NCBI GenBank assembly: GCA_016793115.1
Contig: JAEUIN010000063.1
Coordinates: forward strand, 1-64,000
Direction: 5' to 3'
Length of the DNA stretch: 64,000 nt
DNA from: Planctomycetaceae bacterium
Lineage (GTDB): Bacteria > Planctomycetota > Planctomycetia > Pirellulales > PNKZ01
Both the position numbers and the translations under genes were made by a program. This document shows positions 1 to 64,000 of this stretch, piece by piece (positions within the stretch are counted from its first letter, which is position 1; each line of letters begins with the position of its first letter). A model generated the notes under the pieces. The model did not search any database, was not told where the DNA came from, and worked only from the letters and a program-made list of their open reading frames with translations.

Positions 1-668
1 TCGAGGCCGACATTGCCGTAGCAGGCCCGATCGGTTTAGAAACCGGCCGCCGTCGTTTGGTGGCACTCGTGGGACCGACGGGCGTCGGCAAGACGACGAC
101 CATCGCCAAACTCGCGGCCAATTTCCGCCTCCGCGAAAAGAAACGCGTCGGCCTGATCACCGTCGACACCTATCGCATCGCCGCCGTCGAACAGCTCCGC
201 ACCTATGCCGACATCATCGATCTGCCGATGCACGTCGTCAGCACGCCTCGCGAAATGCGCGACGCCGTCAACAGCTTCTCTTCGATGGATCTCGTGCTGC
301 TCGACACGGCCGGCCGCAGCCCGCACGACGACCTGAAAATTCAAGAATTGAAGAGCTTCCTCACCGAGGCCGACGCCGACGAAGTGCACCTCGTGCTCAG
401 CGCCACGGCGGGCGCCTCCGCCTTGGAAAAGACGGCCCGCCAGTTCGCCGCCGTCGGCACCACGCATCTCGTGCTCACCAAGCTCGACGAAGCCGCGGCC
501 CTCGGCAACCTGTTGCCGCTCTTCCGCAACGCCAAGTTGCCGCTGAGTTATCTCACCGACGGACAAAGCGTGCCCGACGACATCGCTCCGGCCGACGGCG
601 CGCGCCTCGCGCGGCTCGTGCTCGGCCTGGAGCCGGTCGCAAGCGGCCGCCGCCAACTCGTCGCCTAA
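1..668 (+). CDS. flhF: Flagellar SRP-like GTPase FlhF, 3' part (partial)
   Basis: The reading frame is open to the left edge (first full codon at base 3), so this is the C-terminal G domain of a longer gene. A P-loop GPTGVGKTTT lies at the start and LLDTAGRSPHD is the switch/DTAG motif of the SRP-type GTPases; TKLDEA is the guanine-specificity motif. FlhF family members determine the site and number of flagella and help place FliF in the membrane. The next gene is flhG, its usual partner. The TTG at base 57 is internal to the domain and is unlikely to be the true start. FtsY or Ffh are less likely because of the flhG-fliA context. Confidence 0.9.
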   Translation, partial: EADIAVAGPIGLETGRRRLVALVGPTGVGKTTTIAKLAANFRLREKKRVGLITVDTYRIAAVEQLRTYADIIDLPMHVVSTPREMRDAVNSFSSMDLVLLDTAGRSPHDDLKIQELKSFLTEADADEVHLVLSATAGASALEKTARQFAAVGTTHLVLTKLDEAAALGNLLPLFRNAKLPLSYLTDGQSVPDDIAPADGARLARLVLGLEPVASGRRQLVA

Positions 669-720
669 CGCTCGTATCCCTCACGTCTCAGTCGTCGCAC
701 ATTTCTTTTCGCGTGTCGCC

Positions 721-1608
721 ATGATGCCCGATCAAGCCAACGATCTTCGTCGCCTGGTGCTTCGCTCCGGTCGCACGGGCGGGCTCAACGATTCTCCGCC
801 GCCGAAGCTCGTCGTCGTCGCCGGAGGAAAAGGGGGCGTCGGCACGACGACCGTCGCCTTGAATCTCGCGGTCGCGCTGGCCCGCGAAGGACGTCGCACG
901 GTGCTGGTCGACGCCGATTTCGCCGGACCCGACTGCGCGGCGCTCTGCCGCATCGACGAACGCTACGGCGCGGCCGACGTCTTGGCCGGCCGGCGCACCG
1001 TGCATGAAGTCCTCCAACTCGGACCCGGCGGCATTCAAGTCTTGCCGGCGGCTCGCGGCCTGACCGATCCCGCCGACTGCACGCCGCAGGCTCAAGATCG
1101 CTTGCTCGCCCAACTCGAAGCGCTCGGCCCCCACGCCGACTACGTGCTGCTCGACGCCGGCAGCGCAGGCGGCCGCGTCATGCGCCGCTTTTGGGAAGCG
1201 GCCGACGCCGTGCTGCTCGTGACGCATCCCGACACGGTCGCCGTCATGGACGCCTACGCCTCGATCAAGCTGGTCTGCCAAGACACGCCGCTCCGAGCGG
1301 TCCTCGCGTCGGTGGCCAATTGCGTCGCCGATGAAGTCGCCGCGGCCGACGTTCACGAGCGCCTCGATCGCGCCTGCCGACGGTTCCTCGGCGTGACGAT
1401 CCTGCCGGCGGGCTTCCTGCCGTTCGATCCCTGCGTGCCGCGCGCCGCGGCCGGACAACATCCGTTTCTGATCGACGCCCCCGACGGCGCCGCCGCCCTG
1501 GGCATCGATCGCCTCGCGGTCGAAGTGCCGCGGCTCTTGGAAACGGAGTCGCCCCTGCATGTCCACTTCCGTCGCAGCGGCGCCCCGAGCGCGAAGGAAG
1601 CCTCGTAG
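721..1608 (+). CDS. flhG: MinD-like ATPase FlhG/FleN
   Basis: This 295-residue protein carries the deviant Walker A motif KGGVGTTT near residue 38, VLVDADF (switch I region) near residue 60 and DYVLLDAGS (Walker B) in the middle, the pattern of the MinD/ParA family. FlhG antagonises FlhF and limits flagellar number by stimulating FlhF GTP hydrolysis. It begins 52 bases after flhF on the same strand and is followed by a small membrane protein gene and fliA, a common order in flagellar regulatory clusters. The ATG at 721 leaves about 33 residues before the Walker A strand, consistent with the N-terminal extension through which FlhG homologues activate FlhF. Confidence 0.88.
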   Translation: MMPDQANDLRRLVLRSGRTGGLNDSPPPKLVVVAGGKGGVGTTTVALNLAVALAREGRRTVLVDADFAGPDCAALCRIDERYGAADVLAGRRTVHEVLQLGPGGIQVLPAARGLTDPADCTPQAQDRLLAQLEALGPHADYVLLDAGSAGGRVMRRFWEAADAVLLVTHPDTVAVMDAYASIKLVCQDTPLRAVLASVANCVADEVAAADVHERLDRACRRFLGVTILPAGFLPFDPCVPRAAAGQHPFLIDAPDGAAALGIDRLAVEVPRLLETESPLHVHFRRSGAPSAKEAS

Positions 1609-1830
1609 TGCGACCCGCGTCGCCGTCGCCGCGTCGCCCTGATCGCGGTCCGCTCAAGAATCTCAAAAATCGTTCAACAACTGATCTCCCGATGCCGATC
1701 TTAGGAACCGCCGTCGATAGCGACGCTCACCGCGCAGCCGGCAAACTTTGCCGGTTGCGTAGTCTGCATCGCGACGAGTCGCTCGACTCGTCGACGGACG
1801 TTGGTTTCTTGTTGATCGGAGTCGACCGAA

Positions 1831-2079
1831 GTGCAGCGGACGTTTGCCGGCATTCTCGGATCGACGGCCTTCACGATCACCGTGATTCGCGGTTGGGCGC
1901 TGGGCGGCGACGCTCCGGCCGTCATACCGCGGGCCGCGGGCGCTCTGCTGCTGTTCGCCGTCTTGGGCGCGGCGGCCGGGCGTGTGGCTCTCTGGCTGGT
2001 CGACGAAGGCGTGGCGGCTCGGTTTCGCGACGAACTCGAACGGCACAAAACGAAACCTCAACAACCACGGCGCGCCTAA
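1831..2079 (+). CDS. Small membrane protein between flhG and fliA
   Basis: An 82-residue product with two hydrophobic segments: a weak one near residues 6-24 and a strong one near residues 36-56 (AGALLLFAVLGAAAGRVALW). A charged tail follows (RFRDELERHK). I do not recognise a family. It sits on the coding strand between flhG and fliA, where planctomycete and delta-proteobacterial clusters often carry a short membrane protein, so a flagellum-related role is inferred only from position. The start is GTG and not certain. Competing frames here (1608-2102 and 1982-3034) give arginine-rich low-complexity translations typical of shadows. Confidence 0.5.
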   Translation: MQRTFAGILGSTAFTITVIRGWALGGDAPAVIPRAAGALLLFAVLGAAAGRVALWLVDEGVAARFRDELERHKTKPQQPRRA

Positions 2080-2168
2080 CGACGCGCCGTCGAAACCACT
2101 AGCGACGCGAACAGGACGTTTGCTCGCCCGAAGAACAAAAGCAGTTTGCGGCATTCACGGAGGATTGC

Positions 2169-2948
2169 ATGGCCACGGTCGCCTCAGAAGATATTGCTCA
2201 GGTTTGGGACGCTTTCAAAGCCGACCCGACGAATCAAGAATATCGCAATCGGTTGGTCGAGCAGTATCTGCCGCTGGTCAAATACAACGGCGAGCGCATT
2301 TGGGCCCGCCTGCCGGAAGGCGTCGAGCTCGACGACCTGGTCTCGGCCGGCATCTTCGGCCTGATGGACGCCATCGACGCGTTCGACATGACGCGCGGCG
2401 TGAAGTTCGAAACGTACTGCGTCCCCCGCATCCGCGGCGCGATGCTCGACGAACTCCGCACGATGGACTGGGTGCCGCGTCTCGTCCGCTCCAAGGCTTC
2501 GAAGCTCAACGAAGCCATGAAGACGCTCGAAGCCAAGCTGGGCCGCACGCCGACCGAAGTCGAACTCGCCGAACGCCTCGAAATGAGCGTCGCCGACCTC
2601 GAGAAAATGGTCACCGAAGCCAACGCCGTCGGCCTGATCTCGCTCGACAAGAAGTGGTACGAAACGGACAGCTACAAAGACGTCCGCGAAATCGACATTC
2701 TCGAAGACAAGAAGGGCGAAGACCCGACCCGCCGCATCCAAAAAGGCGACCTGATGCGGCTCGTGACCAAGGGCCTCAATCGCAACGAGCGCCTCATCAT
2801 CATCCTCTACTACTACGAGGAACTGACGATGAAGGAAATCGGCGCCACGCTCGACCTCTCGGAAAGCCGCGTCAGCCAAATGCACAGCTCGATCGTGCAG
2901 CGCCTCCAAGGCCAACTCGAACGCCGCCGCGCCGAATTCGGCGGCTAA
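2169..2948 (+). CDS. fliA: RNA polymerase sigma factor FliA/WhiG type (sigma-28)
   Basis: A 259-residue sigma-70 family factor of the flagellar (FliA/WhiG) group. Region 2 lies at about residues 28-100 with DLVSAGIFGLMDAID and the typical RGAMLDELR, region 3 at about 106-180, and region 4 with a helix-turn-helix at about 200-255 (TMKEIGATLDLSESRVSQ). Family knowledge: it directs late flagellar and chemotaxis genes at TAAA-N15-GCCGATAA promoters. The start is supported by a GGAGG about 5 bases upstream of the ATG. It closes the flhF-flhG-membrane protein-fliA series. It may drive the chemotaxis operon that begins near 48.7 kb, although no good consensus promoter was found there. Confidence 0.92.
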   Translation: MATVASEDIAQVWDAFKADPTNQEYRNRLVEQYLPLVKYNGERIWARLPEGVELDDLVSAGIFGLMDAIDAFDMTRGVKFETYCVPRIRGAMLDELRTMDWVPRLVRSKASKLNEAMKTLEAKLGRTPTEVELAERLEMSVADLEKMVTEANAVGLISLDKKWYETDSYKDVREIDILEDKKGEDPTRRIQKGDLMRLVTKGLNRNERLIIILYYYEELTMKEIGATLDLSESRVSQMHSSIVQRLQGQLERRRAEFGG

Positions 2949-2955
2949 TCCCGGC

Positions 2956-3009
2956 CCCTTTCTCTTTCATCCAGAGAAAGGGGATAGGGAGATGCGGAGG
3001 GGATGAGGG
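2956..3009 (+). repeat. Left long inverted repeat with a hairpin
   Basis: Immediately after fliA there is a perfect 11-bp stem (2956-2966 with 2974-2984, loop TTCATCC). Bases 2969-3005 then recur in inverted orientation at 3511-3547 with one 1-base indel and one mismatch. The right copy contains only one arm of the hairpin. The two arms enclose about 0.5 kb with the small gene on the minus strand. Confidence 0.8.
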
Positions 3010-3079
3010 AGATGAATTCGGTTTGAGATTTTGAATTTAGCCCTCGCCTCGGCTTCAATAACAAGAGCTTGCTTCTCCC

Positions 3080-3105
3080 AATGGGCCGCGACTGCGGCCC
3101 ATTTT
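3080..3105 (+). terminator. Probable terminator downstream of fliA
   Basis: A 10-bp perfect stem AATGGGCCGC / GCGGCCCATT with a GACT loop ends in TTTT on the plus strand. It lies 130 bases after the fliA stop. The T tract is short, so efficiency is uncertain. On the minus strand no T run follows. Confidence 0.5.
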
Positions 3106-3127
3106 CATGCGCAATGAAGTAGCCGGC

Positions 3128-3409
3128 TTATTCAATCGCAGGATTCTCAGGACGCGCACGGCAATGTGCATATGCACATACGAAACCAAGCAACAATGAC
3201 GTGGCGATGCCCACGGCTAAGTTGATCACAACAGCGCCCCATTCAACTTCCACTTCCAGTGGATCACGACCCACTCTCGCAAGTGCGAGTGGAAAACCGG
3301 TGTAGGGATACTTCACGTTGTACTGAATCACGCCGCCTAAGTTCATTGTGACGAACCACAACATCAACACGCTGAACCAGACAACGTACATTCGCCGGAA
3401 GCGTGTCAT
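3128..3409 (-). CDS. Hypothetical two-span membrane protein inside inverted repeats
   Basis: A 93-residue product with a hydrophobic segment near residues 8-28 (VVWFSVLMLWFVTMNLGG) and another near 60-80 (VVINLAVGIATSLLLGFVC). The residues between look extracytoplasmic. I recognise no family. Base composition is visibly less GC-rich than the flanking fliA and beta-helix genes. It is the only plausible gene between the inverted repeats at 2969-3005 and 3511-3547. The ATG at 3409 precedes a basic MTRFRR leader, a normal start for a membrane protein. Confidence 0.55.
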   Translation of the reverse strand: MTRFRRMYVVWFSVLMLWFVTMNLGGVIQYNVKYPYTGFPLALARVGRDPLEVEVEWGAVVINLAVGIATSLLLGFVCAYAHCRARPENPAIE

Positions 3410-3510
3410 ATGTAAACTTCACCGGATATTTAAACTTTCTATCTGACTCAATCGTCTTGGGCTCGCGACGAAAATTCAAGGCTAATCAACGAATCAAAGT
3501 TGGTCTCCAT

Positions 3511-3547
3511 TATCCCCTCCGCATCTCCCCATCCCCTTCTCTGGATG
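3511..3547 (-). repeat. Right long inverted repeat
   Basis: This is the inverted partner of 2969-3005, about 36 of 37 positions alignable with one mismatch and one indel. It ends 13 bases before the stop of the convergent-side beta-helix gene (3560). No target-site duplication or transposase gene is obvious at the outer ends. Confidence 0.8.
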
Positions 3548-3559
3548 CAGGCGCGGCGA

Positions 3560-4744
3560 CTACGGAGCCGGCGTCTTCTTGGGGCCGTTATCGACGTCGA
3601 TGTTCAGTTCGAACACGACGTTCTCCCCTTCCGTCGGCTGTTGCAGGGCGGGCGTCGAGAGGCCGGTAAACGTGTTGGCGACCGCCGTCACGTCTTTGCC
3701 CCCTTCGATCACGAGGCCGCCGGCCGGATCGTCGAGCACGGGCCGCTTGGTTTGCGCCGTGCCGATATACGAGTCGCCGAAGGCGTTGCCGACGATCGGA
3801 ATCCGCCCGCTCTCTTTGCCGACGACGACCGCGCGGTGATGCACGAGCGGGAAGCTGTTCCCCGTCACGGCGCAGCCGTGGGCGTCGCGCAGGTCGATGC
3901 CGCACTTCATCTCATGGGCGATCACGTTGGCGCTCAGCGTGATGCCGTAGCAATCGCGGTCGAGAATGATGCCCGTGTCTTGGCATTCCTCGATCATATT
4001 GCCGCTGACGACCGAGCCGTAGGTGTTTTCGATGACGACGCCGTGCCGTAAATGGTCGTCGACGTTGTTCCCCGACATGCACAAGTTGTAGCCGTCGATG
4101 CACCGCAGCGCGTCGAGGTTCTCTTCGAAATGATTGCCGCAGACGACGATGTCGTGGCAGCCGACGATTTCCAGCCCGCTTTGCTTGTTATAGGTCATCA
4201 AGCAATCGCTGACGCGCGGATCTTCGTAGCAGAAGTCGAGATAAATGCCGTGGCCGCCGTGATAGCTCGACGTCACGCCTTGCAGAAAGATTTCCTGCAC
4301 GTAGTTGGCCTCGATGCCGTGGCCCGACTTCTCGTTGCCGGTAATCCGCAGATTGCTCACTTGCACGCGCCAGTTGCGGCTATTGCCGTCTTTCTTCGCC
4401 GGAAAATCGGGATGGCGAATAACGAGCGCCGACTTCCCTTCGACGTTCTTGTTGACGATGTGCGTCGCCGCGCCGCACCCTTCGAGCAGCGTTTCGCCGC
4501 GCAATAGCAGCAGCGGTTCGGTGATTTCAAACGTGCCGGGGGGCAAGCGGACGACGCCTCCTTCCGGCGGCACGGCGTCGAGCGCAGCCTGCAGCGTGGG
4601 ATAGCCGGCCGCTTCGATCACCGCCTTCGCGCCGGGCAGCTTCGCCGCGGTCGCGCCGGCCGTGTCGGCTTGGGAGACGTTGAACAGCGCAACGCCGACG
4701 GCGACGGCGAACAAAGCGGCAAGGGCCGCGACGGGAATTCGCAT
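3560..4744 (-). CDS. Secreted right-handed parallel beta-helix protein
   Basis: A 394-residue protein starting with a clear signal peptide (MRIPVAALAALFAVAVGVALF) and continuing with short repeats rich in G-N-x-hydrophobic turns (for example VSGNMIEECQDTGIIL and LSANVIAHEMKCGIDL), the signature of right-handed parallel beta-helix / pectate-lyase-like folds (Pfam Beta_helix, NosD-like). PTLQAALDAVPPEGGVVRLPPGTF near residue 50 is the typical N-terminal cap. The substrate is not evident; polysaccharide lyase, epimerase or structural roles are possible. The ATG at 4744 was chosen over 4810 because the signal peptide starts there. Confidence 0.82.
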   Translation of the reverse strand: MRIPVAALAALFAVAVGVALFNVSQADTAGATAAKLPGAKAVIEAAGYPTLQAALDAVPPEGGVVRLPPGTFEITEPLLLLRGETLLEGCGAATHIVNKNVEGKSALVIRHPDFPAKKDGNSRNWRVQVSNLRITGNEKSGHGIEANYVQEIFLQGVTSSYHGGHGIYLDFCYEDPRVSDCLMTYNKQSGLEIVGCHDIVVCGNHFEENLDALRCIDGYNLCMSGNNVDDHLRHGVVIENTYGSVVSGNMIEECQDTGIILDRDCYGITLSANVIAHEMKCGIDLRDAHGCAVTGNSFPLVHHRAVVVGKESGRIPIVGNAFGDSYIGTAQTKRPVLDDPAGGLVIEGGKDVTAVANTFTGLSTPALQQPTEGENVVFELNIDVDNGPKKTPAP

Positions 4745-4935
4745 GATGAGACTCTCCGAATCGAAAGGCGAGAAGCAAGGCGGGTACGAACGAAAGCGCC
4801 AAGCTAACACGACCGCCGGCCGTGTGGTAGAACCGAAGCGTCGACATCGCTGCCAAGAACCCCTCGTCGGGAACGCCCTCTGCGGCGCGGCGTAACCACG
4901 TCGTCGACGAAGCCGCTTTCCGGTTTGATCAAATC

Positions 4936-5868
4936 ATGACGCTTCTCTACACCGACGACCGCTTTCTCAAACACGAAACCGGCAAGCATCCCGAGCGTCC
5001 GGCCCGCTTGGAGGCGATCGCCAAGAAGCTCGCGGAAGAAAAGCTGGTCGAGCGTTGCGCGCGGCGCGAGTGCGTCGCGGCGACTGCGGCGCAGCTCGAG
5101 CGCTGCCACGGCCGCGACTACGTCGCGAGCGTGCGCGACGCGATCGCCGCCGGCCGCTTCGGGCAGATCGAGCAAGACACGATCGTCTCGGCCGGCAGCT
5201 ACGACGCCGCTCTGCTCGCGGCCGGCACCGTGTGCGACGCCGTCCGGCGCGTGCTCGCCGGCGAAGACAAGTCGGCGCTCTGCCTGGTGCGCCCGCCGGG
5301 CCACCACGCGCTGAAAAACGCCCCGATGGGCTTTTGCCTGTTCAACAACATCGCGATCGGGGCCCGCGCGGCCGTCGCCGACCACGGTCTCGATCGCGTC
5401 CTCGTCATCGATTGGGACGTGCATCACGGCAACGGCACGCAGGACGAGTTTTACGAAGACGAGCAGATCGGCTTCTACTCGATTCATCGCTATCCGTTTT
5501 ATCCCGGCAGCGGCGCGGCCGACGAAACCGGTCGCGGCCGCGGACTCGGCACGACCGTGAACGTGCCGGTCGAATACGGCACGCCGCGCGAAAAATACTT
5601 CGCGCTGTTCCGCGCAGGCTTGGAAAAGATCGCCGCGAAGCTGAAGCCGCAACTGGTGCTCGTCAGCGCCGGCTTCGACGCCCACCAAGACGATCCGATC
5701 GGCTCGCTCGACTTGCAGACCGAAGACTTCGCGGAACTGACGCGACTGGTGCAAGACGCGGCGGATACGCATGCCGGCGGCAAGCTCGTGAGCGTGCTGG
5801 AGGGGGGCTACAACTTGGCGGCGCTGGCGGCGAGCACCGCAATCCATCTCCACACGCTCCTACGTTAA
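4936..5868 (+). CDS. Histone deacetylase family protein (class II/acetoin utilisation type)
   Basis: A 310-residue zinc hydrolase of the arginase/deacetylase fold. Visible active-site motifs are RPPGHHA (His123-His124), DWDVHHGNGTQ (Asp161, His163, His164), SAGFDAHQDDPIG (second metal Asp) and LEGGYNL near the C terminus; all catalytic positions are kept, so it should be active. Bacterial members remove acetyl groups from small amines, polyamines or protein lysines; the substrate here cannot be told from sequence. The N terminus MTLLYTDDRFLKHETGKHPERP matches the family start. It is transcribed divergently from the beta-helix gene and followed by the sigma-factor operon. Confidence 0.92.
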   Translation: MTLLYTDDRFLKHETGKHPERPARLEAIAKKLAEEKLVERCARRECVAATAAQLERCHGRDYVASVRDAIAAGRFGQIEQDTIVSAGSYDAALLAAGTVCDAVRRVLAGEDKSALCLVRPPGHHALKNAPMGFCLFNNIAIGARAAVADHGLDRVLVIDWDVHHGNGTQDEFYEDEQIGFYSIHRYPFYPGSGAADETGRGRGLGTTVNVPVEYGTPREKYFALFRAGLEKIAAKLKPQLVLVSAGFDAHQDDPIGSLDLQTEDFAELTRLVQDAADTHAGGKLVSVLEGGYNLAALAASTAIHLHTLLR

Positions 5869-5987
5869 AACCCGCGGCCGAGGGAGCGGCGGCGAAACTC
5901 CGCCGCCGCGGCGGGGTTAAAGAGCCTGCGGCGGCGACGCTCGAGCCGGAACCCTGGCCGCTCCCCTCCGATTGACCTACACTGAAG

Positions 5988-6719
5988 TTGCGATCCGCAA
6001 GAGCCCTCGTTTCCGTGAATTCAGCCTCGGGTACGTCCTTGTCCGTCGGCGAATCGTCGGCCCAATCTTACGAGCTGCGCGACCCCGATGTGCGGTTGAT
6101 GCTCGCGGTGCGCGACGACGACGCCGCGGCGTTCGAAAAGCTGATGCTGCGCTACCAGAGCCGGCTGGTGACCGTGTTGGAGCACCTGACCGGCCGGCGC
6201 GACATGGCGGAAGACCTCGCGCAAGAAGTTTTCCTGCGCGTCTATCGCTCGCGGAAGAAGTATGTGCCCGGCTCCAAGTTTTCGACCTGGTTGTTCACGA
6301 TCGCCAACAATGTGGCTTCGAACGCCCGCCGCAGCCAAGCCCGCCGCAAAGAGCGCAACCTCGCGCCGACGAATCCCGACGACACCGGCGCTTGGAACAA
6401 TTCGTCGCTCGAACAGATGGCCCAGGCGAAGAGCGCGCTGATGCCCACGCGACAACTCGACAAAGCCGAAATGCGCGACGTCGTGAAGCTCGCGATGGAA
6501 ACGCTCAACGAGCGCCAGCGGCTCGCCGTGCTGCTCTGCAAGTTCGAGAACATGAGCTACATCGAAATCGCCGAGACGATGGGACTCTCGCCGCAAGCGG
6601 TGAAGTCGCTCCTGTCGCGGGCACGCGACAATCTGCGCGATATGCTCGAAGCCTATCTGGAACGCGGCGTGCTCCCTCCCAAGCCGGGTCACGCGCCCGC
6701 GGAGGATGACGAAGCATGA
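5988..6719 (+). CDS. ECF-type RNA polymerase sigma factor
   Basis: A 243-residue sigma-70 family factor with only regions 2 and 4. Region 2 (about residues 40-105) holds AFEKLMLRYQSRL and DMAEDLAQEVFLRVYRSRKKY; region 4 (about 165-215) holds LNERQRLAVLLCKFENMSYIEIAETMGLSPQAVKSLLSRAR. Its stop overlaps the start of the anti-sigma gene (ATGA, 6716-6719), so the pair is co-translated. The start is uncertain: TTG at 5988 or GTG at 6015; no strong ribosome-binding site decides. Expected role is a membrane-signal-responsive sigma factor released from its anti-sigma partner. Confidence 0.88.
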   Translation: MRSARALVSVNSASGTSLSVGESSAQSYELRDPDVRLMLAVRDDDAAAFEKLMLRYQSRLVTVLEHLTGRRDMAEDLAQEVFLRVYRSRKKYVPGSKFSTWLFTIANNVASNARRSQARRKERNLAPTNPDDTGAWNNSSLEQMAQAKSALMPTRQLDKAEMRDVVKLAMETLNERQRLAVLLCKFENMSYIEIAETMGLSPQAVKSLLSRARDNLRDMLEAYLERGVLPPKPGHAPAEDDEA

Positions 6720-7231
6720 ACGACCCTTCGACCGCGGAAGCCCGCGAACGCCTCAACGCCTATCTCGACGGCGAACTGCAAGCCGAAGAGCGCAGCGACA
6801 TCGAGCGCGACTTGGCCGCCGACGCGGAACTGCAAGACGAATTTCGCCGGCTGCAGCGGGCTTGGGACTTGCTCGACGAGTTGCCGCGGGCCGACGTGAA
6901 CGCGAGCTTCACGCAATCGACCGTGGAGATGATCGCGCTCGACACGGCCGACGAAATCGCCGCGACGCAGGCCAAGCCGCGCGGCGCGCTGCTGGATCGT
7001 TGGCTCATCGCGGGCGGCGTGCTGGCGGCGGCGATCGGCGGGTTTCTCGCCGTCGACGCCTGGCGCGGCCGACCCGACGACGCGCTGCTGCGCGATTTGC
7101 GGGTGATTGAAAACATCGATTTGCTCGGTCGCACCGAGCCCGGCGAAACCGGTGAATTCTTCCGCAAGTTGGAAGAACATCGCGTGCGCCTGCCGCTCCC
7201 GAATAATTCTTATGATTCGCGAAACCGCTGA
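6716..7231 (+). CDS. Membrane anti-sigma factor
   Basis: A 171-residue protein with an N-terminal helical anti-sigma domain (LNAYLDGELQAEERSDIERDL, residues about 12-50) followed by one transmembrane helix at about 96-115 (LIAGGVLAAAIGGFLAVDAW) and a short periplasmic tail. The N-terminal part resembles the zinc-finger anti-sigma fold but lacks the usual His-x3-Cys-x2-Cys ligands, so it would be a zinc-less variant. The ATG overlaps the sigma gene stop by 4 bases. The downstream gene overlaps its end by 20 bases, giving a three-gene translationally coupled operon. Confidence 0.82.
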   Translation: MNDPSTAEARERLNAYLDGELQAEERSDIERDLAADAELQDEFRRLQRAWDLLDELPRADVNASFTQSTVEMIALDTADEIAATQAKPRGALLDRWLIAGGVLAAAIGGFLAVDAWRGRPDDALLRDLRVIENIDLLGRTEPGETGEFFRKLEEHRVRLPLPNNSYDSRNR

Positions 7232-8408
7232 CCTCATCGACGAACCCGATCCGGACGCCGGCCGGCTGTGGACGCCGCGCCGCGTCGTCGCGGCGACGCT
7301 GATCGTCGCCGCTCTCGCCGGCGAAGCGGCCTGGGCGCTCACGCGCACCGATCCTTGGTCGGCGCGGCGCGCGGAAGTGGAACTCCTGCCGGAAAACCGG
7401 CGGCTGGAACTCGCGACGAAGTACGAGCGCTTCGAGAACTTGCCCCCGGCGGAACGCGAGCGCTTGCTGCAACTCGGCGCGGAACTGAAAGTGTCGACGA
7501 GCGACGGGAGCTTGCGCACCTTGCTCGGCAACTATCTCACTTGGAAGTCGCAGCTCTCGCCGCAGCAAAGCGCGACGCTCGTCGGACTCGACGCCGAAGA
7601 GCGCTTCGCCCGCGTCTCGGAGATGACGTCGGACTACTGGACGAACAAAGCCGAGCAATTCTCCGAGGCCGATTCCAAGGTCGTCGTCGCCTGGCTCGAA
7701 AAACAGGTCCGCGAGCATCAAGAGAAGCTGCTCGAGAATCTACCGAGCATCGTCCGTGAACGGTTCGAACAGATGGGTTCGCGGGAGCGGACTTGGGCGT
7801 TGATGTACTACGTGCTCGGCTCCGCGCGCGGGCCGGGACCGTCGCGGTTCGACGTCGTCACGCCTCAAGCGCTGACTCTCTTGCGCTCGCAACTCTCGCA
7901 ACGCTCGCAGATTCAATGGGACGCCGCGGCCAAGAAGCCGCCGGGGCCCGACGATCTCAAGTCGCTCCTCAGCGGCTGGATTCGCACGTCGATCGAGCGC
8001 GTCGTCGGCACGCGATCGGAAGCCGGCATGCCGGCCATGCGGATCGACGAAAACGAACTCCGCAAGTTCTTCGAAACCGAGATCGCCGAAACGGAGCGGT
8101 TGCGCTTGCTCGCGCTGCCGCGCGACGAAATGGAAGCGGAACTACGCCGCGAGTATCTGCGCCGCAAAGGGCTCTGGCGCGACCCGATCGGAACGCGGTT
8201 CGGACCGTTTAACCGCGGCTTCGCGCCGGGCGACGAGCGCCGCAACGGCGCCGGAGGCGGACGACGCGGCTTCGACAACAACCCGCCGCCGCAACAGCAG
8301 GGGCCTGATCGCGGTTTTGGGCCGCCGCCCGACATGCGGCAACCGCCGGCGATCGATCCCAATCGTCGCGGACCGGGGCCGAAGAAGCCGATGGGCTCCG
8401 TCAGCTGA
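7212..8408 (+). CDS. Third gene of the sigma operon: membrane-anchored helical protein (DUF3106-like)
   Basis: A 398-residue protein with one membrane helix at about residues 18-38 (RVVAATLIVAALAGEAAWAL), then a charged, mostly helical domain with NLPPAERERLLQLG near residue 78, a phrase seen in DUF3106-like proteins, and a C-terminal tail from about residue 335 very rich in Gly, Pro, Arg and Gln (GAGGGRRGFDNNPPPQQQG). The tail looks disordered. The ATG at 7212 overlaps the anti-sigma gene; the upstream in-frame extension to 7107 runs inside that gene and is rejected. A role in sensing or transmitting the envelope signal to the anti-sigma factor is inferred from position only. Confidence 0.75.
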   Translation: MIRETADLIDEPDPDAGRLWTPRRVVAATLIVAALAGEAAWALTRTDPWSARRAEVELLPENRRLELATKYERFENLPPAERERLLQLGAELKVSTSDGSLRTLLGNYLTWKSQLSPQQSATLVGLDAEERFARVSEMTSDYWTNKAEQFSEADSKVVVAWLEKQVREHQEKLLENLPSIVRERFEQMGSRERTWALMYYVLGSARGPGPSRFDVVTPQALTLLRSQLSQRSQIQWDAAAKKPPGPDDLKSLLSGWIRTSIERVVGTRSEAGMPAMRIDENELRKFFETEIAETERLRLLALPRDEMEAELRREYLRRKGLWRDPIGTRFGPFNRGFAPGDERRNGAGGGRRGFDNNPPPQQQGPDRGFGPPPDMRQPPAIDPNRRGPGPKKPMGSVS

Positions 8409-8431
8409 CCGGGCGCTTACGACTCGGGCGT

Positions 8432-10117
8432 TTACTGCGCCGCGGCTTTCTTTTTCGCTCCCTTGGCCCGATTGTTGGCCCGCTTGGCCCGATCGGTCTT
8501 TTCCGCCGGCGGCGGATCGGTGAAGGGCGACTTCTCGAACGTGTCGCCCGGCGGCACGACGCGCGGGTCGGCCGCGTCGGCCAAGGTTTTCAGCAACTGT
8601 TCGCTCAGTTCCTGCTTCTGCGAGGCGTAGGCCGCGTCGTCGGCCACGTTGTGAATCTGGTCCGGGTCTTTGCTCAGGTCGTAGAGTTCTTCCGCCGGGT
8701 GTTTGGCGAACGCGTAGTCGTAATACTTTTTCCATTGCGGATCGTTGCGATGAGCGACGAGCCAGGCCTTGGTCGGGCTCGCGTCCATGTCGGGGAACGC
8801 GGCGTACGTCTCGTTCTCAAGCTCGTCTTGGCTCGGCGCGCTCGAGTCGGTGATCGTGCGCGGGTTGCCCATCGGCCAACGCTCGGGATGGAAATTGCGG
8901 ATGTACAAAAACTGCGGCGTGCGAAGCGCACGGTGCGGGTAGGTGAGGTTCTCTTCGCGCGCATGACCGACGTGCCGCTCGCGACCCGTCACCACCCAGG
9001 TGCGCGCCGGATCGACTTGCCCGCTCGCATCGGACTTGAGCACGCTCCACAAACTGCGGCCGGTCATCACGTCCGGCGGCGTCACTCCGCCGGCTTCGAG
9101 GAAAGTCGGCGCGAGATCCATCAGGTTGACGAAATCGTCGACCACGCGGCCTCCTTTGCCGCCGGGCACGCGCGCCACGAGCGCCACGCCCGTGCCGAAG
9201 TCGTATAAGTTGCACTTGCCGTGCGTGAAGCCCGGCGCGCCGTGGTCGCCGCTGATCACGACGAGCGTGTCGTCGAGCTGACCCGTCTCCTCGAGCTTCT
9301 TCAACAGCACGCCGATGCCGGCGTCCCAGCCTTGGATCTCGCCGAGGTAATCGGCGAAGTCTTCGCGAATCTCGGGCACGTCGGGCAAAAACGCCGGTAG
9401 CTTTCCGGCGAGGCTTTCCGGGTCGATGCCCCACAGCGCTTGGCCGGAGCCCTTGATCCACTTGCGATGCACGAGCGTCGGCCCGAACCAATAGAGCCAC
9501 GGCTTCGCGGGGTCGGCCTTGGCATCGGCCAAGAAGGCGTCGAAGTTGCCGCGCACGTCGTTCAGCAGCTTCTCGCGGGCCGCGTCGACCGTCGCGCCCG
9601 CTTTCACCATCTGCGTGGCGTTTTCGGAAAAGTTGTTGTACGCGCCGCCGGCCTTTTCATAAGCGTACTTGCCTGCGCCGAACGGCGCGTCGTTCGGCGT
9701 GCCGGGGCTCCACACTTTATACGTCTCGCCGATCTGGTAGCCGGAGTCGCGCAGCAAGTGCGGGAACGAAGGAATGCTCGAATCCCACACGGCGTTGTGC
9801 AGAATCGCGCCGCGGCCGGTGCGGAAGAAGTATTGGCCCGACAACAGCGAACTACGGCAGGGCGTGCAACTCGGCGCGTTCACAAACGCGTTCTTAAACA
9901 ACACACCCTCGCGGGCCACGCGATCGATGTTCGGCGTCGTCACGACGGAGTTCGCGCTCGGCCGCTGCTCCAGCGGAGCATAAGCGCTCGCGTAGCGTCC
10001 CCAATCGTCGGCAAAGCAAAACAAGATATTCGGCCGCTTCTCCGCGGCGGCCGGGGCCGACGACGACGCGAACAGCAGCAGGCCCAGCGCGATCGCGCTA
10101 CAACGAATGTGCGACAT
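8432..10117 (-). CDS. Secreted sulfatase (S1 family), heparan N-sulfatase-like
   Basis: A 561-residue sulfatase with a signal peptide ([25 protein letters not shown]) and the metal-binding start [12 protein letters not shown] (Asp36, Asp37). The formylglycine motif is Cys84-Thr-Pro-Cys-Arg88, followed by LLSGQ; Cys84 would be oxidised by a formylglycine-generating enzyme encoded elsewhere. Further motifs are [11 protein letters not shown] (metal ligand Asp-His) and [14 protein letters not shown]. The length and the C-terminal [16 protein letters not shown] fit the sulfatase family. It removes sulfate esters or N-sulfates from glycans, as in many planctomycetes feeding on sulfated polysaccharides. 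The ATG at 10117 is preferred to 10132 for the signal peptide. It is convergent with the sigma operon. Confidence 0.93.
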
Positions 10118-10332
10118 CGAATACCTCAACAAGCGCGATCGAAAGATCGCCGGGGATGGTTTCGGGGGGTGGCGGAGGCTCTGAAAACGACGTGAATCGC
10201 AGGCCGTTTATTTGGGGAGGATTATCCCCTCAAAAAGGCTGGATTCCATCCGCTCGCTATTTAGAATAACGCCGTTTGCCGCGGAATTGCTACCAATTCC
10301 CGGCCGCCACTCACCACCCAAGGGGTAGATCG

Positions 10333-10767
10333 ATGAACGTTCGAGTTTCCTGTGCTCGCAAGATCGTCGGGGCGACGATCGCGGTTCTCACCTTGGCAGG
10401 GACGCTGCAACTCCAAGCCGCCGACGAAAAGCCGGCCAAGCCCGCCGCCAAGCCCACCGCTAAGATCGACCGTCGCGGGCCGATCCCGGTCTACTACGGC
10501 CGAGTGGTCGCGCCGGATCAAAAAGAATCGATCTACGCGATTCAAGACAAGTACCAAGCGCAAATCGCGCCGCTCGCCGCGCAGATCAAGGCCCTGATGG
10601 CCCAGCGCGATAAGGAAATCGAAGCCGTGCTCACTCCGGAGCAACTCACCAAGGTCGCCGCGCTGAAGAAGGAAGCGGCCTCGAAGGCCGCGGCCGGGAA
10701 GAAGCCCGCCGCGAAGAAGACCGAAGCCGCGGCCGAGAAGCCGGTCAAATCCGCCGGCGGCAACTAA
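10333..10767 (+). CDS. Small secreted Lys/Ala-rich protein
   Basis: A 144-residue product with a signal peptide (MNVRVSCARKIVGATIAVLTLAG, cleavage near LQA-AD), a central helical stretch QDKYQAQIAPLAAQIKALMAQRDKEIEAVLTPEQLTKV cut by conserved-looking LTPEQ, and a Lys-Ala-Pro-rich tail. The central part is reminiscent of the Spy/CpxP type LTxxQ periplasmic proteins but too short to assign. The ATG at 10333 is preceded by a GGGG stretch. No partner gene is obvious; a palindromic hairpin follows at 10790. Confidence 0.7.
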   Translation: MNVRVSCARKIVGATIAVLTLAGTLQLQAADEKPAKPAAKPTAKIDRRGPIPVYYGRVVAPDQKESIYAIQDKYQAQIAPLAAQIKALMAQRDKEIEAVLTPEQLTKVAALKKEAASKAAAGKKPAAKKTEAAAEKPVKSAGGN

Positions 10768-10789
10768 CGCTTGCTCAATCAGCTCAGGG

Positions 10790-10818
10790 TGGCACTGGTG
10801 GCTCGTCCACCAGTGCCA
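10790..10818. repeat. Short palindromic dispersed repeat (copy 1)
   Basis: A perfect 12-bp stem (TGGCACTGGTGG with its complement) around a CTCGT loop, in the convergent space between two genes. A second shorter copy with the same core CACTGGTGG-CTCG lies at 14534-14556. There is no T run, so it is a repeat-type hairpin more than a classical terminator, but it may protect both transcript ends. Confidence 0.7.
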
Positions 10819-10895
10819 TTCACACTTGGGTGATCGACGCACGCGTGGTCAAGCCGGCCGTGCCACCCGGTGTCGAATTCTCAGGCGCCTGCCGT

Positions 10896-13298
10896 CTAAA
10901 ACAAATTCGTCGAAGTCGTCGCCGTCGTCGGCTGCTGTTGCAACTGGCTGGCCGCCGTCGCTTGCGCATTCGCGCTCCCTCGCTCGCGGGCGATCCCCAC
11001 CACGCGGAACGTCTGCGCTTCGCCCGGCCGCAATTCGGCGATCGGCGAGAAGCGAATCGTCCGGTTGTCGACGATGAACTGCGTCGGCCCGGCGTGACCG
11101 TTGCCCGGCGTCATCTGGTTCGGCAACGCCACGGCGACCGCGACGTTGCGATCCGACACGTTCGCCAAGTTCCGCACCGTGACTTCATACACGACTTCGT
11201 TACCCACTTGCACCGGGTCCGTGAGGTCGCGAATGTCGATCGTCAGCGTCCCTTGCCGGCCGACGATCTCCAGGCACGACTCGGCATCGCCCCGCACGCC
11301 CTCTTGGCACGTCACCTGAGCCCGGTTGCAAACTCGCTGCCCCGGGGCCAAGCATTGGCATTCCACTTGGAAGCGGTAGAGTTGGCCCGGCCCGATCGAC
11401 GGCACGGTCCACACCAGATCGTTCCCCGCCGGTTGCCAGCCGTTGGTCGCTTGCGTCGGCCGCATGGCGATGTCGTAGTTGTCGAGCAAGCGCACGCCGG
11501 TCGCAGCCACGGTTCCGGTGTTCTGAATCTCGATCGTAAACAGCACCGTGTCGCCGACGCCGGCTTGGGCCTTGGCCGCCGTTTTGCGCACCGACAGCGC
11601 CGGCCGCGCCGTCGGCTGAGTCGCAGGCGGCACGGTCGCCGGCGGCGCGGCCGGCGTTGTCGACGCGGCCACCGCGTTCAAGCAGGCTTGCGCCGAGCCG
11701 CGCACTCCGGCGTCTCCCGTCAGTTCCATCGTGTTGCACCAGCGACCCGGCTGGAGCACGCGCAACCGCACGTTCACCTTGCGCGATTCGCCCGGCATCA
11801 GGCTGCCGAGTTCGCGATTCTCGATCGGGCTGTTGGCAAACTCGTGCTTCAAACCGGCGTCGAACCGGTCGATCAGCACCAAGCCGCTCGCCGTCGTCGC
11901 GCCGCGGTTCGTGATCGTCGTGACGAACGTCACGTCTTCGCCGACGGCCGCTTGCGGCGGGCCGACCATTTGAATGTCGATCGACGGGTTCGTGATCGTC
12001 GTCGCCGCACAATCTTGCGCCGTCTGCCCGTCGGTCGTCTGCACCTGAGCGCAGTTGTTCACCACGCCCGGCTGCTGCGCCCGGAAGCTCAGTTCGATCG
12101 TCCGCCCTTGTCCGGCCGGCAAATCGCCGAGCGGCCAAGTCAGGTTCGTGCCGTTCATCGTGGCCGGCGGGTTGCTGCCCAAGAGCGTCAAGCCGCTCGG
12201 CACGGCGTCGGTCACCGTCACGCCGCGCGCCGTCAGGTCGCTCGGGTTGCGAATGTCGATGCGGTACGTGATCGTCGCCCCCACGGCCACTTCCGTCGGG
12301 CCGCTCTTGTCGACCAACAAGCCCTGCGTGCTCGTCGTCCAAGTCTTCTGCGTGCAGCCGCTGCCGACGACGAGTTGCGTGCCGTCGCCGCCGGGCCAAT
12401 CGGCCGGGCGAATCACCTGAATGTTGATCGTGTTCGTGCCCGCCGACGGCGCTTGCTGGAAAATCTCGACCGGGGCTTGCCCCAGCGCGTTGCTCGTCAC
12501 TTCGACGACCTGCGCCCCGTTGGGGGCGAAGCCGGCCGCCGGACCGCCGGCGATTTCATAACGCACGCGATAGCCGGCCAGCGGGCACTTGTTCGAATGC
12601 TTCACGAGCAGCGTCGTAAACACATGCCGCGTCCCCGACGGATTCACGGCCGGCGGCGGAAACGTCCACTGGCAATCCACCCAATACACGGTCGCCGTTT
12701 GCTTGTGCGAATCCCAACTCCGCACGCTCGGCGCCACGGCCGAGACGAACGAGGTTCCTTCCGTCGGCGACGACATCGTCACCCAAGCCTGGCCGCGCAA
12801 CACCGGCACGTCGTCGCCCGTCTGGGCCGTGCCTCGATTGAGCATGATGAACTTCGGCGACGTCGAACTGATCGCGAACGTGTTGTCGACCTTGCGGGTC
12901 GTGTGTCCGATGTGGTGCAGCCATTCGTGATCGCCCGATTCGCCGGCCTGCACGAAGTAGCCGACCGAGTCCGGCGCGATCGACCATTCCACTTTTTCGC
13001 CGGCGATCAACGTCTTATCCGGTCCGCACACCGCGGCTTGCACGACGACTTCGCTGCCGACCGGCGCGATGATCTTCGCCGGCGACACCATCACGGCCGT
13101 GCGCTCGTTGCCCGTCACCGGGCCGGGCACTTGGCGATAAGGCGTGTCGTAAGTGAATACACGCTGGCCCGACGGATCGATGCGCGGGGCGTTCAAACAA
13201 CAGCCCGCACAGAGCAGAATCATCGCCGCCGCGAGCGTCGACGCGCCCGGCAATCCGGCGGTCGAACAACGGCGGCGGATTGTATACGACTCGTGCAT
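10896..13298 (-). CDS. Large DUF11-repeat lipoprotein
   Basis: An 800-residue exported protein. The N terminus has a hydrophobic segment ending in a Cys-rich lipobox-like LCAGCC (Cys33/34), so it is probably a lipoprotein, although position -3 is unusual. From about residue 330 onward there are at least four DUF11 (CARDB/OmcB-like) beta-sandwich repeats, recognisable by GxxVTYRIDIRNPS, TDAVPSGLTLL, FVTTITNRGATT and FTIEIQNTGTVAATG. DUF11 proteins of planctomycetes and chlamydiae are cell-envelope structural proteins. Two Thr-Ala-Pro-rich linkers near residue 575 separate repeats. The ATG at 13298 is chosen over 13340 because the signal sequence starts after it. Confidence 0.85.
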   Translation of the reverse strand: MHESYTIRRRCSTAGLPGASTLAAAMILLCAGCCLNAPRIDPSGQRVFTYDTPYRQVPGPVTGNERTAVMVSPAKIIAPVGSEVVVQAAVCGPDKTLIAGEKVEWSIAPDSVGYFVQAGESGDHEWLHHIGHTTRKVDNTFAISSTSPKFIMLNRGTAQTGDDVPVLRGQAWVTMSSPTEGTSFVSAVAPSVRSWDSHKQTATVYWVDCQWTFPPPAVNPSGTRHVFTTLLVKHSNKCPLAGYRVRYEIAGGPAAGFAPNGAQVVEVTSNALGQAPVEIFQQAPSAGTNTINIQVIRPADWPGGDGTQLVVGSGCTQKTWTTSTQGLLVDKSGPTEVAVGATITYRIDIRNPSDLTARGVTVTDAVPSGLTLLGSNPPATMNGTNLTWPLGDLPAGQGRTIELSFRAQQPGVVNNCAQVQTTDGQTAQDCAATTITNPSIDIQMVGPPQAAVGEDVTFVTTITNRGATTASGLVLIDRFDAGLKHEFANSPIENRELGSLMPGESRKVNVRLRVLQPGRWCNTMELTGDAGVRGSAQACLNAVAASTTPAAPPATVPPATQPTARPALSVRKTAAKAQAGVGDTVLFTIEIQNTGTVAATGVRLLDNYDIAMRPTQATNGWQPAGNDLVWTVPSIGPGQLYRFQVECQCLAPGQRVCNRAQVTCQEGVRGDAESCLEIVGRQGTLTIDIRDLTDPVQVGNEVVYEVTVRNLANVSDRNVAVAVALPNQMTPGNGHAGPTQFIVDNRTIRFSPIAELRPGEAQTFRVVGIARERGSANAQATAASQLQQQPTTATTSTNLF

Positions 13299-13646
13299 CG
13301 TGAGGCCGTGCCCGCATCCGGTGCGGGTACCGCTGGGCACGTGTCCGTACGAGCCGTTTCACTGCGCGCTATCCTGTCGGACCGTTCCGACCGCGCAGAG
13401 TTGTTCCAAGGAAACGTAGCACGCGTTTCGGCAACATGGTGAAAAACGGCAACAACTAACGTCGCCGCCGTGAAACACCGCCGACAGGATCGTTCGAACC
13501 GCTACAATGAGCCGACCGACTCCCGCGTCGCTTTCGAGCGCGTGCCTACCTTGACTCGGCATGTCGGGCTGATAGTTTGAGCCGCGACTTCGTGGTCGTC
13601 GCAACCGGACCCATACTCTTTTCTCTCTCGAAAGATCGAACTCGCC
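13299..13646. other. Divergent intergenic region
   Basis: These 348 bases separate the divergently transcribed DUF11 and RraA-family genes and must contain both promoters. I see only a small GC hairpin near 13310-13330 (GCCCGCATCCGGTGCGGG). No convincing -35/-10 pair, operator or coding potential is visible. Confidence 0.4.
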
Positions 13647-14375
13647 ATGGCCGTTACGCAAGCGCATCTCGACAAACTCGCCAAATACGATACGCCGACG
13701 ATCTGCAACATGATCGAACTGTTCGACGTCCGCCCGCGCAACCGCGGCTACATGGACGGCCGCATCAAATGCAACTTCCCCGAGTTGCCGCCGATGGTCG
13801 GCTACGCGTGCACGGCCGCCTTCCGCAGCGACGCTCCGCCAAAGGGCGGCGACGCCTACGGCTCGATGGATAAGCAACTCGTGCAGTTCGAAGCCTTGCC
13901 GGGTCCGGCCGTGGTCGTGTTTCAAGACATGGACGATCCCCCGGTCGCCGCCACGTTCGGCGAAGTGATGTGTTCCGTTTATAAGGGCTTCGGCTCGGTC
14001 GGCCTAATCACCTCGGGCGGCGGCCGCGACATCGACCAGGTCCGCGAGATCAAGTATCCGGTCTTCACCGGCTCGACGATCGCGTCGCACGGCTACTGCC
14101 ACATGATGCACCTCGGCCTCCCGGTCCGCGTCGGCGGCATCACCGTGAACCAAGGCGACTTGCTCCACGGCGACACCAACGGCGTGACCACGGTGCCGCT
14201 CGAGATCGTGCCCGCCATGTGCGACCTGGGCGACGAGTTCGTGGCCTCGGAAAAGATCATGCTCGACTACGTGCGCGGCAGCGGCCCCAAAACGCCGGCC
14301 GGCTTCGCCGAAGTCCGCAAAGAGTTCCAAGCCATCGTCGCCAAACTCACCGAACGCGCGAAAAAGTCGCGCTAG
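13647..14375 (+). CDS. RraA family protein
   Basis: A 242-residue member of the RraA / demethylmenaquinone methyltransferase-like family. KYDTPTICNMIE at residues 10-20 is the typical start, FGEVMCSVYKGFGSVGLITSGGGRDIDQV (about 105-135) matches the conserved GE-x(n)-A-x-G-x-G-x(V)-x-D-G-x-x-RD region, and VGGITVNQGDLLHGDTNGVTTVP (about 165-190) matches the PGD-D-G-V motif. In this copy the usual GD of the loop is GD at LHGD. Members include RNase E inhibitor RraA and metal-dependent HMG/CHA aldolases and decarboxylases; the activity here cannot be decided. The ATG at 13647 fits the family start. It stands alone. Confidence 0.82.
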   Translation: MAVTQAHLDKLAKYDTPTICNMIELFDVRPRNRGYMDGRIKCNFPELPPMVGYACTAAFRSDAPPKGGDAYGSMDKQLVQFEALPGPAVVVFQDMDDPPVAATFGEVMCSVYKGFGSVGLITSGGGRDIDQVREIKYPVFTGSTIASHGYCHMMHLGLPVRVGGITVNQGDLLHGDTNGVTTVPLEIVPAMCDLGDEFVASEKIMLDYVRGSGPKTPAGFAEVRKEFQAIVAKLTERAKKSR

Positions 14376-14622
14376 TAGGGTGGGTCGCAAACCTGCGGTT
14401 GTCGCACGACAACCGCAGGCCAAGGCCCACGCGGAACGCGGCCGACAGCGACTCAAAGCGAGCGGCGGGGTTTATATCCCCGCCGTCTGCCTGCCTCGGA
14501 ATCAGACCGCGGGGATCAACCTCGCCCGAGTGCCACTGGTGGCTCGCCCACCAGTGCTTCCCATCCTCGTTCCCAAGCTCCTGGGACACTCTAAAAAGAC
14601 TCGCGACATCGCGCCGCAACCT
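14375..14622. repeat. Composite dispersed repeat, left copy
   Basis: The non-coding stretch after the RraA gene is built of several elements: a GTAGGRTGGRTCG start, a 13-bp perfect hairpin (14392-14419), AGGCCCACGCGGAA, a unit AGCGAGCGGCGGGG...CCCCGCCGTCTG (14457-14489), a second copy of the CACTGGTGG hairpin (14534-14556) and a tail (14588-14622). Start, middle unit and tail recur in the same order at 15526-15710. There is no open frame of quality here. Confidence 0.75.
14534..14556. repeat. Short palindromic dispersed repeat (copy 2)
   Basis: A 9-bp stem CACTGGTGG/CCACCAGTG around CTCGC; the same hairpin core occurs at 10790-10818. It lies inside the left composite repeat. Confidence 0.65.
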
Positions 14623-14839
14623 GACCCCGTCGCTCACGCTCCGGGCTCCGAAGGCAATGCCTTGGAAGCGCGCTAGATTGGCGGGGCGCCGGATGGCATC
14701 TCCGGTATGTCACTTGCCGATTGCGACTTGGCGTACGTTGGTGTCGAGAAGGGGGATTTTCATTGAAAATCAACTGACTCGGTGGATATAACTCCTTTGC
14801 CTGCAACCATCTAGCGCTCTCTCCAAATGACGCGGTAGA

Positions 14840-15130
14840 ATGGATGAGGAGTTTGAGACAGAGTACGTGAAACACAGCCTTCTCGGGCGCGAGCTGGTTG
14901 AGTTTTGCCCTCACGCGCTCAAACAGATGAAGGTCAGGGGAATCGACAAAAAAGAAGTCATCGGGGCTGTCGAGCACCCCGACAAAGTGGGACTGAATTG
15001 TCCGGCCGATCGTGAAAGAGTCAGAAGGTTCAAGAAAAAAACCAAAGCAATCGACGTTGTCTACAAGTTGAAAAAAGATCGTGTCTTGATCATCACTGCG
15101 CTTTTCAAGACTTTTCCTGCAAGGCGATAG
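14840..15130 (+). CDS. DUF4258 protein, possible toxin of a TA pair
   Basis: A 96-residue basic protein matching the DUF4258 pattern: CPHALKQMKVRGIDKKEVIGAVEHPDKVG (residues about 23-51), then an Arg/Lys cluster RERVRRFKKKTKAIDVVYKL and a final beta strand DRVLIITALF. DUF4258 proteins are related to RelE/BrnT-like small toxins and are often beside DUF2283 proteins. The next gene, DUF2283, begins 5 bases after the stop. Codons are less GC-rich than in neighbours, and the pair sits between two copies of a composite repeat, both pointing to acquisition. The toxin role is inferred. Confidence 0.75.
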   Translation: MDEEFETEYVKHSLLGRELVEFCPHALKQMKVRGIDKKEVIGAVEHPDKVGLNCPADRERVRRFKKKTKAIDVVYKLKKDRVLIITALFKTFPARR

Positions 15131-15135
15131 GGCAT

Positions 15136-15414
15136 ATGCCGCACGAATTTGAGGTCAAACTGACCGTCGATAAGGATACGGGCGAGATGCTCGCTGCATA
15201 CTTTCAAATTCGCCGCGGTAAAGCGAACGAAGTGCGTGAGTTTGCCAACGGCAATGCCTTCGCAAATTACAACCGCAATGGCGAGTTGCTTGGAATCGAA
15301 CTGCTTGGTCCATGCAGAGTCGATGTCGTTGACAAAATCGTCAACAAGGACGAAGAAGCAAAACGGTTCGTGAGACGAACTGCACCTAGGCCTATGCTAG
15401 TTGGTGCTCGTTAG
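15136..15414 (+). CDS. DUF2283 protein, possible antitoxin partner
   Basis: A 92-residue protein. The segment GEMLAAYFQIRRGKANEVREF followed by FANYNRNGELLGIELLGPC is the DUF2283 signature (strand, charged helix, then D/N-x-x-G-x-LxGIEIL). DUF2283 proteins commonly accompany DUF4258 proteins in two-gene units. The C-terminal tail beyond residue 70 is basic. The 5-base gap to the upstream gene indicates one transcript, with the toxin-like gene first, the reverse of the classical antitoxin-first order. Confidence 0.75.
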   Translation: MPHEFEVKLTVDKDTGEMLAAYFQIRRGKANEVREFANGNAFANYNRNGELLGIELLGPCRVDVVDKIVNKDEEAKRFVRRTAPRPMLVGAR

Positions 15415-15525
15415 GGCGCAACCAATACAGCGATGACGCTCTGAGCTTTTGCTGATTTTCGCCGTTCGATTGAGAAAACTGAATCATTGCGAACGGCCGC
15501 AAGCAACGCGGCGGGCACGCCGAGC

Positions 15526-15710
15526 GTAGGATGGATCGAGCGCAGCGAGGCCCACGCGGAATGCGTCCGGCAGCATCAAAGCGAGCGGCGGGGGTTGATC
15601 CCCGCCGTCTGATTCCGACGGTCGGCAGACGGCGGGGATAAACCCCGCCGCTCGCTACCATCCTTTGAACACGGCGCTCTAGAAAAACTCGCAACATCGC
15701 GCTCGAACCT
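15526..15710. repeat. Composite dispersed repeat, right copy
   Basis: The elements of the left copy recur in direct orientation: GTAGGATGGATCG (15526-15538), AGGCCCACGCGGAA, the AGCGAGCGGCGGGG unit (15580-15611) and the tail GCTCTAGAAAAACTCGCAAC (15676 onward). An extra copy of the middle unit is inverted at 15626-15656, so 15580-15656 can form one long hairpin. Together with 14375-14622 this brackets the DUF4258/DUF2283 pair. The remaining bases of the 15415-15750 gap show no gene. Confidence 0.78.
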
Positions 15711-15750
15711 CGATGCGCACTTCGGCCTGCGGATCGACTACAATACCTGC

Positions 15751-17043
15751 ATGTCGCCGACCCTCTTCCTTGCCGCCGCTCTGATCGCTCAAGCGCCTGC
15801 CGCAACTGCGGCCGATGCCGAACTCGCCGCGCAGGTTCGTACGCTCCTGCAGCAACTCGACGCCCCGCAACGGGCCGCGCGCGACGAAGCCGAGCGCGCG
15901 TTGCTCGAACTTGGCTCGCCGGCGCTGCCGCTCTTGGCGACGCTCCCCGCGTCGGCGTCGGCCGAAGTCGTCTCCCGCGTCGATCGCGTGCGGGCCGCGC
16001 TCTATCGCAACCGAGCCGCGGCGAGCCTTGAGGCGTCGATCGTGACGCTCGACGTCGAGAATGCGCCGCTCGGCGAAGTGCTCGCCGAATTCGAAAAACA
16101 GACGGGCAACAAGCTCGTCGACTATCGCCGCCAGTTCGGCCAGCAGGCCGGCGAGCGACGGCTGACATTGCGACTCGACAACCAGCCGTTTTGGAAAGCG
16201 CTCGACGCGCTCGCGGCGACCGCCGGCATGGAGGTGTATCACTTCTCCGGCGGCGACGGGCTCGCGCTCGTCGACGCCCCGCCCGAAGCGCGGCACGGAG
16301 TCGTCGAAGGGCGCAACGTGGTCTACGCCGGCGCGTTTCGCCTGGCGCTCAGGCGCTTGGTCGCCACGCGAGAAGTCGGCGAGGAGCGGCCGGTCGATCT
16401 ACAGATCGATTGGGAAGTCGCCTGGGAGCCGCGGTTGAAGCCGCTGTTCTTTACGCTCCGCGACGCCGCAGAGCAGGCCGTGGACGATCGCGGCGAGCCG
16501 CTCGCGCCGCAGACGAACGACTTCGTCGTCGAGATTCCGCCGCCGGCCAAGGCCTCGCGCATCGAAGCCTCGCTCCGCTATAAGGCTCCGCCCCGCAGCG
16601 TGACGACGCTCCGCGAATTCGGCGGCTCGCTCGAAGTGCTCATGCCGGCCGAGCCGCTGACGTTTCGCTTCGATCGGCTCGCGGCCGGCGTCGCCCGCGA
16701 GCAACGCGCCGGGGCCGTGAGCACGGCGATCGAGCCGCGACCGCAGCTCGGCGGCGAAGGGGTCGCCGTCGCCTTACGACTCCGCTACGACGACGCGGCC
16801 AACGCGCTGGAATCGCACCGCGGTTGGTTTTACAAAAACGCTTGCTACCTGGAAGCTCCCGACGGCACGCAAACCAAGCCGGCGTCGGTCGAACTGGCGC
16901 GGCAAGCGCAAAACGAACTCACGCTGAATTTCTCGTTCGAGCCGACGGGCGACTGGCGCGGGCAAACGCTCGTTTATCAAACGCCCGCCGATTTGGTCGT
17001 GCTGCCGATCAAGTTTTCCTTCCGCGATTTACCGCTGCCTTAA
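15751..17043 (+). CDS. Exported protein with an STN-like domain
   Basis: A 430-residue protein with a signal peptide (MSPTLFLAAALIAQAPAATA), a helical HEAT-like stretch (residues about 25-75) and an STN-like module near 88-165 (ASIVTLDVENAPLGEVLAEFEKQTGNKLVD), a fold found at the N terminus of secretins and TonB receptors. The remaining 260 residues are predicted mainly beta with no recognised family. The combination occurs in planctomycete proteins of unknown role. It precedes the foldase gene by 31 bases on the same strand, so the two are probably co-transcribed. The ATG at 15751 gives the signal peptide directly. Confidence 0.75.
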   Translation: MSPTLFLAAALIAQAPAATAADAELAAQVRTLLQQLDAPQRAARDEAERALLELGSPALPLLATLPASASAEVVSRVDRVRAALYRNRAAASLEASIVTLDVENAPLGEVLAEFEKQTGNKLVDYRRQFGQQAGERRLTLRLDNQPFWKALDALAATAGMEVYHFSGGDGLALVDAPPEARHGVVEGRNVVYAGAFRLALRRLVATREVGEERPVDLQIDWEVAWEPRLKPLFFTLRDAAEQAVDDRGEPLAPQTNDFVVEIPPPAKASRIEASLRYKAPPRSVTTLREFGGSLEVLMPAEPLTFRFDRLAAGVAREQRAGAVSTAIEPRPQLGGEGVAVALRLRYDDAANALESHRGWFYKNACYLEAPDGTQTKPASVELARQAQNELTLNFSFEPTGDWRGQTLVYQTPADLVVLPIKFSFRDLPLP

Positions 17044-17074
17044 CTTCGCTCATCAGGTCGAGGAGTTTCCCGCC

Positions 17075-18106
17075 GTGAATCGTCGCCGTGCCGCGTTGTC
17101 TTGGTTCGCATGTTTCGTCGCGGCCGCGAGCGGCGCCGCGTCGCTCCGAGCGCAACCCGCACCACCGGCGGCGAACGCGGGCGCGCCGGCCGCGGCCGGC
17201 TTGCCGAACGACGACGTGGTCGTGGCCCGCGTCAACGGCGAATTCGTGCCGTTTCGCGAAGTGCGGCAGCAATTGGCCGGCGTGCTGCAAGGACGCCCCA
17301 TTCCGCTCGCGATTTGGCCGCAACTCTCGGCGCAGGCTCTGGAGCAGGTGATCGGCCGCCGCTTGGTGTCGGCCGAGATGAAGCGCCGCGGGCTCAAACC
17401 GACCGCGGAGGAGCTCAAGCAGGCCGAGGAAAACTTCACCAAGAATCTCACCCGCCGCGGCATCACCCGCGCCGACTACCTCAAGCAGAACGCGCTGACG
17501 GAAGGCGACCTCGAAGCGGTGCGGACGTGGGAGATCGGTTGGAATCGCTTCGCCAAGGAGTTGCTGACCGACGATTTGCTCGAGCAGTTCTACAACTCGC
17601 ACCGCCGCGACTTCGACGGCACCGAGCTGCGCGTCAGTCATATCTTGTTTCGCATCGAGGGGCACCAAGATCAGGCGACGCTCGCCGCCGCGACGGCGAA
17701 GGCGAACTCCGTGCGCGAAGCGATCACGTCGGGCGCGCTGAAGTTCGCCGACGCGGCGAAGCAATACTCGACCGGCCCGAGCCGCGAGCAGGGGGGCGAC
17801 CTCGGTTTCATTCCCCGGCACGAACGAATGGCCGAGGAGTTTTCGGCCGCGGCGTTCGCTCTGCGCGTCGGCGAGGTGAGTCCGCCGACGACGACCCCGT
17901 TCGGAGTCCATCTCATTACCGTGACCGAAGAAAAGCCGGGGACGATCCGCTGGCAAGCGGTGCGCGAGAAGCTCGTCGCCGCCGCCCAGCCGTCGCTGTT
18001 TCGCCAGCTCGTCGCCCAACTGCGGCCGCGGATGAGCGTCGAATACACCGACGCGATCCCCCACTTCGACCCCACGACGGGCCAAATCGCGCCGGGGAGA
18101 TCGTGA
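17075..18106 (+). CDS. Periplasmic parvulin-type peptidyl-prolyl isomerase (PpiC/SurA-like)
   Basis: A 343-residue foldase. The N terminus has a signal peptide (LSWFACFVAAASGAASLRA), a SurA-like helical domain spans about 45-165, and the parvulin domain spans about 185-280 with ELRVSHILFRIEG, GDLGFIPRHERMAEEF and PFGVHLITVTEE. It would help fold exported proteins in the periplasm. The start is GTG at 17075. The stop overlaps the mutY GTG start (GTGA at 18103-18106). The pairing of a foldase with mutY is odd but the overlap is clear. Confidence 0.9.
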   Translation: MNRRRAALSWFACFVAAASGAASLRAQPAPPAANAGAPAAAGLPNDDVVVARVNGEFVPFREVRQQLAGVLQGRPIPLAIWPQLSAQALEQVIGRRLVSAEMKRRGLKPTAEELKQAEENFTKNLTRRGITRADYLKQNALTEGDLEAVRTWEIGWNRFAKELLTDDLLEQFYNSHRRDFDGTELRVSHILFRIEGHQDQATLAAATAKANSVREAITSGALKFADAAKQYSTGPSREQGGDLGFIPRHERMAEEFSAAAFALRVGEVSPPTTTPFGVHLITVTEEKPGTIRWQAVREKLVAAAQPSLFRQLVAQLRPRMSVEYTDAIPHFDPTTGQIAPGRS

Positions 18107-19260
18107 GCGTGGTCCGCAAGGAGGCGGCGGCGAAGACCGCGATCGTACTGCCGACGGCGCGTTGGGTCGCCGCGTTTCGCAAGGCGCTCGTCGCGTGGTT
18201 CGCGCGGGAGCGGCGCGACTTGCCTTGGCGACGCTCTCGCGATCCGTATTCCGTGTGGCTCAGCGAAATCATGCTGCAGCAGACGACCGTCGCGGCGGTC
18301 GTCGCCTACTACGAGCGGTTTCTCGCGCGGTTGCCGACCGTGGCCGCGCTGGCCGCGGCGCCGGAGCGCGACGTGTTGCGACTGTGGGAAGGGCTCGGCT
18401 ACTATCGTCGCGCGCGGCAACTGCATCGCGCCGCGCAAGTGATCGTCGCCGAGCACGGCGGAGTCTTTCCGAGCGAGCCGGACGCGGTTCGCGCGCTGCC
18501 CGGCATCGGTCGCTACACGGCAGGTGCGATTCTCTCGATCGCCTTCGATCGGCCGGAGCCGATTCTCGAAGCCAACACCGTGCGGCTTTTGAGCCGGCTC
18601 GCGGCGTATCGCGACGACCCGCTCGCGAAACCGGGCCAAGCGTTGCTCTGGGCGTGGGCCGCGGCGCTCGTGCCGCGGGAAGAGCCCGGCTTGTTCAACC
18701 AGGCGCTGATGGAACTCGGCGCGCTCGTCTGCACGCCGCGCGAGCCGAAATGCGCCGTTTGTCCGGTCGCCAAGCTCTGCCCCACGAACAAGCTCGGGCT
18801 GCAGGCCGAGATCCCCAAGCCGAAGGCGAAGAAGCAGTTTGAAGACGTGCGCGAGGCGGCCGTGCTCGTCGAACACCGCGGCAAGGTGCTGCTTGTGGAA
18901 CGGTCCGCCGGCACGCGCTGGGCCGGCTTGTGGGACTTCCCCCGCTTCGCGCTGGAAGCCGAAAGCCCCCCGGCAATCCACGCGGAATTGCGCCGGAAGC
19001 TGCAAGAGTCGCTCGGAATAGCTGCCGAAATCCGCTTTTTAACGACAACTTTAAAGCACGGCGTGACACGGTTTCGGATCACGCTCGACGCCTACGAAGC
19101 CGCATATTTAGGCGGAAAACTCACGCCGCGCGGCTTCGCCGCGGCCCGCTGGGTCGGTTTCGATGCGATGACACGCTACCCGCTGAACACGACCGGACGG
19201 AAGATTTCACACCTTTGGGGGATTCGCAAAAAGGCCTTAAAAACAGCGGAAAAACGCTGA
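18103..19260 (+). CDS. mutY: A/G-specific adenine glycosylase MutY
   Basis: A 385-residue base-excision repair glycosylase that removes adenine opposite 8-oxoguanine. LSEIMLQQT carries the catalytic Glu55; the helix-hairpin-helix LPGIGRYTAGAI spans about 132-143; the Fe-S cluster motif is C-x6-C-x2-C-x5-C within CTPREPKCAVCPVAKLC; the C-terminal Nudix-like domain with GTRWAGLWDFPR recognises 8-oxoG. At position 156 Glu stands where the family has the second catalytic Asp (LDGNV in E. coli becomes LEANT). The start is GTG at 18103, overlapping the foldase stop; the long in-frame upstream extension (17101) is an arginine-rich shadow. Confidence 0.93.
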   Translation: MSVVRKEAAAKTAIVLPTARWVAAFRKALVAWFARERRDLPWRRSRDPYSVWLSEIMLQQTTVAAVVAYYERFLARLPTVAALAAAPERDVLRLWEGLGYYRRARQLHRAAQVIVAEHGGVFPSEPDAVRALPGIGRYTAGAILSIAFDRPEPILEANTVRLLSRLAAYRDDPLAKPGQALLWAWAAALVPREEPGLFNQALMELGALVCTPREPKCAVCPVAKLCPTNKLGLQAEIPKPKAKKQFEDVREAAVLVEHRGKVLLVERSAGTRWAGLWDFPRFALEAESPPAIHAELRRKLQESLGIAAEIRFLTTTLKHGVTRFRITLDAYEAAYLGGKLTPRGFAAARWVGFDAMTRYPLNTTGRKISHLWGIRKKALKTAEKR

Positions 19261-19266
19261 AACGGC

Positions 19267-20499
19267 TTAGTTTTGGTTCCAGCCGGCGTTCGGCTTCTGC
19301 CAGCGGATGCGGGCCGTGTAGAGGCTATTATCGGCGCCGTATTTGTTGTCGGGGGGGATGATATGGTTCGGCCCCCAAGTTTGCATCCACTCGGCGACCG
19401 TCACCCAGGTTTCATTCTCGCTCACTTCACAAACGCCGAAATTGCCCAGCCTCGCTCCGCGCTCGGGGACCAGCACCCGCTCGGTACTGCGGATCACCCG
19501 CAACGCCGCCGGATCGACTTGAGCGATGAACAGCGGGGCCCGGTGACGGAAAACATGGTCGTTATTGGCGCCGCGACGCGTGTAGACCAGGAACAACCCG
19601 TCGTCGTGCCGCACCCAGTGCTGCTGGGTGTTGTAGTTGCCAAGATTGGTGCCGTCGTCCCATTGCCACTGCCGAAGTTCCGCGAAATGCAGCCCGTCGT
19701 CGCTCGACGTGACGTAGCCCGACTTGTCTTGCCGAATCGTGAGATAAAAACGCCCCTGAAACCGCGTGAGCGACGGCTCATGCAACCCCCGATCTTCGTC
19801 GACGACCAGCTCGTTGCCCTGCTCGACGAAGCGCAAGGTCCGGCCGTCGAACGTGCAGCGAATCACGCTGACGCGAGTGCGTCCTTTCCGTTCACCGAAA
19901 TAGATCGGCACCAGGATGTCGCCGTTCTCCAGGTCGACGCGCTGCACGCAGCCCGCTCCGGAATTGTAGAACTTCGCGTCGGCCGGCATTTCGAGCGTCG
20001 TCCAAGGGCTCCATGAGCGGCGTTCCGCGTCGTACACGCTATACGACGTCTCGCGCTTGCGGTGCGCCATCACCTTGTCGCCCTGATAGCGCACGGTGTG
20101 GCCGATCCCTAACAGCTTCCCGCTCTTGGCGTGCCACTTCGGCGTGAAGTCGCAGGCCGCGACGACGACGCCTTCCGGCTCGTTACGCCGGCCGAGCGTG
20201 TCGGCGTGTTCGGTCGGGCCGCTCCATGTGCGGCCAAAGTCGTCGGTGCGCATCTCGTTAAGAGCGTAGAAGATATCGCTCCCGGAGAGCAGCAATTCTT
20301 GCAGCGTCATCACGACCGAAGGCGACGCACCGGCCGAGGTCGGCGGAATCGCCCCCGCCCGCGGATGCACCCAGCACTTCTTACCGTCGTAACCTTTGCG
20401 GACGACGTCGAGCTGGATCTTGAACCCCGGCGCAGGCTCGGCCGCGACCAAGCCCGACACCGACAACGCAACGATCAACAGTGCGCTCCGTACCGGCAT
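19267..20499 (-). CDS. Secreted sialidase-like (BNR-repeat) protein
   Basis: A 410-residue exported protein with a signal peptide (MPVRSALLIVALSVSGLVAA). DIFYALNEMRTDDFGRTWSGP contains the Asp-box signature SxDxGxTW (here TDDFGRTW), and a second relaxed copy is DDGLHFAEL, both typical of six-bladed sialidase/exo-alpha-sialidase propellers. The family catalytic Arg triad cannot be assigned safely. It is the last gene of a three-gene unit with DUF1501 (21 bases upstream on its strand) and DUF1549/1553. The convergent mutY gene ends 6 bases away. Confidence 0.8.
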   Translation of the reverse strand: MPVRSALLIVALSVSGLVAAEPAPGFKIQLDVVRKGYDGKKCWVHPRAGAIPPTSAGASPSVVMTLQELLLSGSDIFYALNEMRTDDFGRTWSGPTEHADTLGRRNEPEGVVVAACDFTPKWHAKSGKLLGIGHTVRYQGDKVMAHRKRETSYSVYDAERRSWSPWTTLEMPADAKFYNSGAGCVQRVDLENGDILVPIYFGERKGRTRVSVIRCTFDGRTLRFVEQGNELVVDEDRGLHEPSLTRFQGRFYLTIRQDKSGYVTSSDDGLHFAELRQWQWDDGTNLGNYNTQQHWVRHDDGLFLVYTRRGANNDHVFRHRAPLFIAQVDPAALRVIRSTERVLVPERGARLGNFGVCEVSENETWVTVAEWMQTWGPNHIIPPDNKYGADNSLYTARIRWQKPNAGWNQN

Positions 20500-20520
20500 C
20501 GACGACTCCCGAGTTGAACC

Positions 20521-21996
20521 CTATGCCAGCAATTCCTTCACCACGCGGGCCGGCTCCACGCCTGAGAGCCGGAAGTCGAGGCCTTGGTGCTTGAAAGTGA
20601 ACCGGGTGTGATCGAAGCCGAGCAACTGAAGCACGGTCGCGTGGAAGTCGCGAATGTGCACCGGGTCTTTAACGATGTTATAGCTGAAGTCGTCGGTCTC
20701 GCCGTAAACGACGCCTCCCTTGGCTCCGCCGCCGGCCATCCACATGGTGAAGCAACGCGGATGATGATCGCGACCGTAGTTCGTCGCCGTCAAACCGCCT
20801 TGCGAGTAAATCGTTCGGCCGAACTCGCCTCCCCAGATGATCAACGTTTCGTCGAACATCCCACGCTGCTTCAAGTCGTTGATCAGTCCGTAGGTCGCGC
20901 GATCGACGTCTTTGCATTGCGCCGGCATACGCCCGGTCAGGTTCGAGTGATGATCCCAGTTGTTGTGATATATTTGCACAAACCGCACCCCGCGTTCGAC
21001 CAAGCGGCGCGCCATAAGCATGCTGTTGGCGAGCGAACCGGGGGTCTTCGCTTGATCGCCGTAGAGCGTGAACGTCGCTTCGCTCTCGTCGGCCAGCGAG
21101 GTGAGTTCGGGTACGCTGGCCTGCATGCGAAACGCCATTTCGTACTGCTGGATGCGCGTTTGCGTCTCCGGGTCGCCGGCGGCGCGATACGTTTGCTCAT
21201 TGAGTTGCCGTAGGCTGTCGAGCATCTTGCGGCGAACCTCGTCGGGCACGCCGGGCGGGTTGTTGATGTAGAGAATCGGATCGCCCTTGCTGCGGAAAGC
21301 GACGCCCGTCAAATGCCCCGGGAGGAAGCCTGACGACCAGAGCTTCGCGCTGATCGCTTGTTCCTGCTCGCGATTGGTCGGCACGGCCACGAGCACGACG
21401 AAGGTCGGCAGATTTTCATTCAGCGACCCGAGCCCGTACGAAGCCCACGAACCGAGGCAGGGCCGGCCGGAAACCTGGCTGCCCGTTTGCATCGCCGTGA
21501 TCGCCGGCTCATGGTTAATCGCCTCGGTGTTGAGCGAACGAATGATGCAGAGATCGTCGACGCATTTGGCGGTTTCCGGCAGCATCTCCGATATCCAAGC
21601 GCCGCTCTTGCCGTGTTGCTTGAACTTGTAAATGCTCGGCGCGATCGGAAAGCGGGCCTGCCCCGAAGTCATCGTCGTCAGGCGCTGGCCGCGGCGAATC
21701 GAGTCGGGTAAGTCCTTATCGTAGAAGTCTTTCATCTTCGGCTTATAGTCGAAGAGGTCCATCTGCGCAGGCCCGCCGACCATATGCAGGTAGATCACGT
21801 TCTTCGCCTTCGGCGCGAAGTGCGTGCCGGGATACTTGAACCCGCCGGTACCGCCGATGCTGGGCGCGTTAGCTTGGGCGACGTCTTGCATCAAGAGCGA
21901 CGACAGCGCGGCCATGCCGAGCGCGTTCTTGCCGCGGCCGAAGAATTGGCGGCGTGTTTCCAACTGTCGATAAGCTTCCAAAGGATTCATGGCCAT
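20521..21996 (-). CDS. DUF1501 domain-containing protein
   Basis: A 491-residue protein typical of planctomycetes. The N terminus ETRRQFFGRGKNALGMAALSSLL resembles a Tat signal (RRxFF); the arylsulfatase-like fold follows with VIYLHMVGGPAQMDLFDYKP (about residues 66-85) and WGGEFGRTIYSQG and GRDHHPRCFTMWMAGGG further on. DUF1501 proteins are nearly always paired with a DUF1549/DUF1553 protein, as here (22025-25204, 28 bases apart). Their enzymatic role is unknown, though the alkaline-phosphatase-like fold suggests sulfate or phosphate chemistry. ATG at 21996 or 21990 both fit. Confidence 0.92.
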   Translation of the reverse strand: MAMNPLEAYRQLETRRQFFGRGKNALGMAALSSLLMQDVAQANAPSIGGTGGFKYPGTHFAPKAKNVIYLHMVGGPAQMDLFDYKPKMKDFYDKDLPDSIRRGQRLTTMTSGQARFPIAPSIYKFKQHGKSGAWISEMLPETAKCVDDLCIIRSLNTEAINHEPAITAMQTGSQVSGRPCLGSWASYGLGSLNENLPTFVVLVAVPTNREQEQAISAKLWSSGFLPGHLTGVAFRSKGDPILYINNPPGVPDEVRRKMLDSLRQLNEQTYRAAGDPETQTRIQQYEMAFRMQASVPELTSLADESEATFTLYGDQAKTPGSLANSMLMARRLVERGVRFVQIYHNNWDHHSNLTGRMPAQCKDVDRATYGLINDLKQRGMFDETLIIWGGEFGRTIYSQGGLTATNYGRDHHPRCFTMWMAGGGAKGGVVYGETDDFSYNIVKDPVHIRDFHATVLQLLGFDHTRFTFKHQGLDFRLSGVEPARVVKELLA

Positions 21997-22024
21997 GGTA
22001 TCGCGAGGGTATTGAGCGCGGAGA

Positions 22025-25000
22025 TTACTTATTCAACACTTCATCCATGTTCATCAGCATATTGCAGATGTTCGTCCAAGCGGCGAGTTGAGCGACGTCG
22101 ATATCCGCCGCAGGCTTACTTTCGCCGACTTTCACCAATGCTTCGGCGTCGGCCTTACGGCCGTGGTAGTAACTGAGCATCTCGGCCAGGCCGGACTCGA
22201 CGACTTTTGCTTCTTCCGGACGTAGCGGCCGGCACAACGCTCGCCGTGCCGCAAGGTCGAGCGTCTTCCTCGGGTCGCCTTTGCCGTCTTTCAACACGCG
22301 CTGCGCCAAGTTGCGCGACGCTTCCACGAACTGCGGGTCGTTCAGCGTGACGAGCGCTTGCAGCGGAGTGTTCGTTCGGTCGCGTCTCAGGCAACTCGTC
22401 TCGCGAGCCGGCGCGTTGAACGTTTCCATATTGGGAGGCGGGGCCATCCGTTTGAGGAACGTGTAGACGCTGCGACGATAAAGATTCTCGCCGGAGTCCT
22501 GCACATACGTTCGCGTATTGCCGCCGGGCAGGCCGACGATGTCCCAAATCCCTTCCGGTTGATAAGGCTTCGTGCTCGGCCCTCCTATCCGCACGGAAAG
22601 CGTACCGCTCACCGCGAGCGCGTAATCGCGAATCATCTCGGCGTCCATCCGGAAGCGCGGACCGCGCGAGAGCAAGCGATTGTCGCGATCTTTGGCGATC
22701 TTCTCCGGCGTCGCCGCCGCCGATTGTCGATAGGTGCTCGACGTGAGCATCAGGCGGAACATGTGCTTCACGTCCCAACCGTCGTCACGGAACTCGACGG
22801 CCAACCAATCGAGCAACTCCGGATGGCTCGGCGCTTCCCCCATGATCCCGAAGTCTTCCGACGTCTTCACGAGGCCGACGCCGAACAACTCCTGCCAGTA
22901 ACGATTCACGGTCACGCGCGCCGTGAGCGGGTTCTTGTCGTCAACGAGCCACTGCGCCAATCCAAGGCGGTTTTTCGGAGCATCTTCGGGCAACGGATTG
23001 AGCGCCGCGAACACGGCCGGCTCGACCTGATCGCCCGGCTTATCATATTGCCCGCGCATAAGAATGTTCGCCATCGCCGGCGAGTTCATCTTCTCTTCTT
23101 GGACGTGCGTGATCGTCGAACGGGCCTGAATCTGTTTCTGTTCCTCTTCCAATCGTTCCAGCTTCGTCGCAGCGGCGACGGAAGCCTTATCGACGCTTTG
23201 CAGGAAAAACTCGGTAAGCAGCTGCTTGTGCTTCGCGTTGCGCTTAGCCGACGTCACCTTGGCGGCCGCTTGCGTGATCGGGAGTTGGGCGAGTGTCGCC
23301 AGCTCAAACAGATTGAGCTTCCGCTCGTAGACTCGCACGTCCTGCAGCGCGCCGCCGACGAACGCGTTGGCGTTGTTTTGCCGGCCGCCTAAACGCACGA
23401 CTCCTCCTGGAGACGGCGTCCAGGCGACGAGATTCGTTCCGCTCCGGTTGACGTCGACCGTGCGACCGTTGGCGAAGATCTGCAGACCGTCGGCCCGGCC
23501 CGAGCCGTCGTAGGTCGCGGTGATCTGGATCCACGCGCCGGGCTTGGCGTTATTACCTCGCGTGATCGCGCGAATGTTGTTCTTCGGATTCGACGAGCTA
23601 AGGCTGAAGCTGATCTTGCCGCCTTGAAACAGCGCGAGTTCCCAAGACGCGACGCCCCCCTCGGCGGGCGACCATGCGACGAGCGTGCCGTCGTTAAGCT
23701 TCTCGCCCGGACGGACCCACAGCGAAACGGTCAACGGCCGGTCGTGCCGCAACTCGCCGGACGCCGGCAACTCCAGCGACGAGCCGGCCGCAAACTGCGG
23801 GGCAGGGCCGAACTTGCCGTCGTCACGGACATCCATTTTTCCCGTCAGTGTCGCCGTCGCCGGCTTGCCGCCGACGTCGCCTCGCAAGTTCTTCATTCCC
23901 TCCGCGAGCGGCAGCGCCGCTACCAGCCCGGTCTTGGCAATGTCGACCTCTTCCGGCTTCACCGTCTGCTGCCACGTCCCGGCCTGCTTGCCGGCCGCTT
24001 CGCGAATCTTCGGGAGCGCCGAGCGCGCCGCGGCTAATTCGCCTTCAAGTTCCGCATAACGCTTCGTGTCGGCTTCGAGCGGCAAATAGAGCACGGGTTT
24101 CGTGTCTTTAATGTTGCCGTCGTGAGAACCTTGCGTCGTGTTGCGAAAGAACGCGCTCATCGAGTAGAAGTCGCGCATCGTGAGCGGGTCGAACTTGTGG
24201 TCGTGACAGACGGCGCAATTCGCCGTAAGACCGAGCCAGACCCAGGCGGTCGTTTCCACTCGATCGCGAGCGTAGTTCGCAAGATTCTCCTCGGCGATCG
24301 TGCCTCCTTCGTTCGTCGTCATGTTGCAGCGATGAAATCCGGTGGCAATGCGCTGCTCGACCGTGGCGTTAGGGAGCAGATCGCCGGCGAATTGTTCAAT
24401 CGTGAACTCGTCAAATGGTCGATTGTTGTTGAAAGCCTCGACGACCCAATCGCGATACGGCCACATCTCACGATAGTTGTCGAAGTGCAGACCGTGCGTA
24501 TCGGCGTAGCGGGCCGCGTCGAGCCAGTAGCGAGCGCGATGCACGCCGTATTGGGGTGAGTCGAGCAGCTTGTCGACCAACTTCTCATAAGCGTCCGGCC
24601 TTTTATCGTCGAGAAAAGCTTGTTGCTCTTCCGGAGTTGGCGGCAGTCCCGTCGCGTCGAGATACGCACGACGGCAAAGTGTTGCCTTCTCCGCTTCCGG
24701 GGCGGGCTTTAAGCCGGCCGTTTCGAGCCCGGCCAGGACAAAAGCGTCAATCGGATTGCGTATCCATTTCTGGTCGGCGACTTGCGGCGTTTCCGGTCGT
24801 TTCGGCGCGATGAACGACCAATGGGGTTGCCACTTGGCGCCTTCGTCGATCCAGCGGCCGATCAACGCTTTCTGAGCGGACGTGAGTTGCTTGTGCGCAT
24901 CGGGCGGCGGCATCACTTCATCGGGGTTCGTCGACATGATCCGCTTAAACAGCGGGCTTTCCGCCGCATCGCCGCGCACGATGAGCGGCCGGTCGCCCGT

Positions 25001-25204
25001 GAACAGCGGCTCTTCGCGGTCCAAGCGCAAGTCGGCCTGACGCGAACCGGGATCGGGTCCGTGGCAGTGAAAACAAGTGTCCGCCAAGATCGGCCGAATG
25101 TCCCGGTTGAATGAGAGCGGCGCGGCGTCGGCGAAGTGGCACGTCATCGACGTCAAGAGCCAAGCCAGGCAACTGATGCGAGCGGAGCAATTCATGTGGG
25201 TCAT
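22025..25204 (-). CDS. Planctomycete PSC1/DUF1549/DUF1553 protein with a cytochrome c motif and a LamG-like domain
   Basis: A 1059-residue exported protein. After a signal peptide, CFHCH (Cys44-x2-Cys47-His48) is a haem c motif within the planctomycete cytochrome-type region that runs to about residue 115 (SPLFKRIMSTNPDEVMPPPD). DUF1549 follows (about 145-360, NPIDAFVLAGLETAGL, RYWLDAARYADTHG), then a jelly-roll LamG/concanavalin-like module (about 430-640, LTVSLWVRPGEKLNDG), and DUF1553 (about 745-1000, VNRYWQELFGVGLVKTSEDFG). It is the first gene of the operon with DUF1501 and the sialidase-like gene. The function is unproven; roles in redox-linked extracellular polymer handling have been suggested for the family. 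Confidence 0.92.
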   Translation of the reverse strand: MTHMNCSARISCLAWLLTSMTCHFADAAPLSFNRDIRPILADTCFHCHGPDPGSRQADLRLDREEPLFTGDRPLIVRGDAAESPLFKRIMSTNPDEVMPPPDAHKQLTSAQKALIGRWIDEGAKWQPHWSFIAPKRPETPQVADQKWIRNPIDAFVLAGLETAGLKPAPEAEKATLCRRAYLDATGLPPTPEEQQAFLDDKRPDAYEKLVDKLLDSPQYGVHRARYWLDAARYADTHGLHFDNYREMWPYRDWVVEAFNNNRPFDEFTIEQFAGDLLPNATVEQRIATGFHRCNMTTNEGGTIAEENLANYARDRVETTAWVWLGLTANCAVCHDHKFDPLTMRDFYSMSAFFRNTTQGSHDGNIKDTKPVLYLPLEADTKRYAELEGELAAARSALPKIREAAGKQAGTWQQTVKPEEVDIAKTGLVAALPLAEGMKNLRGDVGGKPATATLTGKMDVRDDGKFGPAPQFAAGSSLELPASGELRHDRPLTVSLWVRPGEKLNDGTLVAWSPAEGGVASWELALFQGGKISFSLSSSNPKNNIRAITRGNNAKPGAWIQITATYDGSGRADGLQIFANGRTVDVNRSGTNLVAWTPSPGGVVRLGGRQNNANAFVGGALQDVRVYERKLNLFELATLAQLPITQAAAKVTSAKRNAKHKQLLTEFFLQSVDKASVAAATKLERLEEEQKQIQARSTITHVQEEKMNSPAMANILMRGQYDKPGDQVEPAVFAALNPLPEDAPKNRLGLAQWLVDDKNPLTARVTVNRYWQELFGVGLVKTSEDFGIMGEAPSHPELLDWLAVEFRDDGWDVKHMFRLMLTSSTYRQSAAATPEKIAKDRDNRLLSRGPRFRMDAEMIRDYALAVSGTLSVRIGGPSTKPYQPEGIWDIVGLPGGNTRTYVQDSGENLYRRSVYTFLKRMAPPPNMETFNAPARETSCLRRDRTNTPLQALVTLNDPQFVEASRNLAQRVLKDGKGDPRKTLDLAARRALCRPLRPEEAKVVESGLAEMLSYYHGRKADAEALVKVGESKPAADIDVAQLAAWTNICNMLMNMDEVLNK

Positions 25205-25411
25205 GATCGGACCAGGGCCGGGGGGAATCGGTAGCGATCGGCGACAAAGAGCGGAACTTTTAGCTTACGCCAAACGGCTTACGGTTTGCTACAGGGTATG
25301 TCCGCCGATTCGGGTTCGCGAAAGCGCAGCTCAATGTGTGCGTTCCGCTAGAATGCCTGTAACCCGACCGCGCGCCTCCGAGACGCACATTTACGACGAT
25401 TGAAACTTTCC

Positions 25412-26341
25412 ATGACTACGCGGACGAGGGTGCTCGTCAACTCAAAAGCGGGCGTCGAACGCAGGGACGACATACAAGCTCGCGTCGCTAGAGCGTTCGC
25501 CGACCACGGCTTAGACACGGAGATCGTCGTCTTTCGCGACGGAACCGAACTAGCGCGCGAAGCGCGGCGGGCCGTCGATGAAGGATGCGGAGCGCTCGTC
25601 GCCGGCGGAGGCGACGGCACGATCGGCTGCGTCGCCTCGGTCGTCGCCGGCACGCAAACCACGCTCGGCGTGTTGCCGCTCGGTACGTTGAACCATTTCG
25701 CCAAAGATCTCGGCATCCCGCTGAAACTCGACGACGCCGTCGGAGTGATCGCCGCCGGGCATGTGCACAGGGTCGACGTCGGCGAAGTCAACGGCTGCGT
25801 CTTCGTCAACAATTCGAGTATCGGTCTTTATCCCACGATCGTCGTCGAGCGCGAGCAGCAACAGCGACTCGGTAAGCGCAAATGGTCGGCGTTCGCTCGA
25901 GCCCTCTTCACCGTGATCGGCCGCTACCCGCTGATTCGTGTTTCGGTGCGTGCCGACGGGGTTCCCAAAGTTCGCAAGACGCCGCTCGTTTTCGTCGGCA
26001 ATAACTCCTACGAAATCCACGGCCTCAAGCTCGGCACGCGGCGGCGACTCGACGCCGGCCGACTCTCCGTGTATCTCACGCGCGACGTCGGACGATGGAC
26101 GCTCTTCGGCTTCGCGCTCCGAGCGTTGGTCGGTCGCTTGCGCGAACACAAAGATTTCGAAGAAGTGGAAACCTCGGAGGTGTCGATTCGCACCATGCAT
26201 CGGAGAATGCGCGTCGCCGCCGACGGGGAAGTGACCGATCTCGACACGCCGCTGGAGTATCGGATCCGTCCCCGCGCGCTCAGGGTGTTTGCGCCGACCC
26301 CGGAGAAACTCGATGGGCCGCGGGAGGCGGGGAATGCGTAA
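25412..26341 (+). CDS. Diacylglycerol/lipid kinase family protein
   Basis: A 309-residue member of the DAGK/YegS/BmrU family. TRVLVNSKAG at the N terminus, GGGDGTIGCVAS (nucleotide-binding GGDGT, near residue 65) and LPLGTLNHFAKDLGIP (GTxNxFA, near 92) are diagnostic; the C-terminal beta domain ends in DGEVTDLDTPLEYRIRP. It transfers phosphate from ATP to diacylglycerol or a related lipid at the membrane. ATG at 25412 is preferred to the upstream TTG at 25400. It overlaps the next gene by 8 bases, indicating translational coupling. Confidence 0.9.
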   Translation: MTTRTRVLVNSKAGVERRDDIQARVARAFADHGLDTEIVVFRDGTELAREARRAVDEGCGALVAGGGDGTIGCVASVVAGTQTTLGVLPLGTLNHFAKDLGIPLKLDDAVGVIAAGHVHRVDVGEVNGCVFVNNSSIGLYPTIVVEREQQQRLGKRKWSAFARALFTVIGRYPLIRVSVRADGVPKVRKTPLVFVGNNSYEIHGLKLGTRRRLDAGRLSVYLTRDVGRWTLFGFALRALVGRLREHKDFEEVETSEVSIRTMHRRMRVAADGEVTDLDTPLEYRIRPRALRVFAPTPEKLDGPREAGNA

Positions 26342-27203
26342 GCTCGCCCATATTTCCGATCTGCATTTTGGACGGCTCAACGCGACGACGCTCGAACCGT
26401 TGATCGCGGCGCTCCGCACAGTCGAGCCCCACCTTACGATCGTTTCGGGCGACTTGACGCAACGCGCGCGCACGGACGAGTTCGTCGCGGCACGCTCGTT
26501 TCTGGATCGCTTGCCGAGTCCGCTCCTAGCGGTGCCGGGCAATCATGACGTTCCCCTACACAATCCGATTGCACGTTTCTTTTCGCCGCTCGGAAAATAC
26601 CGGCGCTATGTCGACCGGCAAGTCGACCCCTACTTCGCCGATGAGGAGATCGTCGTCCAAGGGCTAAACACGGCCCGCTCGTTCACGTGGAAAAACGGCC
26701 GCATTAACGGCGAACAGCTGGACTTGGTGCGTAAGCGATTCGCCGCCGCGGACGCGTGTACGGTGAAGATCGTCGTAACGCATCATCCGCTCGATCTACC
26801 GGCGACGGTTCAACGCGGCGAAGTGGTAGGCCGCGCCGAACGCGCATTGCCGGCCCTCGCGGCGTGCGGCGTCGACTTGCTGCTGGCCGGTCACTATCAC
26901 GTCGGCGGCAGCGGCGAGACGTCGCGGCGTTACGCCATCGACAACTTCGCTGCGATCACCGTGCAATCCGGCACGACGACGTCGTCGCGAAGGCGCAACG
27001 AAGCGAACTCGTTTAATTTGATCTACGTTGATCGAACGATGATTGAGATCGAACACTTTCGGCTACGCGACGATGAACGAGCGTTTGCGGCAGAATACCG
27101 CGAGCGTTATCACCGAACCGCGGGCGGATGGCGCCGAGGGCTATTGGAAACGTCGCCTTCGAACGTCGTCGACCTAGACACGACCGAGGGGGACGGCGAT
27201 TAA
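26334..27203 (+). CDS. Metallophosphoesterase (class III phosphodiesterase-like)
   Basis: A 289-residue calcineurin-like phosphoesterase. The metal-binding motifs are intact: HISDLHFG near residue 5, TIVSGDLTQRA (GD-x), VPGNHDVPL (GNH[DE]) and the C-terminal VTHHPLD and LAGHYHVGG (GH-x-H). Closest relatives are CpdA-like cyclic nucleotide phosphodiesterases and lipid phosphatases. Its translation start (ATG 26334) overlaps the lipid kinase, so a linked lipid-phosphate role is a reasonable inference. The stop overlaps the stop of the convergent pseudopilin gene by 4 bases. Confidence 0.88.
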   Translation: MRKLAHISDLHFGRLNATTLEPLIAALRTVEPHLTIVSGDLTQRARTDEFVAARSFLDRLPSPLLAVPGNHDVPLHNPIARFFSPLGKYRRYVDRQVDPYFADEEIVVQGLNTARSFTWKNGRINGEQLDLVRKRFAAADACTVKIVVTHHPLDLPATVQRGEVVGRAERALPALAACGVDLLLAGHYHVGGSGETSRRYAIDNFAAITVQSGTTTSSRRRNEANSFNLIYVDRTMIEIEHFRLRDDERAFAAEYRERYHRTAGGWRRGLLETSPSNVVDLDTTEGDGD

Positions 27204-29032
27204 AACGGAACGAACTCGTGAACTAGCGTCACTTCACGGACTTCCTTGCTGTCTTGTTCCACCACGCGAATCGTGATTTTAATGCCGCGCAGCGGCGATC
27301 GGTAAGGAGGCGGGGCCTCTTGTTCGCCCGTCGTGGCGCCCGCGATCGAGTAAACATTTGGTTCGTCGACTAGCCCGTTACCGTTGTCGTCGACTCCATT
27401 TGTGAACTCATCGATGACTCCGTCCGCGTCGTTGTCGACCCCGTCGTATTCGTAGTGCGTCGACCACGTGTCCCACACGGCAGGGCGCGCAAAACTGCCG
27501 TGCGTCGGTCGACCAGACAAGTGTCCGTCGCCGGGATAGGCGAACTGCGAGCGAGGCAGCAGACAGCGACGATTGAACGGGTTGCCCGATTCCATCTTGA
27601 CGATTGCCGAAGCCGTGCCGTTATCCATGTAGCTGCGGTAACGCGAATCATGATTCGGCGGCGCCGCTTCGCGCCCCATATAGTTCAGGTCCGCGAATGC
27701 TCCGAACGCCACAGGCTGGTTGGCGACCGCAGTCGGCGAACTGTTGAAAACGTCGACCGCTCGTACATAGCCTGCGTCGCCGGGAATGAGCACTCCGGCG
27801 TTGTTCGGGTTTGTCGTCGACGATGCGGCTCGAAACACCGGCGCACCCGGATCCCAGGCTTTGACGTCGAAGCTGACGACGTTACCCAGAATGATGTCGT
27901 CGCCGACGCGACTGCCGTTTACCAGATTCTGCGTTCGAGTGTTCGCCGCCTGAATTGCGTAACCCGCCGGCGGCGTCGGAGTAAACGTGCTCTTCGGAGC
28001 ATAGACGCCGGTCGATGAAACTTTCTCCGGGTTCGGCAACGGGAAATTGGCGTGCGATTGCTCCGCCAGCGTCGGTAGTGAGAGAGCCGTCGTCGGCACG
28101 TCCCATCCGACGCTAAACGTGGCGCCCGGATTGTAAAGGCAGTGGTTGTTCACCTGACTGCTCGTGCCGAATTGAGGAGCGACATAGAGCATCTGATACG
28201 GCCAATAGTACGGCTGATGCAGCGAGCGCCGTTCACGCATGGTCAGGTCGCCGAGACTATTACGAGCGGTCGCCGGGTCGACCAACGTGCGACCGGTCTT
28301 CAAATTAATCGGCAGACGCTGCGTCTCGAAGGTGCCCCCTTCGGCCCGCATCGAAAGATCGGTGTTGGCGTAGGTCTGCGCGCCCCAAATCGTGGCGTTG
28401 GGAAGCACGAGGAATTGGCGTCGGTGAAGCGTGTAAAACTCCGGGCGATTGTCGCCCCGTATTGATTGGGCTTCGCTGGGAGTACGACGGCGCAAGAACC
28501 ACGCCACTTCGGCATACTTCGACTTCGTCGCGAGCGTGACGCCGCTCTTGATACCTCCGCGGCCGACGAACTTTTCGTCGAAGCTGGCGGTGGTAAACAT
28601 CAAAATGTCGTCGACGTCGCCGATGATCGAATTCACCACTTGGTTCGTCGCCGAACTGCGCGAGGTGTACCAATTGCCGCCGCTCAAGTTCTCGCCGACG
28701 TCGCCGCCGGAGCTATTGGAGGCGAACTGGGAGTTGGCGACTCGAGGCCCCTCGACATACTCGAAGTAACCCAGATTCATATGCGGGCTCAGCGGCGGAA
28801 TCGTCGGCGCCGTGGCACCCCGTAGGTCCTGAATCAGCCGATGCTTCGCGTGCCTCAACTGATCGTTCAACTCCATTACCGCGCGGCTATTGTTTACGCC
28901 GTCGCTGACGCTCGCAAACATCTCCATCACCAACCCCATCAGGATCAGCGTCACGGTCAGGGCTATCATTACCTCAAGCAGCGTGAAGGCGCAGCGGCGG
29001 CCGACGGGCGTTAGGCAATGCGAGAACCGCAT
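27200..29032 (-). CDS. Large prepilin-type (PulJ/GspJ-like) pseudopilin
   Basis: A 610-residue protein with an N-terminal type III (prepilin) signal: RRCA followed by FTLLEVMIALTV, with cleavage after Ala15, Phe as +1 and Glu at +5. This places it in the type II secretion/type IV pilus pseudopilin group; PulJ-like minor pseudopilins start this way, but 610 residues is far longer than the usual 200. The C-terminal part contains two Asp-rich motifs GVDNDADGVIDEF and GVDDNGNGLVDEP that resemble calcium-binding loops. The ATG at 29032 gives a short basic leader before the signal. It stands alone, without pilus-assembly genes nearby. Confidence 0.82.
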   Translation of the reverse strand: MRFSHCLTPVGRRCAFTLLEVMIALTVTLILMGLVMEMFASVSDGVNNSRAVMELNDQLRHAKHRLIQDLRGATAPTIPPLSPHMNLGYFEYVEGPRVANSQFASNSSGGDVGENLSGGNWYTSRSSATNQVVNSIIGDVDDILMFTTASFDEKFVGRGGIKSGVTLATKSKYAEVAWFLRRRTPSEAQSIRGDNRPEFYTLHRRQFLVLPNATIWGAQTYANTDLSMRAEGGTFETQRLPINLKTGRTLVDPATARNSLGDLTMRERRSLHQPYYWPYQMLYVAPQFGTSSQVNNHCLYNPGATFSVGWDVPTTALSLPTLAEQSHANFPLPNPEKVSSTGVYAPKSTFTPTPPAGYAIQAANTRTQNLVNGSRVGDDIILGNVVSFDVKAWDPGAPVFRAASSTTNPNNAGVLIPGDAGYVRAVDVFNSSPTAVANQPVAFGAFADLNYMGREAAPPNHDSRYRSYMDNGTASAIVKMESGNPFNRRCLLPRSQFAYPGDGHLSGRPTHGSFARPAVWDTWSTHYEYDGVDNDADGVIDEFTNGVDDNGNGLVDEPNVYSIAGATTGEQEAPPPYRSPLRGIKITIRVVEQDSKEVREVTLVHEFVPF

Positions 29033-29645
29033 CGAACAAGCTCCAGCGAGGGAGAGACGCGCGAGATTAAGGCCGCTCACGGAAAGACGGCCAACAACAC
29101 AAGCGACAAAACGTCGTGCAGGCGAACCGACGGAGTCGCACAGCGACCGGCTTGATTTGCCGGAACTAGGACGATCCGACTAAACTTTCGCCACAAAGCG
29201 ACGCCAGGAAATGCACAGCTTGTTCCGCAAGCCGCTTAGTCGGACGAATCGTCCTGGTGAGAAATACTGAAATCGATCGAATCGAGCCGTGGTTCGGCCG
29301 TTTCGGCGGCCGCTGCTCTCACCAAAAGAAAATTTTTTTGTCGGCGGTGCTCATCGACGGACGCGGATCGCTACGCCAAGTTGGCGTGATCGCGGAAAAA
29401 ATGTCACACCGACGAATCTAAGCAGCCAAAACGCCAATATTGCCGCATACTCCCAACCGGATGGAATCGGCGCGAGAGCCCGCCGACTCACAAGCTCCGG
29501 CGGCTCGCGAACCACACAGCAACGGCTTCACATTCCGTCGGACGAGAGAGCCCGACGTCGATCCAACCAGATCTGCGAGGAAGATCCGCGACCAGGACCG
29601 TCGAGGTACCTCATCGCTGCCGGCATCTTCGCCGACGCCGGTCGT
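29033..29645. other. 613-base region without a convincing gene
   Basis: This separates the pseudopilin and universal stress protein genes, both on the minus strand, so it holds the pseudopilin promoter. An imperfect inverted repeat lies at 29168-29183 and 29237-29256 (a 16-base arm and its complement with a 4-base insert). An A/T run sits at 29324-29341. A plus-strand frame at 29289-29756 has no family features and an arginine-rich, shadow-like translation. Confidence 0.4.
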
Positions 29646-30467
29646 CTATTGACAAACGAACAACGGCACTTTCGATTCGCTGATGATCTGCAAGGCGGTG
29701 TCGCCGAGGATCTTGCGAAGAAAAACCCGTTTGTTGCTGATGCCGATTACGACTAGGTCGGCCTTCCATCGCTCGATTTCCAGCGGCAAACCTTGTTGAA
29801 TCGGCGCGTCGAACGTTTCCGTTTCGACGTTGAAGTCGTGCGCCGCGCAATAATCGGCGGCATGTTGCAGCAGCGATTGAGCGGCATCCGAAGTGTCGCC
29901 GAAATGCACGATTTTCATCGCCGCCGCGGGAAACAATCGCATGTCGACGAATCGCTTCATCGATTTTGCCGACTCCATCGAGCCGCTGTAAGCGATCAAT
30001 ACGCGCGACACACGGCGATACGTCTGCGCCACCGCAATGAGCGGGCGCACGCCTTGCACCATGAACTCCACCAACAAATCGTGCGGACTGCCGGCATGGA
30101 AATCGTAGTGCAGTACCTTCTTCAAGCCGAAAACGATGAGATCGTGGTAGAGGGACTCTTCAATCAGCTTACTGAAAGTTTTACCCGTTTCGCGTACCAC
30201 CCTGTACGAACTCAGCCCCGCGACGCGGCATGCCTCGTTAAAGTCCGCGACTGATTTCTCGATGCGATGATTGACGTCCTGGAGTTCGGCCTGCCGCGAA
30301 CTGTAAAGAACTTCCAGGGCGGCGTCGGCGTCGACTTTTTCCGCGGCATGAGTCAAGGTGACGCCGGTGAGTTCCGCGTCGAGTTCGACCGCCAACTCCA
30401 CGGCATGTTTGATGGCTCCCGGCGTGAACGGCGTTCCGCCGAGGCCGACGAGGATGCGTTTGATCAT
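29646..30467 (-). CDS. Tandem universal stress protein (UspA, two domains)
   Basis: A 273-residue protein with two Usp domains. Domain 1 (about 1-148) starts MIKRILVGLGGTPFTPGAIK and domain 2 (about 153-273) starts SRVLIAYSGSMESAKSMK. Domain 2 ends with VIGISNKRVFLRKILGDTALQ, which approximates the ATP-binding G-2x-G-9x-G-S/T pattern; domain 1 has FGLKKVLHYDFHAGS. Such proteins bind ATP or partner proteins during stress. The ATG at 30467 starts exactly at the Usp motif; the upstream extension to 30620 is non-conserved. It is downstream of the sulfatase at 30521 on the same strand. Confidence 0.88.
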   Translation of the reverse strand: MIKRILVGLGGTPFTPGAIKHAVELAVELDAELTGVTLTHAAEKVDADAALEVLYSSRQAELQDVNHRIEKSVADFNEACRVAGLSSYRVVRETGKTFSKLIEESLYHDLIVFGLKKVLHYDFHAGSPHDLLVEFMVQGVRPLIAVAQTYRRVSRVLIAYSGSMESAKSMKRFVDMRLFPAAAMKIVHFGDTSDAAQSLLQHAADYCAAHDFNVETETFDAPIQQGLPLEIERWKADLVVIGISNKRVFLRKILGDTALQIISESKVPLFVCQ

Positions 30468-30520
30468 AAAAATCGGAGAGTCGCAGGAGCCCGAGGGATT
30501 CGGTATCGAATTGTAAGCAG

Positions 30521-31993
30521 TTAGCCTCGTTTTTTCTTGGCAGCCTTCGGCGCCTCCGGCGGAACCTCGCTGAAATCGAAGAAATCGCTCTCCGGCTCGG
30601 CAACGCTTAACGGCATCCAATCGCCGACGATTCTCTGTTGTTTTTGCATTTCAGCAAACATCCGCCCGACCAATTGTTGGTGCTCCGGCGCGGCGGACAG
30701 ATCGCGCAATTCGTCGGGATCGGTCTCCAAATCGAACAATTGCGATCGGTTGATCCGCGGGTAGCGGATCAGTTTATAACGTTCATCGCGGAGCACCCGC
30801 TGTACTCCTTGATACGCACAGAAAATTAGATCCCGATGCGATATCGCGTCGCCGCGAACGACATGCGCGAAACTTCGCCCGTCGATCTCCTGCGGCACCG
30901 CGGCACCGACGAGTTCGCAAACCGTCGGATAAACGTCCATGAGGTAGACCAGCGCCTTGGACCGTCCCGGCGCAACTCCCGGTCCCGCGAATACTAAGGG
31001 GCTACGCGTGCTATGTTCGTACAGGTTCTGCTTCCCCATGAGGCCGTGGCTGCCCATCGCCAAGCCTTGATCGGCGGAAAATATGACAATCGTCTCGTCG
31101 TCCAACTTCAACTCATTGAGCCGAGCCAGCAAACGGCCGAGATGATGATCGAAGGCCGTGATTGTCGCATAGTAGTCGTGTAACTGTTTACGAATCTCTT
31201 CTTTCGTGCGCGGCCACGGGGCGAGTCGCTCGTCGCGCACCGTGAGTTCGCCGTTGTTGAACGGGTGTTGCGGCAGATAATTCTTAGGTAACGGAATTTC
31301 ATCTGGGTCATACAGCGCCCGGTAGCTGCCCGCGGCGACGCGCGGATCATGCGGATTGCCGAACGCCAAGTACATGAAGAACGGTCGCGAACGATCGCGC
31401 GTGTCAGTGAGAAAATCAATTGCTTCGTCGACGATTTCTTTCCCCGGTTCGCCGGCGAGCCGCTCGGCCATATCGTCTTTGAGATACTTATTAATCTCGA
31501 AGCAGGTCTGAATGTGCGTAGCCGTATTGCCGCGTTTCCCATGATGATATGTCTGATAGCCGGCATCCTTAAGAGACGACGGGAAGTTCGGCGGATCGGC
31601 CGGCGCGAGGATATCCCACCTGTAGCCTGCGGCGAGTTTGCTCGCGACCAAATCCGCCGCGGTAGGATCGCCGGCTCTTGGTTGAAACACCGCTCCCGTC
31701 TTCGGATCGACGAGCCGGCTGTAGTGGAAGAAGGTCTTGCCGCTCAGCATCATATTGCGACTGGGAGTGCAAACGGCGCCGGAGTTGCCGCCGAAGTTAT
31801 ATGCATTTTCGAGGGCCAGCCCGCGCCGCGCGAGCGCGTCAAGCGTCGGCGTCTTGATCGCCGCGTTGCCGAGCGCCGCAATTGTGTCCGGCCGCTGGTC
31901 GTCGGCGTGAAGAAACAGAACGTTCGGCTTAGCATGGACGCAATTAGCGCCCGCGAAGAACAATACGGCTGCCAACAAAAATCGCGGGGACAT
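30521..31993 (-). CDS. Secreted sulfatase (choline/iduronate sulfatase-like)
   Basis: A 490-residue sulfatase with a signal peptide (MSPRFLLAAVLFFAGANCVHA). Metal-binding Asp31-Asp32 lie in FLHADDQRPD; the formylglycine motif is Cys75-Thr-Pro-Ser-Arg79 followed by NMMLSG; later motifs are IVIFSADQGLAMGSHGLMGKQ (metal Asp, with Gln in place of the usual His). Region LRDERYKLIRYPRINRSQLFDLETDP matches sulfatase C-termini. It likely removes sulfate groups from sulfated glycans. The choice of start at 31993 puts the signal peptide first. Its gene neighbours differ from those of the first sulfatase, so the two may act on different substrates. Confidence 0.92.
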   Translation of the reverse strand: MSPRFLLAAVLFFAGANCVHAKPNVLFLHADDQRPDTIAALGNAAIKTPTLDALARRGLALENAYNFGGNSGAVCTPSRNMMLSGKTFFHYSRLVDPKTGAVFQPRAGDPTAADLVASKLAAGYRWDILAPADPPNFPSSLKDAGYQTYHHGKRGNTATHIQTCFEINKYLKDDMAERLAGEPGKEIVDEAIDFLTDTRDRSRPFFMYLAFGNPHDPRVAAGSYRALYDPDEIPLPKNYLPQHPFNNGELTVRDERLAPWPRTKEEIRKQLHDYYATITAFDHHLGRLLARLNELKLDDETIVIFSADQGLAMGSHGLMGKQNLYEHSTRSPLVFAGPGVAPGRSKALVYLMDVYPTVCELVGAAVPQEIDGRSFAHVVRGDAISHRDLIFCAYQGVQRVLRDERYKLIRYPRINRSQLFDLETDPDELRDLSAAPEHQQLVGRMFAEMQKQQRIVGDWMPLSVAEPESDFFDFSEVPPEAPKAAKKKRG

Positions 31994-32020
31994 TGTGTAC
32001 CTTTTAGCAACGCTATAAAG

Positions 32021-33472
32021 CTATTTACTGAACTTCTCTTCCAAATACTCAACCGCCCGCGCCAACTGCGGATCGATCGCCGGCGAGTCCGGCGACGATT
32101 CCTTCTTGCGCTGTTGGGCGGAGCCGGCGGGCTCCGATGCAGGCCTCGCCGAGCCCGTCGCCGTCGCGGCCGGCGTAGTGCCGCTCGGCTCGCTTGGCAC
32201 CGAAGATGGCGCGGTTGAGGTGGTGCCTGCCCGCGAAGCCTCATTCTTTTCGATCTGCTGATCGACATCGCGCGCGCGACGACGTTTCAACATCTCGATC
32301 AACTGTTTATCGTCGAGTTTGACCTCATAGCCCGGCGACGGCGACACTCCCCACACGTCGGCTTCTTTGGCGTCGCGTTTGCGATGGATGTTCTTGTCGC
32401 TGGGGCGCCAGTAGCTGGCAATCGTCAGCCGCAACAGGCTCTTGCCCCCTTCAAGCTCGATCGGCGATTGAACAGTTCCCTTACCCCAAGATCGCTCGCC
32501 GACGACCACGGCCCGATTGCGATCTTGCAAACAGGCGGCGACGATTTCGCTGGCGCTCGCACTGAAATGGTTCACTAATACGGCCATCGGCCATTCCGTG
32601 TATTCAGCCTGCCCCGTCGCCTCGCGACGTTCGCGTTCTTTGCCGCCTCGTTCGCGAATCGTGACGATCACTCCTTCGCGCACGAAAAAATCGCACGTCT
32701 TGTAAGCTGCGTCGAGTAAGCCGCCGGGATTGTTGCGGACGTCGAGAATCAATCCGCGCACTTTCTTCGCACGGCATTGCCGCAGAGCCTCCGACAGTTC
32801 GTCGACCGTTCGCTCTGCGAATTGCGTGATCCGGATGTAACCGATTCGCGGGTCTTCGGCCAGCGTGTAATCCCAATGACCGTCGGGCAGTCGACGGTCG
32901 CCGAGCACCGTGTCGACTTTGATGATCGCCCGCTCGATCGATAGTTCAATCGGCTTGGTCTCGCCGCGATGAACGATCGTGAGTTTTACGAGATCGCCCG
33001 GCTTCCCCTTGATGAGCTTCACGGCGTCCTGGCTATCGACGAACTCCTCGACCGGCTTGTCGTCGATCTTGAGTATGCGATCACCCGCGAGGATGCCGGC
33101 TTCGTAAGCCGGCGTGCCGACCATCGGGCTCATGACCGACAGCGTCTTGGTTTCTCGATTCCAATCGATCTCGATGCCGATTCCGCCGAATTGCTGATCT
33201 AGCGTTTCGTGAAAGCGCTGCGTCTCTTCGTGGCCGTCGTACGACGAATAGTCGTCGAGTTGCTCGACCATTCCTTCCATCGCTCCGTCGAACAGCTTGC
33301 GTTCGTCGATATCTTCGGAGAATAGGTAATGATCCTTGATTTCAGTCATTACCGATTTAAAGATGTCGAACATGGGCTCGTAATGACTTCGATTGGCGCT
33401 ATCCGCCTTGTGATAGCAAGCGAACGAAATCGCGAGTACGACGAGCAGCAGATAAAAGTTGCGGCGCGACAT
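32021..33472 (-). CDS. S41-family C-terminal processing peptidase
   Basis: A 483-residue membrane-anchored protease. Residues 5-19 form a signal/anchor helix (NFYLLLVVLAISFAC). A PDZ domain spans about 90-180 (GIGIEIDW, AYEAGILAGDRILKID). The catalytic region has NHFSASASEI with predicted catalytic Ser306 and Lys331 in GKGTVQ, 25 residues apart as in plant D1 peptidase. The C-terminal 100 residues are charged and repetitive (Ser/Ala/Pro/Glu-rich), a poorly conserved tail. It degrades or trims periplasmic proteins. It ends 27 bases before the sulfatase start on the same strand. The ATG at 33472 precedes the anchor helix. Confidence 0.92.
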   Translation of the reverse strand: MSRRNFYLLLVVLAISFACYHKADSANRSHYEPMFDIFKSVMTEIKDHYLFSEDIDERKLFDGAMEGMVEQLDDYSSYDGHEETQRFHETLDQQFGGIGIEIDWNRETKTLSVMSPMVGTPAYEAGILAGDRILKIDDKPVEEFVDSQDAVKLIKGKPGDLVKLTIVHRGETKPIELSIERAIIKVDTVLGDRRLPDGHWDYTLAEDPRIGYIRITQFAERTVDELSEALRQCRAKKVRGLILDVRNNPGGLLDAAYKTCDFFVREGVIVTIRERGGKERERREATGQAEYTEWPMAVLVNHFSASASEIVAACLQDRNRAVVVGERSWGKGTVQSPIELEGGKSLLRLTIASYWRPSDKNIHRKRDAKEADVWGVSPSPGYEVKLDDKQLIEMLKRRRARDVDQQIEKNEASRAGTTSTAPSSVPSEPSGTTPAATATGSARPASEPAGSAQQRKKESSPDSPAIDPQLARAVEYLEEKFSK

Positions 33473-33608
33473 GACCAACGGCCGTGGTTGCTGAACGGGC
33501 GACACGAGTACCCGAATCGTAGCCGTTGCCGCAACGAACGAAAAGCCGGCGAATCGCCGGTCGTCGAAGTTGCCGAACAACCGTGGATCCGACTCTCCAA
33601 AAAGACAC

Positions 33609-33643
33609 CGCCTTGCCGACGAATGAATTCATTCGGCAAGGCG
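33609..33643 (-). terminator. Long palindrome with T-run, downstream of the 195-aa membrane gene
   Basis: Apart from a 3-base insert (CGA) the 35 bases are a perfect palindrome with a GAATTC centre. On the minus strand it is followed after a short spacer by TTTTT (complement of 33599-33603), so it can act as an intrinsic terminator after the gene ending at 33680, upstream of the S41 peptidase. Confidence 0.55.
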
Positions 33644-33679
33644 ATCCCCGGCGAAGTTGTTGACTTACCCCGACGCGCT

Positions 33680-34267
33680 CTAGTCGAGCCGCTCCTGTCC
33701 GGCAATTTGGCGGATGATTTTCCGCAGAGTGCCGCGTGAATCGGCCGTCATCCAACCGATGTCTACGACCGCGGGGAACGCCTCCTCGCTGCGCCAGAGT
33801 TTCAATTGCTGATATTCGGAAGGCACGTCGTCCTCCCCCGTCATCTGCCAAGAAGTAACTTCCGCCCAAGGAATCGAGTAACCCGACCAAGCCGGCAACA
33901 TCGCGACGCCGCGTCCGTCGACCTTCAGCCGTCCGAAAAGTTCACGGGCTGCGAGCATCCACAGCGCCAAGGTCGTCGCCAAACCGATGGCGCCGATGAT
34001 CGCCAAATTCGTCGTCAAATCCGGCGTCTTCGGAATCTCGACGATGAGAAACGCGCCGAGTCCGCCCGTTATCGCACCGATGACGATCTTCGCCAGAGCG
34101 TGCTTATATCGGGTGTGCCGCATTCCAAATACCGCGGATACATCTCCGTAGCGGCGATGCGCGTCTAAGCGGCGCTGCGCCGCTTGCTCAAGCGGCGTCG
34201 CCTCGACGGCGTTCTCGCGATCGAATTCCGAGACAAGTGACCCATCGTGAAAATCTGAAAAAGCCAT
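33680..34267 (-). CDS. Hypothetical two-span membrane protein
   Basis: A 195-residue protein with a cytoplasmic N-terminal region, two adjacent membrane helices at about residues 60-78 (IVIGAITGGLGAFLIVEI) and 88-107 (LAIIGAIGLATTLALWMLAA), then a C-terminal domain (about 110-190) rich in beta strands with GYSIPWAEVTSW, reminiscent of bacterial PH-like or YdbT-type domains. I do not assign a family. Gene order on the minus strand: SbtA-like transporter, this gene, S41 protease. It may be part of no operon because a terminator-like palindrome follows it. Confidence 0.72.
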   Translation of the reverse strand: MAFSDFHDGSLVSEFDRENAVEATPLEQAAQRRLDAHRRYGDVSAVFGMRHTRYKHALAKIVIGAITGGLGAFLIVEIPKTPDLTTNLAIIGAIGLATTLALWMLAARELFGRLKVDGRGVAMLPAWSGYSIPWAEVTSWQMTGEDDVPSEYQQLKLWRSEEAFPAVVDIGWMTADSRGTLRKIIRQIAGQERLD

Positions 34268-34414
34268 GACCGAGCGTCTCCGACTGAATTATTTGTTGGA
34301 TGATTGAAAGTTGGGTCGAGTCAAGCGACCGCAGTTGCTCGCCAACTACGGTCGCTGCGGCGATCAGGCCGCAACGGGATGCGGACGATCCGTGCCGACA
34401 AATCAGCTCCCTCG

Positions 34415-35812
34415 TTAGCCGAGGTTCGTGATGATCAACTTCGAGATCATGATGTAGAGCGGAATGCCGATCGTGACGTTGTAGGAAAACGTCAGGCCGA
34501 GCGACGCCGCCAGCGGCAGCGTCGGGCTCGCTTCCGGAATCGCCATTCGCTGCACGGCCGGTACGGCGATGTACGACGCAGCTCCGCACAACACGGCGAA
34601 CATGACGTACGTGCCGTGCTCCAAGTGCAATCCGGTCATGAGCGAGTAGCCGTGCGCCATCAGCATGCCGAACGTCGCAAACACGTTCGGTGCGATCAAC
34701 GCGAACAAGATAAACGGCAGGCCTGCCTTTTTTAGATCTTTGAGCTTGCGTGCGGCGGTGACGCCCATTTCCAAGAGGAACAAGCAGAGGATCGGTTGGA
34801 AGAGTTCGAAAAAGAGCTTGTCGTTGGATTCGACGACCTTTTTGCCCTGCAACTGACTGATGAAGCCGATTGCAATTCCTGCGAACAACAGGAAGATTCC
34901 CGGATTCATGAAGACTTCATGGAGCATTTCCCTAGTGCTCCGCTTTTGTCCGCCGTGCGCAGGCTCGCCGTCTCCGTCACGCAGCGCGATTTCGTCTTCG
35001 GCTTTCAAGGCCTGCTTGAGGGCTCCCTGAGTGAGCTTGCCTGCCGCGCCTTCCGGCTCTTCCGGCAATTGCGACCCGCCGCGACGACCTCGATCGTGTC
35101 CGCCGCCGCCATGCTCGCGAACTCTTGTATAGGATGCGGTACGAATCGCACCTTCGCCTTCCTCTACCAGCACTTCTTCTCCGCTCGTCACAATGGTCGC
35201 CGCGACAAGCTCTTCTTGTTCATCTTCCAGAGCGCTCACGGCCGCTTCAAAGTCGGACGTGTCGATTTGCAGCTTGCCGCGACGATAACCCGCTTCGCCC
35301 GGCATGTTGCCGTCGGCGTCCATCGCGTTGCGACGCATCCGCGAGATGAGATAAAGCGCGACCAAGCAGCCGGGGATTTCCATAATCGCCAGCATCACCG
35401 GCATGTAGGCGGCAAACGCGATATTGGCCGCGATCAACACGCCTTGGCAAGTCACGAACGTGCCGGCCGAGTCGGAACCGTAGTAACCTGCCACGGTCGC
35501 CGCGTCGATCCGGCGCAGCTTGGTGAACTTCCGCAATGCGGCATAAGCGGTAATGCCGATGATCCCGTTGGTGACAAAGCCCAAAAGCATGAACCCGGCC
35601 GCTTGGCCGTACATCGAAGGGTCCAGCTTCGCAAGTTCTTCGCCCCCGTGCCAACCGATAGCCAAGAGCAAAAAGATCGTCAGACCCTGATAAAGAGGTT
35701 TGGGGAACTCAAAATTCACCTTAAGCAACGGAATCGCGAAGCCGGCGTAGAAGAACAGCAACAGCGGCTTGAACATGTTGTGCAAAACGTTCCCGACAAA
35801 TTCTTCTAACAT
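34415..35812 (-). CDS. sbtA: Sodium-dependent bicarbonate transporter SbtA-type
   Basis: A 465-residue membrane permease of the SbtA/DUF897 family, with about ten helices in two halves (1-158 and 299-465). YYGSDSAGTFVTCQG near residue 111 and SYIAVPAVQRMAIPEASPTLPLA near 422 are family motifs. A hydrophilic 140-residue loop (159-298) separates the halves; it is rich in Gly, Glu and Arg and longer than the loop of typical cyanobacterial SbtA (about 370 residues in all). The likely activity is sodium-coupled bicarbonate uptake. No PII-like SbtB gene was seen next to it. The ATG at 35812 is chosen because the first membrane helix follows it directly. Confidence 0.85.
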   Translation of the reverse strand: MLEEFVGNVLHNMFKPLLLFFYAGFAIPLLKVNFEFPKPLYQGLTIFLLLAIGWHGGEELAKLDPSMYGQAAGFMLLGFVTNGIIGITAYAALRKFTKLRRIDAATVAGYYGSDSAGTFVTCQGVLIAANIAFAAYMPVMLAIMEIPGCLVALYLISRMRRNAMDADGNMPGEAGYRRGKLQIDTSDFEAAVSALEDEQEELVAATIVTSGEEVLVEEGEGAIRTASYTRVREHGGGGHDRGRRGGSQLPEEPEGAAGKLTQGALKQALKAEDEIALRDGDGEPAHGGQKRSTREMLHEVFMNPGIFLLFAGIAIGFISQLQGKKVVESNDKLFFELFQPILCLFLLEMGVTAARKLKDLKKAGLPFILFALIAPNVFATFGMLMAHGYSLMTGLHLEHGTYVMFAVLCGAASYIAVPAVQRMAIPEASPTLPLAASLGLTFSYNVTIGIPLYIMISKLIITNLG

Positions 35813-36292
35813 GAGTGCTCTCGACCTTGAAGTTGTGAACGGCGAAACGAGGCTGGACGCAGGGCGGGCAGTACGAGGCGTGGAGATCGTGATCGGGTCT
35901 GACGAGTTCCGAGCGACAAACGATTCCGCGGCGAGTCGTCGGAGCACTGAGAACTCTTCTTACCGAGTCGCCGAACTCGCACCGCGGTCGGCGAAATCGG
36001 TTTCCGCTTTGTGCGTCGACGTTGCTTTGCGAAGGCCGTGCCGAAGAGTCGGCGATTACTTGTTCGTAATCGACCGTCAGTCCGTCTGTTGCGCGACCGC
36101 CTGCGAGCTAAGCTGAAATCCATCAAGGAAAAGCGTCGTTTTCGCCGTCCTAATTCGCGGTCCGGCGGTCTACCGCTCGTTGACGCCGGACACCGGAACT
36201 CTAAAAATTTCGCTTAACGCGGGAAAATAATTGGCCCCGCTACGCGGACAAAAACTTTCCACAGCCGAAAATCTCGAGGTAGTGATCCGACG
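35813..36292. other. Divergent intergenic region (480 bases)
   Basis: This lies between the transporter and the histidine kinase, which are transcribed apart. It must carry both promoters. I find no convincing sigma-54 (TGGCAC-N5-TTGC) or other site and no open frame with family features. Confidence 0.4.
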
Positions 36293-37930
36293 ATGCTGAA
36301 TTCGCGCCTGCTTTTGAAGATCGCGCTGCCGATGATAGCCTTGAGCTTGTTGCTCTTGGCCGTCGGCATCACGGCGGCTTGGCACGTGCAACGGCAACAG
36401 AGCGAGAGCGCGGCTCTGATCACTCGCGAGGTCCACGGCCTCCTCGCGGCCGAAGACTTGTTCGCCACCATGCGGGAAATTCGCCGCGAACTCGATCTTT
36501 TGCTCCGGACCCATTCGCGCAAACATCTCGACGCCATCGACGGATTTCTCAAAGAGGCGCGTCGCCACGTCGACGCCGTCCACGCCGCGGCCCGCACCGA
36601 CGAAGAAGCTCGGCTGGTCGTGGTCGTCGACGAAGGCTTGGCGCATTTCCTCGACGAATACCAACAGCTTCGCGCGCTACCCGAGTCGGTCGAGGCGGAA
36701 CGCCGCTATGCGAGGCTCTGCGACGAGATCCTGACAAACGAAGTCCTCGCCCCCGCCCGTCAGTGCATCGAGTTCAATAAACAAGTCGTCGACAAGACGA
36801 TCGAAGCGGGAAACGTCACCGCGCAGCACATGCGCATGGGGTTTCTTCTCTTGGGTATCACCGGCTGCGCCGCCGGCTTGCTCATCGGCCTCAGTCTCGC
36901 GCGGGCCGTGAGCCGCTCGATCGTCCGGCTCGACGTCTCCGTCCGCGGCGTCGCGGGCAAGCTGACCGAAGTCGGCGGACCGGTCCGCATCTCCCACTTC
37001 GGCGACGCCCAAGGCCTCGAAGCGGGCATTCGCCATGTCGAACAGGAGATCACGCAAGTCGTGCGTCTCTATCAACAAAAGGAAATCGAACTCCTACGAA
37101 GCGAACAGTTGGCGACGGTCGGGCAACTCGCGGCCGGCGTGGCGCATGAACTGCGCAACCCGCTCATGCCGATCAAGGTGCTTGTGCAATCCACGCTCGA
37201 TCGTCCCGGCGAAGTGTCGCTCTCGCGGCGGCAGCTCAAGATCATCGACGAAGAACTGAGCCGAGTGGAAGATACGATTCAATCGTTTCTCGATTTCGCC
37301 CGACCTCCGGAATTGGTGAAGACTCCGCTGAACGTCGCCGACGTCATTTATCAAGCCGTCGATTTGGTGTATCCCAAAACGCATCAGCATGAAGTCGAAT
37401 TGCACTGCGTGGTGCCGGCCGACGAAATCATCGCATTGGGCGATATACGTCAGCTCAAGCAGTTGCTGCTCAACCTCATGCTCAATTCGCTCGATGTTGT
37501 GACCGAAGGCGGCCTCATTCAAATCGTGCTTGAATCCCCTTCGCAAATTCGGCTCGAGCAAAGGTTGCGACGCGACCGCAGTGCCGCGCCCCAAGCCGAT
37601 TCCGAGCAAGACGCTCTGCACATCGCCGCGGACGCCGCTGAAGAGACTCCGTCTTGTCGCATTCGCATCAGCGACACCGGCCCCGGCTTTCCGCCCGACG
37701 TCTTGCCGCGAATCTTCGTTCCCTTCATGACGACGAAAGATACCGGCACCGGGCTTGGTTTGCCGATCTGCAAGCAAATAATTCAAGCTCACGGCGGCGA
37801 AATCACGGCCGCCAATCGCCGGCCGCGCGGCGCGGAGTTCTGCATCGTCTTGCCGCTGCGGACGCCCGCGGCCGGCCGATCGAATTCGCGGCCCGAGCGC
37901 GATGAGCAACCGGCCGTTGCGGCTTCCTAG
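36293..37930 (+). CDS. Membrane sensor histidine kinase
   Basis: A 545-residue kinase. Two membrane helices (about 9-30 and 183-203) bracket a periplasmic helical sensor; a HAMP-like region follows (about 204-255). The HisKA domain has AAGVAHELRNP with phospho-acceptor His285; HATPase motifs are LLLNLMLNSLDVV (N box), DTGPGFP (G1), FVPFMTTK (F) and GTGLGLPI (G2). The arrangement matches NtrB/AtoS-type kinases. It is 35 bases upstream of an NtrC-type regulator, clearly its partner. An insertion of about 40 residues (Gln/Arg/Ala-rich) lies between the N and G1 boxes. Confidence 0.92.
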   Translation: MLNSRLLLKIALPMIALSLLLLAVGITAAWHVQRQQSESAALITREVHGLLAAEDLFATMREIRRELDLLLRTHSRKHLDAIDGFLKEARRHVDAVHAAARTDEEARLVVVVDEGLAHFLDEYQQLRALPESVEAERRYARLCDEILTNEVLAPARQCIEFNKQVVDKTIEAGNVTAQHMRMGFLLLGITGCAAGLLIGLSLARAVSRSIVRLDVSVRGVAGKLTEVGGPVRISHFGDAQGLEAGIRHVEQEITQVVRLYQQKEIELLRSEQLATVGQLAAGVAHELRNPLMPIKVLVQSTLDRPGEVSLSRRQLKIIDEELSRVEDTIQSFLDFARPPELVKTPLNVADVIYQAVDLVYPKTHQHEVELHCVVPADEIIALGDIRQLKQLLLNLMLNSLDVVTEGGLIQIVLESPSQIRLEQRLRRDRSAAPQADSEQDALHIAADAAEETPSCRIRISDTGPGFPPDVLPRIFVPFMTTKDTGTGLGLPICKQIIQAHGGEITAANRRPRGAEFCIVLPLRTPAAGRSNSRPERDEQPAVAAS

Positions 37931-37965
37931 TCTGTGACTTGCGCGAACCTATAAGCTCTTCAACT

Positions 37966-39468
37966 ATGAAGCAATCGCTCTTGATTATCGACGACGAGCC
38001 GAATATCTGCCTGAGCCTACAGGAAAGCTTGGCGTCCGATTCACTGCAGGTTTTCACGGCGCCGAGCGGCAAAGCCGGACTCGAGGCGGTTCGCACTCTA
38101 CGGCCCGACGCCGTGCTGCTCGATGTTCGCCTCCCCGACATTTCGGGACTCGACGTGTACGACAAGATTCGTGAGATCGATTCGCGCATCCCATGCATCA
38201 TCATGACGGCGTTCGCCAAGACCGACACCGCAATCGAAGCCATGCGCCGCGGCGCTTTCGACTATTTAGTGAAGCCGGTCGAATTCCGCAAGTTGCGCGC
38301 GGCGCTGGACAAAGCCCTCGACATGAGCCGGCTCAGCCATGTGCCGGCGCGCTTGTTCGAGAGCGAAGACGACGCTCCGGCCGCCGAAGCCGATCGCATC
38401 GTCGGGTTGTCGCCGGCGATGCAAGAAGTCTACAAGACGATCGGGCGCGTGGCGCCGCAAGACGCGACGGTGTTGATCCTCGGCGAGAGCGGCACCGGCA
38501 AGGAACTCGCGGCGCGGGCCGTCTACCACTACAGCACGCGCAATCAAATGCCGTTTCTGGCGATCAACTGTGCGGCGCTTCCGGAAACGCTGCTCGAAAG
38601 CGAACTCTTCGGTCACGAGCGCGGCGCGTTCACCGGCGCCGATCAACGCCGCATCGGCAAGTTCGAGCAGGTTAACGGCGGCACGATCTTTCTCGATGAA
38701 ATCGGCGACATGAGCCCGGCGACCCAGGCAAAGGCGCTGCGCCTTCTGCAGCAACAGCAATTCGAACGGATCGGGGGCAACGTCACCATTCAGACCAACG
38801 TGCGGATCATCGCCGCCACGAATCGCGATTTGGGGCAAATGGTCGAAGAAGGGCGTTTTCGTCGGGACCTTTTTTACCGCTTAAACGGCTTCACGATCAC
38901 GCTGCCGCCGCTGCGCGAACGTATCGAGGACGTGCCGTTGTTGGTCGAGCATTTCATCAAGCGTTTTAATCGTGAACTCGGCAAACGGGTCCGCTCGATC
39001 ACGATCGAAGCGCTTGAGCGACTGCGGCGGCACGACTGGCCGGGCAACATTCGCGAGTTGGAGAGCGCGGTTCGATTTGCTATGGTCCGTTCCACAGGCG
39101 ACATCATCACCGACGACTGTCTGCCGGAAACGTGCCGGGCGTCGCGTCCGTCGTTCCTGATGACGCCGACCGTCGCCGCGACGAGCGAGGCGGACGAAGC
39201 GCTCGGCGAGCCGGAAGCCGCCGGCGCCGAGCTTGTCGCCGGCGGGGCGCTTCCTCTCGATTTGGCGGCGCTGACGCGCCGATTGCTCGACGACGAATCG
39301 ACCAACGTGTACCGGGAAGTCGGCAACCGCGTCGACCAGATCGTGTTGGAAACGGTGCTCAAACATTGCGGCGGCAACCAACAAGCCGCCGCCGAACTGC
39401 TCGGCATCTCGCGCGTGACTCTGCGCACCAAGCTCCGTGCTCTGAATCTTCGCCCAGACCGCGGATAG
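37966..39468 (+). CDS. NtrC-family sigma-54-dependent response regulator
   Basis: A 500-residue regulator: REC domain 1-120 with phosphorylation Asp53 (VLLDVRLPD), AAA+ domain about 145-385 with Walker A GESGTGKE (173-180), the sigma-54 contact loop GAFTGA (220-225) and Walker B IFLDEIGDM, and a C-terminal Fis-type helix-turn-helix (NQQAAAELLGISRVTLRTKLRAL). It would open complexes at sigma-54 promoters when phosphorylated by the adjacent kinase. ATG at 37966 is selected; the extension to 37939 adds nothing conserved. The target genes cannot be named from this window. Confidence 0.94.
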   Translation: MKQSLLIIDDEPNICLSLQESLASDSLQVFTAPSGKAGLEAVRTLRPDAVLLDVRLPDISGLDVYDKIREIDSRIPCIIMTAFAKTDTAIEAMRRGAFDYLVKPVEFRKLRAALDKALDMSRLSHVPARLFESEDDAPAAEADRIVGLSPAMQEVYKTIGRVAPQDATVLILGESGTGKELAARAVYHYSTRNQMPFLAINCAALPETLLESELFGHERGAFTGADQRRIGKFEQVNGGTIFLDEIGDMSPATQAKALRLLQQQQFERIGGNVTIQTNVRIIAATNRDLGQMVEEGRFRRDLFYRLNGFTITLPPLRERIEDVPLLVEHFIKRFNRELGKRVRSITIEALERLRRHDWPGNIRELESAVRFAMVRSTGDIITDDCLPETCRASRPSFLMTPTVAATSEADEALGEPEAAGAELVAGGALPLDLAALTRRLLDDESTNVYREVGNRVDQIVLETVLKHCGGNQQAAAELLGISRVTLRTKLRALNLRPDRG

Positions 39469-39734
39469 CTCGACCGTCCGACGGCGCGGCGTTTTCAAAG
39501 GCCGCGAGTTGCGTCTTTCGCCACCTAGCGCGGCCCCTACCACCGCTACGACCGATCGTTTTCGCCGGCCTTTGCTATTTTCACGCGGCAACGTCGATAA
39601 ATCACTTTGCCGGTCGGGCACGATACGAAGTCTGCAATGGCTTTGTCGTCGCCGGCGCGACGCCGTAAGGCTTTGGATAGGTTCGCGCCCAAAGACTTCT
39701 CCACAACTCTTCGCTCTAGCCGTTCAACACGCCC

Positions 39735-41330
39735 GTGACGAAACTCGCTTTGCCTCACCTCCGATTGTTCGCCGATCAAGAACCGGGCGCGACCGCGACC
39801 GTCGTGTCGTTGGAAAATCGTATTGAACGGCTCTGCTCGGCCTACTCGGCCGCCGTCGGTCGTCCGCTGGAATGCCGGCCCGGTCGCGAACCGCGTCGCG
39901 ACGAACAGCCCGCTTGGTGGGCTGCGATCTCGCCGGCCGACGATTTGAGCCCGCGCCATTTGCAACTGCGGCGGCATGATTCGGTTACGGAGACGTATCG
40001 CGGCGTCGCGGACGAAACGGTCGAGCGCGCGGCGGCCGATCTCGCGACCGAGTTGGCCGCGGTCGTCGCCGAGTTGCAGAAGACGCAGCGAGCCCTCCGC
40101 GAGCGCGAAGCGGAGTTGGCCGCCGGCGTTCCGGTAAAGCAACAGCCGCAATCGCAGCGCCACTTGGTGGAACGACTCGAAGCGGTGCTCCGCGGCGCGA
40201 TCGAAGCCCTCGGTTGCCAGGCGGCCGGAATCTACCTGCTCGACGAAGCCACGACCCAACTCAAACTGCGGGCCGCCTTCGGCCTGCCGAGCGATCGCTT
40301 GCTGGAGACGGCGCGGCCGCTGCGCGGTTCGCAAGCCGATCTCGAAGCCTTGGCCGGACACGCCGTGGCGCTGGAAGACGCCGCACTCTTTCCCCATTGG
40401 AACCTGCCGGAGCCGACGTACGGCGCGGCGGTGTGCGTTCCGATTTCGACGCCGACGGAGTTGCTCGGCACCTTGTGGGTGTTCTCGGCCGAGAAGCGCG
40501 AGTTTAGCGATCACGAAGTGAACTTGGTCGAGTTGAGCGCGGGCCGAGTGGCGAGCGACCTTGAGCGTGAAATGCTCGTAAGCGAGTCGCACGACACGGT
40601 CGACATGAAGCGCCGCTGGGACGACGTGGTTCACCGCCGCAAGACGCGCGAGCCGCATGTGGCCCCGATGCTGGAAGAATACGAACTATCCGGCTGGATG
40701 AGCGGCCTCGACGAAATGCCGGGCGAGTTCTACGACTGGCTCGTAGTCGACGAGACCCCGGTCGTCGCCTTGGGGCATGTGGACGACGCGCACTTCGCCG
40801 CGGCGCTTTCCGTGGAATCGCTCCGTAGCGCTTGGCGGGCGCATGTGCACCACGAGCGCGATTTCGGCAAACTGCTCGAGCACGTGAACTTAGACCTCTG
40901 GAGCACGGCGACCGAATCGGTGGCGGCGCACCTAATCGGCGTGCGGCTGCTCGCCGGCGGTAAGATCGAATGGTCGGCGGCCGGCACGGTGTGCGGACTA
41001 CGGCTGCCCGGTGAAGCGAGGAGTGCGACGGAAACCGCCGGAGGAGCGCTGGCCGCGGCGAACCACTGGCACGGCCAACCGGCCCCGCTCGGACTCGACA
41101 ACGAGACGATGACGCGGACGGAAAGCGGACTACTCTTACCCGGTGATCGCTTGCTGCTGACGAATAGCCCGGCGACGGCCCGTCGCGTGGAGCAACTTCA
41201 CCGTGCCGACAAGCTTCCGGTATGGTGCCGCGGCCGGGGCCGCGACTGGCTGGAAGCCGTGGTCGAGCAGTTGCTCCGCGGCGGCGACACACCGACCCCG
41301 GGAGCGTTGGTGCTTGTCCGCCGCAAGTAA
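39735..41330 (+). CDS. GAF plus degenerate SpoIIE/PP2C-like protein
   Basis: A 531-residue soluble protein. A coiled-coil region (about 95-130) precedes a GAF domain (about 145-285, IEALGCQAAGIYLLDEATTQLKLRA). The C-terminal part (about 325-530) follows the SpoIIE phosphatase layout, MPGEFYDWLVVDETPVVALGHVDDAH for the usual GGDxYD...GDVSGHG and GDRLLLTNS for GDxLxLYTDG. Metal-binding Asp residues are replaced (GHVDDAH at 347-353, TNS at 476-478), so a pseudophosphatase is likely. Start is GTG at 39735. It follows the two-component pair on the same strand with a 266-base gap. Confidence 0.72.
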   Translation: MTKLALPHLRLFADQEPGATATVVSLENRIERLCSAYSAAVGRPLECRPGREPRRDEQPAWWAAISPADDLSPRHLQLRRHDSVTETYRGVADETVERAAADLATELAAVVAELQKTQRALREREAELAAGVPVKQQPQSQRHLVERLEAVLRGAIEALGCQAAGIYLLDEATTQLKLRAAFGLPSDRLLETARPLRGSQADLEALAGHAVALEDAALFPHWNLPEPTYGAAVCVPISTPTELLGTLWVFSAEKREFSDHEVNLVELSAGRVASDLEREMLVSESHDTVDMKRRWDDVVHRRKTREPHVAPMLEEYELSGWMSGLDEMPGEFYDWLVVDETPVVALGHVDDAHFAAALSVESLRSAWRAHVHHERDFGKLLEHVNLDLWSTATESVAAHLIGVRLLAGGKIEWSAAGTVCGLRLPGEARSATETAGGALAAANHWHGQPAPLGLDNETMTRTESGLLLPGDRLLLTNSPATARRVEQLHRADKLPVWCRGRGRDWLEAVVEQLLRGGDTPTPGALVLVRRK

Positions 41331-41505
41331 TGAATCGGAAGCAACGCCGCGCAGGCCGCCCGCGGTCGATTCGCGGCGAACCTCGTGGCTTGACGACTGG
41401 GCCGGGTTCTTTAGACTAGGAAGTTCCTCCGTTTTCCTTGACCGACGCCTGACGCACTTCCGCGGCTGCGACGCCGCGGAGTCCATCGTTCAGGAAGCCC
41501 TCCAA

Positions 41506-41589
41506 GCGGGAGTGGCGAAATTGGCAGACGCACCAGCTTGAGGGGCTGGCGGTAGCAATACCGTGCAGGTTCAAATCCTGTCTCCCGCA
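41506..41589 (+). tRNA. tRNA-Leu (anticodon GAG)
   Basis: An 84-nt gene without encoded CCA. Acceptor stem GCGGGAG/CTCCCGC with discriminator A at 41589; the D arm is TGGCGAAATTGGCAGACGCA; the anticodon stem is CCAGC/GCTGG with loop TTGAGGG (anticodon GAG, decoding CUU/CUC); a long class II variable arm (CGGTAGCAATACCG) and a T loop GGTTCAAATCC follow. These features identify leucine tRNA. Confidence 0.97.
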
Positions 41590-41602
41590 CTGGAACGAAT
41601 CA

Positions 41603-41644
41603 AAAAAGGTCCGGCGACTTCGCTAAGTCGCCGGACCTTTTTTT
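41603..41644. terminator. Bidirectional intrinsic terminator
   Basis: A perfect 13-bp stem GGTCCGGCGACTT/AAGTCGCCGGACC with a 4-base loop is flanked by AAAAAA on the left and TTTTTTT on the right. It can stop the tRNA transcript on the plus strand and the pseudopilin transcript on the minus strand (ending at 41733). Confidence 0.9.
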
Positions 41645-41732
41645 GTTGTGCCGCTCACCGGGGCGGCAAGAACGAACGCAGCCGACTTACTGAGGCCGGC
41701 TGGGTCGTGAAGAGCATTTTTAGACGGCGAGC

Positions 41733-42554
41733 TTATTGAATGTCTTTGTTCATGTAGGTCGTAAGGTCATCGAGCAAGTCGCCGTCCGTCGCGACCACTC
41801 CCTTGAACACCGCACGCGAACCACCGACTTCAAAAAGGGCGATATTGCGATTGTAGACGAGCGAACTGTCGACGTTGGCGTACGACGGTGCCTCCTGAGT
41901 CAGTTTGCCGACGATGTCGTTCATCGGACCAAGTCCGAGTGCGAGAAGCTTACGCGGCGCGGAATCCGGAACGGCCGCGCCCGAGGCATCGTAAAACACG
42001 CCCGACGTGCCCTTCTTCGCATTATCGCGATAGAAGTGGTTGATGATATTGACGCCTGCGGTGCTGCCCGCGTTGACGATCACGGCCGGGACGCTGCCCG
42101 TTCCACCGCTCGACAGAGAACGACGAATAGTGAACATGTCGCCGGGCCGCTTGTTAGTGACTGTTTTGTCGACGTCGTACATCGTCGCGACACCGATCGC
42201 GACGAGCCCCGCAATGTCGGTCGCCGAGAGCGTGCTCGCGGTAAACTTGCCGGTGGTACCGCCGCCGAAGGTCGTGTGCAACCCTTTGGTTTTATTGGCG
42301 ACGTCGACGGTGTTCCAAACGGAGGTACCGTCGGTGAGCGAATCCCAGCCGTCGGGGTAGCTCGTCGTCTTCATCGCTTTCCAGGTCTGAATGTAGCGGC
42401 CGGTGTCGCTCACGGAAGCGGAGGCGGCAGCGTGGTTCGCGTTAGCGGTCAGGCCGTCGAGCTTCGGAATGATGATCATCGCCAGCACGGCGAGAATCGC
42501 GACGACGACGATCAACTCGATGAGTGTAAGACCACGAGAGCGTAGGTTCTTCAT
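41733..42554 (-). CDS. Type IV prepilin-like / major pseudopilin protein
   Basis: A 273-residue protein with a standard prepilin signal: RSRG followed by LTLIELIVVVAILAVLAMIIIP, cleaved after Gly8 with Glu at +5. The C-terminal domain (about 35-273) is unusual but the spacing resembles GspG/PilA-like proteins with a beta sheet and DQ-type motif. It is preceded by a promoter with a Fur-box-like palindrome at 42692-42706 and the start ATG follows AAGGA. It is separate from the larger pseudopilin at 27200. No pilus-assembly ATPase or secretin gene is in the window. Confidence 0.82.
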   Translation of the reverse strand: MKNLRSRGLTLIELIVVVAILAVLAMIIIPKLDGLTANANHAAASASVSDTGRYIQTWKAMKTTSYPDGWDSLTDGTSVWNTVDVANKTKGLHTTFGGGTTGKFTASTLSATDIAGLVAIGVATMYDVDKTVTNKRPGDMFTIRRSLSSGGTGSVPAVIVNAGSTAGVNIINHFYRDNAKKGTSGVFYDASGAAVPDSAPRKLLALGLGPMNDIVGKLTQEAPSYANVDSSLVYNRNIALFEVGGSRAVFKGVVATDGDLLDDLTTYMNKDIQ

Positions 42555-42684
42555 GGAGGCAGGTCCTTACTAACTGACTGTCGCGGCGGGGCGGACCGAC
42601 GTGGTCGACCGCGCGCGGCGACTGCTGGCTGGCTGGGGCGGCATCGCAATCCCTGGAAATAGCTGGGGCGCGATCGAAGCACGA

Positions 42685-42713
42685 ATCCTAATGAGAATGA
42701 TTCTCAGTTGCAA
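42685..42713 (-). promoter_or_regulatory. Sigma-70-like promoter containing a Fur-box-like palindrome
   Basis: On the minus strand TTGCAA (complement of 42708-42713) and TAGGAT (complement of 42685-42690) are separated by exactly 17 bases. The spacer is filled by the palindrome TGAGAATGATTCTCA (42692-42706), a perfect 7-1-7 inverted repeat matching the Fur consensus pattern GATAAT-type (TGATAAT-N-ATTATCA) in 13 of 15 positions. Its position suggests repression of the pseudopilin gene (start 42554) by a Fur-family metal regulator. Binding was not tested; other Fur-family (Zur, PerR) proteins recognise similar sites. Confidence 0.65.
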
Positions 42714-42766
42714 GATGCCGCACCGAAATTTCTTTAACTCCGTCAGTTGCAGCCATTTAATCGAGA

Positions 42767-42801
42767 CAAAAAAGGCTCGGCGATCCCACGACCGCCGAGC
42801 C
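42767..42801 (-). terminator. Intrinsic terminator after the double HMA gene
   Basis: A 9-bp stem (GGCTCGGCG/CGCCGAGCC, 42774-42782 with 42793-42801) followed on the minus strand by TTTTTTTG. It lies 45 bases after the stop of the HMA gene and before the pseudopilin promoter, so the two genes are transcribed separately. Confidence 0.85.
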
Positions 42802-42845
42802 TCCATTTCTGACTCGGAAACAAGCTTTCGCCTTAGCCCGTCCGC

Positions 42846-43367
42846 TCACTTCACGGTCACATGAAAACCAGCCTCGTTCAACGCCTTCACGAGGGCTTGC
42901 GCATCGAAGTCCCCTTCGACGACGAAACTCTGCTGCTTCGGCTTACAGGTATCGGCTTGGTATCCGGCGACCGACTTGACGGCGTCTTTGATTGCGCTGG
43001 TGCAAGCTCCACAGCAATTATGAACGCCCGAGACTTCAAGCCGCTTCACGTTTCCCGGCTTCGCACCGCTGTCGTCGGCGATGGTCACGTCCCCGCTGTC
43101 GGTTTTAGCGTGGTAGCCGGCGGCAAGAATCGCGTCGACCGCTTTTTGAGCCGCTTCCTTCGATTCGGCGGCGATCGAGACCTCTTCGTTGTCTTGGTCG
43201 ACGGTGACTTTCGCGCCAAGCAAGTCCTTCGTCGCCGCGACGATCGCCTTCGTGCAACCGCCGCAGCAGATGTGCATCTGCGTGAGCTTCACGTTGGTTT
43301 CGGCCTGAGCAATGCCGGCGGAGGCGACGAGCAAGGCGGCGGTGAGCGAGGCGAAGTGCGTTTTCAT
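42846..43367 (-). CDS. Exported protein with two heavy-metal-associated (HMA) domains
   Basis: A 173-residue protein with a signal peptide (MKTHFASLTAALLVASAGIAQA). Two HMA-like domains follow: residues about 24-95 with MHICCGGCTKAI and about 105-173 with VHNCCGACTSAI. Each has the metal-binding CxxC pair (CGGC and CGAC) plus a preceding Cys; the repeats are clearly homologous. HMA domains bind copper, mercury or similar ions. With a signal peptide it would act in the periplasm or outside the membrane as a metal buffer. The start at 43367 has an AGGAGG ribosome site upstream; the extension to 43532 is not supported. Confidence 0.83.
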   Translation of the reverse strand: MKTHFASLTAALLVASAGIAQAETNVKLTQMHICCGGCTKAIVAATKDLLGAKVTVDQDNEEVSIAAESKEAAQKAVDAILAAGYHAKTDSGDVTIADDSGAKPGNVKRLEVSGVHNCCGACTSAIKDAVKSVAGYQADTCKPKQQSFVVEGDFDAQALVKALNEAGFHVTVK

Positions 43368-43692
43368 GGTCGGAGACCTCCTGAAACGGAGTGGGGGTGA
43401 GGTGGCATCCAGTGGACTCAATGGCCGGCGAATCGCCTCGGGGGGAGCGTTGCCGGCGGGCCGCGCGTACGGGAAGCGGCGAATGTCCTGCGGACTGGAG
43501 CGCACTCTGACGCGTTTCCGGGGGTGAGTCAATGTTTTTTACCCGTGAATTTCCCGTGAAACGGCCAGGAACCGGTTATTTGACGTTGTCGGCCCTGTAG
43601 GGTGGTGCGGTAGAATAACGAATCTTTCCCGGGCGAAATTACGCCGACAGGGAGCTGCATCTCGTTCGAACCAACGGTTTGTCTGAACACTT
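43368..43692. other. Divergent intergenic region (325 bases)
   Basis: The HMA gene and typA are transcribed away from here, so both promoters lie in it. No operator or hairpin stands out, and no clear Shine-Dalgarno precedes typA. Confidence 0.4.
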
Positions 43693-45558
43693 ATGAGTAC
43701 CGCCGATCTCCCTGCTCGCCCCGCACCCGCTTCCGTCGGCGCTCGCCGTCGCGACGACGTTCGCAACTTGGCGATCATCGCCCACGTCGACCATGGCAAG
43801 ACGACGCTCGTCGACGTATTGCTCAAGGAGAGCGGTGAGTTCCGTGCCAGTGAACTGACGGAGACGTGCATCCTCGACTCGAACGATCTCGAGCGCGAGC
43901 GCGGCATCACGATTCTCGCGAAGAACGTGGCGATGCACTACAAGGGGGTGAAAATTAACCTGATCGACACCCCGGGCCACGCCGACTTCGGCGGCGAAGT
44001 GGAACGCGTGCTGCGCATGGCCGACGGTGCGCTGGTACTTGTCGACGCCGCCGAAGGCCCGATGCCGCAGACCCGCTTCGTGCTCTCGAAAGCGATCGAG
44101 TTTGGACTGAAGCCGATCGTCGTGATCAATAAGATCGACCGCAACGACGCCCGCTGCAACGAAGTGCTCAACGAAGTCTTTGAGCTGTTCTTGGAATTGG
44201 GGGCCGACGACGAACTGGCCGACTTCCCGTACATCTTCGCGGCCGGCCGGCAGGGTTACGCCACCCCCGATTTCAACGTGCCGGGCGATTCGATTCGTCC
44301 GCTGTTAGACCTCGTGCTCGAACATGTGCCGGGACCGATCGTCGACGAGACGGCGCCGCTGCAAATGCTCGTCACCACGCTCGATTGGTCGGAGTTCGTC
44401 GGCCGCATCGCCATCGGCCGCATCGTGAGCGGCACGGTGAAGAAGGGCCAGCGCGTGATGCTGATGCAGAAGGACGACAAGCAAAAGGCCGCGAAGGTCA
44501 CCGCCATTCAGGTCTTCGAAAAACTCGCGCGTGTGGAAGTGCAGGAAGCCGGTGCCGGCGACGTCGTCGCTCTGGTCGGCTTGGAAGACGTCGAGATCGG
44601 CGACACGATCAGCGATTTCGACAATCCGCAGCGAATGGAGCGCGTGCAGGTCGATCAGCCGACTTTGGAAATGACGTTTAGCGTCAATTCCTCCCCGTTT
44701 GCCGGCAAAAGCGGCAAGTTTCTTACCACGCGACACATTCGTGATCGCTTGATGCGCGAGTTGGAGCGAAATGTGGCGTTGCGCGTTCGCCAAATCGAAA
44801 ACTCCGATTCTTACGCCGTCGCCGGCCGCGGTTTGCTGCACTTGTCGGTGCTCATCGAAACGATGCGCCGCGAAGGCTATGAACTCTCGATCGGCAAGCC
44901 GAAGGTGATCAATAAAGAGATCGACGGCGTGCTGCATGAGCCGTTCGAATCGCTGGTCGTGGAAGTGCCGCCGGAGAAGCTTGGTAAGGTCATGGAGCTT
45001 GTCGGGGCGCGCCGCGGGCAGATGGTCGAGATGACTCACCGCGGCAACTACTCGTATGTGGTGTTCTCGATCCCGGCCCGTGGATTGATCGGGCTGCGGA
45101 CGCGAATTCTCAACGCCACTCAAGGCGAAGGGATCATGCACCACCGCTTCGAAGGCTACAAGCCGCTCGAAGGAGACGTGCCGAGTCGGCAAAACGGCGT
45201 GCTCGTCTCGATGGTGAGCGGTAAGGCGTTCGCCTTCGGCCTCGACGGCCTCCAAGATCGCAGCGATCTGTTCATCGCGCCCGGCGCGGAGATTTATGAA
45301 GGGATGATCGTCGGCGAAAACTCGCGCGACAACGACATGACCGTGAATCCGTGCCGCGAAAAGAAGCTTACCAATATGCGAGCCTCCGGCACGGACGACA
45401 ACGTCATCCTGAAGCCGCCGCGTCAGATCACGTTGGAGACGGCGCTTGAGTACATCGAAGACGATGAACTTGTGGAGGTAACGCCCGACGCGATCCGATT
45501 GCGCAAGATCTTGCTTACGGAAAACGACCGCAAGCGAGCCAGCCGCGCCGCGAAATAA
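43693..45558 (+). CDS. typA: Ribosome-binding GTPase TypA/BipA
   Basis: A 621-residue translational GTPase. The G domain begins at about residue 24: [12 protein letters not shown] (G1, 30-41), RGITI (G2), [12 protein letters not shown] (G3) and NKIDR (G4). Elongation-factor-like domains II, III and V follow, with the C-terminal TypA-specific domain containing [18 protein letters not shown] and [14 protein letters not shown]-type sequence. TypA helps ribosome assembly and stress translation. The length and motif order are standard. The N terminus has an extra Pro/Ala-rich 20-residue start; ATG at 43693 is used. Confidence 0.97.
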
Positions 45559-45716
45559 TTCCCTCGCGCTTCCAAGCCGCGGTAGTTCGATCGTTAACCC
45601 TTAGGGTTCGCGGATCGATTATCCCGATCGACGGGCGGTGTCGGCCGGCTGCGCACGGGTCGCCGCTCGAATCGCCGCCGACGGGTCGTAATCCGTTCGG
45701 GTTCTGCGCACGACGC

Positions 45717-46016
45717 TTAGAAGCGCTGCTTGCCGACCACGGCACCCTTGATCATCGTCACGTACATCAGCTGGTTGTGACCGACGTATGTCAGCACCGT
45801 CGCCGGTGGACCGTTGCCTTCCAAGCGGATGTTGCCGCGCTTCGTCGGCTCGCCTAACAAAGCGACGACTTGCCGTTCGTTCATTCCGTTGGCGACGGCC
45901 GAGTAGCCCGTGGCTTTCGCTTTTTCTTGCCGGCCGAATAGTGAACCTTCGCAGCCGGTGAAAAGCGGGAGAAATGCCAGGGCGGCCAGCAGGGAAACGG
46001 CGCGTCGTCGGAGCAT
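45717..46016 (-). CDS. Small lipoprotein, SmpA/OmlA-like
   Basis: A 99-residue exported protein with a basic start (MLRRRAVSLLAALAFLPL) and lipobox-like LFTGC (Cys22). MNERQVVALLGEPTKRGNIRL near residue 42 resembles the BamE/SmpA-OmlA family signature, in which a helix is followed by LGxPxxR. BamE is a lipoprotein partner of the outer-membrane assembly machine; this protein is too short to be sure. ATG at 46016 is chosen over 46079 because it begins the signal peptide. It stands alone and is convergent with typA. Confidence 0.65.
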   Translation of the reverse strand: MLRRRAVSLLAALAFLPLFTGCEGSLFGRQEKAKATGYSAVANGMNERQVVALLGEPTKRGNIRLEGNGPPATVLTYVGHNQLMYVTMIKGAVVGKQRF

Positions 46017-46185
46017 GAATGTCACTCGGCGTAGAGGAGTCGCCGCGAAGTCGGGCTTCGTCGGCGGGAACGAAATCACGAGTTCCAGATTAATCTCCGC
46101 GCGGAATCACGCCAGAGTCCGTATGCGGATGAAAGATCGTTGCGGCCGTTACAACCGGCACGGCGCGCCCACAGACCTCTCGTCG

Positions 46186-46560
46186 TCAATCCACTTCTTC
46201 GTCCGAAAAGTCTTGCAAGTCTTCGAGTGCGACAAATTCCAGCGTCGACATGTGCGTCGCCCGCAAGCAAACTTTCGGCGCGACGCCGGCTTCGTGAGCT
46301 TCTTGCCAGCGCTCGACGCAGAGGCACCAGCGATCGCCCGGCTTGAGACCGGGAAACTCGAAGTCCGGCACGGGCGTCGAAAGATCGTTCCCCATGCGTT
46401 TCGAGAACGCCAGAAACTCGGCCGTGACGCGGACACAGACGATGTGCAGTCCTAGGTCCTCGCGGCCGGTATCGCAACAACCGTTGCGATAGAAGCCGGT
46501 TAGCGGATCATGCGAGCAAGGTTCGAGCGGAGTTCCCAACACGTTCTTTGCGGTCGACAA
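46186..46560 (-). CDS. DUF2237 protein
   Basis: A DUF2237 protein of about 124 residues (135 if the upstream TTG at 46593 is used). The motif NVLGTPLEPCSHDPLTGFYRNGCC near the N terminus and GNDLSTPVPDFEFPGLKPGD followed by RWCLCVERWQEA are the complete DUF2237 signature with conserved cysteines. The function is unknown; the Cys pattern could bind metal or be redox-active. I favour the TTG at 46560 because GGAG lies 8 bases before it. There is no ATG upstream of the conserved core. Confidence 0.85.
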   Translation of the reverse strand: MSTAKNVLGTPLEPCSHDPLTGFYRNGCCDTGREDLGLHIVCVRVTAEFLAFSKRMGNDLSTPVPDFEFPGLKPGDRWCLCVERWQEAHEAGVAPKVCLRATHMSTLEFVALEDLQDFSDEEVD

Positions 46561-46727
46561 GGAATAGGCTCCGTGAGCGAAATTGGTCGGCAACCGGCGC
46601 GAAAGTAAACGAGGGGATTATACACGAAGCCTCTGCGCGACCGGCACCCGTTGAACTCGAAAGGGACTGATCGGTAAACGGCAGGCCGTTCGCGGCCTTC
46701 CGCAGAAACTCAGTACGAAACGGCCGA

Positions 46728-48257
46728 TTATCGTGCCGCAGCCACTTCGCCGATGCCGGCCGCGTCGCCGACCGCGACCACGGCCGGCGGGGTCCAGGCC
46801 CCTTCCACGGCGATTGATTCCGGAGCGTAAGCCCGCAAGTAGAGCGAGAACGTCCCCTTCGGAGCAGGCAGCCAATTGGGTTTTTCTTCCGCCGCGGGGG
46901 CGGTGTGTTGCACGATGATCGTCAGCGATCCGTCGGCGTTGTAGCGAAGGCCCTTATTCTTCGTGCCCAGCGAGTATCGCTTCAGGTCGTTGTCGTGGAA
47001 GCCGTGCCGCTCGTTGTAGAGCGTGAGCGACCAGAACCCGGCCGCCGGCGGCAGCTTGCCTGCGGCGAACGTGATGCGGTAGCTCCGCGAGCCGTCGAGC
47101 CGGAGGCCGTGAGCGTCGAGATCTTGATAGTAGTACTTAGTTTCGTTGTTGCGATTGACGAACACGTTCGATTTTGCGACGGCGGCCCGCGTCAGATAGT
47201 CGGTGCCGAAGGCGGCGCCGTTCGTGATCGTCGACCAGTGATTCGGTAGGCGAACGCCGATGTTGCGAAATTCAAACAGCGGATTCATTACGCAGGCTTC
47301 CGTCTCCAGCGCGGTCTGCACGAGCAAATTCTTGATGCGAGCGTCTTTCGCCGCAGCGGCCAGCAGTCGGCGATAGGCGGCATAGCGGGCTTCCTCGCCG
47401 ACAGCCGGCCGTACGTCGTCGAGCACTTTCGCTAGATCGTTGAAAAACTCAGCCGGCACGACGCGCTCGCCGCGAAGATTGCTCGTCTTTGGGTACCAGC
47501 GAACGCGTTTCCAATCGCAGGTCTTCAGCTTGCCGAAGTAGCGGCGGGCGGGGTAGGCCATGACTTGATTCACAAGCGGTTGCACGGCCACTCGGTCGTC
47601 GGCCGTGTCGTCGAGAAACACGCGCGGCACGCAATAGGCAGTGCGCGTCGGCGACCGGAGCACGTCTTCGATGCCAGCGGGCACGTCGCCCCGCCAATCG
47701 GGGCCGACGACGAGGTATGCGCCGGGTTTCGTGCCGTAGACCTTGCCGAGCGAGGCGAAGCCGTCGGTGCGGGCGTCGCCGAGTTGATAGAGCCAGAAAC
47801 GGTCGCCGAAATCTGGAACTTGCACGACGACCGGCTCGTCGAGTTCGAATAGCCCGAACCCGTAGATGACGTCTTGATTGGGGCAGGCCACGGTCGTGGT
47901 CGCCGGCGAGATGTAGTCAGTGAGCATTGCCAGTTCGTTGATCGGGGCGACCGGCATACCGCCGGCGCGACCGACGGCGGGCACCTTGCGAAGAACCTCG
48001 GCGGTGTTTTGCACATAGACGAGCGGCCAGCCCCAAACATAGGCCTCGGCCGCGCGGCGCCGGATTTCCGCGTCCGACAGTTCGCCGTCCGTATCGGCCA
48101 CTAAGTCATACGGCGGCGCATGGGTTTCGCGAAGCGAGCAGGCGTCGTTGCATTCGCCGTTGCGATGTCCGCTCCGGCACTCGGCCGAACGAGCGGCGAC
48201 CGAAATAATGAAGCCCAAGGCGAAGGCGAGCAGGGCGCTGAGAGTGCGAGTGATCAT
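46728..48257 (-). CDS. DUF1254 and DUF1214 domain-containing protein
   Basis: A 509-residue exported protein. A signal peptide (MITRTLSALLAFALGFIISVAA) is followed by DUF1254 (about 60-210: EAYVWGWPLVYVQNT, TDYISPATTTVACPNQDVIYGFG) and by DUF1214 at the C terminus (about 370-485: GSRSYRITFAAGKLPPAAGFWSLTLYN and QHTAPAAEEKPNWLPAPKG). These two domains are normally fused as here. No enzymatic activity is established for the family. A cysteine-containing segment near residues 27-42 (CRSGHRNGECNDAC) lies between the signal peptide and DUF1254. The start at 48257 is an ATG. Confidence 0.9.
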   Translation of the reverse strand: MITRTLSALLAFALGFIISVAARSAECRSGHRNGECNDACSLRETHAPPYDLVADTDGELSDAEIRRRAAEAYVWGWPLVYVQNTAEVLRKVPAVGRAGGMPVAPINELAMLTDYISPATTTVACPNQDVIYGFGLFELDEPVVVQVPDFGDRFWLYQLGDARTDGFASLGKVYGTKPGAYLVVGPDWRGDVPAGIEDVLRSPTRTAYCVPRVFLDDTADDRVAVQPLVNQVMAYPARRYFGKLKTCDWKRVRWYPKTSNLRGERVVPAEFFNDLAKVLDDVRPAVGEEARYAAYRRLLAAAAKDARIKNLLVQTALETEACVMNPLFEFRNIGVRLPNHWSTITNGAAFGTDYLTRAAVAKSNVFVNRNNETKYYYQDLDAHGLRLDGSRSYRITFAAGKLPPAAGFWSLTLYNERHGFHDNDLKRYSLGTKNKGLRYNADGSLTIIVQHTAPAAEEKPNWLPAPKGTFSLYLRAYAPESIAVEGAWTPPAVVAVGDAAGIGEVAAAR

Positions 48258-48717
48258 GGTACGACTCGGAGCATGAAACGCGGCGGGGTTGAGCGGCGCG
48301 AGAGAAGGCGGGACGACGCCGGCGGGCGTCGTGCTGCTACAGCGGCGACGGGGGTCGAATGCTACGACCGCGGTGCGGCAAAAGTTCGCGAATTTTCCGA
48401 CAAAAACGATTTATGCGTCGGACCGTAACACCGAGCGCCGAACTGCGCTTTGTCGCAGTTCGTGGCTAGCCACGGCGCGTGCCGCACTTTTCGGTGTGGA
48501 ATGCCACGACGGTTCCGCGGTCGGCGCCGAAGCCGCAGCGAAACTTATGCGGCTTGCCGCACGATGCGGCGAATACCCGCACGCTCAAAGGGAGTGCGTT
48601 AACTCGGCGCTATGTTTTCATCGAGCGAAGTTTTCCGTGTCGGCAAAGTTGCACGTTGACGCCGATGAGTCGTCGCATGCGGCAGGGAACGAGCTTCGCA
48701 AAACATAGGGACAAGCC
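48258..48717. other. Intergenic leader before the chemosensory operon (460 bases)
   Basis: It separates the DUF1254/1214 gene (minus strand) from cheW (plus strand). A 9-bp hairpin with a 6-base loop lies at 48439-48462 (CGAACTGCG/CGCAGTTCG). A weak sigma-28-like pair CAAAGTTG and GCCGATGA (48644-48651 and 48661-48668) has a spacing two bases shorter than normal. Nothing else is recognised. Confidence 0.4.
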
Positions 48718-49221
48718 ATGTCGCAAATGGTCGCTCAACCGCCCGCTTCGCTCCAACGTCAGTCGGACGCCGCCGGCACGATGCAAGTTGTCAGCTTCCG
48801 GCTGGCCAACGAAGAATACGGCATCGAAATCACGAAAGTGCAGGAGATCATTCTCGTCGGCGAGATCACGCGGGTGCCGCAGACCGAGAAGTACATCAAG
48901 GGATTGATCAACCTGCGGAGTACGGTCATTCCGATCGTCGATCTGCGGTTGCGCTTCGGCATGCCGGAAGAACAGCCGACGGACGAGACTCGCATCATGG
49001 TGATGAACGTCGGCGGAAAGACGATCGGCATTATCGTCGACGCCGTGAGCGAAGTGCTGCGAATCGCCAAAGACCAGATCGCGCCGCCGCCGCCGACCGT
49101 GACAAGCCTGGGGCGCGAGTATCTAACCGGCCTGGCCAAGCTCGAAAAGCGTTTGCTCATACTGCTCGATGTGGAATGCATTTTGAAAGACCGCGCCCAA
49201 CCGGCCGCAGCCGTTGAATAA
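48718..49221 (+). CDS. cheW: Chemotaxis coupling protein CheW
   Basis: A 167-residue CheW. The SH3-like repeats begin at about residue 21 ([22 protein letters not shown]) and continue with [31 protein letters not shown] and [13 protein letters not shown], the standard pattern. It couples the receptor to CheA. It is the first gene of the operon and the receptor gene follows by 65 bases. The 20-residue N-terminal extension ([13 protein letters not shown]) is not conserved. Confidence 0.95.
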
Positions 49222-49286
49222 TCCGCTGTTACAGCGCGCCCGAATCGAAACCAATCACCGCCGCATTAAACGAGGACACCGAAATC

Positions 49287-51413
49287 ATGGCCGCGAAATC
49301 GAAAGCCGCTCCGTCGAAGCAAGCATCGTCGAAAGCTTCCGCGAGCGTACTCAATCAATTGAAATCGGACCTGAACGCGACCCGCGCGATGGCCGAAAAC
49401 TCGCCCGTCAACATTCTCCTGGCCGACGTCGATCTCAAGATTACGTACGCCAATCCGGCCAGCATCAAGACGCTGCGCACGCTGCAAAACTACTTGCCGG
49501 TCCGCGCCGACGAGATCGTCGGCAAGTCGATCGACATCTTTCACAAGGTGCCGGAGATGCAGCGCCGGCTGTTGGCCAACGATCGCAATTTGCCGCACCG
49601 TGCGACGATTGCGATCGGCCCCGAAAAAGCCGATTTGCTCGTCTCGCCGGTCTACGATCCTATGGGCAAGTACCTGGGCCCGATGGTCACCTGGGAAGTG
49701 ATCACGGAAAAGCTCTCGCTTGAGGAGAAGAGTCGGGACGCCACGTCGCAACTCGCCGCCGTGAGCCAACAAATGGCGGTGATCGAATTCAAGATGGACG
49801 GGACGATCGTGCGGGCCAACGACAACTTCTGCGCGGCGACCGGCTACGGACTCGACGAGATCGTCGGCAAGCACCACCGGATGTTCTGCGATCCGAAGTA
49901 TACGCAAAGCGCCGAGTACACGGCCTTCTGGGCAAAGCTGAATCGCGGCGAGTTCGACGCCGGCGTCTATAAGCGAATCAACAAACAGGGCCAGGAGATT
50001 TGGATTCAGGCCACGTACTATCCGATCGCCGACGCGAGCGGAAAACCGTGCAAAGTCGTGAAATTCGCCACAGACGTGACCAAGGCGCAGGCCCTGCAGG
50101 CTGCGGCCGCCGAGAAGTCGGCGATCGTCGAAAACGCGCCGATCAATATCATGCTCGCCGACTTGAACGGCATCATCACTTACGTCAATCCGGCTTCACG
50201 AAAGACGCTGAAGTCGATCGAGGCGCTCTTGCCGATTCCGGTCGAGAAGATCGTCGGCTCCTCGTACGACGTGTTCCACAAAGTGCCGTCGCACCAGCGT
50301 CGGTTGTTGGCGGATCCGAAAAATCTTCCCTATTCGGCCGAAATTCAATTGAAAGACGAAGTCCTTAAGCTTGAAGCCGCGCCGATTTTCGATGAGAAGG
50401 GGGAGTTTAAAGGGCCGATGGTCACCTGGGCGGTGATCACCGAACAAAAGAACGCCGCGAAGCGCGAGCGCGAAAACCAAGAACGCGAGCAGCGCGCCCA
50501 GCAAGAATTGCGCGACAAAGTGGATCAGATTTTGGCAGTGGTCGACGCCGCCGCGCGAGGTGATCTGACGGTCGAGCAACGCGTGACGGGCACCGACGCC
50601 GTCGGCGAACTGGCGAACGGCCTGCGCAAAATGATGGGAGATCTCCGTGACATCATCACGCAAGTCATCGAAGGTGCGGCGCAATTTACCGAAGGCGCCC
50701 GCGTAGTCTCCGAGAGCGCGCAAACGCTCGCCCAAGGCGCCCAGACGCAAAGCGCCTCGGTCGAGGAAATGAGCGCCACGATCGAAGAGCTCACCCGCAG
50801 CATCGAACAGGTGAAAGACAACGCGGCGGGAGCGAGCAGCGTGGCCCAGCAAACCAGCAGCTTGGCCGGCGAAGGCGGCGCGGCGGTCCGCAAATCGGTC
50901 GACGCCATGGAACGCATCAAGGCGTCGTCGACGCAGATTTCGGAAATCATCCAGGTGATTTCGGAAATCGCCAGCCAAACGAACCTGCTGGCCTTGAACG
51001 CGGCGATCGAAGCGGCCCGCGCCGGCGAACACGGTCTCGGCTTCGCCGTCGTTGCCGACGAGGTTCGCAAGCTGGCCGAACGCTCCAGCGAGGCGGCCAA
51101 AGAAATCTCGGCTCTCATCAAAGAGTCGACGCAACGCGTGAGCGAAGGCGCTACGCTAAGTACGCAAACCGGCGAAGCGCTGACCCGCATCATTCAAAGC
51201 GCGGAAGCAACGGCGAAGAAGATCACGGAGATCGCCGACGCGGCCGTCGAGCAGGCCCACAGCGCGGTGGAAGTGTCGAAAGCCATCCAGCTCATCTCGC
51301 AGGTCACCGAGCAATCGGCGGCAGGCAGCGAGCAGATGGCCTCGAGCAGCGAAGAGTTAGGCGCGCAAGCCGCTTCGCTCCGCGAACTCGTCGCTCGCTT
51401 CAAGGTTTCTTAG
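49287..51413 (+). CDS. Soluble methyl-accepting chemotaxis protein with three PAS domains
   Basis: A 708-residue receptor without any transmembrane segment or signal peptide. PAS1 (about 30-145) and PAS3 (about 272-385) are similar copies ([20 protein letters not shown] against [20 protein letters not shown]), PAS2 (about 150-265) has the [18 protein letters not shown] Aer-type form. A HAMP-like linker (about 405-460) leads to the MA signalling domain (about 470-700) with the hairpin tip [40 protein letters not shown]. It would sense an intracellular cue, possibly redox or a ligand in PAS, and control CheA. The ATG at 49287 follows AGGA. Confidence 0.93.
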
Positions 51414-51430
51414 CGGCCCAAGCCGATGCG

Positions 51431-51466
51431 CCCCTAGGAAACGCCTTGAACGGCGTTTCCTAGGGG
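51431..51466. repeat. Perfect 15-bp palindrome between receptor and cheR
   Basis: A 15-bp perfect stem CCCCTAGGAAACGCC/GGCGTTTCCTAGGGG with a 6-base loop (51431-51445 and 51452-51466). It has no T tract, so it is more likely an mRNA stability or repeat element than a terminator, in an otherwise tight operon. Confidence 0.75.
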
Positions 51467-51516
51467 AACCGGCCCGCGCCTCGTTCGCCTCCCTCAAGCT
51501 GAACCTCTCGACAGCC

Positions 51517-52389
51517 ATGATCACCGTGTCGCAAAACGCCGACGTCACACCTCAGCAACTCGACCGCTACGCGCGGCTCGTCTATGAGAAGATCGGCGTG
51601 ACCATCTCGGCTCAGAAAACCACGCTGCTTTCCAATCGTTTGCGTCGCCGGCTGCGAGCGCTCAACCTCGACTGCTACGACGCTTACTACGAACTCCTTC
51701 GGAAGGTCGCGGCCGACGATCCGGAGTGGGACGAGTTTCTCAACGAAGTCACGACTCACGAAACTTATCTATTTCGCGACGAGACTCATTGGAACTGGCT
51801 CCGCAACGTCTACCTTCCGCAAATCCTTCTCGAGGGGCGCGCAGGGCGGCGGCCGAAGTCGCTGCGCGTTTGGTCGGCGGCCTGTAGCACCGGCGACGAG
51901 GCCACGTCGATCGCTTGTTGCGCGGCCGATCGACTCACGCCGATGAACGAATGGAAGATCGAAGTCTTCGGCAGCGACGTCGGAGCGGGCGCGGTGGCGC
52001 AGGCCCGCAAGCTGACGTTCGGCGAGCGGGCAATGCGATTGGTGCCGGCCGACCACAAGCGCCGCTTTTTCGACCGCCTGACCGACGGCACCCACGCGGC
52101 CAAGCCGATGTTGCGCGAATTAGTTCGCTTTGAAACTCACAACTTGCTGTACCCGCTGAAGCAGCCGGCGTTCGATCTGATTTTCCTGAAGAACGTGCTG
52201 ATTTATTTTGACGTCGCCTCGAAGCGCAAGGTCTTGGAGACCGTGCGACGGGCGTTAAAACCGGGCGGCATGTTGGTGACCGGGGCGGCCGAGGGGGTCG
52301 CCGAATTGATCAAAGACATGGAGTCGACCAGCGGCTGGTTGCATCGCTCGCCGATGCGCGCCGCGACTGCTTCCGGAGTGCGCACATGA
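51517..52389 (+). CDS. cheR: Chemotaxis methyltransferase CheR
   Basis: A 290-residue SAM-dependent methyltransferase. The N-terminal helical domain (about 8-75, QLDRYARLVYEKIGVTISAQKTTLL) is followed by the catalytic domain with NEVTTHETYLFRDETHW and SLRVWSAACSTGDEATSIA (SAM-binding), FDLIFLKNVLIYFD and GGMLVTGAAEG. It methylates glutamates of the receptor. Its stop overlaps the cheA ATG by 4 bases (52386-52389). The ATG at 51517 follows the receptor by 103 bases, with a perfect palindrome in between. Confidence 0.95.
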   Translation: MITVSQNADVTPQQLDRYARLVYEKIGVTISAQKTTLLSNRLRRRLRALNLDCYDAYYELLRKVAADDPEWDEFLNEVTTHETYLFRDETHWNWLRNVYLPQILLEGRAGRRPKSLRVWSAACSTGDEATSIACCAADRLTPMNEWKIEVFGSDVGAGAVAQARKLTFGERAMRLVPADHKRRFFDRLTDGTHAAKPMLRELVRFETHNLLYPLKQPAFDLIFLKNVLIYFDVASKRKVLETVRRALKPGGMLVTGAAEGVAELIKDMESTSGWLHRSPMRAATASGVRT

Positions 52390-55232
52390 CGAACACCGCG
52401 GAACCGCTCGACGACTTCACCGCCGGGCTCTTGAGCGACTTTCTCGATGAATCGACCGGACTGTTGTCGCGGTTGAGCGAGAACTTGCTCGAACTCGATC
52501 AATGGTCGAAAGGAGCGCACGCTCGCGACGATCGGCCGACCGATCTGTTGAACGACATGTTTCGATCGGCCCACAGCATCAAGGGCCTTTCCGGCATGCT
52601 GCGGCTGAACGACATCAACCTGCTGACGCATAAAGTGGAGAACGTTTTCGACGCGGCCCGCAACGGCGAGTTGCCGGTTTGCGGCGAGACGGTCGACGTA
52701 ATCTTCCAAGCCGTCGACAGTTTGTCGGAATTGATCGACGCCTTGAAGGCTTCGGAAAGCGAGCAAGTTGAATGCGGCGCAGTGTTGGAAAAGATCGAAG
52801 CGCTGCTGAAGCGGTACAACTCGGCCCGCGCGATCAGCACGCAAGCCGAGGTGGAAGCCGACTTGGCGGCGCTGCATGCGGCGCACTCGACGGAAGCGTC
52901 GGCCGTAAAGACAGTCGCCCCCGATCCGCTCGTCGGAATCGTCGACGACACCGACATTCCGGCGAAGTACTTGGGGATCTTCATTGACGAAGCCGGCTTG
53001 ACGCTGGAAGAGCTCTCGGAGTCGCTGCTGGCCCAACCCGGGCCGGCCGGCGTGGAACCGCTCCTTGTCGGTTGCCACCGAATCAAAGGTTCGGCGGCCT
53101 CAATCGGGCTGCACCGAGTCGCGAAGTTGTCGCATGGAATGGAGGATCTACTACAGGAGTTGCGTCGTCGACGCGCCGCGCCGACGACGCAAGAGGCCGA
53201 CGTCTTGCTTCGTTGCGTCGATTCTCTCCGCGGCTACGTGGCGAGTCTGAGCGTCGGCTCGCGTGAGGCCGATACGCTCGGAGAGAGCTGCCGCGCGCTG
53301 GCCCAGCTCACATGCTCCGCGGCGGCTTCCGCAACGCCGGAAGCCCCACCCGCGGCGGCGTCGTTTGAGGAGTTCACAGGGGAATGGGAGCAAGCCAAAG
53401 CGGGAGCTCCGCCGGCGACGATCGGAGTCGTCGGCCAAGTGTTGTTCGAGCCCGGCTTAACTCTGGCCGAACTCAAAGCGCGAGTCTTAATTTCGAAACT
53501 ATGCGGGTTCGGGACGCTGCATTATTGTCGGCCGAGCGAGGAAGAGCTCGACCACGCGACGACGTGCGATCACCTGACCTTCGGTCTGACCACCGACGCG
53601 GCGACCGAGCGCGTGCGCCGCGAGATGTTTATCGAGGGAGTCGCCGCGGTTCGCGTCATGGCGACGAATGAGAGCCGACCGGCGGCGCGTCTCGTCGCCG
53701 AGACGCAGTCGCAAGCGGCGGGAAATGCTCGCCCGGTCGCGCCGCCGGAGACCACGGGCCCGGAAGCGGCAAAGTCGGCCAACGACTCGAAATCTAAGCC
53801 GACGGAGACGCTCCGCGTCGACATCGAACGCCTCGATCAGCTGATGAACCTGGCGGGCCAGTTGGTCATCAACCGGGCGCGGTTCGGCCAGATCGCCGAT
53901 CAATTGAAGGGGTTGTCGTCGTTCCGCACCATTTCGCAATCGCTCTCGGGCGCTCAACTCTGTGCGGCGCGGATCGGCATGGAGCTGCAAGCGTCGCCGG
54001 CCGCCGCGAAGATCGCCGTCCGGGAGGAGCTGTGCGGTCTGACGACGAAGCTGCAAGATGATCTCGATGCGCTGCAGCGCGACATCGCCCAACTGAGCCG
54101 CGTACGCAACGTGCTCGGCGAACTTTCCGAAGCGGTGCATCAACTGGAGCGCGTTTCCGATGGGATTCAGTCGACCGTGATGGACACGCGGATGGTGCCG
54201 ATCGGACCGCTGTTCACGCGGTTCAAGCGGGCCGTGCGCGACCTGACGCGCGACAACCATAAAGATATTCGCCTGGAGATTCTCGGCGAGAACACCGAGC
54301 TCGATAAGCGGATGATCGACGAACTCGGCGATCCGCTGATTCACCTAGTGCGCAACTCGGCCGATCACGGCATCGAAACGCCGGAGGCTCGCGAAGCGGC
54401 CGGAAAGCCGCGGCAAGGCACGATCACGCTCAACGCTTATCATCGCGGCAATAGGATCGTCATCGACGTGTGCGACGACGGCAAAGGCCTCGACGCCGAC
54501 AAGATTCGCGCCAAGGCGCTCTCGCGCGGTCTGATCACCGAAGCCGACGCGGAGAAGATGACGCCGCAACAGTTCTACGAACTCATTTGGCGGCCGGGAT
54601 TCAGCACGGCGGAAAAGATCACCGAAGTCTCCGGCCGCGGCATGGGGATGGATATCGTGTGGTCGAAGATCGAACAACTCAGCGGAACTGTGGAACTGAC
54701 GAGCGTGCCCGGCAAAGGGACGACGTTCTCGATCAAGCTGCCGCTGACGATGGCCATCTTGCCGAGTTTGATGGCGGTAATCGAGGGAGACGTCTTTGCG
54801 ATTCCGGTGGAGTCGGTCGCCGAGATCGTCCGCTTCGACGCCAAGGACGTGCAAACGGTTCACGGCAAGCCCTCGCTGCGCGTGCGCGGCCGCGTGATCT
54901 CGCTGACCGAGTTGCACGACATTTTCGGCGGCGAAGATCGGCCGGCCGCCGCCGCGCGCGACGTGCTGACCGTGGTGATCGTGAACATTGCAGGGCGGGA
55001 GATCGGCATCGTGGTCGACCACCTACTCGGGGAACAAGACGTGGTGATTCAATCGCTCGCCGAAAACTTCCGCAATGTCGAAGGTGTCGCAGGGGCGAGC
55101 ATTCTGGGAGACGGCCGCGTCTCACTGATTCTGGATATCGGCACGCTGCTTGACATGGCTTGTCGGCCGCCGCATGACGCGGCCGCCTTGTGCCATGAGC
55201 ACGAACCGGCCGAAGTTGCGCAGGGAGCCTAA
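52386..55232 (+). CDS. cheA: Chemotaxis histidine kinase CheA with two HPt domains
   Basis: A 948-residue kinase. HPt1 has AHSIKGLSG with His63; a second HPt-like domain has CHRIKGSAA with His231, about 200-260. A linker with a P2-like segment (about 340-430) leads to the P3 dimerisation domain (about 480-620), the HATPase domain (about 620-790; LGDPLIHLVRNSADHGIE, GKGLDADK, GRGMGMDIVWSKI) and a CheW-like domain (about 800-940). It phosphorylates CheY and CheB. Overlap with cheR is ATGA. CheC starts 12 bases after the stop. Confidence 0.95.
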   Translation: MTNTAEPLDDFTAGLLSDFLDESTGLLSRLSENLLELDQWSKGAHARDDRPTDLLNDMFRSAHSIKGLSGMLRLNDINLLTHKVENVFDAARNGELPVCGETVDVIFQAVDSLSELIDALKASESEQVECGAVLEKIEALLKRYNSARAISTQAEVEADLAALHAAHSTEASAVKTVAPDPLVGIVDDTDIPAKYLGIFIDEAGLTLEELSESLLAQPGPAGVEPLLVGCHRIKGSAASIGLHRVAKLSHGMEDLLQELRRRRAAPTTQEADVLLRCVDSLRGYVASLSVGSREADTLGESCRALAQLTCSAAASATPEAPPAAASFEEFTGEWEQAKAGAPPATIGVVGQVLFEPGLTLAELKARVLISKLCGFGTLHYCRPSEEELDHATTCDHLTFGLTTDAATERVRREMFIEGVAAVRVMATNESRPAARLVAETQSQAAGNARPVAPPETTGPEAAKSANDSKSKPTETLRVDIERLDQLMNLAGQLVINRARFGQIADQLKGLSSFRTISQSLSGAQLCAARIGMELQASPAAAKIAVREELCGLTTKLQDDLDALQRDIAQLSRVRNVLGELSEAVHQLERVSDGIQSTVMDTRMVPIGPLFTRFKRAVRDLTRDNHKDIRLEILGENTELDKRMIDELGDPLIHLVRNSADHGIETPEAREAAGKPRQGTITLNAYHRGNRIVIDVCDDGKGLDADKIRAKALSRGLITEADAEKMTPQQFYELIWRPGFSTAEKITEVSGRGMGMDIVWSKIEQLSGTVELTSVPGKGTTFSIKLPLTMAILPSLMAVIEGDVFAIPVESVAEIVRFDAKDVQTVHGKPSLRVRGRVISLTELHDIFGGEDRPAAAARDVLTVVIVNIAGREIGIVVDHLLGEQDVVIQSLAENFRNVEGVAGASILGDGRVSLILDIGTLLDMACRPPHDAAALCHEHEPAEVAQGA

Positions 55233-55244
55233 CGGAAAACTATC

Positions 55245-55871
55245 ATGTTCGACAGCGATGATCGATTGGAAACGACCTTGGATTGGACGCCTGTGTTCGA
55301 GCCTGCGACCGAGCGCGCCTCCGACGCGCTGCGCCGCTGGACGCGCGGCCGCGTGACGTTGTCGCTCGACGAGGTGCGTGAAACCTCGCTGGCCGAAGTG
55401 GCCGAGGCCCTGCCGGTCGGCGACGAACCGCTGACGATGGTCATCGTCGGCGTCGTCGGCGAGTTGAGCGGATGTCTGATTCTGATGCTCGACGATGCGA
55501 GCGTCGTCGAACTCGTCGGCGTGCTGTTGAACCGACCCGTGAACCCGACGTCGGAATGGGGCGAATTGGAACTCTCGGCGCTCCGCGAAACGGGGAACAT
55601 TTTCGGCTCGGCGTACTTGAACGCCGTTTCCGATCGCGTGGGGAGCCGATTGTTTCCTTCACCGCCCGGCATCGTTCGCGATTTCGCCGCCGGAGCGATT
55701 GAGCAAGCCGTGATGATGCAGGCGATCGAATCGGAGCAAGTCCTTTTCTGCCGGACTCAATTGTGCTGTGCGGGCAGTGCGTTGAACGTTACGGCGTTTT
55801 TTGTGCCGACCGGCGAGTTGCTGAACGCCCTGCGCCGCACCCTCGAAACGACCACTATCGAAGTTCGCTAG
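55245..55871 (+). CDS. cheC: CheY-P phosphatase CheC/CheX family
   Basis: A 208-residue protein with the CheC active-site helix ELSALRETGNIFGSAYLNAVSD (about 109-130), matching the E-x3-N motif ExxN in which Glu and Asn attack the CheY phosphoryl group. A second copy of the motif is not obvious, so it is closer to a one-site CheC or CheX than to the two-site form. Family knowledge: CheC dephosphorylates CheY-P and binds CheD. It begins 12 bases after cheA and cheD follows by 12 bases. Confidence 0.85.
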   Translation: MFDSDDRLETTLDWTPVFEPATERASDALRRWTRGRVTLSLDEVRETSLAEVAEALPVGDEPLTMVIVGVVGELSGCLILMLDDASVVELVGVLLNRPVNPTSEWGELELSALRETGNIFGSAYLNAVSDRVGSRLFPSPPGIVRDFAAGAIEQAVMMQAIESEQVLFCRTQLCCAGSALNVTAFFVPTGELLNALRRTLETTTIEVR

Positions 55872-55883
55872 AAAGGTCTCGCG

Positions 55884-56375
55884 ATGCCGGCAGTTGCCGT
55901 ACCCACCGAAGTCGACGAACTGGTCGGAATGGGCCAGATTGCGTTGCTCGCTGCGCCCAAGCTCAGTCGCGCCGTGCTGGGATCGTGCGTGGGAATCGCA
56001 CTCTACGACGAGCGCAAGCGGCTCGGCGCGTTGGCGCACGTCGTGTTGCCGAAAGCGGCGGGGCGAGAGGTGCCGGCCCCCGGCAAGTTCGCCGATACCG
56101 CGATCGAGTGGATGCTCGAGGCACTGGCGCGACAAGGAGCCGACCGAAAGCGGTTGCTGGCTAAGTTGGCCGGCGGCGCGAACATGTTTGCCGCCGCCGG
56201 ACCGTTTCAAATCGGCAAACAAAACGCCGACGCCGTTCGCGGCAAACTCGGCGAGAGCGGAATTCGTCTGGTCGCCGAACACCTCGGCGGCACGCAAGGT
56301 CGGCGCGTGACGTTCGACGTCGCTACGTCGGCCTTGATGATCGAAGTGGTAGGTCAGTCGCCGCTGGTTGTTTAA
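55884..56375 (+). CDS. cheD: Receptor glutamine deamidase CheD
   Basis: A 163-residue deamidase. The catalytic Cys35 is in GSCVGIALYD, His52 in ALAHVVLP, and a Thr/Ser position is near the C terminus; the region GGANMFAAAGPFQIGKQNADAV is the family block. It converts glutamine to glutamate in receptors and is regulated by CheC. The ATG at 55884 has an AAAGG site before it. With CheC it completes the CheC/CheD adaptation pair. Confidence 0.9.
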   Translation: MPAVAVPTEVDELVGMGQIALLAAPKLSRAVLGSCVGIALYDERKRLGALAHVVLPKAAGREVPAPGKFADTAIEWMLEALARQGADRKRLLAKLAGGANMFAAAGPFQIGKQNADAVRGKLGESGIRLVAEHLGGTQGRRVTFDVATSALMIEVVGQSPLVV

Positions 56376-56445
56376 TTTCCCGACGGTCGCCGCCGAAGCG
56401 AACGACCGACGCAACCCAGATAAGTTTGTCGTGAGGAACGTTGCC

Positions 56446-56832
56446 GTGAGTCGAACCCTACTCGTCACAGACGACTCGATGATCATTCGCGAGCTGATCA
56501 AGGAAACCGCCCGGGAATACGGCTGGACCGTCGTCGGCGAAGCGGTCGACGGCCGCGATGCGATCGAAAAGTATCGCGACTTGCGGCCGACGGGAGTTAC
56601 GCTCGATCTCGTGATGCCGGAATTCGACGGGCTCCATGCACTCCGCGGCATCAAAGAATTCGATCCGGCGTCGCAGGTTCTGGTCGTGAGCGCCATCGAC
56701 CAGCCGGACGTTCTCCGAGAGGCGATCAAGCTTGGCGCGGCCGACTTCGTGGTCAAGCCGTTCGAGCCGGCACGCCTGCGTCGCGCCTTGGAGTTGCTTT
56801 GCGGGGACTCGGCCTGCGTCGTCGGGACTTAA
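56446..56832 (+). CDS. cheY: Chemotaxis response regulator CheY
   Basis: A 128-residue single REC domain. Acidic pocket Asp9-Asp10 in VTDDSMI, phosphorylation Asp in VTLDLVMPEFDG (about residue 54), conserved Thr/Ser position in VVSAID and Lys in VVKPFEPARL. The start is GTG at 56446, with GAGG about 9 bases upstream; the preceding in-frame extension from 56368 is not conserved. It carries the signal from CheA to the flagellar switch. Confidence 0.9.
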   Translation: MSRTLLVTDDSMIIRELIKETAREYGWTVVGEAVDGRDAIEKYRDLRPTGVTLDLVMPEFDGLHALRGIKEFDPASQVLVVSAIDQPDVLREAIKLGAADFVVKPFEPARLRRALELLCGDSACVVGT

Positions 56833-56871
56833 TTCCCTCCACGACGGGCAGGTCGCTCGAAGACGCCCCCG

Positions 56872-58011
56872 ATGAACATCATCCATCAATCACGACAACC
56901 GCCGAATAAGCACGTGCGCAGCAAACCGATTCGCGTGCTAATCGTCGACGACTCGCCGCTGATGCGGGAGATGATCGGCGATGCGCTCGAGTCGCAAGGC
57001 GATTTTGAAATCGCCGGCCTCGCCGCCGACGGCCGAGAAGCGTTGGAACTGCTGGAACAAACGCAACCCGACATTCTCACGCTCGACCTCTTGATGCCCG
57101 GCGTGAGCGGGGAGGAGACGCTCGATGAGATCTTGAAGCGCCGGCCGACTCCGGTCGTCGTCGTGAGCTCGATTTCTCAGCGAGCGGCCGACGCCACGCT
57201 CAGCGCGCTCGATCGAGGAGCGATGGACTATGTGGCGAAGCCGGCGGGATTGGACGATGCGCGACGCGTGTTCGAAGCGGAGCTTCCGCAGAAACTTCGC
57301 AACATGGCCGGCGCCGACGTCGAACTCGTGCTGCGTTATCGGCGGACACGGCAGCGCGGCGTTAAGCCCAAGGGCGGCCCGCTGGGATCAATTCCGGCGG
57401 CGCCGGTTGGAACGGAATACGCGTCGGCGTGTATCGCAATCGGCGTTTCGACGGGAGGCCCTCCGGCCTTAACGAGCTTATTCGCGGCGCTCGCGCCGCC
57501 GCTGCCTCCAATCTTGGTCGTACAACACATGCCGGCGATGTTCACCGGACCGTTCGCCGCTCGACTCAACCTGCTGTCCGAAATCGACGTGCGCGAGGCG
57601 GTCGACGGCGACGTGTTGAAGCCGAACTTGGCCCTCGTCGCCCCCGGCGGCAAACATATGACGATCCACCGTGATCCGAAAGGCAACGTCTGCGCGACGA
57701 TTCGCGACGGCGACCCGGTGAGCGGGCACCGGCCGTCGGTGGACGTCTTGATGCGCTCCGCCGCACAGGTCTACGGCGGGAATTGCCTTGGAGTCGTGAT
57801 GACAGGTATGGGTCGTGACGGCTCCGACGGTTGTGCCGCCATACGCGCCGCGGGAGGCTTCGTACTCGGGCAAGACCAGGAATCGTCCGATGTCTACGGC
57901 ATGAATAAGGTAGCGTTTCGCGAAGGAAACGTAGACCGACAGGCGGCTCTCGAAGCACTGCCGGAATTAATCACCCATCACGTGCGGCGACTTTGTCGTC
58001 GTCCAACTTGA
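56872..58011 (+). CDS. cheB: Chemotaxis methylesterase CheB
   Basis: A 379-residue protein: REC domain (about 20-140) with phosphorylation Asp72 (LTLDLLMPG) and a C-terminal methylesterase domain (about 185-370). The catalytic triad is Ser193 (IGVSTGGPPAL), His219 (VVQHMP) and Asp316 (GMGRDGSDG). It removes methyl groups from receptors, opposing CheR. The gene follows cheY by 39 bases. Both domains are complete. Confidence 0.95.
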   Translation: MNIIHQSRQPPNKHVRSKPIRVLIVDDSPLMREMIGDALESQGDFEIAGLAADGREALELLEQTQPDILTLDLLMPGVSGEETLDEILKRRPTPVVVVSSISQRAADATLSALDRGAMDYVAKPAGLDDARRVFEAELPQKLRNMAGADVELVLRYRRTRQRGVKPKGGPLGSIPAAPVGTEYASACIAIGVSTGGPPALTSLFAALAPPLPPILVVQHMPAMFTGPFAARLNLLSEIDVREAVDGDVLKPNLALVAPGGKHMTIHRDPKGNVCATIRDGDPVSGHRPSVDVLMRSAAQVYGGNCLGVVMTGMGRDGSDGCAAIRAAGGFVLGQDQESSDVYGMNKVAFREGNVDRQAALEALPELITHHVRRLCRRPT

Positions 58012-58033
58012 AGCAAGAAACGGCGGAGTTGCC

Positions 58034-58501
58034 ATGAACTATCTCGACGTTCCGATTACGCTGCTCTTAGTGGAAGACGACGAGGCGCAATTGCGCTTGT
58101 TCGCTCATCTCCTGCTTCGTTCGTTTGGAACGGACATCAACTTGCTGCAGGCCGCGGATTCGGAGACCGCATCCGCGATCATCGAGTCGAGGCACGTCGA
58201 CGTGCTGTTGACCGACCTAGCCTTGCCCGGCCACGACGGTCTGACGCTCCTCCGCCAGATCAAACAGCGGAATCGCAGCGCCCAAGCGATCCTGATGACG
58301 GCCTATTCCACCTCGAACGCGCTGCTTGAAGCGCTCGACACCGGTGCAGTCGATTATGTGTTGAAGCCGGTCGATCATGGGCTTTTGCTGCGGTTAGTGC
58401 GACAAGCCCAACAGCGCATCGCCCGCTGGCGCGAAGCGCTCGCCGGCACGTTTGAACTGATGCGCGGGGAAGAAGGCCCGAAGCACGAGGTCGGCGTGTA
58501 G
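58034..58501 (+). CDS. Additional single-domain response regulator
   Basis: A 155-residue REC protein: LLLVEDDEAQLRLF (acidic pair), VDVLLTDLALPGHDGLTLL (phosphorylation Asp at about residue 60), LMTAYS and DYVLKPVD (conserved Thr and Lys). The last 30 residues form a charged helix. There is no output domain. It follows cheB by 22 bases and is the last gene of the operon; it may act as a phosphate sink or a second CheY-like output. Confidence 0.85.
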   Translation: MNYLDVPITLLLVEDDEAQLRLFAHLLLRSFGTDINLLQAADSETASAIIESRHVDVLLTDLALPGHDGLTLLRQIKQRNRSAQAILMTAYSTSNALLEALDTGAVDYVLKPVDHGLLLRLVRQAQQRIARWREALAGTFELMRGEEGPKHEVGV

Positions 58502-58517
58502 CGGTTCCGTCCGGCGC

Positions 58518-61500
58518 TTACCAATGGAACTGGACGCTGCCCGAGCCCATGTGGAACGTCGTGGCATCGGTGAAGAGCGCATCGTAGTTGGCGGTGAAAG
58601 TCAGCCTGTCGGTGCAGAACCAACTCAAACCGGAGCCGATGAGCCCCCAGTCGTTCCCAAGATCCAGTCCCGTCGTGGGAAAGGCGACGCCTCCGGCACC
58701 TGCGAAGGTCGACGTCATGGTCGCCGTCGACGACATGAACTCGTGGATCCAGATGGCGCGAATTTCCGGACGAACGCTGCCGACGTCGGTCGCCAAGTGC
58801 GTGCCGAAGAGAGTTTCCAAACCGTCGGCGGTGATGCCGTTGACGTTCAGATTCAGTGCGTCGGCGCCGGTTTCCGTAAACGAGTCTTGGTTCACGCGGG
58901 TGTATTGAAGGCCTAGGAACGGCTCCATATCAAACGGCCATTCGAGCACTTTGGCGCCGGCTTCAAAGTACTGAGTGAACTGCGTGCCGTCGTAGCTGGA
59001 ATTGGCCAGACGGTTGATCGCGCCGAACTGAATCTCGCGTCGCCCTTGATAACTGTCGATTCCGAAGCTGCTGACCGAAAGAAAGTAGGCCTCCGATACG
59101 TCGGCCCGCAGGTAGCTGCCGAACTGCCCGTCGTCGACGCTTACCGACTGGACCGGGAATCCTTGCTCCAGACGAGCGTGGTTATAGGCGCCGAAGAGTC
59201 CGAACTTGAGACCGCCGGAGATGTTGCGGTAGATCGAAGTCATGTTACCGGCGCCGCCGAATCGGCCGCCGTTGTTCACGCCGTTGTCGTAAGTTCCATA
59301 GCTGGCGTTCCAGCCGTTCCAGACCGGACGTCGGACGCGGCGCGTGCGTAAGACCGGCACGAACTCGGCGGAGTTCGCTTGCTTTTGGTAGCTGACGTAA
59401 ACGATGTCTTCTTCTTCGGAATCGTCGTCGTTTTGCACGAGCGGCGATTCCATGCCGGGCAGCGGCTGAAAGAGCGTGTCGAGTCGCGTCTGGCGTCGCA
59501 GCGTGAAAACCATGTTCGTCGCTTGCTGAATGCCGAACGACGCCGCCGAAGGGTAAATTGTTCCGGACATTTGATCGAAAGCGTTGGGCAGCTGCGCCGT
59601 CGGCAACGAGGCCACGGCGTCGACGACCGTGGCGTAGTCGCCGGTTGCGCCAGGTCCGGTCTGGTCGATGTAGGCGGCGACGGCTTGTTGATTCGGCGTC
59701 TGGGCGAAGGGCACGAAGCTGGCATTGTTGCGAGTCAACGTGAACGCGGCGAAGGTGCCGCCGTAGACGAGCGAAGCGTCGAAGAACGTGAGATTGTCGG
59801 TGATGCCGGAGAAGTTGCCGGCGCGACCGCCGGCCGCCTGCAAGAACGTGTAGGTGGCGCCGTTGGTATAAGCGCCGGCGTTGCCCAACACGCTCACCGT
59901 GCCGCCGTTGATCGTGGCGGTGCCGGTGGCGTTGATCAAATCGTTGTCCGTTCCCGCCACGGGCGCCGCCGAAGGCTGAATCTCGATGACCTGATTCGAG
60001 CCGACATTGGCCGTGTAGTTGCCGTTGATTTGCGTCGTCCCGATCGAATTACCGGGCGATACGGTACCGCTGTTGACGACGTTGCCCGTGATCGTGCTGT
60101 TACCGCCCAATGTACCGGCGGCGGCGATGTTGAAATCTGACTGATTGGTGCCGTTCACCGTGAGTTTACCGGCGGAAATCGTCGTCGTGCCGCCGTAACT
60201 GGTGTTACCGAGCGTGACATTGCCCGCCCCGGTCTTGATCAGGTTGCCGCTGCCCGTCAGGCTGCCGCTGTAAGTGCCGTCGAAGTCTTGTGCGAACTGC
60301 ACGTTGGCCGTAGCGGTCGCGGTGTTGATCGTGCCGCTTAACGTGCTGGTCGCACCGAGCAAAGTGGCGGTGTTGGTGACCGTCGTGCCGCCGGTGTAGG
60401 CCTGCGCGGCGGCATAGATCACCGTGCCGGTGCCGGCGATGGTGACGTCGCCCGCACCGGTGATATTGGCGTTGACGACGCCCGTGCCGGTCTGAGTAAA
60501 CCGCAAGTGGCCGGTACCGAGATTATTGACCACGATATTGCCCGTGAGGCTGTTGGTCGTGCCGTTCAGCGTACCGCTGTTGACGTTGATCGTGCCGCCG
60601 CCGAAAGCGGTGGATTGCGTGGTGGTGCCGCCGATCCAATTGACCGTGGCATTGCCGCCTTGGACGTTGATGGTGCCGTTGGAGAAGATGTTGCCCGCGA
60701 CGTTGATATCAGTGCCCGAAGTGTCGAAGATCGAGGTGGTCCCGATGCCGACGTAGAGCGCGCCGCCGTTGCCGTTGCCGGCCGTGCCGTTGCCGCCCGA
60801 GCCGACGCCGCCTGCGCCGCCGGTCGCCGTATTCGAGCCGTCGATCGAGGTCGACGAGAGGATCGTGAGCGTGCCGCCGTTGCCGACGAAGACGGCGCCG
60901 CCGAGCGCGAGACCGCCGTCGCCGCCGACGCCGGGACCGCCGCCCGTGCCGCCGCCGTTGCCGCTGCCGCCCGGCGCGGTTCCGCCCACGCCGTCGCCGC
61001 CGCCGCCGCCGCCGTAGCCGGAGTTCGCTCCGTTGCCGGGCGCGCCGCCGGCTCCTCCGCCGGTCCCCGCGATCGCGGCGTTTCCGTTCACATTGAAGCC
61101 GCCGCCTGCGCCGCCGTTGCCCGCACCGGTTCCAGCGCCGCCCGCACCGCCGATCGCCTGATTGCCGGTGAACGTCACGTTGGAAATCGTGGCCGTGGCG
61201 AATTGATCGATATAAATCGCACCGCCGCCGCCCAGACCGCCGCCGCCGCCGCCGTTGCCCGCTGCGCCCGCGCCGCCCTGCGCCACGGCGTCTTGAATCG
61301 TCAAGTCGGCGATCGTCACGTTGCCCAACGCGGGCGAAATCCAAAAGGCCTGCCGGCCGTCGGCGTCGAGCGTATGGCTATTGCCGGTGATGGTGATGCC
61401 GCCTGCGGGCGCGATCAGGTCCGGCAAGCTCGTTCCCGTGAGCGTCACGATGCCGCCGGGCACGTTGAAATTGATCGTCGTAAACGCGCCGGCATTGGCT

Positions 61501-61718
61501 TGTTCGATCGCATAGCTGAGCGTGCCGACGGTGAGCCCGCTGCCGTCGTCGGTCGCTAAAGTCACGTCGATCGATTGAGCCGCCGCATTCTCGGCGGAAA
61601 ACACCGCGAGGCAGAGGCCCGCGAGGCACGCCATAAGGCCGCGCACATAAACTCGCATGCGCGCGGCATCGAGGCTGCCGTTTCGGATGGTCGTGGGCGT
61701 CGCGTTAAGCTCATCCAT
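58518..61718 (-). CDS. Glycine-rich autotransporter-type surface protein
   Basis: A 1066-residue protein with an extended signal region (MDELNATPTTIRNG then a hydrophobic segment ending AENAAAQ). The middle has a glycine-rich stretch (about residues 125-330, many GGxGG repeats with TISNVTFTGNQAIGG-type strands), then autotransporter-associated repeats (TGSGNLIKTGAGNVTLG, ISAGKLTVNGTNQSDF). The C-terminal third (about 790-1066) is an autotransporter-like beta-barrel, ending in an aromatic residue (SVQFHW). It would be a large surface-exposed passenger. It is transcribed toward the chemosensory operon. ATG at 61718 follows an AGGAAAAGG-type site; 61961 is not supported. Confidence 0.85.
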   Translation of the reverse strand: MDELNATPTTIRNGSLDAARMRVYVRGLMACLAGLCLAVFSAENAAAQSIDVTLATDDGSGLTVGTLSYAIEQANAGAFTTINFNVPGGIVTLTGTSLPDLIAPAGGITITGNSHTLDADGRQAFWISPALGNVTIADLTIQDAVAQGGAGAAGNGGGGGGLGGGGAIYIDQFATATISNVTFTGNQAIGGAGGAGTGAGNGGAGGGFNVNGNAAIAGTGGGAGGAPGNGANSGYGGGGGGDGVGGTAPGGSGNGGGTGGGPGVGGDGGLALGGAVFVGNGGTLTILSSTSIDGSNTATGGAGGVGSGGNGTAGNGNGGALYVGIGTTSIFDTSGTDINVAGNIFSNGTINVQGGNATVNWIGGTTTQSTAFGGGTINVNSGTLNGTTNSLTGNIVVNNLGTGHLRFTQTGTGVVNANITGAGDVTIAGTGTVIYAAAQAYTGGTTVTNTATLLGATSTLSGTINTATATANVQFAQDFDGTYSGSLTGSGNLIKTGAGNVTLGNTSYGGTTTISAGKLTVNGTNQSDFNIAAAGTLGGNSTITGNVVNSGTVSPGNSIGTTQINGNYTANVGSNQVIEIQPSAAPVAGTDNDLINATGTATINGGTVSVLGNAGAYTNGATYTFLQAAGGRAGNFSGITDNLTFFDASLVYGGTFAAFTLTRNNASFVPFAQTPNQQAVAAYIDQTGPGATGDYATVVDAVASLPTAQLPNAFDQMSGTIYPSAASFGIQQATNMVFTLRRQTRLDTLFQPLPGMESPLVQNDDDSEEEDIVYVSYQKQANSAEFVPVLRTRRVRRPVWNGWNASYGTYDNGVNNGGRFGGAGNMTSIYRNISGGLKFGLFGAYNHARLEQGFPVQSVSVDDGQFGSYLRADVSEAYFLSVSSFGIDSYQGRREIQFGAINRLANSSYDGTQFTQYFEAGAKVLEWPFDMEPFLGLQYTRVNQDSFTETGADALNLNVNGITADGLETLFGTHLATDVGSVRPEIRAIWIHEFMSSTATMTSTFAGAGGVAFPTTGLDLGNDWGLIGSGLSWFCTDRLTFTANYDALFTDATTFHMGSGSVQFHW

Positions 61719-62078
61719 GTCCAATCGCCTTTTCCTGTCGTAGCCGTCTCGAATGGGCGAGACGTGCGTCGGGCGTGCGCTGCCGCAAGACATTCCCGTC
61801 GACCGTGGCCCCGCCGGCCTGCGAAGCCTTGCGGCGCCGCTGAGCCAAAACGCCGGCCCCCGGACGAATGGAATATCCCCTATAAGCAGTTCGGCCCTTA
61901 CAAACGGAATCTTCATCCCGAATTCGCGGACATGCGCCGCACGAACGCCCGCGATCGGCAAACTCTCGCCGCCTTACCCCGCTTAAATGCCGGCACCGTC
62001 TGTGCCGGCGGGCCTCTTGCGGATTAAACTACCGGCCGCCAATCACCTCCTCGCCGACTCCCGGAACAAACCCCGACC

Positions 62079-62570
62079 ATGAATGCGAAAGACCTGCTCA
62101 AGTCGACCATGACGCTCAACACGACGATCATGACGAAGTACTTGGCCGATCTCGACGACGCCGACCTGATGCGGCGTCCGTCCGCCGGCAGCAATCATCT
62201 GAAGTGGCAACTCGGCCACTTGATCGCGTCCGAGGCCGGCCTGCTGGCCGCCGCTTGCCCGGAGCGGAAGATCGAACTCCCCGCCGGGTTCGAAAAAGCT
62301 CACGAGCGCGACCAAACGGCCAACGACGACCCCGCCGCCTTTCCGCCCAAGCAGGTCTATCTCGAGCAGCAAGAGCGCGTGCGAGCCGCGGTCGTCGCCG
62401 CGATCGACTCGCTTAGCGAGGCCGATCTTGATAAGCCGGCCCCCGAGCAAATGCGCAACTTCCTGCCGACCGTCGGCCACATCTTCATGCTCATCGGCAC
62501 CCACCCGATCATGCACTGCGGCCAATTCGCCGTCGTCCGCCGCCTACAAGGCAAGCCGGTGGTGATTTAG
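62079..62570 (+). CDS. DinB-like four-helix-bundle protein
   Basis: A 163-residue protein with the DinB_2 pattern: STMTLNTTIMTKYLADLDDADLMRRP, then KWQLGHLIASEAGLL (His47) and a C-terminal IGTHPIMHCGQFAVVRR with two histidines. The three His form a metal triad typical of DinB/YfiT-like enzymes, which use metal and bacillithiol or other thiols. The substrate is unknown. The ATG at 62079 fits the family start. An inverted repeat follows the gene at 62575-62647. Confidence 0.85.
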   Translation: MNAKDLLKSTMTLNTTIMTKYLADLDDADLMRRPSAGSNHLKWQLGHLIASEAGLLAAACPERKIELPAGFEKAHERDQTANDDPAAFPPKQVYLEQQERVRAAVVAAIDSLSEADLDKPAPEQMRNFLPTVGHIFMLIGTHPIMHCGQFAVVRRLQGKPVVI

Positions 62571-62574
62571 GGAA

Positions 62575-62647
62575 GGCGCTAGGCGCCAGGCGTCAGGCGC
62601 TAGTACGGACCACTTCAAATCTCAACTAGCGCCCAACGCCTAGCACC
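62575..62647. repeat. Imperfect inverted repeat, possible bidirectional terminator or dispersed element
   Basis: The segment GGCGCTAGGCGCCAGGCGTC at 62575 onward, ending in GCTAGT, is matched by the inverse arm ACTAGCGCCCAACGCCTAGC around 62626-62645. The arms are imperfect and separated by about 20 bases. No T run is present. Confidence 0.5.
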
Positions 62648-62655
62648 TGCTTCCC

Positions 62656-63504
62656 ATGACTGTCATCGACTCTCATCAGCACTTCTGGCAGCTCTCGCTG
62701 CCGGCTCCGTTCGACTACGCTTGGCTCGCCAAGCCGGAGCATGCGGCCATTCATCGCGATTTCCTCCCCGCCGATTTGAAGCCGCGGCTCGCCGCCGTCG
62801 GCGTCACCCATTCGGTGTTCGTGCAGACGCAGCACCACGACGACGAAAACCGCTGGGCCTTGCGGCTCGCCGAGGAAAACCCTTGGATCGCGGGCGTCGT
62901 CGGCTGGGTCGATCTCGCCTCGCCCGACGTCGAGCAACAGATCCTCGCCTGCAAGCGACACCCGAAGTTCGTCGGCGTGCGGCACATCACGCAGGATGAG
63001 CCCGACGACGACTTCATCGTCCGCCCCGCGGTTCTCGGTGGGCTCAAAGCCCTGGAAAAGCATCGCTTGCCGTTCGATCTGCTGTTCTACGTCAAGCATC
63101 TCAAGCACGCGGCCACCGTGGCGCGCGCGGTGCCGGAACTGCCGCTCGTCATCGATCACTTGGCGAAGCCGAAGATCAAGCAACACAGCATCGACGACTG
63201 GCTGCCTCACTTCCGGGCGGCGGCGGCGTGTCCCAACGTCGTTTGCAAGCTCTCCGGCATGGTCACCGAGGCCGATTGGAACTCCTGGCGACCGGCGGAC
63301 CTCAAGCCCTACGTCGATCACGCGCTCGAGCTCTTCGGGCCCCGGCGGTTGATGTACGGCAGCGACTGGCCGGTCTGCGAGTTGGCCGGCTCCTACGAAC
63401 GGGTCTTCCGCGCCTTGGAAGAGTGCCTCGCCCAGCTCAGCGACTCCGAGCGCGACGCGATCTACTATCGCACGGCCAAGGCGTTTTACGGGCTCGCCGT
63501 GTAG
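62656..63504 (+). CDS. Amidohydrolase of the lactonase type (L-fuconolactonase-like)
   Basis: A 282-residue amidohydrolase_2 family protein. DSHQHFWQL (residues 5-13) holds the HxH metal motif, His and Asp residues follow in VIDHLAKPKI and YGSDWPVCEL (Asp of the active site). It resembles L-fuconolactonase/L-rhamnonolactonase type enzymes that open sugar lactones. The ATG at 62656 begins at the conserved strand. It does not overlap the DinB-like gene. A sugar-catabolic role would fit a polysaccharide-degrading organism, but the substrate is inferred. Confidence 0.9.
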   Translation: MTVIDSHQHFWQLSLPAPFDYAWLAKPEHAAIHRDFLPADLKPRLAAVGVTHSVFVQTQHHDDENRWALRLAEENPWIAGVVGWVDLASPDVEQQILACKRHPKFVGVRHITQDEPDDDFIVRPAVLGGLKALEKHRLPFDLLFYVKHLKHAATVARAVPELPLVIDHLAKPKIKQHSIDDWLPHFRAAAACPNVVCKLSGMVTEADWNSWRPADLKPYVDHALELFGPRRLMYGSDWPVCELAGSYERVFRALEECLAQLSDSERDAIYYRTAKAFYGLAV

Positions 63505-63972
63505 CGAGCGGCCGGCCTTTTGGCCCGCCGTCGGCGAGCGCCAAACCGGTTCGCTGCGAGCCTCTACGCAATCGCGCACTCCGAGCGAGGCGCCGCGCCG
63601 CGCGTTTTTTGCGCGCAACCCGGCAGCGTAGCGGCGCGAGTCGCCGTCGGTCGAGTTGGGTTTTTGGCCGGCCCTACGATTCCTCGGAAACGAGGCGATT
63701 CACCGCGCCATTTTTTTCTCCGCGACCGCCGTTTTGTGCCCTCGCAATGGTTCCCGCGCCCGCCCGCCGGCGGCCGCAGCCCCGCGCACGTCCTCGCACC
63801 ATCCTCGCATCGAACGGTCCAACACGGCCCCGCGCCCGGCGCGGCCAAATCGAAATTTGATTCGCCGCACGGCCGCGCGGTATCCTCGTCTCCGCGTCAG
63901 GTGCTTATCAAGGCGGTTGCGTCGGCGTTCGCAGCTTGCCGCAGTTCGAAAAAGGCCGACGAGAGCATCGTC
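63505..63972. other. Gap with no clear gene (468 bases)
   Basis: GC-rich sequence after the amidohydrolase. A run of T (63712-63718) and a GCGCG-rich segment with TTTTTT (63600-63620) are the only local features. Frames here give arginine- and proline-rich shadows. Confidence 0.4.
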
Positions 63973-64000
63973 ATGTTCGAGCCGTTGATCGAAGTTTTCG
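63973..64000 (+). CDS. Possible gene start at the window edge
   Basis: An ATG at 63973 opens a frame to the right edge (MFEPLIEVF). Only nine residues are visible, so nothing can be assigned. No strong ribosome site is present, and it may not be a gene. Confidence 0.3.

Follow-up and report, generated by a model that had tools for sequence, protein, structure and literature searches.

In E. coli and B. subtilis, classical Fur boxes take a 19-bp or a 7-1-7 form (TGATAATNATTATCA), and bfd, hemP, and feo are textbook Fur targets. Pilin and type IV pilus genes of Moraxella catarrhalis and Xylella fastidiosa are reported to be induced in low iron and repressed by Fur (as cited in PMC13170364). A type IV pilin, PilA2 in Legionella (PMC13170364) and PilA1 in Synechocystis (PMC4144903), aids growth in low iron or on iron oxides, and Legionella pilA2 is itself not iron-regulated (PMC13170364). 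Among planctomycetes, Rhodopirellula baltica encodes 74 prepilin-like proteins of the DUF1559/PF07596 (SBP_bac_10) type with an H-X9-DG motif (PMC2754498). Our literature searches returned no description of a Fur box or a Fur regulon for planctomycetes, and no paper linking DUF1559 to iron.

Here, we analyzed a 64,000-nucleotide stretch of a planctomycete genome (the window), in which a palindrome upstream of a pseudopilin gene is a Fur box, i.e., a conserved predicted operator. Like classical Fur regulons, this system combines a 7-1-7 dyad with TGA..TCA ends and an AAT-N-ATT center, a Fur homologue, and a box common to bfd, hemP, feo, and flavodoxin genes. It differs from them in that the planctomycete consensus, TGAKAMTSAKTMTCA, is GC-shifted with symmetric outer bases, and in that pilin genes are a leading target class. 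The Moraxella and Xylella systems share with it pilin genes under Fur repression, reported there in the work cited and predicted here; however, those are proteobacterial type IV pili, whereas the targets here are DUF1559 and other planctomycete pseudopilins, one or two of dozens of paralogues, repeated across the class. Legionella PilA2 and Synechocystis PilA1 are not close homologues of the planctomycete pilins, for which an iron role is predicted from sequence.

A conserved palindrome upstream of a pseudopilin gene

The sequence TGAGAATCATTCTCA at positions 42692-42706 has the 7-1-7 inverted-repeat structure of the Fur consensus, as a perfect dyad. On the minus strand, positions 42713-42685 read TTGCAA-CTGAGAATCATTCTCAT-TAGGAT, i.e., with an exact 17-bp spacer that the palindrome nearly fills. 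The first-pass annotation had described this arrangement as reading toward a pseudopilin at 42554, and both its letters and its coordinates were confirmed, as was the minus-strand open reading frame (42554-41733), whose ATG lies 137 bp downstream of the palindrome. The features of the locus are the following:

41733..42554, minus strand: pseudopilin gene, 273 aa, with the prepilin N-terminal motif GLTLIELIVV; appears monocistronic (Pfam N_methyl E 2.4e-6; TIGR02532 above cut-off; orthologues in three congeners)
42564..42568, minus strand: ribosome-binding site AAGGA upstream of the ATG, read from sequence (a purine-rich site lies upstream of all four orthologues)
42685..42690, minus strand: TAGGAT, a candidate -10 element (4/6), an outer operator arm, or both (TAGNAT in 3/4 congeners; T16 A17 in the class-wide logo)
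42692..42706, no strand: Fur box, perfect 7-1-7 palindrome TGAGAATSATTCTCA (identical in four genus genomes; consensus shared with the bfd, hemP, and feoA/B upstream regions)
42708..42713, minus strand: TTGCAA, a candidate -35 element (4/6), an outer arm of a longer Fur operator, or both (kept in 3/4 congeners; conserved G at box position -5 in the class-wide logo)
42768..42801, minus strand: intrinsic-terminator-like hairpin GGCTCGGCGG...CGCCGAGCC plus T run, read from sequence; ends the HMA gene and separates it from the pseudopilin promoter
42846..43367, minus strand: upstream neighbor, a secreted protein that carries two HMA-like repeats and is considered to lie outside the unit (adjoins the pseudopilin in relative G005 but not in G004)

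The encoded protein carries the G/[FL]TLxE cleavage and methylation motif with a hydrophobic helix that is typical of type IV prepilin-like proteins, and scores 25.6 against the TIGR02532 cut-off of 16.3. It is not a GspG major pseudopilin by TIGR01710, to which it matched with 28.3 bits against a curated 88.85, the match being limited to the N-terminal part. Its AlphaFold model (pLDDT 70) consists of an N-terminal helix (11-61) and a globular domain, and a structure search with this model, including the globular domain, yielded no significant PDB match. Judged by sequence similarity, the protein belongs to a genus-specific family: orthologues 51-82% identical occur in three other genus genomes, and outside the genus none was found among 297 genomes of the order, except for a distant relative in genome G001. 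Sixteen T2SSF/PilC-domain matches in the source genome represent possible assembly platforms.

Palindromy by itself is not remarkable in the window, because 14 perfect 7-1-7 palindromes occur there for 5.9 expected. Within the 7.3-Mb genome (an assembly of 411 contigs with an estimated contamination of 7.9%), the exact TGAGAATNATTCTCA is present as a single copy, with 0.004 expected from base composition, and 15 sites match it with ≤2 mismatches, compared to one for a reversed control. The exact 15-mer is found in all four genus genomes, 132-161 bp before the FTLxE prepilin motif of the orthologue, and an alignment of the four upstream regions identified the box and its immediate flanks as the main conserved non-coding island, while the remaining upstream DNA has diverged. 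In the one congener in which TTGCAA is not kept, this hexamer reads TTGTAC. The two closest paralogues of the window pseudopilin in its own genome are likewise preceded by degenerate Fur-like palindromes (TGAGAACGAGTCTCA at L006:1501-1515 and TGACAATGATTTTCA at L012:1501-1515); these are suggestive, but were set aside as evidence because both are degenerate and that of L012 is missing from its relatives L049-L053.

Boxes before iron genes and pilins across the class

Two FUR-family proteins are encoded in the source genome. The first (L016; PF01475 E 1.5e-23, no stops) has a Campylobacter-type Fur, 4ets, as its closest solved structure (E 5e-22), and the second (L017) is a more divergent member with no clear sub-family assignment. 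A lack of any Fur homologue in the genome, named at the outset as counter-evidence to Fur control, was thus found not to be the case. A search at other promoters of the genome, as the first-pass annotation had proposed, identified the same type of box before a Fer2_BFD gene adjoining bacterioferritin (TGAGACTGAGTCTCA) and before hemP (TGATAATGAGTCTCA). The pseudopilin box has the center AATNATT, whereas one or both inner half-sites of the bfd and hemP boxes read ACT/AGT, and this difference in box centers is seen in all four congeners. Elsewhere in the family, boxes of the same form are found before bfd, hemP, and feoA-feoA-feoB, and targets in relatives include feoA/feoB, bacterioferritin, ferritin, flavodoxin, and PepSY genes; when boxes were tabulated by target, the exact TGAGAATSATTCTCA form was also found before feoA/feoB. 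Since the consensus TGAKAMTSAKTMTCA precedes textbook Fur targets (bfd, hemP, and feoA-feoA-feoB), it can be taken to represent the lineage's Fur box. The marks of a Fur operator found here comprise the 7-1-7 inverted repeat, a Fur homologue in the genome, a site that also stands before known iron genes, and conservation of the site in 4/4 orthologous promoters.

Because orthologues of the window gene are confined to the genus, apart from the distant G001 relative, the class-wide test was made on the box and not on the gene. Counting each palindrome once, the center-G form of TGAKAMTSAKTMTCA was detected at the order level in 130 of 297 genomes and at the class level in 161 of 298, for four and two matches, respectively, with a reversed-pattern control. 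A set of 234 distinct exact boxes of TGAKAMTSAKTMTCA was then retrieved from 164 genomes of Planctomycetia, and sequence patterns were used to classify the genes that read away from these boxes. By this regular-expression classification, which is rough but for which representative feoA, bfd, and hemP assignments were confirmed by Pfam, 99 of the 234 boxes (42%), spread over 86 genomes and 14 families, stand before a gene encoding a class I prepilin N-terminus (median distance ~115 bp), and the other targets include feoA/feoB (53), bfd (13), and hemP (10). The background expectation of facing a pilin is 2.3-2.7% at random positions, or ~0.6% from DUF1559 gene density. With stricter gene tests, 95 sites have a pilin start in the 600 bp downstream, and only three have a pilin 3' end within 600 bp. 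The box-pilin link is class-wide and directional, with pilins ahead of the box, while none of 30 loci sampled from the same phylum outside the class faces a pilin. Some of the 60 sites left unclassified were checked, and their targets include ferritin, flavodoxin, PepSY_TM, and hemP genes, along with one ZnuA-like gene (L301). Two further boxes (L105 and L183) precede a CbiX-like gene (sirohydrochlorin chelatase, HGSR motif), and four (L209, L211, L213, and L218) lie between a divergent feoA and a dethiobiotin-synthetase-like (bioD) gene, where biotin synthesis may share the iron operator.

Most Fur-linked pilins are DUF1559/PF07596 proteins (83 of the 86 box-linked pilins scanned), in contrast to the window pseudopilin, which had no PF07596 match in the Pfam scan. 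Genomes carry dozens of DUF1559 pseudopilins (from 26 to >108 genes per genome), of which only one or two have the box. A single similarity cluster gathers 87 of the 99 box-linked pilins; outside it are the window family (four genomes), a second, f10 family (three), and some singles. In a quick tree built from 87 DUF1559 proteins linked to the box and a small background sample of 34 others, 58 of the 87 fell within one group of 68, and labels changed 15 times for a mean of 29.8 with shuffled labels. Taken together, the reduced number of label changes and the existence of separate families suggest that the box-pilin link has in part been inherited and in part arisen anew in different families of pilins. 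The window gene, the second family, and an Flp pilin each appear to have been recruited to the box separately. The motif GHTEWVDG was considered as a mark of all Fur-linked DUF1559 proteins but is not diagnostic (27/87, versus 3/34 in the background).

The Flp/Tad-type pilin gene is found in G003, a member of the family without the window pseudopilin, where a Fur box (TGAGACTCAGTATCA) lies ~30 bp before it (L073:1111-1470, minus strand); it is one of three genes in tandem that precede a CpaB-like gene, and its class III signal is below the Pfam cut-off. At two loci (L141:295-1943 and L164:15-1873), a PepSY_TM gene lies downstream of a Fur-linked DUF1559 pilin in the same orientation (gaps of 72 and 192 bp), which fits an iron-uptake context, and other PepSY_TM genes (L262 and L264) have an exact box of their own. 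At eight loci from several genomes (L093, L207, L208, L210, L212, L214, L219, and L220), a Fur-linked pilin and an ABC-transporter ATPase gene (NLSKxYRDFWGR...) are divergently oriented on either side of the box, and in three f7 genomes the pilin is divergent from a glycerate-kinase-like (L119 and L135) or an amidohydrolase-like gene (L110), the box being close to the pilin.

Box placement relative to the promoter

The first-pass annotation regarded the placement of the palindrome inside a promoter spacer as classic for repression. This layout is present in the window and kept within the genus, but does not represent the usual geometry in the class. Both TTGCAA and TAGGAT match the sigma-70 consensus at 4/6 only, so that the label "promoter" is less certain than the palindrome, and the exact hexamers are uncertain. 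Class-wide, the in-spacer promoter score averages 4.85 both toward and away from the target, and the commonest readable layout consists of a -10-like TAnAAT 5-22 bp upstream of the box, which then covers the start region. These -10-like elements are directional, with 24 toward the pilin versus 3 away, and 30 versus 0 for iron genes. The boxes of the class also share conserved flanking bases (G-5, T-3, A-2, T-1 and A15, T16, A17, C19), which look like the outer arms of a longer operator and are overlapped by TTGCAA and TAGGAT. A general rule of boxes filling a 17-bp spacer was hence rejected class-wide, even though the layout recurs at two f10 pilin promoters (TTGCAA-17-TACAAT at L177 and TTGCGA-17-TATAAT at L181), both with better -10 hexamers than the TAGGAT of the window. 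Either geometry, in-spacer or over-the-start, would let Fur block transcription.

Predicted iron control and its alternatives

The claim that a Fur-family operator controls the pseudopilin, made in the first-pass annotation, is supported by the Fur homologue, the box shared with iron genes, its conservation, and the directional class-wide link to pilins. We consider it highly probable that the palindrome is a Fur operator through which the pseudopilin is repressed in an iron-dependent manner and derepressed in iron shortage, and from these patterns we infer operator occupancy, the response to iron, the direction in which regulation acts, and the function of the pilin. When iron is sufficient, Fe-Fur, as an Fe(II)-dependent repressor, would sit on the 15-bp core plus the outer arms and block RNA polymerase at the pseudopilin promoter. 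When iron is short, Fur would leave, and the pseudopilin would be produced along with the products of the bfd/bacterioferritin genes and of hemP (heme uptake). The pilin would presumably be processed by prepilin peptidase and used by a type IV pilus or type II secretion-like machine, and the cell surface may thereby be changed to help obtain iron, for instance through filaments binding or reaching ferric particles, heme, or polymer-bound iron.

The main competing reading, which we regard as unlikely, is that another FUR-family regulator (PerR-, Zur-, or Mur-like, e.g., L017) binds the site, and that the pilin responds to peroxide, zinc, or manganese instead of iron. The presence of two FUR-family genes, the distinct center of the pseudopilin box in all four congeners, and the ZnuA-like gene preceded by one of the class-wide boxes are consistent with such a regulator. 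However, the same consensus, in its exact TGAGAATSATTCTCA form included, precedes feoA/feoB, the non-pilin targets are mostly iron genes, and L017 has no clear sub-family assignment. It is very improbable that the palindrome arose by chance or belongs to an RNA structure or terminator, with no regulator involved: such palindromes are common in this GC-rich window, yet this one is the sole copy in its genome and is associated directionally with pilin and iron genes across the class, its one-base loop is too short for a good hairpin in RNA, and it is not followed by a T run. Its exact conservation in four genomes amid diverged DNA largely refutes this reading.

We likewise see hardly any chance that the operator serves the HMA neighbor or a divergent transcript, with the pseudopilin as a bystander. 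The HMA gene is 140 bp away and a palindrome is in itself undirected, but this gene reads toward the box, which lies behind the gene end and its terminator; G004 keeps the box with a gene other than HMA on that side; and pilins stand ahead of the box far more often than behind it (95 versus 3). The terminator-like hairpin at the end of the HMA gene is also the reason for placing this gene outside the pseudopilin unit. The metal-binding neighbor had originally been cited in favor of metal control, an argument we rejected since the adjacency is kept in only one of the two relatives in which the upstream neighbor was determined (L080 in G005, but not L074 in G004) and the terminator intervenes. 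The HMA-like repeats themselves contain unusual CCGGC and CCGAC metal-site motifs.

Returning to the iron-responsive Fur operator, the box is a known kind of element, and Fur-regulated pilins have precedents in a few proteobacteria. By comparison, the class-wide recruitment of pseudopilins from several families, one or two of dozens of paralogues, appears new and undescribed. Based on the distribution of the boxes, planctomycetes of this class probably produce a special pilin under iron shortage. Going further, it is conceivable, if somewhat short of probable, that Planctomycetia have an "iron-starvation pilin", i.e., that one or two of dozens of paralogues, from several unrelated families, have been wired to Fur to form or modify a surface filament serving iron acquisition (by binding or reaching ferric minerals, heme, or polymer-bound iron), which would be a new use of DUF1559-type pseudopilins. 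The consensus and the target list make the planctomycete iron response directly testable. For the dozens of DUF1559 prepilin-like genes without known function, singling out one or two per genome and tying them to iron provides a first concrete hypothesis, and would extend scattered reports of pilins in iron acquisition to a whole class.
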